The notes beneath the pieces were generated by a model. It ran no database searches. It saw only the letters and a list, made by a program, of their open reading frames with translations, and was not told where the DNA came from. Below, piece after piece: positions 1 through 40,587 of a stretch of 40,587 bases of DNA. Both the position numbers and the translations under genes were made by a program. How positions within the stretch are numbered: the first letter of the stretch is position 1; every line of letters starts with the position of its first letter. Location: positions 1 to 40,587 of the forward strand of contig JAGXBG010000002.1 of NCBI GenBank assembly GCA_018971215.1, in the 5' to 3' direction. The stretch is from Alphaproteobacteria bacterium. GTDB taxonomy: Bacteria; Pseudomonadota; Alphaproteobacteria; ATCC43930; CGMCC-115725.

Positions 1-316
1 GCGCCCCGCGTTGGATAGCAACCATATCGTCTTCCCTCTCGGGACCGGTCCACGACGACCGGTTCTTCCAAAAAGGACGCGTTACGTCGTTGCATAACCA
101 CGATGGGCCATAGGCACGTGCGAGTGCGTCGCACACTTTAGATACGCTCATCAGGCTACGATGCAAGACAAAATTCACGGAGCGGTAAATTTTCCCGCGC
201 TCGTGACCGCGATCACACGCCAGTCGACGCCGTTGCATCGACGGCCGTCGCTCCGTACATCTGAACAAATGGTAAAGACGCGGTTGCGACGCGGAGAAAT
301 CGCCGACGACTCCGCC
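1..316. other. Intergenic / no supported gene
   Basis: I see no convincing coding region here. The open frames that cross it have arginine-rich, low-complexity translations typical of shadow frames in GC-rich DNA. A short inverted repeat lies at 118-134 (GTGCGA, 5-base loop, TCGCAC) with no T-run after it. A repeated ACCGGT palindrome lies near 45-62. The stretch lies downstream of the minus-strand DUF6476 gene and may hold the end of transcription for that gene or for a gene left of the window. Confidence 0.5.
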
Positions 317-622
317 CTACGGCGACGTCGGCACCAGTTCGATCGTCGCGATCTCGGCACCGGTGGCGAGATCGAAGACGAAAACGCGGACGCCGCCGGC
401 CACGTCGACCCGTGCGACCAAGCGGCCGGCGTCAACGTCGGTGGCGACGACCTTGGCGCCCGCCGGCAGGACGATACGGTGTGCCGCCGGCGCGGCCGTC
501 GGTTTCGACGCCGTCGCCGGGTGGCCGTGGTCGATACGCCAGACTACGGCCGCCGCCAGGACGCCGACGCCCGCCAGCAGCAGCACTCCGAGGGCGATCA
601 CCAGAAGCTTGAGAGCGCGCAT
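317..622 (-). CDS. DUF6476-like small membrane protein
   Basis: Encodes a protein of about 101 residues with one N-terminal membrane segment (residues about 3-23, MRALKLLVIALGVLLLAGV) followed by a soluble domain ending in FDLATGAEIATIELVPTSP. Small proteins of this form, divergent from an RluA-family pseudouridine synthase, are annotated as DUF6476 in alphaproteobacteria; I recognise it by size, topology and position. Function is unknown; the topology suggests an inner-membrane protein with a periplasmic tail. Met at 622 directly precedes the hydrophobic segment. An in-frame ATG at 646 would add eight residues and overlap the rluD start codon. Longer starts would run deep into rluD and are unlikely. 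Confidence 0.6.
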   Translation of the reverse strand: MRALKLLVIALGVLLLAGVGVLAAAVVWRIDHGHPATASKPTAAPAAHRIVLPAGAKVVATDVDAGRLVARVDVAGGVRVFVFDLATGAEIATIELVPTSP

Positions 623-644
623 CTTCGGGGCCAATTTAGCGGGC

Positions 645-1625
645 ATGGCGGTCGAAACAAGTAGCGATATCCGACACACGGCGGTTGCGCCGAACGAGGC
701 CGGAAACCGCCTCGACCGTGTGCTCGCCGGCCATTTTCCGGACTTGTCACGATCGAGGCTGAAACGTCTCATCGAGACGGGCCACGTCGCGCTCAACGGC
801 AAGCGGATCAGCGATCCGGCGTTCAAGGTCAAGCCGGGTCAGATATTTGCCGTCGCTGTGCCGCCGCCGGAATCGGCCGTCATCGAACCGCAGGCGATGG
901 ATCTCAAAATCCTGTTCGAGGATGCGCATGTCCTCGTCCTCGACAAACCTGCCGGGCTGGTCGTTCACCCCGCTCCCGGTAACCCGGACCGCACGCTGGT
1001 CAATGCGCTGATCGCCCATTGCGGCGATAGCCTCGCCGGCATCGGCGGCGTCAAGCGCCCCGGTATCGTCCACCGTCTCGACAAGGACACCAGCGGTGTC
1101 ATGGTGATCGCCAAGACCGACGCCGCCCACCGCGCTCTGGCAGCCGATTTTGCCGCTCGCCGAGTGACGCGCGCCTATCAGGCCATCGTCTGGGGCGTGC
1201 CGGCGCCCAAAAGCGGCGAGATCGCCGGCGCCATCGGCCGCAATCCGCGCGATCGCAAGACCATGGCGGTGGTCGCCACCGGCAAAGCGGCGACCACGCG
1301 CTATCAGGTGCTGAAAAGTTTCGGCACGGCCGCGGCTTTGATCGAATGCCGGCTGGGCAGCGGCCGGACCCACCAGATCCGGGTCCATCTGCTCGCCAAG
1401 GGAAACCCGGTACTGGGGGACCCGGTTTACAAAGGGCGACACGTCGCCGCGCGTCTCGCTAAGCTGCCGGCGACGGCACGGGTGGCCGCGAGCAGTCTGT
1501 GGCGCCAGGCGCTGCACGCTTATCTCTTGGGTTTTCGCCACCCAGCGACGGGCGAATACCGGGAATTCAAAAGCGCCTTACCAAGCGAGATCACGGATTT
1601 GTTATATAAGTTAGAGGAAATCTAG
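645..1625 (+). CDS. rluD: RluA-family 23S rRNA pseudouridine synthase
   Basis: 326 residues, normal for RluD/RluC-type enzymes, which convert specific uridines of 23S rRNA to pseudouridine. An N-terminal S4 RNA-binding domain spans about residues 20-75 (RLDRVLAGHFPDLSRSRLKR). The catalytic domain carries the family motif HRLDKDTSG, with the catalytic Asp at residue 146, preceded by LDKPAGLVVHPAPGN and followed by the RTHQIRVHL motif. The ATG at 645 is chosen because the S4 domain begins shortly after it; upstream extensions give non-homologous arginine-rich sequence. It lies 62 bases upstream of rpoH in the same direction, a common alphaproteobacterial arrangement. RluD rather than RluC or RluA is inferred from length and context. 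Confidence 0.88.
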   Translation: MAVETSSDIRHTAVAPNEAGNRLDRVLAGHFPDLSRSRLKRLIETGHVALNGKRISDPAFKVKPGQIFAVAVPPPESAVIEPQAMDLKILFEDAHVLVLDKPAGLVVHPAPGNPDRTLVNALIAHCGDSLAGIGGVKRPGIVHRLDKDTSGVMVIAKTDAAHRALAADFAARRVTRAYQAIVWGVPAPKSGEIAGAIGRNPRDRKTMAVVATGKAATTRYQVLKSFGTAAALIECRLGSGRTHQIRVHLLAKGNPVLGDPVYKGRHVAARLAKLPATARVAASSLWRQALHAYLLGFRHPATGEYREFKSALPSEITDLLYKLEEI

Positions 1626-1627
1626 AC

Positions 1628-1656
1628 TAGACAATACCTGAGTACAGCACTAAGAT
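1628..1656 (+). promoter_or_regulatory. Candidate sigma-70-type promoter of rpoH
   Basis: TAGACA at 1628-1633 matches the -35 consensus at 5 of 6 positions. It is followed by exactly 17 bases and TAAGAT at 1651-1656, a 4-of-6 match to the -10 hexamer. It lies in the short, visibly AT-richer spacer between rluD and rpoH and would start transcription about 25 bases before the rpoH ATG. A purine-rich AGAGGAAGG ribosome-binding site follows at 1666-1674. This is pattern-based only; rpoH may also be read from rluD. Confidence 0.5.
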
Positions 1657-1687
1657 ATCGGCCTAAGAGGAAGGATTCTGCCCCACT

Positions 1688-2584
1688 ATGGCCACCCACG
1701 CCCTACCCTCCGTCGCGCGCGAGGGCAATCTCGCGCGTTATCTCCAGGAAATCCGCCGGTTTCCGATGCTGGGACCGGAGGAGGAGTACATGCTCGCCAA
1801 AAGCTGGCGCGAGCATGGCGACAAGGATGCGGCACACAAGCTTGTCACCAGCCATTTGCGGCTCGTGGCCAAGATCGCCATGGGCTACCGCGGTTACGGC
1901 CTGCCGCTGTCCGAACTCATCTCCGAGGGCAATGTCGGCATGATGCAGGCGGTGAAGCGCTTCGACCCGGACCGCGGCTTCCGGCTGGCCACTTACGCCA
2001 TGTGGTGGATCCGCGCCGCTATCCAGGAATATGTCCTGCATTCGTGGTCGCTGGTGAAGATGGGCACGACCGCGGCGCAGAAGAAGCTGTTTTTCAATCT
2101 GCGCAAGATCAAGGGCCAGCTCCAGGCGATCGACGACGGCGACTTGTCGCCCGAAAACGTCAAGCGCATCGCCACCGAGCTTGCGGTCCCCGAGTCCGAC
2201 GTGGTCAGCATGAACCGCCGGCTCAGCGCGCCCGACAATTCGCTGAACGCGCCGGTGCGTACCGACGGCGACGGCGAATGGCAGGACTGGCTGGTCGACG
2301 AAGGCCCGAGCCAGGAGACCCGGCTGGGCGACCGCCAAGAACTCGGCCTACGGCGCGACCTGTTGCGCAACGCCATGACCCATCTGACGGCGCGCGAACG
2401 CGACATCCTCGTCGAACGCCGGCTCAAGGACGAGCCTGCGACCCTTGAGGATTTGTCGCAGCGTTACCGCATTTCGCGCGAGCGCGTGCGCCAGATCGAG
2501 GTGCGCGCCTTCGAGAAGCTGCAGAAGGCGATCAAGGCCAAGGCGCTCGAGCATCGCCCGGCGGCCGAGACGTCGCCGGCCTAG
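1688..2584 (+). CDS. rpoH: RNA polymerase heat-shock sigma factor (sigma-32)
   Basis: 298 residues, typical of alphaproteobacterial RpoH, which directs core RNA polymerase to heat-shock promoters (chaperones, proteases). The N-terminus GNLARYLQEIRRFPMLGPEE is the family signature. Region 2 contains RLVAKIAMGYRGYGLPLSELISEG and FDPDRGFRLATYAMWWIRAAIQEY. The RpoH-specific box QKKLFFNLRK is present near residues 131-140. Region 4 ends in a helix-turn-helix (LEDLSQRYRISRERVRQIE). The ATG at 1688 lies 14 bases after a strong purine-rich ribosome-binding site. Its stop codon shares the tetranucleotide CTAG at 2581-2584 with the stop of the convergent anmK. A candidate promoter is in the 62-base spacer upstream. 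Confidence 0.95.
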   Translation: MATHALPSVAREGNLARYLQEIRRFPMLGPEEEYMLAKSWREHGDKDAAHKLVTSHLRLVAKIAMGYRGYGLPLSELISEGNVGMMQAVKRFDPDRGFRLATYAMWWIRAAIQEYVLHSWSLVKMGTTAAQKKLFFNLRKIKGQLQAIDDGDLSPENVKRIATELAVPESDVVSMNRRLSAPDNSLNAPVRTDGDGEWQDWLVDEGPSQETRLGDRQELGLRRDLLRNAMTHLTARERDILVERRLKDEPATLEDLSQRYRISRERVRQIEVRAFEKLQKAIKAKALEHRPAAETSPA

Positions 2585-3651
2585 GCCCGCCGCGTCGCGC
2601 GGTGCAATCGGCCGCCGGTCGTCGGCACGGCGACGCCGGTGGTTTGCGGCAAACTCAACGGCAGGCCCTTCACCGACCGAACGGCGAGATAGGCGAAGGC
2701 CTGCGCCTCGAGCGCATCGCCGTCCCAGCCGACCTCCTCGACCGGCGCCACCGGCGCATCGAGCTGCACCGCCAGCGACGCCATCAGCACCGGATTGCGG
2801 CGACCGCCGCCAGTCACCAGCCAGCGCTTCGCGGGCGCGGGAAAATGACCGCGCGCGGCCACGATCCCAGCAATGGTCATCGCCGCCAGCGTCGCTGCGC
2901 CATTGGCGGGCGACAGTCCGTCGGGCATGAACCGCGCGAATTCGTCGCGATCGAGCGATTTGGGCGGCGCTGCGGCGAAGAACGGATGCGCGAGAAAGCG
3001 CGCAACGTGCCGCGTGTCAGCCGTTCCGGCGCGCGCCAGCACGCCGCCCTCGTCGAGCGGCTGCCCCGTATGAGTCATCGCCCAATCGTCGATCAGGGCG
3101 TTGCCGGGGCCGGTGTCGAACGCCAGGACGTGGTCGTCACGCGCGCCGAGCCAAGTGACGTTGGCAACGCCGCCGATATTGAGCACGGCGAGCGGCCGCT
3201 CGAGATCGGCGGCCAGGGCTTGATGAAAAAGCGGGACAAGGGGTGCACCCTGCCCACCCGACGCCACATCCGCCGTGCGGAAATCGTTGACCACGTCGAG
3301 CCCGGTCAGCCGCGACAAGAGCGCGCCGTCGCCGATCTGCCAGGTCCGTCGCTCCCACGGCCGATGCAACACGGTATGGCCGTGAAAGCCGATCAGCGAC
3401 GCATCGCGCAGACCGTGCTTACGGACCAGAGTCTCGACCGCGCGCGCATGTGCCTCGGTCAACTCCGCCTCGGCGGCGGCGACCTCGCCGCTGCCGCCGA
3501 GCACCGACCGGATGCGCGCGCGCAAGGCGGGCTCGTACGGAATCGTCATGGCGCCGCGCGGCTGCACTGTGCGCAATCCGTCGGTTTCGATCGCCGCCAC
3601 GTCGATGCCGTCGATCGAGGTGCCGCTCATCAGGCCGATCACCAGGGTCAC
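2581..3651 (-). CDS. anmK: Anhydro-N-acetylmuramic acid kinase
   Basis: About 356 residues. AnmK phosphorylates and hydrates 1,6-anhydro-MurNAc from the cell's own peptidoglycan turnover, giving MurNAc-6-phosphate for recycling in the cytoplasm. Family motifs are visible: IGLMSGTSIDGIDVA at the N-terminus (phosphate-binding), FDTGPGNALIDDW in the middle and GGGRRNPVLM in the C-terminal half. The GTG at 3651 is preferred because GGAG lies nine bases before it and the protein then begins directly with the conserved strand. A GTG at 3690 would add 13 residues. Divergent from tyrS, a frequent alphaproteobacterial arrangement. The 3' end overlaps rpoH by four bases, tail to tail. Confidence 0.93.
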   Translation of the reverse strand: MTLVIGLMSGTSIDGIDVAAIETDGLRTVQPRGAMTIPYEPALRARIRSVLGGSGEVAAAEAELTEAHARAVETLVRKHGLRDASLIGFHGHTVLHRPWERRTWQIGDGALLSRLTGLDVVNDFRTADVASGGQGAPLVPLFHQALAADLERPLAVLNIGGVANVTWLGARDDHVLAFDTGPGNALIDDWAMTHTGQPLDEGGVLARAGTADTRHVARFLAHPFFAAAPPKSLDRDEFARFMPDGLSPANGAATLAAMTIAGIVAARGHFPAPAKRWLVTGGGRRNPVLMASLAVQLDAPVAPVEEVGWDGDALEAQAFAYLAVRSVKGLPLSLPQTTGVAVPTTGGRLHRATRRA

Positions 3652-3717
3652 GGCGCGACTCTCCGAACGCTGCAGGCCGGCTGACGGCACGCCGCTGGTA
3701 TGCTAGACGCAATCCCC

Positions 3718-4971
3718 ATGACCAAAGCCCGCTCCGCCTTTCTCGTCGCCGCCGAGGAACGCGGCTTCATTCACCAGATCACCGACCGCGCCGGCCTCGA
3801 TGCTCTGCTCGCCGCCGGACCGGTCGCATCCTATATCGGCTTCGATTGTACCGCCGACAGCCTTCATGTCGGCAGCCTGCTGCAGATCATGCTGCTGCGG
3901 CTGTGGCAGAAGACCGGCAACAAACCGATCGTCCTCATGGGCGGCGGCACCACCAAGGTCGGCGACCCGTCGGGCAAAGACGAAGCCCGCCGCATGCTCA
4001 GCGAAGCCGAGATCGCCGCCAATATGGCCGGCATCCGCCGGGTCTTCGAGCGCTTCCTCAAATTCGGCGACGGCAAGACCGATGCGGTGATGGTCGACAA
4101 CGCCGAGTGGCTCGACCGACTCGAATACATCCCGTTCCTGCGCGAATACGGCCGGCATTTTTCGGTCAACCGCATGCTGACGATGGACAGCGTCAAGATG
4201 CGCCTCGAGCGCGAACAGCCGTTGAGCTTCCTCGAATTCAATTACATGGTCTTGCAGGCCTACGATTTCCTCGAGCTGGCGCGGCGCTACAAATGCGCGG
4301 CGCAGATGGGCGGCTCGGACCAGTGGGGCAACATCGTCATGGGCGTCGAGCTCGGCCGCCGCGCCGAGGACCGCGCGCTTTACGGCGTCACGTCGCCGCT
4401 CGTCACCACCGCATCGGGCGCGAAGATGGGCAAGACGGCGCAAGGCGCGGTCTGGCTCAACGCCGACAAGCTTACGTCTTACGATTACTGGCAATATTGG
4501 CGCAACACCGAGGACGCCGACGTCGGACGCTTCCTGAAGCTTTTCACCGACCTGTCGATGGACGAAATCCGCCGGCTCGAAGCTCTGCGCGACAGCGAGA
4601 TCAATCAGGCCAAGATCGTTCTTGCGACCGAGGCGACGGCGCTGGCGCACGGTCGCAAAGCGGCAGACGAGGCGGCAGCGACCGCGCACCGCGTGTTCGC
4701 CGAAGGCGGCATCGGCACCGACCTCCCGGTGACCGAGATGCCCAAGGCCGAACTGAAGGCCGGGCGACCGGCAATCCAGTGCTTCCACCGCGCTGGGTTG
4801 GCGCCGAGCTTGAGCGAAGCGCGGCGGCTCATCCGCGGTGGCGGCGCGCGCATCAACGACAAAGTCGTGACGGACGAAAACGTGACGCTGTCGCTGGATG
4901 ACGTCAACGCCGACGGCGTGATCAAACTTTCCGCCGGCAAGAAGCGCCACGCGCTGGTGAAACCGGTCTAG
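3718..4971 (+). CDS. tyrS: Tyrosyl-tRNA synthetase
   Basis: 417 residues, the expected length for bacterial TyrRS, which charges tRNA-Tyr. The class I signature HIGH appears as HVGS at residues 50-53. KMSKS appears as KMGKT at residues 236-240, a common TyrRS variant. Tyrosine-pocket sequences such as YMVLQAYDF and [11 protein letters not shown] are intact. A C-terminal S4-like RNA-binding domain runs from about residue 350 ([20 protein letters not shown]). ATG 3718 is preferred over ATG 3700 because homologues begin a few residues before the conserved ERGFIHQ. A TATGCT element at 3699-3704 could be a -10 hexamer, without a clear -35. The stop shares CTAG (4968-4971) with the convergent AsmA-like gene. 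Confidence 0.95.
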
Positions 4972-7900
4972 GGATTGGGCGTCGGTGCCGACGCATCCGG
5001 CTTCGGCGGGGAGCTGGGCGCCGGATTCCACGCCTGAAATAGAAACAGATTACGCAGGAACCCGGGCGCCAGAACGCTCAGCGGATTGACTGCGATCTGC
5101 GGATTGGCAATTGGCCCCGCGATGCGGAAATTGGCACCGATGATGCCTTGCCCTTCGCCGCCGACCAACAGATTGCCGATCAGCGGGATGTCGCCGATCA
5201 CCGTATTCAGGATATTGGCCGGCACCAGCGTACCCGACGCATCGAGCGTGCCGGCGTCGTAATCCACGGCACCTTCGACGTTGATGCCGATCGCGCCGCC
5301 ATAGGCGCGCATGTTGTCGATCTTGATACCGCCGGCGCCGTAGACGATGTCGCCTTGCAACGCCTTGAACGGTATGCCGCTGCCTCCGGTCAGCAGATTA
5401 CTCACGCCGCTGAACGAGGTCAGCGTCAACAGCCGGGCGAACAGCGGCGCCCTGACGACGCGGTAATCGGCGCCGTTGAACGTGCCCTTCAACACGCGCT
5501 TGCCCTTCTCGTCCACGGCATCGCCCTTGACGGCGAAGGTGCCGCCTTCGACGTCGCCGGTGACGTCGAGCACGCGCAGCAGCGCGCCGAAATCGTCGGC
5601 CGCAAGATCGAATTTGCCGGGGCCGTTGGCGCCGCCGAACCGCACCGTGAGCTTCTTGCCGTTGGTCAAAGTGCCGTCGACCTGGGCTTCTTGCCAATGC
5701 GGGCCGTCGCTTTGCAGCCGGGCGCTGAAGTCGGTGAGTTGCCGGTTGGGGCCCAGTACCAGCTTGCCCAGCGTCGTGCGGATCGCGAGCGGCGGCGGGT
5801 TCGCGGCGGACGGGCGCGACACATCGCGCAAGAGGCCGCTCGCGTCGTAGCTCGGACCCGATACGTCCACCGTCCAGCTATTGTTGGTACGCGTCAGGGT
5901 GAATTGCGCGTTCGTATCGCCGGCGACCAGATGCGGAACGTCGACCCGCGATAGGCCGTCCTTGTCGAAGTTCGCCGACAGCTGAGCGTCGATGCCGCTG
6001 CCGACGATTGTTGCATTGCGCACCTGCGTGAGTTGATCCCCAACGAGATTAAGGGTGAATTTCGCCACCGCAGGTTGGCCCGCCGCCTTGTGCCAATCGA
6101 CCTTCGGCATATCGACGACGGCGTCCTTGAGATTGGCCGTGACCGAGGCTTCGGCGCGTCGGTCGGCACGTTGTCCGTACGCCAGGTCGACGTCGACCGG
6201 TCCGTGCACCGTCGCATAATCGGCGAAATCGAACCCCAGCCGCGTGCGCGCCGCGTCGTCAAGTCGTCCCTGAACGGTGTAGCGTCGCCGGAGCGCCTGC
6301 TTGCCGAGGTTTTCGACCCAGGTCAGCTTCATCGGCGCGTCGTCGATCGCGGCCGCGCCGTCGAGCGTGAGCGCCGAGCGATCGAGCGTCATCTTGAATT
6401 CGCCGTTGCTGAGGTCACGGTTGAAGAACGCGTGCGGAATGGCGACCGCCGAAAGTTGCGCCTCGGTGCGGTACTCGACCTCATCGAAGTTGAGATCGTG
6501 CTTCAGCGGCAGCCGGAAGAATATATGCGCAGTAAAATTGCCGCGCGCGTGCTCGGCATCGAGGCCGAGCGCCTTGGCGTATTGCAACGGCTTGGTGTCG
6601 AGAACCTTGAGCGCGTCGCGCAACGGGCCGGCCAAGGTGACGTCGATGTCGCCCATCTCGTCGTTGGTGTCGAGATCGTAGAGCTTGACGCTGGCGGCGG
6701 TCGCGCGGCCGTCGAGCACGTGACCGCTGGTCGGCGCGAAATCCATGTGCTTGCGATCAAAAGTGACCGTGCCGTTGACGCCGCGCGCCGGCTCCAACGG
6801 TGGGAAATAGTCGATCGTCAGATTGCGGTAGCTGCCGGTGCCTTCGAAACGCGTGACGTCGACCGGCTTCGGCGCTTCGGTGTCGACGTGGAGCGCCATC
6901 ACCGCGTTCATGCTGTCGATCACGCCGTCGTGCACCCGTGTCGTGATCCAATGCCGTGTGTGCGGCCCGACATTCTCCGGCCATAGATGCGGCAGCGCAT
7001 CGATCGGGACGGCGGCCGCCGTCAGCCGTGTCGATACGTCGAATGATTGCGGCCAGCCGCCGGCCAGCAGACCGTTGCCGAGATTGTCGACTTCGCCCTG
7101 AACCGAGACTTTGGGACCGCCGAGGTCGAGGCTGAGATTTTCGATGTCGACGCGCCCCGCCGTCGGATTGTAGCTCGCTTGCAGGGCGCCGCCGCTGATC
7201 GCCGCAGTGCCGTCGGGCAGGTCGGCTTCGCGCAATGTGCCGGCGCCGAACCGGACATCGCAGAACGCGACGTCGATCGCGATCGTATTGGTATCGAAGC
7301 CCAGCGCGATCTCGCCTGAAACCGGGAAATCCATCGCGCCCAGCGGCTGCAGAGCCGGCGCGGCCGGCGCGAACAGCGCCGGATTGACACCGTCGAAGTC
7401 GATCTTCACCGACAGCTCGCCGCTCGTGCGATAGGCGATGCGGCCGCTCAGCAGCGCCTGCTTGCCGGCGATGCCGACCGCTAGCTGCATGGTGCCGTCG
7501 ACTCCGGCGGCGTTGCGCTCCATCACGACGTTGACCCGATCGGCGCGCCACGTCACACCGAGCGATTTGTCGTCGACGATCAGCGTCGCGTTGCTCATTG
7601 CGAAGTTGGTGAGATATTGCAGCGGTCCACCGCTGCCCAACGGCGCCGCGACGTCGCGCGTCAGCCGTGCGCCCCAGAACTCGGCAGTATCGCTTTCGGC
7701 GGTCTGCTCGCCGACGGCGAGATGAAACGACCCGTCGGCGGCGCGCACCAGCCGCAGGACCGGGCGATCGAGCACGACGCGCGACGGCGCCATGCGTCCC
7801 TGCAGCAGCGCCCACGGGCTGAGCACGATCTCCATCCCGCGGAACGTCAGGCGGGCGCCAGTCGTCGGCTGGTTCAGGTGAACGCCTTGCGCGAAAAGAT

Positions 7901-8189
7901 GGAAGCGGCCATCCGACCAGCTCAGGACGGTGTGGTCGACGGTCACGAGCACGCCGTTCGGCCCGCTCGACAATGCCGACGCCAGATACGGCGTCACCCG
8001 ATCGAGGACGACCGGCCCGCGCGACAGGCGCCAAGCCGCCGCCCCCGCCCCGACCAGGGCCAGCATCACAAGCACGACGATACCGGTTACAACCGCGCGC
8101 AGCAGGCGAATATGCGCCGGCCGGCGATCTTGACCGTTCTCCGGCGCGCGCGCAGGCTGCGGCGGCCGATTACCGACCGCGCCATTCAT
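4968..8189 (-). CDS. AsmA-like / DUF3971 envelope protein
   Basis: About 1073 residues. One membrane segment near residues 31-53 ([21 protein letters not shown]) anchors a very long, beta-rich periplasmic region with the repetitive pattern of AsmA/YhdP/TamB-type proteins, including DUF3971-like and AsmA C-terminal-like parts. Such proteins are thought to form hydrophobic grooves that carry phospholipids between inner and outer membranes; that role is inferred from the family. The C-terminal 20 residues are proline-rich. ATG 8189 is chosen over GTG 8210; neither has a clear ribosome-binding site. ATG 8189 shares CATG with the divergent glnE start, so its promoter would lie inside glnE. Its tail overlaps tyrS by four bases. 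Confidence 0.82.
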
Positions 8190-11160
8190 GTCATCGCCGT
8201 CATTTGACACTTACGACAAACTCCCGCCGGCCGCCGATGAGACAGCGGCCGCCGTCGGCCTCGCGCGCTGGCACGAAGCGGCCGGCGACACGGGCGACGC
8301 GACTCTTGCCGGCTTCATGCGCGATCTTGCCGCGGATTCGGCTGGCCGACGGTTGCTGACGACGCTCTTTGGCAACAGCCCCTACCTAGCCCATTGCTGT
8401 TTCAGGGAGCCGGCCCTGCTCGCCCGGCTCTGGCGCCAGGGCGTCGCGGCTACTTTCGCTGAACTCATTTCCCGGCTCAACCGCGATCTCGCGCCGACGC
8501 TGCCGCGCGACGCGCTGATGGGCGAGTTACGGCGGCTCAAGCGCGGTGCGGCGCTGACGATCGCGATCGCCGATATCGCCGGGTTGTGGCGGTTGGAACA
8601 GGTGATGGACGCGTTGAGCCGCTTTGCCGAGGACGCGCTGGCCTTGGCGACCCGCCACCTGCTGCGCGAGGCCGGGGAGCGCGGCGCGCTCGCGCCGAGC
8701 CATGTCGACGACCCAGCGCGCGACAGCGGATTCATCGTCCTGGCGATGGGCAAGCTCGGCGCCAGCGAACTCAATTATTCGAGCGACATCGACCTCGTCG
8801 TATTGTTCGATCCGGAGAAGGTGCGGGTCACCGGCGACGCGGACACCCAGACGCTGTTCACCCGGATGACACAGGACCTCGTTCGCATTATGTCCGAACG
8901 CACCGACGAAGGCTATGTGTTCCGGACGGATTTGCGGCTACGGCCCGACCCAGGTTCGACGCCGCCGGCCCTGTCGCTGCCGGCCGCCCTCGCCTACTAC
9001 GAAAGTGCCGGACAGAATTGGGAGCGTGCGGCGTTGATCCGCGCGCGGCCGGTGGCCGGCGATCTCGCCGCCGGCCGCGATTTCCTGGCCGCACTGACGC
9101 CGTTCCTGTGGCGCAAGCATCTCGACTTCGCCGCGATCCAGGACATCCATTCGATCAAGCGGCAAATTCATGCACAACGCGGCGGCGCAACCGTTGCCGT
9201 CGCCGGCCACAACATCAAGCTCGGCCGCGGCGGCATCCGCGAGATCGAATTCTTCGCGCAGACGCAACAACTCATCTGGGGCGGCCGGCAGCCGGAATTG
9301 CGGCAACGTCGAACCGTTCCGGCGCTCGACGCGCTGGCCGCTGCCGGCCACATCTCGCAGCGGACGGCGGACGATCTCGCCAAGGCGTACGGCTTTCTGC
9401 GTCGTGTCGAACATCGCCTGCAGATGATCGACGACGCGCAAACTCATACCGTTCCGGCAGATGCCGGCGGGTTGCGTCATCTGGCGCTGTTTCTCGGTTA
9501 TGCGACATCCGACGCATTCGCCGCCGCGCTGACGCGGCGGCTGACGATCGTCGAAAGCCATTACGCCAACCTGTTCGAGGAAGCGCCGTCGCTGGCGGCA
9601 CCCGGCAATCTCGTCTTCACCGGCACCGAAGACGATCCTGAAACCTTGCGGACGCTGTCGCAGCTCGGATTCAAGGAACCCGGTACCGTCGCTGCAATCG
9701 TGCGCGCCTGGCACCACGGCCGCTATCACGCGACCCGCAGCCAGCGCGCCCGCGAGCTGTTGACCGAACTGGTGCCGGTTCTGTTGCGGTCGTTCGGCGC
9801 CAGCGCCGCGCCCGACGCGGCCTTCATCCGTTTCGACCACGTCCTCAGTCGGCAGCTGGCGGGCGTGCAGCTATTCTCGCTGCTCCACCAGAACCCAGCC
9901 TTGCTCGATTTGGTGGCCGAGATCATGGGCGCAGCGCCGACGCTCGCCGAGACGATGATGAACCGGCCGGGCGTGCTCGATGCCGTGCTGGCTTCAGGAT
10001 TCTTCGAGCCGCTGCCGCCGGGTGCGACGCTGACGGCCGATCTCGGACGCTTGCTCGACCGCGCGCACCACGCCGAGGAAGTTTTGGACCTCGCGCGACG
10101 CTGGGTCACCGAGCGCAAGTTTCAGGTCGGCGTTCAGGTCCTGCGTCAGCGGCTCGACGGCGAGGCCGCCGCCGGCGCCTTCGCCGACATTGCCGAAGCG
10201 GCGCTTGCCGCACTGTTGCCGCGTGTAGCTGCAGAATTCGCACGTGCGCACGGCACCGTCGCGGGCGGCGCAGTCGTCGTGCTCGGTCTCGGCAAGCTCG
10301 GCAGTCGCGAGATGACCTTTGCGTCCGACCTCGACCTGATTCTGATCTACGACGCGCCCGCCGACGCGGAAAGCGCCGGCGGCGCGCAGCTCCTGGCCGC
10401 GCCGGCGTATTACGCTCGCCTGTCGCAGCGTTTCATCAATGCGCTGACGGCGGCGACGGGCGAAGGCCGGCTCTATGAGGTTGACATGCGGTTACGTCCG
10501 TCAGGCACCGCCGGCCCGGTCGCCTCGAGCCTGGAGGCCTTCCACCGCTACCATCGCGAACTCGCATGGGCGTGGGAGCAGATGGCATTGACGCGGGCGC
10601 GGCCGGTCGCCGGCGACGGCGCTCTCAGCGCCCGCGTTATGGCCGAGGTACGCTCGGTCCTGGTCCGCCCGCGCAGCGTCCAAAGCCTTGCCCGCGACGT
10701 CGCCGAGATGCGCGCCCGGATCGCCGACGCGCACCGCAATCCGTCGCCGTTCGACGTCAAACACCGCCGTGGCGGCATGGTTGACATCGAGTTCATCACC
10801 CAATTTCTCCAGTTGCGCGACGCGGCACGGATGCCGCAGGTGCTCCATGCCAATACGCGAGCAGCGCTGACGGCGTTGGCAGCAGCGGGCGCGTTGCCGG
10901 CGACGGACGCCGAAACCCTGGTTCGCGCCTTGACGTTGTGGCGCAACGTTCAAGGCCTGTTGAAATTGACGGTGCCGGAGCCCTTCGACGAAGCTGGCAC
11001 ACCCATCGCGGTCAAGGATCTGATTGCGCGCGGCTGCGCCACAATTGACTTCGACGCGCTCAAGCAGGATATGGATGCCGCCGCCCGCGCCGCCTACGGC
11101 CTCTTTCGCCAATTGGTCGAAGCCGCGGCGGTCAAGATGGCGGAGGAGCGCGCACCATGA
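8188..11160 (+). CDS. glnE: Bifunctional glutamine synthetase adenylyltransferase/removase
   Basis: 990 residues, full length for GlnE, which adds AMP to glutamine synthetase when nitrogen is plentiful and removes it when nitrogen is short, under PII control. Both nucleotidyltransferase domains are present. The N-terminal removase has GKLGASELNYSSDIDL near residue 188. The C-terminal transferase has GKLGSREMTFASDLDLILIYD near residue 700. The conserved stretches RGGIREIEFFAQ and RRGGMVDIEFITQF follow their respective domains. The ATG at 8188 is the only reasonable start; no clear ribosome-binding site precedes it. The stop overlaps the bcp start by four bases (ATGA), suggesting translational coupling. 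Confidence 0.95.
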   Translation: MSSPSFDTYDKLPPAADETAAAVGLARWHEAAGDTGDATLAGFMRDLAADSAGRRLLTTLFGNSPYLAHCCFREPALLARLWRQGVAATFAELISRLNRDLAPTLPRDALMGELRRLKRGAALTIAIADIAGLWRLEQVMDALSRFAEDALALATRHLLREAGERGALAPSHVDDPARDSGFIVLAMGKLGASELNYSSDIDLVVLFDPEKVRVTGDADTQTLFTRMTQDLVRIMSERTDEGYVFRTDLRLRPDPGSTPPALSLPAALAYYESAGQNWERAALIRARPVAGDLAAGRDFLAALTPFLWRKHLDFAAIQDIHSIKRQIHAQRGGATVAVAGHNIKLGRGGIREIEFFAQTQQLIWGGRQPELRQRRTVPALDALAAAGHISQRTADDLAKAYGFLRRVEHRLQMIDDAQTHTVPADAGGLRHLALFLGYATSDAFAAALTRRLTIVESHYANLFEEAPSLAAPGNLVFTGTEDDPETLRTLSQLGFKEPGTVAAIVRAWHHGRYHATRSQRARELLTELVPVLLRSFGASAAPDAAFIRFDHVLSRQLAGVQLFSLLHQNPALLDLVAEIMGAAPTLAETMMNRPGVLDAVLASGFFEPLPPGATLTADLGRLLDRAHHAEEVLDLARRWVTERKFQVGVQVLRQRLDGEAAAGAFADIAEAALAALLPRVAAEFARAHGTVAGGAVVVLGLGKLGSREMTFASDLDLILIYDAPADAESAGGAQLLAAPAYYARLSQRFINALTAATGEGRLYEVDMRLRPSGTAGPVASSLEAFHRYHRELAWAWEQMALTRARPVAGDGALSARVMAEVRSVLVRPRSVQSLARDVAEMRARIADAHRNPSPFDVKHRRGGMVDIEFITQFLQLRDAARMPQVLHANTRAALTALAAAGALPATDAETLVRALTLWRNVQGLLKLTVPEPFDEAGTPIAVKDLIARGCATIDFDALKQDMDAAARAAYGLFRQLVEAAAVKMAEERAP

Positions 11161-11621
11161 GTCTCGAAATCGGCGACAAAGCCCCGGATTTCACCCTGCC
11201 CACCGACGGCGCCGGCACGGTGCGGCTGTCGGACCTCAAGGGACAGAACGTGGTGCTGTATTTCTATCCCAAGGACGATACGTCGGGTTGCACCGCCGAG
11301 GCCTGCCAGTTCCGCGACTTGTTCCCCAAATTCGGCCGCACCGACGCCACGGTCATCGGCATTTCGCGCGACTCGATCGTCTCGCACGACAAATTCAAAA
11401 AGAAATACAAGTTGCCCTTCACCCTCGCCTCCGACGAGCAGGGCAAGGTGACCGAGCATTACGGCGTCTGGGTCCAAAAGAGCATGTATGGGCGCAAATA
11501 CATGGGCATCGAGCGTTCCACGTTCCTGGTCGACGGCAAGGGCGTCATCCGCGGCATCTGGCGGAAGGTCAAGGTTCCGGGTCACGCCGAAGAAGTACTG
11601 AACGCGATCAAGGCGTCCTGA
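11157..11621 (+). CDS. bcp: Thiol peroxidase, Bcp/PrxQ type
   Basis: 154 residues, typical of Bcp (PrxQ), a cytoplasmic peroxiredoxin that reduces peroxides with thioredoxin. The thioredoxin-fold start GDKAPDFTLPTDGAG is followed by FYPKDDTSGCTAEAC. Cys45 is the expected peroxidatic cysteine and Cys50 the resolving cysteine of the PrxQ subgroup. ERSTFLVDGKGVIRGIWRKV near the C-terminus is also characteristic. Its start codon overlaps the glnE stop (ATGA), and glnE-bcp adjacency is familiar in alphaproteobacteria. Expression is probably coupled to glnE. Confidence 0.94.
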   Translation: MSLEIGDKAPDFTLPTDGAGTVRLSDLKGQNVVLYFYPKDDTSGCTAEACQFRDLFPKFGRTDATVIGISRDSIVSHDKFKKKYKLPFTLASDEQGKVTEHYGVWVQKSMYGRKYMGIERSTFLVDGKGVIRGIWRKVKVPGHAEEVLNAIKAS

Positions 11622-11640
11622 CCGGCCGGACCGCAGCGAT

Positions 11641-11656
11641 GGACGCTACAGCGTCC
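11641..11656 (+). terminator. Possible terminator hairpin after bcp
   Basis: GGACGC, loop TACA, GCGTCC: a perfect six-base stem 20 bases after the bcp stop. No T-run follows, so intrinsic termination would be weak; it could instead protect the glnE-bcp mRNA end. Confidence 0.3.
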
Positions 11657-11685
11657 GAACCGTCAGCGTGCTAACATTGGCGCCG

Positions 11686-12039
11686 ATGGGATCCTGGGCG
11701 AGATTGCATCGATCGGATTTTGCCGCTGCGGCGCTGGCGTTTGCCGTGTTTCTTGCCGCCGTGGTCCCCCTTGCCAGCGCTGCCGCGCCGATCACCGTCA
11801 GCCAGCGCAACCGGCATTTCAATCCGGACATGCTGTCGGTCGCCGTGGGTAGCATCGTTCACATCGTCAACGACGACCGGGTGACCCACCACGTCTATGT
11901 TGATTCACCGACCATGAAGTTCGATTCCGGCGAGCAGCCGATGGGCACGACCGTGGATTTGGAATTCGACCACCCCGGCACGTACCAGGTGCTGTGCGCG
12001 ATCCATCCGACCATGCACCTGCAGGTGACGGTGAAATAG
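11686..12039 (+). CDS. Secreted cupredoxin (plastocyanin/azurin-like)
   Basis: About 117 residues from the ATG; a GTG at 11668 would add six. The N-terminus is a signal peptide (basic WARLHR, then a hydrophobic stretch to LASAAA), so the protein is probably periplasmic. The mature part has the type 1 copper ligand pattern: a His in VTHHVYVDS (residues 68-69) and a C-terminal Cys-x2-His-x2-Met (CAIHPTM; Cys104, His107, Met110). The family carries electrons. It is convergent, with a two-base gap, to a di-haem cytochrome c peroxidase gene, and small cupredoxins are known donors to such peroxidases; that pairing here is inference. No good ribosome-binding site is visible for either start. Confidence 0.82.
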   Translation: MGSWARLHRSDFAAAALAFAVFLAAVVPLASAAAPITVSQRNRHFNPDMLSVAVGSIVHIVNDDRVTHHVYVDSPTMKFDSGEQPMGTTVDLEFDHPGTYQVLCAIHPTMHLQVTVK

Positions 12040-12041
12040 CC

Positions 12042-13124
12042 TCAGCGTGGCAGGACCGGGACATCCACCGGTTTGGGATCGGACGTCAGGGTGTTGAGGA
12101 ACGCGATCAGATCGGCTTTTTCGCCGGCCGTCAGATGCAGCGGCTTGATGAAATCGGCGCGGCTCGGCCGATCGATGCCGCCGCGATCGTAAAGATCGAT
12201 GACGTCGGCGAGCGTCGCTTCCGAACCGTTATGCATATAGGGTGCGCGCCGCGCGACATCGCGCAACGTCGGCACCTTGAAGGCGTATTTGAGCTTGACG
12301 GTATTCGTAAACAGCCGTGCACGGCCGATATCGTCGCCGGTCGCGGTGCCGGCATCGTAGAAGCCTTCGTCCGTGAACGCCCAGCCCAGGTGACAGTTCG
12401 AGCAACCTGCTTTGCCCGTGAACAGGACGAAACCACGTTTGGCCGGCGCATCGATGGCCTTGTCGTCGCCGGCGACCCAGCGATCGAAGGGCGCGGGGCC
12501 CGAGACGATGGTGCGTTCGAACGTCGCCAGCGCGTCGGCGACATGTGCTTCGGTGATCGCACGGTCCGGATACGCCGCGGCAAACGCCGCCCGGTAGCCA
12601 GGGATCGCCGAAAGCGCGCGAATCAAATCGGTCGGTTTGCGGTTCATGATTCCCGGGTTGGTGATCGGCCCGGCGAATGCGACCGCCTCCAGCGAAGGGA
12701 AATGGCCGTCCCAGCCGAGGATCGGCGCCCAGGCGATGTTGAGCAGCGTCGGCGTGTGCGTCTTCATCTCCTGCGTGCCGACGCCGAGGCGCAACCCGTC
12801 GGTCCAAGACAGGCCGGGATTGTGACAGCTAGCGCAGGATTGCGTTCCGTTGCCCGACAGGATCGGATCCCAGAACAGCAACTCGCCGAGATGGGCCTTG
12901 GCCTTCGAGTACGGGTCGTCGGACGGGAACGGCGTCGCCTTCGGCCGCGCAAAATCCGCCTTCAGTTCGGCAAGCGTGGTTTGCGGCGGCGCTGCCGCGT
13001 CGGCCGAAGCGCCGGGCGGTCCGATGTGCAGCACCAGCACTGCGGCGGTGACGATCGGCGCCACCCACAACGCCCGCGACATCCAGCGGCGCACCCAGTT
13101 GCCGTCGATCTTGCGGATCAGCAT
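12042..13124 (-). CDS. Di-haem cytochrome c peroxidase / MauG-family protein
   Basis: 360 residues with an N-terminal hydrophobic signal or anchor (about residues 16-36), then two c-type haem sites: CASCH at 97-101 and CSNCH at 241-245. PYMHNGS (Met297) matches the conserved segment that supplies the Met ligand to the electron-transfer haem in bacterial peroxidases; MauG has Tyr instead, so peroxidase is favoured. These periplasmic enzymes reduce hydrogen peroxide using a small cytochrome or cupredoxin. The start at 13124 overlaps the end of the upstream histidine kinase gene by seven bases, which suggests coupled translation; an internal ATG at 13082 is an alternative. Convergent with the cupredoxin gene. 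Confidence 0.9.
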   Translation of the reverse strand: MLIRKIDGNWVRRWMSRALWVAPIVTAAVLVLHIGPPGASADAAAPPQTTLAELKADFARPKATPFPSDDPYSKAKAHLGELLFWDPILSGNGTQSCASCHNPGLSWTDGLRLGVGTQEMKTHTPTLLNIAWAPILGWDGHFPSLEAVAFAGPITNPGIMNRKPTDLIRALSAIPGYRAAFAAAYPDRAITEAHVADALATFERTIVSGPAPFDRWVAGDDKAIDAPAKRGFVLFTGKAGCSNCHLGWAFTDEGFYDAGTATGDDIGRARLFTNTVKLKYAFKVPTLRDVARRAPYMHNGSEATLADVIDLYDRGGIDRPSRADFIKPLHLTAGEKADLIAFLNTLTSDPKPVDVPVLPR

Positions 13125-15049
13125 GACGCGACCGTTGCCGTTTGCGGCGCCCGCACCGCTTCGGGAAGCAGCACGGTGACTGTCGTGCCTTGGCGGGGTG
13201 CGCTGGCGATCTCGAGTCGCCCGCCATGCAGCTCGATGATGCTCTTACACAATGGCAGGCCCATGCCGGTGCCTTCGTACCGGCGCGCCAGACTGCTGTC
13301 GACCTGGCTGAACGGCGACAAGGCCACCGGAATGTCCTCGGCACGCATGCCGATGCCCGTATCGGCAACCGACAGAGCAACAAAGCCGGCGCCGGCGCGT
13401 CGGGCGGAAAGCGTGATGTGTCCACCAGCGGGCGTGAACTTGACGGCGTTGGAGACCAGCTGCTGCAGAATGCGCCGCAAGCGCACCGGATCAGCCATCA
13501 ACCAAATCCCCGACGTGTCGGGCGCGACAGCCAGTGCAAGCTGTCCACGCTCGGCTTCGCGGGCGAAAAAGGTTGCGGCCTGTTCCATTGCCACGTGCGC
13601 CTCGGTCGGCTCGGGCATGATTTCGAGATTGCCACCCTCGCATTTGGCGAAATCGAGGATGTCGTTGATCATCTCGAGCAGGTGGCGGCCGCTGCGCATG
13701 ATGTCGTTCGCGAATTCCTTGTAGGACGGCTGCCCCACCGGACCGACCATCTCGCCGGCGATGATTTCGGAGAAGCCAATGACCGCGTTGAGCGGCGTGC
13801 GCAGCTCGTGACCCATGTTCGCCAGGAATTCGGTCTTGGCGCGATTGGCGGTCTCGGCCTGTTCCTTGGCCGCGCTCAGAGCGAGCTCGCGCTCTTTGAT
13901 CGCCGAGATGTCGCTAATGATCACGACAAAGCCGCCATCCGAAGTGACGCTGCGGCTCAGATGCAGCCAGCGAATGCCGTCAACGCACATTTCGCCGCGC
14001 GGCTGCGCCAGGGCGCTGTCGAGCATTTCGGGAAACGGTGCGCCCGGCGCAAGGCTGCCGGCGAGCGTCGGAAAGAACGCGGTGACCTGCGAATTCGCGA
14101 TCAGGATGCGACCGTTGGCGTCGGCCAGAACGACGCCCTCGGCACTGTTCTCGAGCGCGTTGATGAGGCGGTTCTGCGCCGAACGCCGGGCGGCGATCTC
14201 GCGTTCCATCATGCCGCGGATGTTGTCGCGCATGACCGCCATCGAGCCGAGCAGCTGGCCGAGTTCGTCGTTCCCGGCGGCGCCGATTTCGACGTCGAGT
14301 TCACCTTCAGCGATACGCCGGGCAGCCGACGACGCGGTTGCAATTGGTCGCACCATGTGCCGCGCCAACAACAGGGCAATAACGCCGCCGAGCAAGACCG
14401 CGGCCAGCGTCGCCGCGATACTGAGCGTGCGGTAACGCGCGATCGATGCCAATGCGGTTTCACGGAACTTGAAGCCGTCCTCCGCCGTCAGCTCGACCAG
14501 ATTGTCGAAGTCGTCGTCGATGCCTTTAGCGCGAGCGATCAGCGTTTCCCGATCGGCTTCGTCATCGGCTTGGTCGTCGATGCTGTTGATCAGCTCGCGG
14601 CGCAGTTTGTTCCAGTCGGTGATGGCGACGGCAGTGTCATGCGCCGCCGTGGCGGCGCGCGCCGATAGCGACCGGCCCTCGGTCACAGCCAAATCCTCGG
14701 CCACGGACGAAGCGAGGTCGTCCATGCGGGCATCGAGTTCCTGCTGGCGAGCCGGATCGCGCGCTTTCACTCGATCCGTCAAGGCAACTTCGATGGCGGT
14801 AAAGTTGGACAAGGCGAGCCGCGCGTAGCTGATCGACATCAGCGGCTTGTCGTAGGTCTCCACCACCAGCCGGCCGGAATTGACGACGCTGTTGACGGCA
14901 TAGAATCCGAGCAGCCCGGTCAAAGCGGCAAGCGCAAAAAACGCGAGCAAAATTTTGCCGCGGATCGTTATCCCCATCGTGCGGAAGAGCCGCGCGCCGG
15001 CTTGCGACCCGTTCGAAGCGCCTGCATGTAATTGCTGCGACACGCTCAT
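13118..15049 (-). CDS. Orphan PAS/HAMP sensor histidine kinase
   Basis: 643 residues. Membrane segments at about 33-52 and 209-229 flank a mostly helical periplasmic domain of about 155 residues, resembling four-helix-bundle sensors. A HAMP domain (about 230-282), a PAS-like domain (about 290-395) and the kinase core follow. The H-box is NMGHELRTPLN with phospho-acceptor His414. The N-box has Asn534 (LVSNAVKF). The G boxes are ADTGIGM and GTGMGLPLCKSI. No receiver domain is attached and no response-regulator gene is in the window, so the partner is elsewhere. The gene overlaps the cytochrome c peroxidase gene, suggesting the two work together; the signal is unknown. A hairpin touches its ribosome-binding site. 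Confidence 0.92.
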   Translation of the reverse strand: MSVSQQLHAGASNGSQAGARLFRTMGITIRGKILLAFFALAALTGLLGFYAVNSVVNSGRLVVETYDKPLMSISYARLALSNFTAIEVALTDRVKARDPARQQELDARMDDLASSVAEDLAVTEGRSLSARAATAAHDTAVAITDWNKLRRELINSIDDQADDEADRETLIARAKGIDDDFDNLVELTAEDGFKFRETALASIARYRTLSIAATLAAVLLGGVIALLLARHMVRPIATASSAARRIAEGELDVEIGAAGNDELGQLLGSMAVMRDNIRGMMEREIAARRSAQNRLINALENSAEGVVLADANGRILIANSQVTAFFPTLAGSLAPGAPFPEMLDSALAQPRGEMCVDGIRWLHLSRSVTSDGGFVVIISDISAIKERELALSAAKEQAETANRAKTEFLANMGHELRTPLNAVIGFSEIIAGEMVGPVGQPSYKEFANDIMRSGRHLLEMINDILDFAKCEGGNLEIMPEPTEAHVAMEQAATFFAREAERGQLALAVAPDTSGIWLMADPVRLRRILQQLVSNAVKFTPAGGHITLSARRAGAGFVALSVADTGIGMRAEDIPVALSPFSQVDSSLARRYEGTGMGLPLCKSIIELHGGRLEIASAPRQGTTVTVLLPEAVRAPQTATVASC

Positions 15050-15055
15050 TTTTCC

Positions 15056-15075
15056 CTAGGCGGAACGTGGCCTAG
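15056..15075 (-). promoter_or_regulatory. Inverted repeat at the kinase ribosome-binding site
   Basis: Read on the minus strand: CTAGGC, an eight-base loop, GCCTAG, then GGAAAA and the ATG of the histidine kinase gene. The last bases of the stem join the purine-rich AGGGAAA that would serve as ribosome-binding site, so folding could partly hide it. Confidence 0.35.
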
Positions 15076-15186
15076 AGTGCAGGCAATACGGCTAAATTTG
15101 GGTTAAAGCGCGACGTGTGCCGTCGACATGTTAACGCGAGCGACCGAATTCTGAGGCAATTCTTTCGAAACGTTAACGAATGGCAC

Positions 15187-17076
15187 TCAGACGGGACCGA
15201 AGAGTGTGGGGTCTGCGAACTCGTCGCCGCGGGCCTGTTCGAGTTCCTGGTTGTAGCGGCGCAGGGCATAGGCTTCGGTGACGAAGCCGATGGCCTTGCG
15301 GTCGGTGGCGCTGGCGAGCACGGGGAGCGCCTCGACCTCGGCGGAAACGAAGCGGTCGAGGGCGGCGCGGACGTTCTGGTGGGGGAGCAGGAACTGGGTC
15401 TCGGCCTGGCGCAAATCGGCGGCGCGCAGGTTGGCCAACCGCTCGTCGAGGTCGGGATTGTGGGCGTCGGCGGTCACCACCATGCCGGCATAGTCGCCCT
15501 TGGCGTCGAGCAGGAAGACGCGGTTGGTGCCGCCCAGCGGGAACTGCGCCCGCAGCTCCGCCAGCGGCAGGTTCTCCGACACCGTATGAATGTCCCGGCG
15601 CATCATCTTGCGCACCGTCAGGTCGCGGATCCAGCCGACGTCCTGCGCGCCGCGGATCGGCACCCCGCGCAGGTGGAACCGCCAGGTGGCGAACGAATAG
15701 CCAAACGTCGAGCGCACGATCATCGAGGCCACGATCACCCCCACCGTCACCCCCACCGTGACGTAGAAGTTCGCCGTCATCTCCAGCGTCAGCAGGATCA
15801 TCGTCACCGGCGCCCCGATGATCGCCGCCGCCATCGTCCCCATCCCCACCACCGTGTAGGCCAGACGGTCGATCCCCAGACCCGGCAGCACCAGCGCCAG
15901 GAACGCCCCCGAAGCCGCCCCAAAAATGCTCCCCAGAAACAGCGACGAGCTGAACAACCCGCCGCGAAACCCAGACCCAACCGAAAACGCCGACGCCAAT
16001 GCCTTCGCGGGCACCAGAAGGATCAAGGCGAGCGGCGCAAAATTGTTGGCGATCACCATCTCGATGCCGCCATGGCCGCTGCCCAACACCTCGGGCCAGA
16101 AGAACGCCACCAGACCGACGCCGATTCCGCCGATGACCGGACGCAGCCAGACCGGGATGGCGTTGCGCCGGAAGCCGCGCTCGATCCAGGTCACGCACAA
16201 CATCGTCAGGATGCCGATCCCGGCCGCAGCGACACCGAGCAGCCCGAACAGCGGATAATCCCACCCCCCGATACTGATCGACTCCGAGACGAAAAAGATC
16301 GGCTGCGATCCGCCCATCTGCCGCGCCGTGAAGGTGCCGGCGAGCGCTGCGGCGGTGACGGGCGCCAGCACCGGCGCCGAGTAGGCGCCGATCACCAGCT
16401 CGAAGGCATAGAACGCCCCCGCCAACGGCGCGTTGAACGCCGCCGCAATCGCCGCCGCCGCCCCGCACCCCACCAGCGTCCGCATGTCGTGCCGCCGCAG
16501 CCGCAGCACCTCCCCCACGTTCGACGCAAACCCCGCCCCCAGCTGCGTATAGGCCGCCTCCAGACCCACCGACGCCCCAAACCCACCCGACAGCAGCGTC
16601 AGCAATGTCAGGTTGGCGCTGTCGATCAACGACATCTTGCCGCCGTAAAGCGCATTCGCCTCGATCGCGTCCACCACCTCGCGCGGCCGCAACCGCCGGA
16701 TCACCAGCGTCGCCACCCCCACAACCAGACCCCCCACGCACGGCACCACCAAAACCCGCCACCACGACAGCCCAACCCCCTCGCTCAGCAAACGGTCAGG
16801 TGGCAGCAGAAACGTCGCCTGATGAACCCACTGCAGGATCTGGCGGAGGACAACCACGCCGATGCTGATGGCGGCGCCAATGACGATTCCGAGCGCGGTC
16901 AGCGCGATTTCGTTGTTGCGCACATGGCGCCGGTGAAAGCCAAGCAGCAGGGCCCGCCAGCGGACCCGGAGGCCGAACGACAAATCGCGCCAAGTTCGCG
17001 TCCGGTCCACGCCGACCGCGGTCAGCGCCGCGGTCAGGCCGTTCGCCCTGACGCCGCGCCAACTCCGGTCCAGCAT
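15187..17076 (-). CDS. ClC-family channel/transporter with C-terminal CBS-like region
   Basis: 629 residues with about ten hydrophobic helices and a C-terminal soluble part (from about 470) resembling a CBS pair. ClC proteins move chloride or other anions, often in exchange for protons. GFGASVGLEAAYTQLG is the counterpart of the GxEGP filter, with Glu173 at the gating-glutamate position. GSGFRGGLFSSSLFLGS is the counterpart of GxFxP. The GSGIPE segment is replaced by PREVVDAIE, so the usual selectivity serine is absent and the ion cannot be predicted. Several glycines in its middle use GGG, giving C-tracts on the plus strand, unlike the GGC preference nearby. It lies 80 bases downstream of the DoxX-like gene on the same strand. 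Confidence 0.86.
   Translation of the reverse strand: MLDRSWRGVRANGLTAALTAVGVDRTRTWRDLSFGLRVRWRALLLGFHRRHVRNNEIALTALGIVIGAAISIGVVVLRQILQWVHQATFLLPPDRLLSEGVGLSWWRVLVVPCVGGLVVGVATLVIRRLRPREVVDAIEANALYGGKMSLIDSANLTLLTLLSGGFGASVGLEAAYTQLGAGFASNVGEVLRLRRHDMRTLVGCGAAAAIAAAFNAPLAGAFYAFELVIGAYSAPVLAPVTAAALAGTFTARQMGGSQPIFFVSESISIGGWDYPLFGLLGVAAAGIGILTMLCVTWIERGFRRNAIPVWLRPVIGGIGVGLVAFFWPEVLGSGHGGIEMVIANNFAPLALILLVPAKALASAFSVGSGFRGGLFSSSLFLGSIFGAASGAFLALVLPGLGIDRLAYTVVGMGTMAAAIIGAPVTMILLTLEMTANFYVTVGVTVGVIVASMIVRSTFGYSFATWRFHLRGVPIRGAQDVGWIRDLTVRKMMRRDIHTVSENLPLAELRAQFPLGGTNRVFLLDAKGDYAGMVVTADAHNPDLDERLANLRAADLRQAETQFLLPHQNVRAALDRFVSAEVEALPVLASATDRKAIGFVTEAYALRRYNQELEQARGDEFADPTLFGPV
15736..15759. repeat. 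Perfect 12-base tandem duplication within the ClC gene
   Basis: CACCCCCACCGT occurs twice in direct succession. On the coding strand it encodes TVGV twice within a membrane helix. The reading frame is kept. It may be a small slippage duplication in a C-rich tract. Confidence 0.7.
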
Positions 17077-17156
17077 GGGGAAGCCCGAGAAAATCGCACG
17101 AACATAGGGATAACGGTTTCAGGGCCGAGGGTTATTCCACCGCCCCTCGCGGCAAA

Positions 17157-18179
17157 TCACCAAATCACCGTTCCATAAAGGATGGCGTGCAATCCCCAGT
17201 AGCCGGCGACATAAGCGGCCAGCGCGCCACCATAGGCGATCGGCGCCACGATCGGCGGATGCCGCGCCTCGGGTTTCTCGTCGACCAGGATACCGAGCAA
17301 GATGACGATGATCATCGAGTGCCCGATCGCGTCGATCTTGCCGAAATCGAACACCGCGCTCACGAACATCATAGTCAGAACCAAGGCGCCCAACCGGCGC
17401 ACGAGCGGCGAGCATACCAGCGCGAAGGCGAGACCGAATTCGAGTACGCCAGCCGACGTCATATAAAAATGCGGATTGAGATCCATTGTGATCTCGGGAT
17501 GCGTCGCGAGCACCGGATAGGTCCAGTCGGGGTACGCCCATTTCTCCATCGCCGCCCACATCAGCGTCAGCGCCGCCGCCCAACGCGCGACGTCGAGCGG
17601 GCGCAATCCAAAAAAGTCCTGATCAAGTCCCGTGAGCGCGAGATAGGCGGCAATGCCCAGGAAGATCGGATAGTCGAGCATGTGGAAAAGGCCGTAGGCG
17701 TAAACGCCGTAGGCATAGAGGAAGGCGATGCCGAGCGCCGACAGCGGCAGCGTGCGCCGCCAGAACATGCCGATTGCCATCGCGAGTTGAAGCCACGGAA
17801 TGAACCGCCAGTCGGTCTTGAGCTCGGGCGTCATGATAATGTTGCCCAAAACCCAAAGCGCGACGAAGAAACACGCACCGCCGCCGCGGTACAGGGCCTC
17901 GATGCGCGGCTTGAGTCCGGCGCCGAGCCGGTCGAGCGAACGCAGGATCGTGGCCCCAAGTTGATGCCGTTCGAGATGGCCGAGCAGCAGCACGATAAGC
18001 GCGGCCGTGACATTGAACTGCCAGAACGCCGCATCGAGCACCAGATGCAACGGCATCGGCTGTTGCGGCACCGAGTAGTGCGAGAACCATTTGACATGTG
18101 CGTCGGCAACGCCAGGCTCGAGCGCCAGCCCGGCGGCCATCAATGCAATTCGCCTCAAATTGTTTCTATTAATCCGCAT
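17157..18179 (-). CDS. DoxX-like polytopic membrane protein with mature N-terminal His
   Basis: About 340 residues with nine or ten predicted membrane helices. The start at 18179 begins a likely signal peptide (MRINRNNLRRIALMAAG...) with a plausible cleavage site after VADA, leaving HVKWFSHYSV as the mature N-terminus. Function is unknown to me. The general look, with short helices and the late segment GHSMIIVILLGILVDE, recalls DoxX-family proteins. Further His residues occur early (SHYS, PLHL, GHLERH). An upstream start at 18203 would add eight residues. The ClC gene follows on the same strand after 80 bases, so the two may be co-transcribed. The 52-residue peptide gene is divergent upstream. 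Confidence 0.7.
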   Translation of the reverse strand: MRINRNNLRRIALMAAGLALEPGVADAHVKWFSHYSVPQQPMPLHLVLDAAFWQFNVTAALIVLLLGHLERHQLGATILRSLDRLGAGLKPRIEALYRGGGACFFVALWVLGNIIMTPELKTDWRFIPWLQLAMAIGMFWRRTLPLSALGIAFLYAYGVYAYGLFHMLDYPIFLGIAAYLALTGLDQDFFGLRPLDVARWAAALTLMWAAMEKWAYPDWTYPVLATHPEITMDLNPHFYMTSAGVLEFGLAFALVCSPLVRRLGALVLTMMFVSAVFDFGKIDAIGHSMIIVILLGILVDEKPEARHPPIVAPIAYGGALAAYVAGYWGLHAILYGTVIW

Positions 18180-18308
18180 GATGCCCGGCTGCTCCCGCTT
18201 CACGAAAGCGCGCGATCGCGCAGAACCAACGTGCCGAACAGCGGCGAAACGAAATCTTTACCGCCCTGTTGGATAACAGAGCGACCGATATCGTGCACGG
18301 AGGCGACG

Positions 18309-18467
18309 GTGTTCTTGATCCTCGGAATAATTGCCATTGCGCTCGGCGCGATTGCTGCGCTCGCGGCAGCGAGGTTCCCCGTCCGCCAGGCCCAGCTCGA
18401 GCGTTGGGGCGGTGACTTGCTGGTCGTCGGCATCGCGCTCGTCGGGTTCAGCTTCCCGATGATTTGA
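18309..18467 (+). CDS. Small two-helix membrane protein (52 residues)
   Basis: A GTG start lies five bases after a strong GGAGG (18299-18303). The product has a hydrophobic N-terminal helix (FLILGIIAIALGAIAALAAA), a short charged loop (RFPVRQAQLERWGG) and a second helix (DLLVVGIALVGFSFPMI). The hydrophobicity pattern and good ribosome-binding site argue for a real gene, although longer frames cross the region. The family is unknown. A GC-rich hairpin follows the stop within a few bases, consistent with a monocistronic unit. It is divergent from the DoxX-like gene. Confidence 0.6.
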   Translation: MFLILGIIAIALGAIAALAAARFPVRQAQLERWGGDLLVVGIALVGFSFPMI

Positions 18468-18470
18468 ACG

Positions 18471-18492
18471 CGGCGCGGCAATGCCCGCGCCG
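18471..18492 (+). terminator. Hairpin after the small membrane protein gene
   Basis: CGGCGCGG, a six-base loop, CCGCGCCG: an eight-base perfect stem starting three bases after the TGA stop. There is no T-tract, so it may be a Rho-assisted or mRNA-stabilising end. Confidence 0.45.
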
Positions 18493-18752
18493 TGTCCCGC
18501 AAGGCCGGGGCGCCCGCTGAGGCGCCGGCGAAGATTTCGGCTATAACTACTGACACCGGAAGGCTTTTTGGCGAATATCCCCGATTAAGGAATAATTTAT
18601 CACATCAGTATTAAATTTGGTAGTAGGAGTCGTTGTTAACCTGTTGGATTCCATGACTCTTCATGGTTAATATGTCTCAGTTTTAAGACAGCCGGCAGTT
18701 GTATCCGGCAACGCGAAATCGATCAATAGTTTCAGTTAGTTACAGAGAACGC
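18493..18752. other. AT-rich intergenic with nested inverted repeats
   Basis: No gene seen. From about 18585 to 18690 the sequence is clearly AT-rich relative to the rest of the window. CCATGA/TCATGG pair with a four-base loop at 18651-18666, and TTAACC (18636-18641) pairs with GGTTAA (18665-18670), so two alternative hairpins compete for the same bases. It lies downstream of both flanking genes, which converge here. Confidence 0.4.
18691..18709 (-). terminator. Possible prfB terminator
   Basis: On the minus strand GCCGG, nine-base loop, CCGGC, followed by TGTCTTAAAAC, 43 bases past the prfB stop. The short stem and imperfect T-tract make this a weak candidate. Confidence 0.3.
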
Positions 18753-19893
18753 CTAGTTTGGCGGTGCGTTCGCGACAGCATCGGCGCCCTTGATCCGAGC
18801 TGCCAACGACGCTTTGAGGAAGCGATCAAGATCGCCGTCGAGTACGGCGCCGGTATTGCCGGTTTCGACGCCCGTCCGCAGATCTTTCACCATCTGATAG
18901 GGCTGCAAGACATAGGACCGGATCTGGTGACCCCAACCGATATCGGTCTTGGTCGCATTCATTGCCGCCGCCTGCGCCTCGCGCTTCTGCAGCTCGTTTT
19001 CGTAAAGCCGCGCCTTGAGCATCGCCATCGCTTTGGCGCGGTTCTGATGCTGCGAGCGTTCGCTCTGGCAGGCGACGACGACCGGCTCCTGCCCCGGCAG
19101 CGCGTAGGTCATGCGCACGGCGCTGTCGGTCTTGTTGACGTGCTGACCACCGGCACCCGATGAGCGATAGGTGTCGACGCGCAGAAATTTGTCCTGCACC
19201 TCGACGTTGATCTTGTCGTCGACCACCGGATAAACCCAGACAGACGCAAAGCTGGTCTGCCGCCGGGCGTTCGCATCGAAAGGCGAAATGCGCACCAGTC
19301 GGTGCACGCCGCTTTCGGTCTTGAGCCAGCCATAGGCGTTCTCGCCGATGACGCGGACGGTGGCCGATTTGACGCCGGCTCCCTCGCCTGCGCTTTCTTC
19401 GATCCACTCGACCTTATAGTCGTGCTGCTCGGCCCAGCGGATATACATGCGCAGGAGCATCTCCGCCCAATCCTGGGCCTCGGTTCCGCCCGCGCCGGCA
19501 TGGACTTCGAGATAAGCGTCGTTGCCGTCGGCTTCACCAGAGAGCAGGCTGTCAAGCTCGCGCGCCTGGACATCGTCGCGCAGCCGGGCCAGCGCCTTCT
19601 GCGCCTCGTCGAGCATGACCTGATCGCCTTCGGCCTCGGCCATCTCGGCGAGTGCGAGCGTATCGGTCAGTTCCTGTTCGATGCGACGGTAGCCGCCGAC
19701 GCCTTTTTCAAGGCGCGTGCGCTCGCGCATGAGCTGCTGCGCCCGCGCGGAATCGTTCCAGAAATCGGGGGCTTCGACCGCGGCATTCAGCTCGGCCAGG
19801 CGCGCGTTCGACTTGTCCCAGTCAAAGATGCCTCCGCAGCAACGCCAAGGCGCGGCGAATTTCCTCGGCAATCGCTTCGATCTCAGCACGCAT
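18753..19893 (-). CDS. prfB: Peptide chain release factor 2 (programmed +1 frameshift)
   Basis: RF2 ends translation at UGA and UAA. The first 23 codons run from ATG 19893 to the Leu codon CTT (19827-19825) and read [19 protein letters not shown] then RRHL, followed in frame by TGA (19824-19822). A +1 shift at CTT-TGA-C skips base 19824 and continues [13 protein letters not shown] to the stop at 18753, giving about 379 residues. SPF (residues 203-205, stop-codon reading) and GGQ (248-250, peptide release) are intact. A GAGGG ribosome-binding site lies about seven bases before ATG 19893. It follows mrcA after 33 bases on the same strand, so the two are probably co-transcribed. RF2 would control its own level through the shift. 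Confidence 0.96.
19821..19836 (-). promoter_or_regulatory. RF2 programmed +1 frameshift site
   Basis: On the coding strand: CGGAGG, three bases (CAT), then CTT TGA C. This is the known RF2 recoding element: an internal Shine-Dalgarno-like sequence three bases before the slippery CTT, an in-frame UGA and a following C that weakens termination. The slip moves the ribosome to GAC (Asp) and into the main RF2 frame. Confidence 0.93.
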
Positions 19894-19926
19894 CGGTCAC
19901 CCTCGAATGACGAATGAAACGGTGTA

Positions 19927-22395
19927 TCAATATAGCCCGCCCGTGCCGCTGCGGGGACCCGGCTGTGCGCCGTTGCCGGCTTCGTCGCTGGCCGCGCCGC
20001 CGTTCGGCGCGAAATCGCCGACGCCGAGCGTGATGCCGTTGCCGCTCACCACTTGGCTCGGCTCGTTGGTCGGCTCGGTGCCCGGCTTGAACGCGCCCCA
20101 GATCACGCTGCGGTCACCGCTGGCCGGCAGGCGTCCGGTGCGCGCGTCGATGCGCACCAACTCGATGCCGGGCGGAATCCGGAAGGGGATCGCGGGTCTG
20201 CCCTTAAGGGCCGCTGCCATGAAATCGCGGAAAGCCGGCGCCGCGACGGTCGCGCCGACCTCGTGCTTGCCGAGGCTCCGCGGCTGATCGAAGCCGACAT
20301 AGACGCCGGCTGCCAGATCGGGCGAGAAGCCGACGAACCAGGTGTCTGCGGACTCGTTGGTGGTCCCGGTCTTGCCCGCGAGCGGCTTGCCGATCGAGGA
20401 CACGATGCGGCCCGTGCCGCGCTGCACGACGCCTTCGAGCATCGAGACGATCTGATAGCAGCTGCGCGGGTCGGCGATCTGCGCCTGCATGTCCGGCAGT
20501 TCGGGCGGCGCCTGCCCCGTCCACGCCACGTTGTTGCAACCGTCGCACGGCCGGTCGTCGGCGCGATAGATCGTCTTGCCGTTGCGGTCCTGCACGCGAT
20601 CGATGAAGGTCGGATGGATCTGCTTGCCGCCGTTCACCAGCATCGCGTAGGCCGTCGTCAGCCGCAGCGGCGTCGTCACGCCCGCGCCCAGGATGTACGA
20701 ATCCTCAAGCGGCATCTGATCCAGGATGCCGAAGCGCTTGACCAGGTAATCCTGAATGATCGGCAGACCGACCGTGGTCCCAACCCGCGCCGTCACCAGG
20801 TTCAGCGATTCCTGCAGCGCGAAAAACAGCGGCACCGGCCCATAGAACCGGTGCTCGTAATTGGTCGGGTTCCATTTCGGCAGACCCGGACCCTGATCGA
20901 CCACGAACGGCGCGTCCAGCACCAGCGTCGACGGCGTGAAGCCGTGATCGAGTGCCGCCAGATAAATGAACGGCTTGATGGCCGAGCCGGTTTGCCGCTT
21001 GGCCTGCGTTGCGCGGTCGAACTGGCTCATCGCGAAGCTGAAGCCGCCGCTCATCGCCAGCACGCGCCCGGTGTGCGGATCCATCGCCACCAGCGCCCCC
21101 GACGCCGCCGGGATTTGGCGCAGGCCGTAGGTCTTGCCCGCCGCATCCAGCTTCTGCACGAGAACGACGTCGCCCGCCGCCACCGCCGCCGCGGCGGTCG
21201 CCGGCACCGGTCCCACCGCGTCGTCATTGATGTACTTCCGCGCCCAGCGCAACTCGCTATAGAGAATTTGCGCTTCACGACCGTTGGCAAAGCCGATGGT
21301 CGCCGCATCGCCGGCGGTCGAGAGCACGACGGCAAGCGACCAGCCAACGTCGGCGGCGCCGGCGGGCACTGGCACCGCGGCAAGGCGCGATTGCCAATCA
21401 CCATCGCTCGCGATCCGCGTCACCGGCCCGCGCCAACCGTGGCGCCGGTCGTAGGCTTCGAGCGCGCCGCGCAACGCCTTGTCGGCGGCGGTCTGGAGCG
21501 TCGGATCGAGGCTGGTCCGCACCAGCAAGCCGCCCTCGTAGACTTCGCGCTCGCCATAGCGATCGATGAGCGCGCGACGCACCTCTTCGTTGAAATAATC
21601 GGCGTGCGCCATTTCCGTCGCATCGCGCTGGCGCAGTTCGATCGGCTGCGCCTTGGCCGCCTGCGCCTGTTGCGGCGTGATGAATCCGGCATCGGCCATC
21701 CGGTCGATCACCCAGTCGCGACGTTCCGTAGCCGCTTCCGGATGCCGCCGCGGATCGTAGTTGTTTGGCGCCTTGGGCAAGGCGGCGAGGAACGCCGCCT
21801 CCTGGACGCTGAGTTGATCGAGCGGCTTGTTGAAATAGTTGAGCGCGGCCGCCGCGACGCCGTAGGTGCCACCGCCAAGATAGATGCCGTTGAGATAGAG
21901 CTCGAGGATCCGGTCCTTGCTCATCGCCTGTTCCATGCGAATGGCGATGAGCGCCTCGCGGATCTTGCGTTTCAGCGAGAGCTCGTTGTTCAGCAGGAAA
22001 TTCTTCGCCACCTGCTGGGTGATCGTCGACGCGCCGGCCGGACGACGATGCTCGGCAAGCCGGAACAGATCGGTGATCGCCGCCCGCACCATCGACAAGG
22101 GATCGACGCCGGGATGCGAATAGAAATTACGGTCTTCGGCCGCCAGGAAGGCGTGGATCACCAGCGGCGGCATCGCGCCCACCGGCACAAAGACGCGCTT
22201 CTCGGTCGCATACTCAGCCAGCAAGCGGCCGTCGCCGGCATAAACGCGCGTGACAACCGGCGGCTGATAGTTCGCAAGCTGCTGATAGTCAGGCAGGTCG
22301 CGGCCGAAATACCAGACCGCCAAGCCGACCACGCCGACACCGACAATGCCGCCGAACAGCACCAGAACGAACAGGATTTTCAAGAGTTTGATCAT
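19927..22395 (-). CDS. mrcA: Penicillin-binding protein 1A
   Basis: 822 residues; a class A PBP that polymerises glycan strands and cross-links peptidoglycan in the periplasm. An N-terminal membrane anchor (about 5-29) precedes the glycosyltransferase domain with [10 protein letters not shown] (catalytic Glu87), [12 protein letters not shown] and [14 protein letters not shown]. The transpeptidase domain has the SxxK motif SAIK with nucleophile Ser471, an SxN-type SLN in [12 protein letters not shown], and KTGTTN at Lys675. The C-terminal tail is glycine/proline-rich. prfB follows on the same strand. In many alphaproteobacteria an amidase gene sits between mrcA and the divergent rne; here it is absent. 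A promoter candidate and a leader hairpin lie upstream. Confidence 0.95.
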
Positions 22396-22399
22396 CGTC

Positions 22400-22428
22400 C
22401 GGGCGCTATTACCGCCAATCGGCGCCCG
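22400..22428 (-). promoter_or_regulatory. Hairpin in the mrcA leader
   Basis: CGGGCGC and GCGCCCG form a perfect seven-base stem ending four bases before the mrcA ATG. It would lie in the short leader and could hinder ribosome loading; no clear ribosome-binding site remains outside it. Confidence 0.35.
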
Positions 22429-22463
22429 CGATCGATGCGGGCGACACGCGATCTGACGCCGGT

Positions 22464-22492
22464 TTTATGGCCTGATCGCGACGGCTTTCCAA
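22464..22492 (-). promoter_or_regulatory. Candidate mrcA promoter
   Basis: On the minus strand TTGGAA (22492-22487), 17 bases, CATAAA (22469-22464): 4 of 6 matches in each hexamer with ideal spacing. It lies about 70 bases before the mrcA ATG, in a gap shared with the divergent rne. Confidence 0.4.
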
Positions 22493-22555
22493 GAATAAAA
22501 GCGCCGCCGCGCCTGCGGGCCGCGGATTTCCGCCCAATCGGCGCAAACGAGGCGG

Positions 22556-22584
22556 TTGCCGCCGCATGACACGATCTGTATCCT
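22556..22584 (+). promoter_or_regulatory. Candidate rne promoter
   Basis: TTGCCG (22556-22561), 17 bases, TATCCT (22579-22584): 4 of 6 matches in each hexamer with ideal spacing. Use of it would give a long leader of about 285 bases before the rne ATG, in line with the long regulated leaders known for rne in other bacteria. Confidence 0.4.
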
Positions 22585-22876
22585 GCTGGTGCGAAATACT
22601 GCAGTCCGCTTCCGGCCCCAGGCCGAAGAGGGCGACGCGGCGGTTCGGGATGCGGCGACGCGCCCCGCCGGGACGCCAAAGGACCACGCGGTTTGATCAA
22701 ACCCAGAAGCCTGCGCCGGCCCGTGGCCGGCTTGCGGCAGCCAGAGAGCCTCGAAATGTACCTCGCTCCAGCCCGGCTCGAACACCGAACGGGTTGTGCC
22801 GCCAGCTTCGCAGCCATCAGGTTGACGCCACCCCCCGTCCTTCGCGCGGGCGCGGCGGCGCACCTCGGAGTTTTGC
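22585..22876 (+). promoter_or_regulatory. Structured long leader of rne
   Basis: No coding frame in the gap between mrcA and rne looks real. Structures seen in order: a hairpin at 22609-22628 (CTTCCGGCC with GGCCGAAG, one bulge, loop CCA); a perfect 14-base palindrome GGTTTGATCAAACC at 22690-22703; a hairpin at 22711-22740 (inner GCCGGCC/GGCCGGC with a three-base loop, outer CTGC/GCAG). In E. coli the rne leader folds into hairpins that RNase E binds to control its own mRNA; a similar role here is inference. GGAG at 22867-22870 is the rne ribosome-binding site. Confidence 0.45.
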
Positions 22877-25663
22877 ATGACCAAGCGCATGCTCATCGAT
22901 GCCGCTCACCCGGAGGAAACTCGGGTCGTCGTGCTCGACGGCAATCGGCTCGTCGAGTTCGACTACGAAACCTCGACTAAGAAGCAGATCAAAGGAAACA
23001 TCTACCTCGCCAAGGTGACGCGCGTTGAGCCGTCGCTGCAGGCGGCGTTCGTGGAATACGGCGGCAACCGCCACGGCTTCCTCGCCTTCAACGAAATCCA
23101 TCCCGACTATTACCGGATTCCGATGGCCGACCGCGAAGCTGCGCTCGAAGCCGAGCGCGTCGCCGAGGCGGCGGAAAATCAGCGCGAGCAAGAGCGCGAA
23201 GAGGCCGGGCTCGATGTGCTCGCCGAACCGGTCGAGCCAGTCGAGACGCATGAGGTTGCTGCCCTCGAAGCGCCGCCTGAACAATTTGTGAGCGAGCCGG
23301 TCGATGCCGGCGACCATCCGGTGGAAATCGAAGCCGTCAAGCCGGAGACGTTCGATCATAGCGACCTGGACCGCGACGACGGCCCGGTCAGCACTGACGA
23401 ATCCCTGCCCGCGCCTCTCGATATCGCCGAACCAACTCAATCCGAAGCCGGCACGTTTGCCGAGATTCCGGGCGAGCCGCTGCCGACCGATCAAGCGTCG
23501 GGAGCCGAAAACACGCCGACCGTCGAAACCGGGACGCCGCCGGCCGAGGCCGGCGTCGAGACACTGGGCGGCGACGAGATCGAGGAAACCCGGCGGCCGA
23601 TCCGGCGGCCGTTCCGCCATTACAAGATCCAGGAAGTCATCAAGCGGCGCCAGATCATGCTGGTGCAAGTCACCAAGGAAGAACGCGGCAACAAAGGCGC
23701 CGCGCTGACGACCTATATCTCCCTCGCCGGTCGCTATTGCGTGCTGATGCCGAACACGCCGCGCGGCGGCGGCGTCTCGCGCAAGATCACCAGCGCGAAC
23801 GATCGCCGCCGGCTCAAGGATCTGATGAGCGATCTCGAGGTGCCGGAGGGCATGGGCGTCATCGTCCGCACCGCGGGCAGCGAGCGCGCCAAACCCGAGA
23901 TCGAACGCGATCTCGAATACCTCCGCCGGCTGTGGGACGACATCCGCGAGTTGACGCTCAAATCGACCGCACCGGCGCTGGTCTACGAAGAAGGCAACAT
24001 CATCAAGCGCGCGATCCGCGACCTGTACAGCCGCGACATCGAGGAAATCGCCGTCGACGGCGAGACCGGCTATCAGAATGCGCGCTCATTTATGCAGATG
24101 CTGATGCCGGACCATGCGCGGCGGGTGAAGCTCTACCGCGACCCCAACGTGCCGCTGTTCCAGCGTTACCCTATCGAGGCGCAGCTCGACGCGATCCATT
24201 CGCCGACGGTGCAGCTCAAATCCGGCGGCTACATCGTCATCAACCCGACCGAGGCGCTGGTCTCGATCGACGTCAATTCGGGACGCTCGACCCGCGAACG
24301 CAATATTGAGGAAACGGCAACCAAGACCAATCTCGAAGCCGCGGACGAGATCGCGCGGCAGTTGCGGCTGCGCGACCTTGCCGGCCTCATCGTCGTCGAC
24401 TTCATCGACATGGAAGTCTCGCGCAACCAGCACGCCGTTGAGCGCCGACTGAAGGAAGCGATGCGCCAGGATCGGGCACGCATCCAGATCGGCCGCATCA
24501 GCCCGTTCGGGCTGCTCGAACTATCGCGGCAGCGCCTGCGGCCGTCGCTGCTAGAAACGTCGACGCAACCGTGCCCGCATTGCGGCGGCACCGGCCATAT
24601 CCGCTCGACGGAATCGACGGCGCTGCACGTGCTGCGCGCGATCGAGGAGGAAGGCGTTCGTCGGCGCTCGGCCGAAGTCACGGTCGCCGTGCCCGATGCG
24701 GTCGGACTTTATATCCTCAATCAGAAGCGCGCGACGTTGCAGCAAGTCGAGGCGCGATACGGCATGCGGGTCTTCATCAAGACCGATACCGCGCTGATCC
24801 CGCCGCAATACAAGCTCGAGCGCATGCGCGCGCTGACGCCGGCCGAGGTCGCGGCATTGCCGGTAACGATGGCGCCGACAGTGCCGATCGACGAGGAATC
24901 TGCCGAAACGGTCGAGACCGATGCCGAGGCGCTTGCCGCCGCACCCGAAGCGTTCGCCCAGCCGATGGGCGACAGGGAGCCGGAGAGCGACCATGGCCAC
25001 GGTGGAGACCATCAGGAACACGGCCAAGGCGAAGGCGGTCATCGACGCCGGCGGCGGCGCGGACGCCGCGGCGGCCGCGGTCGGCACGGCGAGGCGCCGA
25101 CCCACGGCGGTAAACCCCAGCCGGCCGGCGAGCCGCATCATGCCAGCCCGCAACCGCCGGCGGAACGCAGCTTCCGGCCGTCTTTTGCATTGCTACCCGG
25201 TGAACCCGGTTATGTCGCCGGCGGCAGCGACGAAGAAATCGACGACAGCGAGCCGGCGCAGCCGGAGGCGACTCATGATGAGCCGCGTTTCAGCGCCGAG
25301 CCGCAGCCGGGCCACGACAGTGCCGGGCAACCCGGTCAAGGCGACGATGGCCGACGCCGGCGTCGGCGTGGTCGCCGCGGCGGCCGTCGGCGGCGCGGTC
25401 GCGGGGGCGAACAGCACAACGAGCCGATGATTGGCAACGTCGCATCGGAACCGGCAGCGCACGAAACCACAGCGTTCACGCCACCGGCCGAACGTTACGC
25501 GCCGCCGGTCGAAGCGTCGCAGCCACCGCCAGCGCCGCGTGCAGCGAATCCCGAACCGGCGCCTGTCGAAGCCGAACGGCAGCCGATTCAGCACAACGTG
25601 CCGCCGGCGCACGACGTCACCGGACCGTCGAGCAATCCGAAGAAAGGCTGGTGGCGCCGCTGA
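22877..25663 (+). CDS. rne: Ribonuclease E
   Basis: 928 residues. RNase E cuts single-stranded AU-rich RNA, starts mRNA decay and processes rRNA and tRNA. The N-terminus TKRMLIDAAHPEETRVVVLDG is followed by an S1 domain that is split by an insert of about 155 acidic, proline-rich residues (about 85-240), common in alphaproteobacterial RNase E. Catalytic acidic sites are in VSIDVNSGRST (about residue 465) and VVDFIDME (about 510). The zinc-link CPHCGG is near 566-571. The C-terminal third is disordered with two arginine/glycine blocks (about 720-740 and 823-845), likely RNA-binding and degradosome-scaffold regions. ATG 22877 has GGAG six bases before it. Confidence 0.95.
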   Translation: MTKRMLIDAAHPEETRVVVLDGNRLVEFDYETSTKKQIKGNIYLAKVTRVEPSLQAAFVEYGGNRHGFLAFNEIHPDYYRIPMADREAALEAERVAEAAENQREQEREEAGLDVLAEPVEPVETHEVAALEAPPEQFVSEPVDAGDHPVEIEAVKPETFDHSDLDRDDGPVSTDESLPAPLDIAEPTQSEAGTFAEIPGEPLPTDQASGAENTPTVETGTPPAEAGVETLGGDEIEETRRPIRRPFRHYKIQEVIKRRQIMLVQVTKEERGNKGAALTTYISLAGRYCVLMPNTPRGGGVSRKITSANDRRRLKDLMSDLEVPEGMGVIVRTAGSERAKPEIERDLEYLRRLWDDIRELTLKSTAPALVYEEGNIIKRAIRDLYSRDIEEIAVDGETGYQNARSFMQMLMPDHARRVKLYRDPNVPLFQRYPIEAQLDAIHSPTVQLKSGGYIVINPTEALVSIDVNSGRSTRERNIEETATKTNLEAADEIARQLRLRDLAGLIVVDFIDMEVSRNQHAVERRLKEAMRQDRARIQIGRISPFGLLELSRQRLRPSLLETSTQPCPHCGGTGHIRSTESTALHVLRAIEEEGVRRRSAEVTVAVPDAVGLYILNQKRATLQQVEARYGMRVFIKTDTALIPPQYKLERMRALTPAEVAALPVTMAPTVPIDEESAETVETDAEALAAAPEAFAQPMGDREPESDHGHGGDHQEHGQGEGGHRRRRRRGRRGGRGRHGEAPTHGGKPQPAGEPHHASPQPPAERSFRPSFALLPGEPGYVAGGSDEEIDDSEPAQPEATHDEPRFSAEPQPGHDSAGQPGQGDDGRRRRRRGRRGGRRRRGRGGEQHNEPMIGNVASEPAAHETTAFTPPAERYAPPVEASQPPPAPRAANPEPAPVEAERQPIQHNVPPAHDVTGPSSNPKKGWWRR

Positions 25664-25672
25664 GCGCGGCGT

Positions 25673-26821
25673 CTACCCGCACCACGCTTTGAGCCGGCGC
25701 GCGGCTTCGGCGACGACGGCCGGCGATCCGGCGTAACAGAAACGCACGGTGGCGCGACCGCGGCGCGGATCGAAATCCGTGCCCGGCGTGAGCGCGACGC
25801 CGGTTTCGCGCAATAACCGACGGCAGAATTCCTCGCTGTCGTTGGTGCGATGCGCCACGTCGGCGTAGAGATAGAACGCGCCGTCCGACGGCGCCAACCG
25901 ATCGAAGCCCGCCGCCGGCAGCTCGCGCACTAACAGCGCCCGGTTTTCGGCATAGCGCGCGACGTTGGCGTCGAGCTCGGGCAGGCAATCGAACGCGGCG
26001 ATCGCCGCGTGTTGCGACAACGACGGCGGCGATACATAGAGATTCTGCGCCAAACATTCGACCGCTCGGGCCATGTCGTCGGGCACCACCATCCAGCCGA
26101 CGCGCCAGCCGGTCATCGAGAAATATTTCGAGAAGCTGTTGACCACGATCGCTTGCGGATCGAAGGCGAGCGCCGTCGCGGCCGGCGCGCCATAGGCGAT
26201 ACCATGATAGATCTCGTCCGAGATCAATCGGATGCCGGCGGTGCGGCAATGGCGCGCGATGGCGGCGAGCGCCGCCGCCGGAATCATCGTACCCGTGGGA
26301 TTGGCGGGGCTGGCGATGATCAATCCATCGACGCCCTGCCCTTGCGCACGCAGCCGCTCGAGCGTCACCTGATAACGTTCGTCGGCGCCGGCGGTGAGTT
26401 CGACCGGCACGAGGTCGAGCGCGGTCAGGATATTGCGATAGGCCGGATAGCCCGGGAAGCAGATCGCGACTTTATCGCCGGGCTCGAAGGCGGCGAGACT
26501 GGCGAGAACGAAGCCGGCGGACGAGCCCGTGGTGACGACGATGCGCGCCGGTTCGATCGTTACGCCGTAACGGCTTCGGTAATAAGCGGCGATTGCCGCA
26601 CGCAGCGCCGGCAGGCCGAGCGCGTCGGTATAGCCGAGGACGTCACGCTCGAGAGCGGCGCGCGCCGCCGCGATCACGCCCGCAGGCGCCGGCGTCGACG
26701 GTTGGCCGACCTCGAGATGCAACACGTCCTTGCCCGACACGGCGCGCGCATTGGCGTCGCGGAGCACATCCATCACGATAAATGGCGGAACCCGTCCGCG
26801 TCCGGAAACTTTGAGGGTCAT
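25673..26821 (-). CDS. PLP-dependent aminotransferase, class I/II
   Basis: 382 residues, the normal size of fold-type I aminotransferases. Seen: LHLEVGQPSTPAP (substrate arm), GYTDALGLPALRAAIAAYY, TTGSSAGFVLA (cofactor phosphate contact), SPANPTGTMIP, DEIYHGIAYG, and SFSKYFSMTGWRVGW with the lysine (about residue 230) that binds pyridoxal phosphate. The C-terminal Arg in RFCYAG binds the substrate carboxylate. The substrate cannot be told from sequence; such enzymes act on aspartate, alanine or aromatic amino acids. Its stop is nine bases from that of convergent rne. The 266-base gap upstream separates it from the divergent M48 gene; TTGCCA (26953-26958) and TATGCT (26978-26983) lie there but with a long 19-base spacer. 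Confidence 0.9.
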   Translation of the reverse strand: MTLKVSGRGRVPPFIVMDVLRDANARAVSGKDVLHLEVGQPSTPAPAGVIAAARAALERDVLGYTDALGLPALRAAIAAYYRSRYGVTIEPARIVVTTGSSAGFVLASLAAFEPGDKVAICFPGYPAYRNILTALDLVPVELTAGADERYQVTLERLRAQGQGVDGLIIASPANPTGTMIPAAALAAIARHCRTAGIRLISDEIYHGIAYGAPAATALAFDPQAIVVNSFSKYFSMTGWRVGWMVVPDDMARAVECLAQNLYVSPPSLSQHAAIAAFDCLPELDANVARYAENRALLVRELPAAGFDRLAPSDGAFYLYADVAHRTNDSEEFCRRLLRETGVALTPGTDFDPRRGRATVRFCYAGSPAVVAEAARRLKAWCG

Positions 26822-27087
26822 GGCAATCCGTCGGTGGCGTCTCGGTTCGCCGGCGATGCGGCGCCAAGCAATGGGTTGGTTTCGGCGATTTTAATTGTCT
26901 TCGGCCGTGCGGTCGCCGGATACGATATCAAACGATTCCAATAGCTTGAACTTTGCCACGAGGTTCCCATCCGGCCCTATGCTATTGAATCGCATGCGCG
27001 ATCCGACCGTACAACGTCCTGCCGTCGTCCGCATCGGCGGTTGACGGTGGCGGTGACGGCGTTTACCAGGGATACGGAGCCGGACAT

Positions 27088-28440
27088 TTGCGCATGAAGA
27101 TCGTCCTCAAGATCATTTGCCTGCTGCTGGCGACGAACGCCGTGCTCGTCCGACAGGCTGTGGCCGACGGCGATTCGCCGAACCTCATCCGCGACGTCGA
27201 GATCGAGACGATGCTCCGCACGTTCGAGATGCCGGTGTGGCGTGCGGCCGGGCTCGATCCGAACGCCATGCACTTCTATATCGTCCAGGACCCGCAGCTG
27301 AACTCGTTCGTTGCCGGCGGCCAGAACATCTTCATGAATACCGGCACGATCCTGCGCGCCGACCGTCCGAACGAGCTGGTCGGCATCATGGCGCACGAAA
27401 CCGGCCACATCGCCGGCGGCCATCTCGCACGCTTCGCGACCGAAATGCACGACGCGACGATCAAGGCGATCATCGCCATGGCGGTCGGCGCCGCAGCCTC
27501 TGTCGTCGGCCACGACTATCGCGGCATCGGCGGCGCAATGGCGGGCGGCGAAGGCGTCGGCGAGCGTTCGTTCCTGTCGTTCTCGGTCGCGCAGGAAGGT
27601 GCCGCTGACCACGCCGCTATCAAATTCCTCGACGCAACCCATCAGTCATCCAAGGGCCTGCTCGATTTCTTCAAAATCCTCGAGCCCGAGGAGCTGTTGT
27701 CGCCGGCGCAACAAGACCCCTATATGCGTACCCACCCGTTGACCACCGAACGTATCGCGTATATCGAACAACACGTCGCTCAATCGCCCTACACCAACAA
27801 TCCTGATCCGCCGCAATGGATTCCGATGCTGGCTGACGTGAAAGCCAAGCTGCGCGGCTTCCTCGATCCGCCGGAAAAGACCCTGGAGAAATACCCCACG
27901 ACGGATCAATCGGTACCCGCGCGCTACGCCCGCGCCGTCGCCTATTACCGGATTCCGGAAGTGGATAAAGCGCTGGCAGAGATCGACAGCCTGCTGCACG
28001 AACAGCCGGACAACCCGTATTTCTGGGAGCTCAAAGGCCAGATTCTGTTCGACAATGGGCGCGTCGCCGAATCCATAGGGCCCTATCAACGCGCCGTCGC
28101 GCTCAACAACGCGCCGTTGATGCGCGTCGAACTCGCGCAAGTCGAGCTCGAGACCCAGGATCCGGCGCTGTTGCCCAAGGCGCTGGCGCAACTCTCCGAC
28201 GCCGTCAATTTCGAGCGCGACAATCCCGACGCGTGGCATTTCCTGGCAATCGCCTATGGCCGCAGCAACAATATCGGCATGGCGGCGTTGAGCCTCGCCG
28301 AGGAAGGTATGGCAAACGGCGATTACAAGACGGCGATCCAGCAGTCTCAACGCGCCCGCCAGATTCTGCCGACCGGACCGCAACGCCAGCGCGCCGAAGA
28401 TATCGAAGCCGAAGCCAAGCGAATTCGCGACGCGTCCTAA
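27088..28440 (+). CDS. BepA-like M48 metallopeptidase with TPR domain
   Basis: 450 residues. A signal peptide (MKIVLKIICLLLATNAVLVRQAVA) precedes a zinc peptidase domain with HETGH (His103, Glu104, His107) and a third ligand in QEGAADHAA. The C-terminal half is helical with tetratricopeptide-like repeats (YFWELKGQILFDNGRVAESIGPY onward). This architecture matches BepA/YfgC, a periplasmic protease-chaperone for outer-membrane proteins such as LptD. The TTG at 27088 is eight bases after GGAG, so it may be the true start; ATG 27094 is the other option and changes only two residues. The DsbA-like gene starts 18 bases after its stop, so the two form an operon. Confidence 0.9.
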   Translation: MRMKIVLKIICLLLATNAVLVRQAVADGDSPNLIRDVEIETMLRTFEMPVWRAAGLDPNAMHFYIVQDPQLNSFVAGGQNIFMNTGTILRADRPNELVGIMAHETGHIAGGHLARFATEMHDATIKAIIAMAVGAAASVVGHDYRGIGGAMAGGEGVGERSFLSFSVAQEGAADHAAIKFLDATHQSSKGLLDFFKILEPEELLSPAQQDPYMRTHPLTTERIAYIEQHVAQSPYTNNPDPPQWIPMLADVKAKLRGFLDPPEKTLEKYPTTDQSVPARYARAVAYYRIPEVDKALAEIDSLLHEQPDNPYFWELKGQILFDNGRVAESIGPYQRAVALNNAPLMRVELAQVELETQDPALLPKALAQLSDAVNFERDNPDAWHFLAIAYGRSNNIGMAALSLAEEGMANGDYKTAIQQSQRARQILPTGPQRQRAEDIEAEAKRIRDAS

Positions 28441-28457
28441 TGGACGGAAGGATCGAA

Positions 28458-29210
28458 ATGCTCAAATTCACCATCGCCGCTTTGATCGCCCTCGCCGTCG
28501 CGCTCGGCGGCACGGCGCCCGCCGCGGCGCAGTCGTTCTCGCCGACGCAGAAGCAGGAAATCGACCGCTTGATCCACGATTACCTGCAACAGCATCCCGA
28601 AGCCGTCATGGATGCGCTCAAGGCGGCGCAACAACAGGCCGAGGCCGCGAGAACCGCCGCGGCGAAACGGACGATTGCCGCGCGGCGCGACGAACTGCTG
28701 CACGATCCCAATTCGGTCGTTGCCGGCAATCCCAACGGCGACGTCACGCTGGTCGAGTTCTTCGACTATCGCTGCCCATACTGCAAAGCGATCGAGCCGT
28801 CGCTCGAAGCGCTGATCAAGGAAGACGGCAATCTCCGCATCGTCTACAAGGAATTCCCGATCCTCGGTCCGACGTCGGTGGTCGCGTCGCGCGTCGCCAT
28901 CGCCGCCCGTCAACAGGGCAAGTACCCCGAATTTCACGCCCGGATGATGGCGCTCAAAGGCAACATCGATAACGAGGCGGTGATGACGGTGGCCGAGGCC
29001 AGCGGCCTCGACCTCACCAAACTCAAACGTGACATGGGGGCGCCGTCCATCGGTCAGACCATCCAACGCAATTACGCCCTCGCCGACGCCCTTGGCATCG
29101 ACGCGACGCCGGCGCTGGTGATCGGCGATCAGCTCACCATGGGCGCGGTCGATATCGACAGCCTGCGACGGCTCATCGCCGACGCGCGCAAGAACAAGAA
29201 GGGCAGCTAG
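28458..29210 (+). CDS. DsbA/Com1-type thiol-disulfide oxidoreductase
   Basis: About 250 residues. A clear signal peptide (MLKFTIAALIALAVALGG to AAAQ) is followed by a helical segment and a thioredoxin fold with CPYC at 106-109 and a cis-proline in GIDATPALVIGD. Such periplasmic proteins form or isomerise disulfide bonds; the helical N-terminal extension resembles Com1/ScsC-type proteins. The ATG at 28458 is preferred because GGAAGGA lies just upstream and the signal peptide begins there; an ATG at 28440 overlapping the upstream stop would add six residues. It follows the M48 gene in an apparent operon. Its stop shares CTAG (29207-29210) with the convergent SRAP gene. Confidence 0.93.
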   Translation: MLKFTIAALIALAVALGGTAPAAAQSFSPTQKQEIDRLIHDYLQQHPEAVMDALKAAQQQAEAARTAAAKRTIAARRDELLHDPNSVVAGNPNGDVTLVEFFDYRCPYCKAIEPSLEALIKEDGNLRIVYKEFPILGPTSVVASRVAIAARQQGKYPEFHARMMALKGNIDNEAVMTVAEASGLDLTKLKRDMGAPSIGQTIQRNYALADALGIDATPALVIGDQLTMGAVDIDSLRRLIADARKNKKGS

Positions 29211-29905
29211 GTGACGACGGTCTCGGGACCGATCGGCTCGGTCAAATTCGCCTCGTCGACGCGCGCCGAGTTGACGCGTTTGGCGACCGGGACATAGCGC
29301 AATGCCGCGGCCGGCACGCCGGCAAGCGCCGTCGAAACCCGCGCTGGATCGCTCGCCGGATCGAGCCAGACGTCGAGATCGGCGCCGGCGAGGATCACCG
29401 GCATGCGCGGGTGAAGAACCCGCAGCAAGTCGTTCGCCGCGTTGGTGACAATGGTGAAGGTATCAATCGGCGTCTCGCTGCCCTCGCGACGATCGATCCA
29501 CCGGTCCCACAACCCGGCGAAGGCAAAGGGCGCGCCGTCGCGACGCGTGACCAGATAAGGCTGTCTCGCAGCCCCCTCGCCCGACCAGTCGTAGAAGCCG
29601 TCGGCCAGCACCGCGCAGCGTCGCTGACGCAGCGCCTTGGCGAAGGTCGGCCGCGACGCCAAGCTTTCGGCGCGGGCGTTGATCAACGAGGCGGCAATCT
29701 TGGGGTCTTTCGCCCCGGACGGAACGAGCCCCCAGCGCAGATTCTGCACAGTGCGCTCACCGGCCGGCTGGCGTCGTTGACGGACGACAGGGGCCTCCTG
29801 GCTTGGCGCGACGTTATACCGCGCCGGCAGGTTCGGACGCTCGACGAAGCCGAAAACATCCCGCAACACTTCGGCGGGCGTGGCCAACTTGTAGCGTCCG
29901 CACAT
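29207..29905 (-). CDS. SRAP-family (YedK/HMCES) abasic-site shield protein
   Basis: 232 residues. SRAP proteins link covalently to abasic sites in single-stranded DNA through Cys2 after Met removal. ATG 29905 is chosen because it puts Cys at position 2 (MCGRYK); an earlier TTG at 29911 would bury it. NVAPS (Asn31), INARAES (Asn76, Glu80) and HPRMPVIL (His165) match the family. The position of the catalytic Glu105 of E. coli YedK, in ADGxxEW, here reads ADGFYDW, so Asp106 replaces Glu. Activity may be retained or changed. The gene is divergent from the CoxL-type gene with a gap of 110 bases and convergent with the DsbA-like gene. Confidence 0.93.
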   Translation of the reverse strand: MCGRYKLATPAEVLRDVFGFVERPNLPARYNVAPSQEAPVVRQRRQPAGERTVQNLRWGLVPSGAKDPKIAASLINARAESLASRPTFAKALRQRRCAVLADGFYDWSGEGAARQPYLVTRRDGAPFAFAGLWDRWIDRREGSETPIDTFTIVTNAANDLLRVLHPRMPVILAGADLDVWLDPASDPARVSTALAGVPAAALRYVPVAKRVNSARVDEANLTEPIGPETVVT

Positions 29906-29949
29906 GCGCAAGGGCCTCGTTCGTTCATATCGCCCGGGCGAAAAAGGGA

Positions 29950-29979
29950 TTGGTCGACCCGTGCATCCGCCGGTATTTT
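29950..29979 (+). promoter_or_regulatory. Candidate promoter of the CoxL-type operon
   Basis: TTGGTC (29950-29955), 18 bases, TATTTT (29974-29979), 36 bases before the ATG of the molybdoenzyme gene. The -10 is fair and the -35 weak. No other good pair is seen in the divergent gap. Confidence 0.3.
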
Positions 29980-30015
29980 AGCGCCCTTCGCCACGACGAC
30001 AGAGAATTCCCCTCC

Positions 30016-32340
30016 ATGGGTCAGTTCGGCATGGGCCAGCCGGTGCGGCGCAGCGAGGATCGCCGCTTCATCACCGGTGTCGGCCGCTATACAGACGACG
30101 TCGTATTGCCCCGGCAGGCGGCCGGTTACGTCCTGCGCTCGCCGCACGCACACGCGACCATCGGCGCCATCGACGTCGCGGCGGCGTTGGCGGCGCCGGG
30201 CGTGCTCGGCATCTTCACCGGTGCCGATCTCGAGCGTGACGGCATCGGCAAGATTCCCTGTGTCGTGCCGCTCAAGAATCGCGATGGCAGCCGCATCAAG
30301 ATGGTCGAGCATCCGCTGCTCGCGATTGGCCGCGCGCGGCACGTCGGCGACGGCGTCGCCTTCGTCGTCGCCGAAACCGCCGCCGCCGCGAAGGACGCGG
30401 CCGAATTGATCCAGGTCGACTACGATATCCTGCCGGCGGTCGCCGACGCCGTGCGCGCCACCGAGTCCGGCGCACCGCTGGTTTGGGACGGTATTCCGAA
30501 CAATCTCTGTTTCGACTGGGAGACCGGTAATCGCAAGGCGACCGAGGCCGCTTTCGCCAACGCGAAGCACGTGATCGAGCTCAATTTGATCAACAACCGG
30601 CTGGTCGCCAATTCGATGGAGCCACGCGGCGCCTTGGGCGCTTACGACGCCGCCGAGGAGCGCTTCACGCTCTACACGTCGACCCAAGGATCGCACGCGA
30701 TCCGCCGACTGCTCGCGGCGACGGTTTTCAGATTTGCCGAGCACCGCATCCACGTCGTCACGCCCGACGTCGGCGGCGGCTTCGGCATGAAGCTGTTCCT
30801 CTATCCGGAACACGGTCTCGTGCTTTATGCCGCGCGCAAGCTCGGCCGGCCGGTCAAATGGATCGGCGAGCGCAGCGAATCTTTTCTCAGCGACGCGCAA
30901 GGCCGCGACAATGTCACGCGCGCGCGGCTGGCGCTCGACGCCAATCTCAACTTCCTCGCCATCGACGTCGAGACCACGGCCAATCTCGGCGCCTATCTGT
31001 CGAACTTCGGCACCTTCATCCCGACGATGGCCGGCACGGCGATGCTGGCCGGCGTCTATCGCACGCCGGCCGCGGTGGTGCGCGTCAAAGGCGTCTACAC
31101 CAACACCGTGCCGGTCGATGCCTATCGCGGCGCTGGCCGGCCCGAGGCCAATTACGCGCTTGAGCGGCTGGTCGATCACGCGGCGCGCAAGCTCGGCGTT
31201 GCGCCCGCGGAACTGCGCCGGCGCAATTTCATTCCACCCGAAGCCATGCCGTTCAAGACGGTGCTCGGCATGACCTATGACAGCGGCGAGTTCGCCAAGA
31301 ATCTCGCCGACGCGATGAAACACGCCGACGCCGACGGTTTCGCCGCGCGCAAGGCACAATCGGCGGCGCGCGGCAAGCTGCGCGGCCTCGGCTTTTCGAC
31401 CTATATCGAACAATGCGGTGGCGGCTTCGACGAGATGGCCGAGATCCGCTTCGATTCAAGCGGCGCCGTCACCGTCATCGTCGGCTCGCAATCGTCCGGC
31501 CAGGGCCACCAAACCGCTTATGCGCAGTTGGTTGCCGATGGATTGGGCATACCGTTCGATCGCGTGCGCGTGCACCAGGGCGACACCGACGTCGTCGGCT
31601 TCGGCCGCGGCACCGGCGGCTCGCGTTCGCTGCCGGTGGCGGGCAATGCGCTCAGCATCGCCATCGGGCGCATCATCGACAAGGGCAAGAAGATCGCTGC
31701 GCACCGGCTCGAAGCGGCCGAGGCCGACATCGAATTCGCCAACGGCGAGTACGTGATCGCCGGCACCGACAAGCGCGTGAGCATGACCGAGGTGGCGCAG
31801 GCGGCGCACAATCCACTGCTGCTGCCCGCCGGCTTCGAGCCCGGCTTCGACGAGAAGGCGCATTATCTTCCCGCCGCACATACGTTTCCGAACGGCTGCC
31901 ACGTCTGCGAAGTCGAGATCGATCCCGACACCGGCGTAACCACCGTGCTGCGCTATGTCGTGGTCGACGATTTCGGCAATGTGGTGAACCCAATGCTGTT
32001 GGCAGGACAGATACACGGCGGTGTGGTCCAGGGCATCGGCCAGGCACTGATCGAAGGTTGCGTCTACGACGGCGGCGGCCAGTTGGTCACCGGCTCGTTC
32101 ATGGATTACGCCATGCCGCACGCCGACGACGTGCCGGCCATCGAATTTGCCTACAACGTCGTGCCGTGCCGGACCAACCCACTCGGCGTCAAGGGCGCCG
32201 GCGAGGCCGGCGCCATCGGCGCGCCGCCGGCGGTGATCAACGCCGTGGTCGACGCACTCGCCGGTCTGGGCGTCGAAACCATCGAAATGCCGGCGACGCC
32301 GCACAGCGTCTGGCGCGCCATCCAACAGGCACGCGCATGA
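30016..32340 (+). CDS. CoxL/XdhA-type molybdopterin-binding subunit
   Basis: 774 residues; large subunit of the xanthine dehydrogenase family, which hydroxylates substrates at a molybdenum cofactor. ATG 30016 is chosen because GQPVRRSEDRRFITGVGRYTDD is the usual family N-terminus. Seen: VGGGFGMKLFLYPEH, AYRGAGR at 369-375 and KGAGEAGAIGAPP with the Mo-site Glu at 730. AYRGAGR marks the form II group rather than true CO dehydrogenase (AYxCSFR). No gene for the FAD (medium) or 2Fe-2S (small) subunit is next to it, so partners are elsewhere or not used. The stop overlaps the next gene by four bases. The substrate is unknown. Confidence 0.9.
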   Translation: MGQFGMGQPVRRSEDRRFITGVGRYTDDVVLPRQAAGYVLRSPHAHATIGAIDVAAALAAPGVLGIFTGADLERDGIGKIPCVVPLKNRDGSRIKMVEHPLLAIGRARHVGDGVAFVVAETAAAAKDAAELIQVDYDILPAVADAVRATESGAPLVWDGIPNNLCFDWETGNRKATEAAFANAKHVIELNLINNRLVANSMEPRGALGAYDAAEERFTLYTSTQGSHAIRRLLAATVFRFAEHRIHVVTPDVGGGFGMKLFLYPEHGLVLYAARKLGRPVKWIGERSESFLSDAQGRDNVTRARLALDANLNFLAIDVETTANLGAYLSNFGTFIPTMAGTAMLAGVYRTPAAVVRVKGVYTNTVPVDAYRGAGRPEANYALERLVDHAARKLGVAPAELRRRNFIPPEAMPFKTVLGMTYDSGEFAKNLADAMKHADADGFAARKAQSAARGKLRGLGFSTYIEQCGGGFDEMAEIRFDSSGAVTVIVGSQSSGQGHQTAYAQLVADGLGIPFDRVRVHQGDTDVVGFGRGTGGSRSLPVAGNALSIAIGRIIDKGKKIAAHRLEAAEADIEFANGEYVIAGTDKRVSMTEVAQAAHNPLLLPAGFEPGFDEKAHYLPAAHTFPNGCHVCEVEIDPDTGVTTVLRYVVVDDFGNVVNPMLLAGQIHGGVVQGIGQALIEGCVYDGGGQLVTGSFMDYAMPHADDVPAIEFAYNVVPCRTNPLGVKGAGEAGAIGAPPAVINAVVDALAGLGVETIEMPATPHSVWRAIQQARA

Positions 32341-33107
32341 CGGCAAGCCGCACCGCTCTACTTGAAGCCGCGCGCAATGGGGTCGAAGCCGCCGCGGCGG
32401 TGATCCTCAAGATCTACGCCACGCCGTTCGAGGTTCGGCGCAAGGCCGACCAGTCGCCGGTGACGCTCGCCGACGAGGAAGCCGAACGCCTGATCGTGGC
32501 GGCGCTCGAACGCGTCGCACCCGAGATTCCCGTTGTTGCCGAGGAGCAAGTCGCCGCTTCCGGCCTGCCGGCCACGCTGGCGCCGCGTTACTGGCTGGTC
32601 GATCCGCTCGACGGCACCCGGGGCTTTGTCGATCGCAGCGACGAGTTCAGCATCAACGTCGGCTTGATCGAGGACGGCTGGCCGGTGCTGGGCGTGATCG
32701 GCGTGCCGACGCAGCATTTAATCTATGCTGCCGTCGGTCCGGGCACCGCGACCCGCCAACGCGCCGGCGGCAAGCCCGAACCGATCGCCACGCGCGTCGC
32801 GCCCGCGCATCCGGTGGTGCTGTCGAGCCGGCTACACGGCCCGTCGCGGCGCGTCGAAGCATATCTCGCGACCGTGCCCGGCGCGATCCATCGGCCCATG
32901 GGCAGCGCCTCTAAATTCTGTCTGATTGCCGAAGGCACGGCCGATCATTATCCGCGCTACGGCGAAACCAGCGAGTGGGACACTGCTGCCGGCCAGGCCA
33001 TCGTCGAGGCTGCCGGCGGCAGCGTCACCACGCTCGACGGCGCGCGCCTCGCCTATGGCAAAGCCGGCTACCGCAATCCGGCGTTCCTCGTCCGCGGCCG
33101 GGCGTGA
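32337..33107 (+). CDS. cysQ: CysQ-like 3'(2'),5'-bisphosphate nucleotidase
   Basis: 256 residues of the inositol monophosphatase superfamily. Metal-site motifs are intact: VVAEEQ, WLVDPLDGTRGFV and SEWDTAAGQAIVEAAGG. CysQ removes phosphate from 3'-phosphoadenosine 5'-phosphate, a by-product of sulfate assimilation, in the cytoplasm. Length and the DEEAERLIVAAL segment fit CysQ better than inositol monophosphatase, but substrate assignment is by family only. It starts inside the stop of the molybdoenzyme gene (ATGA) and its own stop overlaps the next start (GTGA), so the three genes are probably translated in series. Confidence 0.85.
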   Translation: MTASRTALLEAARNGVEAAAAVILKIYATPFEVRRKADQSPVTLADEEAERLIVAALERVAPEIPVVAEEQVAASGLPATLAPRYWLVDPLDGTRGFVDRSDEFSINVGLIEDGWPVLGVIGVPTQHLIYAAVGPGTATRQRAGGKPEPIATRVAPAHPVVLSSRLHGPSRRVEAYLATVPGAIHRPMGSASKFCLIAEGTADHYPRYGETSEWDTAAGQAIVEAAGGSVTTLDGARLAYGKAGYRNPAFLVRGRA

Positions 33108-34051
33108 CCGAGCGCCTAGCCGCCGCGCAGCTCGATCGTGCCGCATCGTTGCTGCACGACGGCGCGCTGGTCGCCTTTCCGACCGAAACGGTCTATGGCC
33201 TGGGCGGCGACGCCGTCAGCGACCGCGCCGTCGCCGCGATCTTCGCCGCCAAGGAGCGGCCGACATTCAATCCGCTGATCGTTCACGTCGCCGATCTTGC
33301 CGCGGCCGAGAAGCTGGCGGTTTTTGACGAGCGGGCGTGCGCCATCGCCGGCCGCTTCTGGCCTGGGCCGCTGACGCTGGTGCTGAAACGTAGCACCGCC
33401 TGTCCGATTTCGCGTCTGGCGAGCGCAGGCCTTGAAACCGTCGCGTTGCGCGCGCCCGCGCACCCGCTCGCACAGGCGTTGCTGCGCGCCACCGGCCGGC
33501 CCCTTGCCGCGCCCAGCGCCAACCGCTCGGGTCATGTCAGCCCGACCACCGCCGACCACGTCCTCGATGAGCTCGGTGGCCGCATCGCCGCCGTGCTTGA
33601 CGGCGGACCGTGCCGCGTTGGTATCGAATCCACGGTCATTGATCTGTCGGAGGCGCAACCGGCGCTGCTCCGCCCCGGCGGTGTGACGCGCGAGCAGCTC
33701 GAAGCCGTGCTCGGACACCTGGGCGACACCGGACACGCGGGTGCGCCGCGTTCACCAGGAATGCTGGAACGACACTACGCGACGGCGCGGCCGTTGCGTC
33801 TGGCTGCTACGACCGTGGCACCCGACGAGGCGCTGTTGGCGTTCGGCGATCCGCTGCTGGGCGCCGCGGTGACCTTCAATCTCTCGCCGACGCGCGATCT
33901 GACCGAGGCGGCGGCCAATCTGTTCGCGGCGCTGCGTGCGCTCGACCAAGCGCGCTTCAAGGCGATTGCCGTCATGCCGATCCCCGAAACCGGCCTCGGC
34001 GCGGCGATCAACGACCGGCTGCGGCGCGCCGCACGCGGCCGTGCCAACTGA
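33104..34051 (+). CDS. L-threonylcarbamoyladenylate synthase (Sua5 form)
   Basis: 315 residues. The N-terminal YrdC domain has FPTETVYGLGGDA, KERPTFNPLIVHV, FWPGPLTLVLK and APSANRSGHVSPTTADHV. The C-terminal Sua5 domain follows the linker SPGMLERHYATARPL. The enzyme makes threonylcarbamoyl-AMP from threonine, bicarbonate and ATP, for the t6A modification at position 37 of ANN-decoding tRNAs. The two-domain length makes it Sua5 rather than short TsaC. GTG 33104 overlaps the cysQ stop by four bases; no upstream in-frame sequence resembles the family. The FAD oxidase gene follows after 41 bases. Confidence 0.94.
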   Translation: MTERLAAAQLDRAASLLHDGALVAFPTETVYGLGGDAVSDRAVAAIFAAKERPTFNPLIVHVADLAAAEKLAVFDERACAIAGRFWPGPLTLVLKRSTACPISRLASAGLETVALRAPAHPLAQALLRATGRPLAAPSANRSGHVSPTTADHVLDELGGRIAAVLDGGPCRVGIESTVIDLSEAQPALLRPGGVTREQLEAVLGHLGDTGHAGAPRSPGMLERHYATARPLRLAATTVAPDEALLAFGDPLLGAAVTFNLSPTRDLTEAAANLFAALRALDQARFKAIAVMPIPETGLGAAINDRLRRAARGRAN

Positions 34052-34092
34052 GGGCTGGACGGCACCCGGCCCGGAGCGATAGGGCTTTAGCC

Positions 34093-35505
34093 ATGGATAC
34101 CGTCGCCGCCGCCGACATCGTCGCACGCCTCAAATCCGTCGTCGGGCCGAAAGGCGTGGTTGAGACCGCCGACGCCGAGCCTTATTTCGAGGAGCGACGC
34201 GGCCGCTATCGCGGCGCAGCGATGGTCGTGCTGCGGCCGGCTTCGACCGACGAAGTCGCCAAGCTGGTGGCGATCTGCGCCGAAGCGCGGCTGCCGATTT
34301 ATCCGCAAGGCGGCAATACCGGCCTGTCGGGCGGCGCGGTTGCCGCCAAGAACGGCGCGCTGATCAATCTCGGCCGCATGAACCGCATCCGCGCGCTCGA
34401 CGCGCTCAATTTCACCATCACCGCCGAAGCCGGCTGCATTCTCGCCGAATTGCAACGCGCTGCCGAGGCGGCCGACCGGCTGTTTCCGCTCAGCCTCGGT
34501 GCCGAAGGCTCGTGCCAGATCGGCGGCAATCTTTCGACCAACGCCGGCGGCATCAACGTGCTGCGTTACGGCAATACGCGCGAATTGGCGCTCGGTCTCG
34601 AAGTCGTCCTGCCCGACGGCCGGGTGTGGAATGGCTTGCGTGGCTTGCGCAAAAGCAACACCGGCTATGACCTGAAGCAGCTGTTCATCGGCGCCGAAGG
34701 CACGCTCGGCATCATCACCGCGGCGACCTTGAAGCTGTTCCCGCGGCCGCGCGAGATTGAGACCGCGCTCCTCGGCCTAAAGCGCGTCGAGGATGTGATG
34801 GAGCTGTTTGCCCGCGCCCGCACTGCGAGCGGCGATCAGCTTACCGGTTTCGAGCTCATTCCACGCATCGGCATCGACAACGTGCTCGAACACGGCGAGG
34901 GCTTTCGCGAGCCGCTGGCCGCCAAGCACCCTTGGTACGCGCTGCTCGAAATCTCGTCGAGCCGCACCGGCGCACAGCTGCGCCAAGCGCTCGAGGAGCT
35001 GCTCGAAGCGGCGATGGCGGCGGATCTGGTGCAGGACGGCATCATCGCCGAAAGCGAGGCACAGCGCCGCGAACTCTGGCGCATCCGCGCCGCGCTCGCC
35101 GAGCAGCAAGACAAGCTCGGCGGCAGCATCAAGCACGACGTTTCCGTGCCGATCAGCCGCGTCGCCGAGTTCATCGTCAAAGCCTGCAAAGCCGTGAGCG
35201 AACGCCTACCGGGCATCCGGCCCTATCCGTTCGGCCATGTCGGCGACGGCAACATCCACTTCAACCTGACCCAGCCGCCGGGCGCCGATAAAGCGGTCTA
35301 TTTGAAGCGCTGGGCCGAGTTCAACCGCATCGTCCACGACATCGTCGTGTCGCTCGGCGGGTCGATCAGCGCCGAGCACGGCATCGGCTTGGTGCGGCGC
35401 GACGAACTCGCGCATTACGCCCAGCCGCTCGAGCTTGAAACCATGCGCCGAGTCAAGGCGGCGCTCGATCCTGGCGGCATCATGAATCCCGGCAAGGTGC
35501 TATGA
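34093..35505 (+). CDS. FAD-linked oxidase, D-2-hydroxyglutarate/D-lactate dehydrogenase type
   Basis: 470 residues. The FAD_binding_4 domain has YPQGGNTGLSGGAV, LFPLSLGAEGSCQIGGNLST and FIGAEGTLGIITAATLKLFP. The C-terminal FAD-oxidase domain has the metal and active-site motifs PFGHVGDGNIHFN and SAEHGIGL. The family oxidises D-2-hydroxy acids (D-2-hydroxyglutarate, D-lactate, glycolate) and passes electrons to cytochromes or electron-transfer flavoprotein; the exact substrate is not decidable. AGGG lies eight bases before ATG 34093. It follows tsaC/sua5, a familiar alphaproteobacterial pairing, and overlaps the acyl-CoA dehydrogenase by ATGA, which suggests linked electron acceptors. Confidence 0.92.
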   Translation: MDTVAAADIVARLKSVVGPKGVVETADAEPYFEERRGRYRGAAMVVLRPASTDEVAKLVAICAEARLPIYPQGGNTGLSGGAVAAKNGALINLGRMNRIRALDALNFTITAEAGCILAELQRAAEAADRLFPLSLGAEGSCQIGGNLSTNAGGINVLRYGNTRELALGLEVVLPDGRVWNGLRGLRKSNTGYDLKQLFIGAEGTLGIITAATLKLFPRPREIETALLGLKRVEDVMELFARARTASGDQLTGFELIPRIGIDNVLEHGEGFREPLAAKHPWYALLEISSSRTGAQLRQALEELLEAAMAADLVQDGIIAESEAQRRELWRIRAALAEQQDKLGGSIKHDVSVPISRVAEFIVKACKAVSERLPGIRPYPFGHVGDGNIHFNLTQPPGADKAVYLKRWAEFNRIVHDIVVSLGGSISAEHGIGLVRRDELAHYAQPLELETMRRVKAALDPGGIMNPGKVL

Positions 35506-37274
35506 GCGGCTATGCCGCGCCGCTGACCGAGATGCGCTTTGCGCTCGACGAGATCGCCGGGCTGCCCGAAATCGCCAAGCTGCCCGGTTATGAGAATGTG
35601 TCGGCCGATGTCGTCGACGCCGTTCTCGACGAGGCGGCGAAGCTCGCCAGTAACGTCATCGCGCCGCTCAACCGAGTTGGCGACACTGAAAAAACCCGGC
35701 TCGAAAACGGCGTCGTGCGCACGCCGACCGGCTTCAAGGAAGCCTATCGCGCCTATGCCGGTGGCGGCTGGAGCGGGCTGTCGGCGTCGCCCGAACATGG
35801 CGGCCAGGGTTTGCCGATCGCGCTCGACGCCGCGGTCAACGAGATGTGGATGAGCGCCAATCTCGCCTGGTCGCTGTGTCCGATGCTCAGCGTCGGCGCC
35901 AGCGAGCTACTCGAACTGCTCGGCACCCCGGAACAGAAACGCCGCTATCTCGGCCGGTTGGTGTCCGGCGAATGGACCGGCACGATGAATCTGACGGAGC
36001 CGCAGGCCGGTTCCGATCTCGGCGCGCTGCGGACGCGCGCCGTGCGCGAAGGCGACCATTACCGCGTCACCGGCCAGAAGATCTTCATCACCTGGGGCGA
36101 GCACGACATGGCCGGCAACGTCGTCCATCTCGTGCTGGCGCGGCTGCCCGATGCGCCCGCCGGCAACAAGGGCATCTCGCTCTTCCTGGTGCCGAAATTC
36201 CTGGTCAACGACGACGGCAGCCTGGGGATGCGCAACGACCTCCGCTGCGTCAGCCTCGAGCACAAGCTCGGCATTCACGCCAGTCCGACCTGCGTCATGT
36301 CCTATGGCGACGACGGCGGCGCCATCGGCACCCTGGTGGGCGAGGAGAACCACGGGCTCGAAGCCATGTTCATCATGATGAACACGGCGCGGCTGCACGT
36401 CGGCCTGCAGGGCGTCGCTATCGGCGAGCGCGCCTATCAGCAGGCGCGGGCTTACGCGCGCGAGCGCATCCAGGGCAAACCTGTCGGCGCGAAGGACGGC
36501 GCGACGCTGCCGATCGTCCATCATCCCGACGTGCGCCGCATGCTGCTGTCGATGCGCGCGGCGAACGAGGCCGCGCGCGCCCTCGCCTATTACACCGCCG
36601 GCGAAGCCGACCGCGCCCGCCGCCTGCCCGACGCAGCGCAGCGCGCCCGCGCCCAGGCGCGGCTCGACCTGCTGACGCCGGTGGTCAAGGCGTGGTGCAC
36701 CGATCTTGGCGTCGAAACCGCCAGCACCGGCATCCAGGTGCATGGCGGCATCGGCTTCATCGAGGAGACCGGCGCCGCCCAGCATTGGCGCGATGCGCGC
36801 ATCGCGCCAATCTACGAAGGCACGAACGGCATTCAGGCGAACGACCTGGTCGGTCGCAAATTGCTGCGCGACCGTGGCGCGGCCGCTGCCGATCTGATTG
36901 CCGAGATGCGCCGTACGCTGACACAGCTCGACGGCCACGACGCCGACGGGCACTTGACGCGTGGCGTCGATGCGCTCGAGCGCGCGACCGCCGCTCTGAT
37001 CGCAACGGCGGCCAGCGATCTCGGCGCGGCGCTCGCCGGCGCCGAGCCGTATCTTCGGCTGCTCGGCACGGTGGCCAGCGGCTGGCTGATGGCGCGGAGC
37101 GCCGCCGCGGCGACACGGCGCGTGCAAACCAACGCCGCCAACCACCCGTTTCTCGCGGCGAAGATCGCTACCGCGCGATTCTATGCGGAGCATCGACTGG
37201 CACAGGCGCCGGCACTGCTACCGGCGATCGCCGGCGGCGCCACCGTGATGGGCTTCGATCTCGATCTGATCTAG
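35502..37274 (+). CDS. Acyl-CoA dehydrogenase (long, DmdC-like)
   Basis: 590 residues, the long form of acyl-CoA dehydrogenase with an extra C-terminal domain, as in DmdC and related proteins. Seen: WSGLSASPEHGGQGLP, the FAD-contacting MNLTEPQAGSDLGALRTRA, GQKIFITWGEHDM, VQGG-like IQVHGGIGFIEETGAAQHWRD and IYEGTNGIQA with the catalytic Glu439. It oxidises an acyl-CoA to the 2-enoyl-CoA and would hand electrons to electron-transfer flavoprotein. Substrate is unknown; a beta-oxidation or methylmercaptopropionyl-CoA role cannot be told apart. The start overlaps the FAD oxidase stop (ATGA). It converges on pmtA with a 25-base gap holding a palindrome. Confidence 0.92.
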   Translation: MSGYAAPLTEMRFALDEIAGLPEIAKLPGYENVSADVVDAVLDEAAKLASNVIAPLNRVGDTEKTRLENGVVRTPTGFKEAYRAYAGGGWSGLSASPEHGGQGLPIALDAAVNEMWMSANLAWSLCPMLSVGASELLELLGTPEQKRRYLGRLVSGEWTGTMNLTEPQAGSDLGALRTRAVREGDHYRVTGQKIFITWGEHDMAGNVVHLVLARLPDAPAGNKGISLFLVPKFLVNDDGSLGMRNDLRCVSLEHKLGIHASPTCVMSYGDDGGAIGTLVGEENHGLEAMFIMMNTARLHVGLQGVAIGERAYQQARAYARERIQGKPVGAKDGATLPIVHHPDVRRMLLSMRAANEAARALAYYTAGEADRARRLPDAAQRARAQARLDLLTPVVKAWCTDLGVETASTGIQVHGGIGFIEETGAAQHWRDARIAPIYEGTNGIQANDLVGRKLLRDRGAAAADLIAEMRRTLTQLDGHDADGHLTRGVDALERATAALIATAASDLGAALAGAEPYLRLLGTVASGWLMARSAAAATRRVQTNAANHPFLAAKIATARFYAEHRLAQAPALLPAIAGGATVMGFDLDLI

Positions 37275-37289
37275 GGGCGTCGGCAGCGC

Positions 37290-37301
37290 GAACGCGCGTT
37301 C
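37290..37301. terminator. Palindrome between convergent genes
   Basis: GAACGCGCGTTC, a perfect 12-base palindrome, lies across the pmtA stop codon and 15 bases after the acyl-CoA dehydrogenase stop. It could act as a short two-way terminator stem, but the loop would be tight and there is no T-run. Confidence 0.3.
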
Positions 37302-37926
37302 ACGCAGCCTTGTTATTGACGCAGCGCAGCAACTTCCAATAGCCGAACAGGTTGCTTGGCCGGATGTCGCGGACTTCGAGCTTGCCGTTGGTGATGAATT
37401 TGTCGAGCAGGAAATCGGCATGGAAGCCGATCTTGCCGGCGAGCGGCGCGAGCGCCTTCTCAAAACGGCTCACCAGCCAGCTTTCGCTCATGAAATGATT
37501 GACGATGACGATGGTGCCGCCGGGCCGGCAGACGCGCCGCATCTCGGCCGCGAAGCGCGCCGGATTGGGCACCACCGACGCGACGTAAAGCGCCAGCACC
37601 GCATCGAAGCTGTCGTCGGCGAAGTTCGTCTGCTCGGCATCCATCACGTGTAGCGCCTTGACCTGCGTCAGGCGCTTGCGCGCCACGCGCGCTTTCGCCT
37701 TGGCCAGCATCTCGGCCGAAACGTCGATGCCGGTGATTTCGGAATCGGAACGGAAATAAGGCAGCGACAGGCCCGTGCCGACGCCGACCTCGAGGATACG
37801 TTGCCCAGGCAGATTGTTGGCAATCCGGACCGCGGCCTTGCGCCCGGGATGGAAGATAGGACCGAAGACGAAATCGTAGGAGCCTGAAAACAGCCGATAC
37901 GTCTTCAGTGTGTCCTGCAAATCCAT
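37300..37926 (-). CDS. pmtA: Phosphatidylethanolamine N-methyltransferase-like (PmtA type)
   Basis: 208 residues. The class I methyltransferase core has the SAM site ILEVGVGTGLSLPYF, the acidic TGIDVSAEML, DAEQTNFADDSFD and RVCRPGGTIVIVNHF. The N-terminus LFSGSYDFVFGPIFHPGRKAAV is typical of Rhodobacter-type PmtA, which methylates phosphatidylethanolamine to phosphatidylcholine at the membrane. Related enzymes for quinones share the fold, so the substrate is inferred from the N-terminus and length. ATG 37926 is directly supported by the homologous N-terminus. It stands alone, 76 bases downstream of the cold-shock gene on the same strand. Confidence 0.82.
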   Translation of the reverse strand: MDLQDTLKTYRLFSGSYDFVFGPIFHPGRKAAVRIANNLPGQRILEVGVGTGLSLPYFRSDSEITGIDVSAEMLAKAKARVARKRLTQVKALHVMDAEQTNFADDSFDAVLALYVASVVPNPARFAAEMRRVCRPGGTIVIVNHFMSESWLVSRFEKALAPLAGKIGFHADFLLDKFITNGKLEVRDIRPSNLFGYWKLLRCVNNKAA

Positions 37927-38002
37927 GAACTACCTACTCCGACGCTTACTGCCAACAACGCCCGCGCGCCGACAACGATGCGGCGGCGGCGGAACTCCGG
38001 CC

Positions 38003-38542
38003 TTATAGCAAGGTGATATGATCGGCTTCGAGGCCTTTGCGGCCCTCGATGACATCAACGCGCACCCGTTGACCCGGTTCGAGCGCGTTGACGCCGCTGC
38101 GCCGCAAGACGGTGACGTGCACGAAGATGTCCTTGCCGCCGCCTTCGGGCGCGATGAAGCCATAGCCTTTGTCGGGCTCGAACCATTTGACCGCGCCCTG
38201 CATGGTCTGCGCGGGACCGCGCGGTGCGTTGGCGCGCGGGCCGCCGCCACCATTGCCGCCGGTGGCCACGGCCGTGCTGTTGTCAAGATTGAGCACGTTG
38301 ACCACCAGGGGCCCCTTGGCGCCGGGGCCCACTTCGCAGACGATCGACGCGCCTTCGCGCGCCTCGCCGTACCCCGCACGGCGCAGCACCGCCATGGGTA
38401 GGAAGGCGTCGGGCGTGCCATCGGACAAAGAGACGAAACCGAAGCCTTTGGCGGTATTGAACCATTTCACCTTGGCTTCGACGCGGCGGCCGGACGGCGG
38501 TGCGTCGTCGGCGCGGAAAAAATCAGGACGGCGATCGTACAT
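38003..38542 (-). CDS. Double cold-shock-domain protein
   Basis: 179 residues with two cold-shock domains (about 20-88 and 113-179) joined by a glycine-rich linker. RNP1 motifs are KGFGFV and KGYGFI. RNP2 is IFVHV in the second domain, but AFLPM in the first, where the usual His is replaced. Double-domain CSPs are common in alphaproteobacteria and bind single-stranded RNA/DNA, aiding translation or antitermination under stress. A GGGGAGGGGG tract lies about 17 bases before the ATG, far for a ribosome-binding site. It is preceded by the FAH-family gene after 114 bases on the same strand. Confidence 0.92.
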   Translation of the reverse strand: MYDRRPDFFRADDAPPSGRRVEAKVKWFNTAKGFGFVSLSDGTPDAFLPMAVLRRAGYGEAREGASIVCEVGPGAKGPLVVNVLNLDNSTAVATGGNGGGGPRANAPRGPAQTMQGAVKWFEPDKGYGFIAPEGGGKDIFVHVTVLRRSGVNALEPGQRVRVDVIEGRKGLEADHITLL

Positions 38543-38605
38543 GGCGGTCTGGAAAACCCCCTCCCCGGAAACGGCTAAATAACAGTTTAGGTTAGCGCGA
38601 ATCCG

Positions 38606-38628
38606 CGTCCGCCGCTAGCGTGCGGACG
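38606..38628 (-). terminator. Hairpin between FAH-family and cold-shock genes
   Basis: CGTCCGC and GCGGACG pair over a nine-base loop that itself holds the palindrome CGCTAGCG. It lies 29 bases past the FAH-family stop. No T-run follows on the minus strand, so termination is uncertain. Confidence 0.35.
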
Positions 38629-38656
38629 GCACGGCAGATCGAGCGCACTCAATCGG

Positions 38657-39499
38657 TTAACGGCGATACGCCACCACCTTTTGCCGCTGTTCGCCCATGC
38701 CGGTCACGGTCAGCCGCATGGTGTCGCCGGCCTTGAGGAACCGGTTGCGGCCGAGCCCGACGCCCGACGGCGTGCCGGTGGCGATCAGGTCGCCCGGCAT
38801 CAGCGTCACAAACTCGCTGGTGTAGCTGACGATGGTCGCGCAATCGAAGATCATGTCCTTGGTCGAGGCCTTTTGCATCACCTGGCTGCTGACCTCGCAC
38901 ATGACTTCGAGGTTTTGCGGATCGGCGACTTCGTCGGGCGTCACCAGCCACGGCCCGGTTGGGCAAAACGTGTCGCAGCCCTTGCCTTTCATCCATTGCG
39001 GACCGCGTTCGAGCTGGAAATTGCGCTCGGACACGTCGTTGACGATGGTGTAGCCGGCGACGTGCCTGAGCGCGTCCTGCTTGGAGACGTATTGCGCCTT
39101 GGTGCCGATGAAGATGCCGAGCTCGACCTCCCAATCGCCCTTGATCGAATTCTTGGGCAGGACGACGTCGTCGTTCGGGCCGGAATATGAGGTGATCGCC
39201 TTCATGAACAGCACCGGCTCGGTCGGGATCTTCATCGTCGCCTCGTTGGCGTGATCGATGTAGTTGAGGCCGACGGCGACGATCTTGGGGACGTTGGCCA
39301 CCGGCGGACCGAGGCGGGGATTGCCCGACACCATTGGCAGCTTCGCCGGATCGAGCTTGCGCAGCTTGTCGAGAGCGGCAGGTGCGAGCTGGTCCGGCGT
39401 GATGTCGGCGATGACGCCGGAGAGATCGCGGATTAGCCCGCTCTTGTCGAGCAGGCCTGGCTTCTCGTGGCCCGGCGGACCGAAGCGCAACAACTTCAT
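38657..39499 (-). CDS. Fumarylacetoacetate hydrolase-family protein
   Basis: 280 residues. The C-terminal FAH domain shows VAVGLNYIDHANE, GDWEVELGIFIG (metal-site acidic residues), IVNDVSERNFQ and TGTPSGVGLGRNRFLKAGD. The family uses a divalent metal to hydrolyse or decarboxylate beta-keto acids and related compounds, in aromatic or sugar-acid breakdown. The substrate here is unknown; ureidoglycolate lyase-like and 2-keto-3-deoxy acid hydrolases are neighbours. ATG 39499 is chosen because AAGGA lies about eight bases before it and the protein begins MKLLRFGPPGHEKPG as in homologues; the frame upstream is not family-like. Confidence 0.92.
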   Translation of the reverse strand: MKLLRFGPPGHEKPGLLDKSGLIRDLSGVIADITPDQLAPAALDKLRKLDPAKLPMVSGNPRLGPPVANVPKIVAVGLNYIDHANEATMKIPTEPVLFMKAITSYSGPNDDVVLPKNSIKGDWEVELGIFIGTKAQYVSKQDALRHVAGYTIVNDVSERNFQLERGPQWMKGKGCDTFCPTGPWLVTPDEVADPQNLEVMCEVSSQVMQKASTKDMIFDCATIVSYTSEFVTLMPGDLIATGTPSGVGLGRNRFLKAGDTMRLTVTGMGEQRQKVVAYRR

Positions 39500-39591
39500 G
39501 ACGACGCCGTCCTTTCGTTCGTAAGGCGATGAATTCGGCGATGCGGAAGGGCGGCAAACTTGCCACACGCGGCTGCCGGCCGCAATCGGGC

Positions 39592-40380
39592 CTAGCGCGG
39601 CGTGGACGCCAGACGCGCCTTGAGCGCGTCAAGATACGCTTCGACGCGGGCGGCGTTGTCGCCGAAATCGCCCCGCCCCTGCCGCGACAGCGAGCGCACG
39701 TCGATGCGACTGCCGGCGCCGTCCGGCGATACACGAATGGAGACATCGTCGGTAAAGCGCATCCAGAACGATTCCTGGCTTGCCTCGATGCGCCAGGCCT
39801 CCGGCTCTGCGATCACGTCAATCCAGCCCGGCATCGATTGCGCCGTGGCCAACGCGACCGCAAACGCCGTGCGCGGCGGCAGCGTCGTCGTCGCCGGCGC
39901 GACCTGCGGATAGTAGAGGTGCTGAAGTTTTGCCACCGCGGGCCCACCGTATTCGACCGGGTTGGCGTTCTCTTCGGCGCGCGACGGCAACACCGCCCAG
40001 AACGGCGGCGGGTTCGCGATGTCGGTGGTGATGTCGTGGATCGGCGGCGTCGTCGCGGCCAAGCGCGCATAGTACCACGGCACATAGACCACGACGACCG
40101 CGACCGCCAACGTCGCGAACGCAACGGCGCGATGCGATGGCGACAGACGTCGCCAGCCGCACAGCGCGGAGATGGAACATGCCGCCGCGACCAGTGCGAC
40201 GTAGGCGGCGTAACGCATGATCGCAAACGCGACGGTGTAGTACCAAAGACCGAGACGCCATCCAGCCGGCGCGGCCGCAAACGCGGCCAACGCGACAAGC
40301 GCCAGCACGCCTGCGCCGGCGGTCATGAATCCGCCAACCGGCCGCGACGGCCGCACCGTCAACGTTTCGTCCACCGTCAT
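39592..40380 (-). CDS. DUF1499 membrane protein
   Basis: About 262 residues. Three or four membrane segments lie in the first half (GGFMTAGAGVLALVALAAFAA, WYYTVAFAIMRYAAYVALVAA, AVAFATLAVAVVVVYVPWYY). The second half is a DUF1499 domain, recognised from PPIHDITTDIANPPPFWAVL, WRIEASQESFWMRFTDDVSIRV and RIDVRSLSRQGRGDFGDNAARV. Function is unknown. ATG 40380 is preferred; a TTG at 40416 would add 12 residues. A six-base hairpin (CAGGCT/AGCCTG) lies at 40421-40438 upstream of it. Confidence 0.85.
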   Translation of the reverse strand: MTVDETLTVRPSRPVGGFMTAGAGVLALVALAAFAAAPAGWRLGLWYYTVAFAIMRYAAYVALVAAACSISALCGWRRLSPSHRAVAFATLAVAVVVVYVPWYYARLAATTPPIHDITTDIANPPPFWAVLPSRAEENANPVEYGGPAVAKLQHLYYPQVAPATTTLPPRTAFAVALATAQSMPGWIDVIAEPEAWRIEASQESFWMRFTDDVSIRVSPDGAGSRIDVRSLSRQGRGDFGDNAARVEAYLDALKARLASTPR

Positions 40381-40493
40381 CACAATCGTGTCCCGCTCCG
40401 GCTCGTCCTCGGCCAATTCCCAGGCTTATTCCAGCCTGTTGATTCGCTTGGCATCCGGCGCCATGTCGTCTATTGAGGTTCTTTGCTCAATCG

Positions 40494-40587
40494 ATGACCG
40501 TGGCGACCGAGGGCGTCTACACCCCGATAACGCCTGAACCGGCGGATCAATTCCGTGACCGGAGGGATCGCAAGCGCCTGTGGCGCA
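40494..40587 (+). CDS. Possible start of a gene cut by the window end
   Basis: From ATG 40494 a frame stays open to the last base: MTVATEGVYTPITPEP then a basic stretch (RDRRDRKRLWR). It is divergent from the DUF1499 gene. GAGG at 40474-40477 is too far to be a normal ribosome-binding site. With 31 codons I cannot assign a family. Confidence 0.3.
   Translation, partial: MTVATEGVYTPITPEPADQFRDRRDRKRLWR

What the first reader, a model, noticed from the sequence alone, without database searches (positions are those of the whole stretch)
11686..15049. Cupredoxin, di-haem peroxidase and orphan sensor kinase as a possible periplasmic redox-sensing unit
The histidine kinase gene overlaps the di-haem peroxidase gene by seven bases, and a secreted copper protein gene ends two bases from the peroxidase gene. 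Cupredoxins are known electron donors to such peroxidases. Coupled translation of a sensor kinase with a peroxidase is unusual. I infer that the kinase may read peroxide or the redox state of the enzyme through its periplasmic helical domain.
Basis: partly seen in the sequence, partly recalled or inferred. Interest (0 to 1): 0.5.

Follow-up and report, generated by a model that had tools for sequence, protein, structure and literature searches.

The report
Copper-protein-linked sensor kinase with haem partner
A bacterial membrane sensor is nearly always encoded close to a small secreted copper protein, often with a haem protein too, while its signalling output varies between relatives; this suggests an undescribed kind of redox sensing at the cell surface.

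Summary
The triplet is kept in 4 of 4 genomes of the genus and one of another genus. The kinase's periplasmic four-helix domain is a distinct subfamily (helix-1 motif YD.PL.[AS]I.[FY]AR.A...F). In 385 class genomes, 35 of 45 such domains lie within 6 kb of this cupredoxin family (0.20 expected); of the other 4HB_MCP_1 domains listed, 1 of 146 does. The domain carries five outputs: kinase, hybrid kinase, chemoreceptor, GGDEF-EAL, nucleotide cyclase. In 41 of 74 loci a haem protein of one of four families lies within 3 kb of the cupredoxin. The window's haem protein is MauG-like (Tyr ligand), not a classical peroxidase, and lacks both distal catalytic residues (Gln to Val, Glu to Ile), unlike 14 of 14 chemoreceptor-linked relatives. 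Best reading: the cupredoxin is the sensor's periplasmic partner and reports its redox or copper state; the haem protein exchanges electrons with it. Linkage is shown; docking, electron flow and signal are inferred.

The parts
11686..12039 (+). cupredoxin (117 aa) with signal-peptide-like N-terminus (by eye); type-1 copper ligands His, Cys, His, Met present (THH, C..H..M)
   Evidence: PF13473 3.5e-08, PF00127 3.7e-06; amicyanin TIGR02657 28.3 bits, far under its 110.2-bit cut-off
12042..13124 (-). MauG-like di-haem protein (360 aa), haem motifs CASCH and CSNCH, signal-peptide-like N-terminus (by eye)
   Evidence: PF03150 2.2e-45; TIGR03791 MauG 301.6 bits, below its 443.85 cut-off; the one CCP_MauG match of this assembly
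12645..12713 (-). distal haem pocket segment W138..M160: Trp kept, Gln position is Val148, Glu position is Ile159
   Evidence: alignments against annotated MauG of Methylobacterium DM1 (L058)
12189..12191 (-). Tyr312, at the place of the axial Tyr of MauG (Met in classical peroxidases)
   Evidence: alignment to 4aal
13118..13124 (-). ATGCTGA overlap of kinase stop and di-haem start
   Evidence: sequence
13118..15049 (-). sensor histidine kinase: two membrane helices (by eye), 4HB periplasmic domain, HAMP, PAS-like, HisKA, HATPase_c, no receiver
   Evidence: translation
14429..14908 (-). periplasmic four-helix sensor domain (residues 48-207), subfamily linked to cupredoxins
   Evidence: alignments A2/A3; model pLDDT 90.0, pTM 0.80
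14801..14857 (-). helix-1 motif TYDKPLMSISYARLALSNF (residues 65-83); D67, L70, R77, A79, F83 invariant in 37 sequences
   Evidence: helix 1 is broken at residues 65-67 in the model
17157..18203 (-). possible accessory: membrane protein with weak DoxX similarity, homologues beside the unit in three loci outside the genus
   Evidence: PF07681 0.0016, below cut-off; L082 49%, L090 50%, L036 44% (same contig as L156)

Best explanation
The kinase is one member of a family of transmembrane receptors whose four-helix periplasmic domain works with a dedicated secreted cupredoxin. The cupredoxin docks on the four-helix domain and reports its own state, most likely oxidised or reduced copper. A haem protein sets that state by electron exchange; here it is the MauG-like di-haem protein, translated in step with the kinase. 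In this lineage that protein has probably given up peroxide turnover and serves as a redox relay or haem-based receptor. The signal passes through HAMP and the PAS-like segment to HisKA and an unlinked response regulator. Shown: conserved linkage, subfamily, swappable outputs, swappable haem partners, residue losses. Inferred: docking, electron flow, identity of the stimulus.
For: 35 of 45 sensor-profile hits within 6 kb of a cupredoxin-profile hit, 29 within 1.5 kb, 0.20 expected; without the window itself 34 of 44. Control: 1 of 146 other 4HB_MCP_1 hits listed. One sensor subfamily on five output types (Pfam), six changes on its tree where four is the least possible (weakly supported tree). 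Transcriptional control of neighbours cannot explain chemoreceptors, GGDEF-EAL proteins or a cyclase. Single frames: di-haem+cupredoxin in L056, L091, L094; kinase+cupredoxin in L105. Haem partners of four unrelated families. Copper ligands in 85 of 88 cupredoxins; two misses are truncated, one a pattern artefact. The four-helix model resembles TorS and LytS sensor domains, solved in complex with TorT and XylFII (titles).
Against: No docking or electron transfer was tested; the fold of a natural di-haem/cupredoxin fusion was too poor to show an interface (pTM 0.50). 33 of 74 loci have none of the four haem families within 3 kb, among them 13 of 13 hybrid-kinase loci and the one cyclase locus. 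10 of 45 sensors have no cupredoxin found nearby. Rhizobium sp. CIAT894 has the di-haem gene beside a chemoreceptor with no cupredoxin annotated beside them. Loss of the catalytic Glu is not limited to sensor-coupled di-haem proteins (L098, L054). Foldseek matches of the helical model are weak (best E 7.1e-3) and bundles score high by arrangement alone.
Confidence: 0.5

Rival explanations
1. Copper sensing: the cupredoxin is read as copper-loaded or empty, so the receptor follows periplasmic copper rather than redox flux.
For: Copper ligands kept; the partner shared across output types is a copper protein. A DsbA-like protein with a ScsC_N copper-resistance domain lies in the window at 28440-29207.
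Against: The recurrent extra partners are haem proteins of four families, which copper sensing does not explain. No copper pump or chaperone was noticed among the neighbours printed, but no search for them was run.
Confidence: 0.2
2. The kinase reads a small molecule in its four-helix pocket, and cupredoxin and di-haem genes are its regulatory targets or share its metabolic theme.
For: Receptors with the closest folds were solved with small ligands bound (8bsa D-arginine, 6s33 protocatechuate, 6its citrate; titles). Sensors without a nearby cupredoxin exist, 10 of 45.
Against: The cupredoxin follows the sensor domain across outputs that do not control transcription, and can be in one frame with the kinase (L105, one genome). 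No pocket test was made.
Confidence: 0.18
3. Peroxide sensing by an active peroxidase: the di-haem enzyme reduces H2O2 with electrons from the cupredoxin and the kinase reads the enzyme or the oxidised donor.
For: Both haem motifs, the bridging Trp and the Tyr ligand are kept; chemoreceptor-linked relatives keep Gln and Glu, 14 of 14; a catalase-family protein takes the haem place in L106.
Against: The window and its kinase- or GGDEF-EAL-linked relatives lack Gln and Glu, 8 of 8. [quoted passage not shown]
Confidence: 0.12

Closest known systems
TorT-TorS and XylFII-LytS: sensor kinases whose four-helix domain is read through a periplasmic partner protein
   Same: Four-helix periplasmic domain in a kinase, separate secreted partner protein; TorS and LytS sensor domains are among the structural matches. 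How the partners signal is recalled, not read here.
   Different: Partner here is a copper electron-carrier-type protein, not a solute-binding protein; outputs vary; haem proteins accompany it.
Methylamine utilisation (mau) cluster: amicyanin and MauG
   Same: Cupredoxin and Tyr-ligated di-haem protein encoded together; 45.8% identity to annotated MauG of Methylobacterium DM1.
   Different: No mauA match in 5 of 5 genomes (positive control), distal Gln and Glu lost, a kinase beside it.
Bacterial di-haem cytochrome c peroxidases (CcpA, MacA, BCCP)
   Same: Fold family PF03150 and two CxxCH; best PDB sequence matches.
   Different: Tyr for Met at the axial position, catalytic Gln and Glu absent.
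BthA and other MauG-like enzymes outside mau operons
   Same: Tyr-His ligation, no mau operon (PMC6405878 passages).
   Different: BthA keeps the catalytic Glu and has Ser for the bridging Trp; the terms sensor and chemotaxis do not occur in that text.
4HB_MCP chemoreceptors (Tar, Tsr, PcaY, Vc1313)
   Same: Fold and Pfam 4HB_MCP_1.
   Different: Distinct subfamily with its own invariant residues and a cupredoxin neighbour; many members fall below the Pfam cut-off. Those receptors bind small ligands.

Membership tests
MauG (TTQ-forming enzyme) | score over the TIGR03791 equivalog cut-off | tested here: not met
   301.6 bits against 443.85
MauG (TTQ-forming enzyme) | Tyr-His ligation of the second haem (sequence) | tested here: met
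   Tyr312 aligned with the Tyr of annotated MauG
MauG (TTQ-forming enzyme) | substrate methylamine dehydrogenase encoded in the genome | tested here: not met
   PF02975 0 of 5 genomes; 2 of 2 positive controls ring; draft assemblies may be incomplete
MauG (TTQ-forming enzyme) | distal Glu and Gln | tested here: not met
   Ile and Val
classical bacterial di-haem cytochrome c peroxidase | Met axial ligand of the second haem | tested here: not met
   Tyr aligns with Met of 4aal; that this Met is the ligand is recalled; Met-His ligation of the family is in PMC6405878 passages
classical bacterial di-haem cytochrome c peroxidase | catalytic Gln and Glu in the peroxidatic pocket | tested here: not met
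   their importance from PMC10094543 passages
classical bacterial di-haem cytochrome c peroxidase | peroxidase activity | not testable with these tools
   needs protein
type-1 copper cupredoxin | His, Cys, His, Met ligand set and cupredoxin fold family | tested here: met
   PF13473 and PF00127 over cut-off; ligand pattern in 85 of 88 cupredoxins of the set
amicyanin | score over the TIGR02657 cut-off | tested here: not met
   28.3 against 110.2 bits
4HB_MCP_1 sensor domain | Pfam cut-off and four-helix fold | tested here: met
   44.9 against 27 bits; predicted model
periplasmic-partner-dependent sensors (TorT-TorS type) | dedicated secreted partner encoded with the sensor | tested here: met
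periplasmic-partner-dependent sensors (TorT-TorS type) | partner binds the sensor domain and changes output | not testable with these tools
   needs protein; no sensor-cupredoxin complex was modelled

The most novel reading that the evidence does not exclude
A modular periplasmic haem-copper relay: a haem protein senses a gas, oxidant or electron flow, passes the state to a cupredoxin, and the cupredoxin acts as the diffusible ligand of a dedicated four-helix receptor that can be wired to phosphorelay, chemotaxis, c-di-GMP or a nucleotide cyclase. In kinase- and GGDEF-EAL-linked forms the di-haem enzyme has become a pseudoenzyme used as a receptor, and a second, Met-ligated di-haem family coupled to DAHL-type receptors took the same road.
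Probability: 0.3. Interest if true: 0.87.

Novelty: new variant of a known kind. Interest (0 to 1): 0.72.

Why it matters
Receptors read through a periplasmic partner protein are known, but the partners I recall are solute-binding proteins. Here the partner is an electron-carrier-type protein, conserved while outputs and haem partners are exchanged. If it works as inferred, bacteria use a blue copper protein as a redox ligand. That would give an input to a family of unassigned kinases, chemoreceptors, GGDEF-EAL proteins and a cyclase, give a role to the globin-family and DUF3034 proteins next to them, and offer a direct test: a soluble cupredoxin whose oxidation state is set at will.

Tried and rejected
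Rejected: mau-operon function (no mauA match). Rejected: the di-haem gene as the general partner of the sensor family; 55 of 74 loci have none within 3 kb. Rejected: chance adjacency or mere genus synteny, by L044, the class-wide and named-genome tests and the 4HB_MCP_1 control. Kinase+cupredoxin frame of L105: may be a real fusion (a hydrophobic stretch precedes the cupredoxin) or a lost stop; seen in one genome, and L142 from the same genus has no cupredoxin match in the stretch read. Structure of a natural di-haem/cupredoxin fusion (L091): pLDDT 67.1, pTM 0.50, no interface can be read; the search with it matches di-haem peroxidases and, for the cupredoxin end, amicyanin and other cupredoxins. 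Motif in the cupredoxin N-terminus (Q..[KRHN].[FY]): 59 of 74 linked, 4 of 14 unlinked; not followed up. Mirror-tree of cupredoxin and sensor: r 0.81 over 74 pairs, largest of 2000 permutations 0.17, but shared descent alone gives such values; for pairs of different output type r is 0.24. Phylum search with the sensor: 9 of 349 genomes, the own and eight of the same class; the 29 genomes listed are all own or same class, so other classes may hardly have been sampled. Plasmid collection: 5 records with a cupredoxin match. Literature: ten searches of the held open library, eight aimed at the unit, two at MauG residues and DAHL; no title or abstract start listed describes the unit; subscription papers are not held. 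Corrected on re-check: L119, which I had labelled a hybrid kinase, is a nucleotide cyclase; the tree count stays six. The Glu loss is less specific than I first wrote (L054, L098, L092), so I lowered the novel case from 0.33 to 0.30.
Full report
WHAT IS THERE. The three genes are as described. The kinase (13118-15049, -) is upstream of the di-haem gene (12042-13124, -) and shares ATGCTGA with it; the cupredoxin (11686-12039, +) converges on the di-haem gene with two bases between. Pfam: cupredoxin, CCP_MauG, and 4HB_MCP_1-HAMP-HisKA-HATPase_c without a receiver. In NCBIfam the di-haem protein scores best against MauG (301.6 bits, cut-off 443.85), the cupredoxin weakly against amicyanin (28.3, cut-off 110.2).

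CONSERVED IN RELATIVES. In the order (43 genomes) the di-haem protein is found in 4 of 4 genomes of the genus (relatives 79-85% identical) and, at 62%, in G042 of another genus. The same five carry the kinase beside it and the cupredoxin convergent with it. Overlap or tight spacing is kept in all five. The genus genomes share the flanking genes that could be seen, but L044 (G042) keeps the triplet in another setting. Each genus genome has one CCP_MauG match, G042 five.

THE WIDER PARTNER IS THE CUPREDOXIN. Kinase homologues at 42-44% in L045, L046 and L036 sit beside a cupredoxin homologue with no di-haem match. A cupredoxin profile (A1) finds 78 matches in 56 of 385 class genomes at E 1e-7. 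A profile of six sensor domains from the order (A3, kinases only) finds 45 matches in 41 of 385 class genomes at E 1e-6. 35 of the 45 lie within 6 kb of a cupredoxin match, 29 within 1.5 kb, 31 on the same strand; 0.20 are expected from genome sizes. Of the six profile rows only the window is from a genome of this draw: without it 34 of 44. The ten others were read (L140-L148 and L048): no cupredoxin match in those stretches even at E 10. Control: with Pfam 4HB_MCP_1 on 385 class genomes 150 matches are listed (the listing is cut); four are the family itself; of the other 146, one lies within 6 kb of a cupredoxin match (58 of the 146 are in genomes that have one). The titles are alphaproteobacterial or proteobacterial and mostly metagenome assemblies; named strains include Robiginitomaculum antarcticum DSM 21748, Denitrobaculum tricleocarpae R148 and Pelagibius sp. 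Alg239-R121.

ONE SENSOR, MANY OUTPUTS. 37 sensor domains align with D67, L70, R77, A79, F83 invariant and D119, L120, R126, W146 in at least 90% (numbering of the window kinase). Pfam confirms EAL+GGDEF in L082, L103, L090; MCPsignal in L083, L085, L087, L088, L089, L126, L136, L184, L191; HisKA, HATPase and receiver in 13 hybrid kinases (L112, L114-L118, L120-L123, L129, L132, L135); an adenylate/guanylate cyclase domain in L119. The rest were typed by short motif patterns. The Pfam 4HB_MCP_1 cut-off is met by the window, L085, L087, L088, L126 and L184; other members tested score below it or not at all, so the link between them rests on the alignment and the A2 profile. On a tree of 76 sensors the output type changes six times, four being the least possible for five types (quick method, 25 of 73 inner branches weak, and starred branches alone force fewer changes). 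The window groups with kinase and GGDEF-EAL members. The sensor model (pLDDT 90.0, pTM 0.80) is a four-helix bundle with helix 1 broken at residues 65-67, in the motif. It resembles chemoreceptor ligand domains and the sensor domains of TorS and LytS, which are solved in complex with TorT and XylFII. Bundles score high by arrangement, so this is a precedent, not a proof.

HAEM PARTNERS. Of 104 loci scanned, 11 were dropped because their contig was already held (one of them, L181, has no cupredoxin and its twin L143 was not in the set), 17 had no sensor match and 2 no cupredoxin; 74 remain, some of them close relatives. Within 3 kb of the cupredoxin: MauG-like in 19, truncated-globin family in 19, catalase family in 1, cytochrome P460 in 2, none of these in 33. 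Family calls: PF01152 and DUF3034, PF00199 and PF16694, each on one to four members; others by similarity to those. Secretion was judged by eye. MauG-like goes with chemoreceptors (12 of 16) and the window's group; globin with kinases (18) and one GGDEF-EAL. The 13 hybrid-kinase loci and the cyclase locus show none; many hybrid kinases have a CheY-like receiver gene nearby (Pfam-tested in L112). Of the 17 loci without a sensor match, 14 are cupredoxins and 3 (L086, L092, L093) di-haem genes alone. Di-haem and cupredoxin are one frame in L056, L091, L094; kinase and cupredoxin in L105.

THE DI-HAEM PROTEIN. Where a classical peroxidase has Met, the window has Tyr, as annotated MauG. The Trp-Gln-Glu spacing of 10 and 10 residues given for the Neisseria enzyme (Trp98, Gln108, Glu118; passages of PMC10094543) fits our alignment. 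In the window and seven relatives (L041-L044, L082, L090, and L081, which lies beside a cut GGDEF-EAL frame) Gln is Val in 8 of 8 and Glu is Ile, Asn or Leu in 8 of 8. Both are kept in 14 of 14 chemoreceptor-linked (two of them, L057 and L086, without the cupredoxin), 3 of 3 cupredoxin-fused and 2 of 2 mau-operon proteins. No tree of the di-haem proteins was built. In L051, L052, L053 and L055 another set of di-haem proteins, Met-ligated and 32-35% identical, overlaps a following receptor gene by 4 bases (DAHL by Pfam in L052, the others alike by eye) and lacks the Glu (Ile or Leu, 4 of 4; Gln kept in 3 of 4). Against a strict rule: L098 (Gly), L092 (Asp) and, by eye, L054 also lack the Glu without an overlapping receptor gene, while L050 keeps it.

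HOW IT MOST LIKELY WORKS. Shown: the sensor subfamily and the cupredoxin are inherited together while the output changes. That argues for the cupredoxin as input, since a chemoreceptor, cyclase or GGDEF-EAL protein does not control neighbouring transcription. Inferred: docking, redox or copper readout, electron exchange with the haem partner, and a receptor-like role for the window di-haem protein. Copper-load sensing and direct small-ligand sensing remain open.

LITERATURE. Eight of ten searches aimed at the unit; no listed title or abstract start describes it. Read in passages: PMC6405878, PMC10094543, PMC10613068 (no link found). Others were seen only as listings. TorT-TorS and LytS mechanisms are recalled.

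Noticed in passing
L051:1-1697, L052:6476-9954, L053:796-3398, L055:6669-10201: Peroxidase-like di-haem proteins (Met ligand) lacking the catalytic Glu overlap by 4 bases a following receptor gene (DAHL domain, kinase and weak receiver by Pfam in L052; the others alike by eye): perhaps a second sensor-coupled pseudo-peroxidase.
   Followed up: partly
L046:5253-6992, L100:6182-7934, L101:7538-9272, L107:8172-9654: DUF3034-type protein, truncated-globin family protein and cupredoxin are consecutive genes, followed by the sensor kinase in L046, L100 and L101 but not in L107. In L105 the first two lie divergent from the kinase. I know of no stated role for this set.
   Followed up: partly
L057:5941-8740 (Rhizobium sp. 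CIAT894 plasmid): A di-haem relative (46% identity; similar ones in other Rhizobium plasmids) precedes a chemoreceptor gene by 10 bases with no cupredoxin annotated beside it; the chemoreceptor gives no 4HB_MCP_1 match.
   Followed up: no
window 17157-18203 (-): 348-aa membrane protein (weak DoxX) next to clcB; homologues lie beside the unit in L082, L090 and L036, so it may be an accessory.
   Followed up: partly
L112, L114, L115, L117, L118, L120-L123, L129, L132, L135: Hybrid kinases of the sensor family have single-domain CheY-like receiver genes nearby as well as the cupredoxin (receiver Pfam-tested in L112 only).
   Followed up: partly
L119:6159-8127: The same sensor domain sits on an adenylate/guanylate cyclase next to a cupredoxin gene.
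   Followed up: partly
L093:6693-8171: A di-haem gene is followed directly by a free-standing, apparently membrane-anchored helical protein of 165 aa, like a sensor domain without an output.
   Followed up: no
L133:7365-8257, L137:7715-8603: Cupredoxins without a family sensor match in the stretch are paired with cytochrome P460.
   Followed up: no
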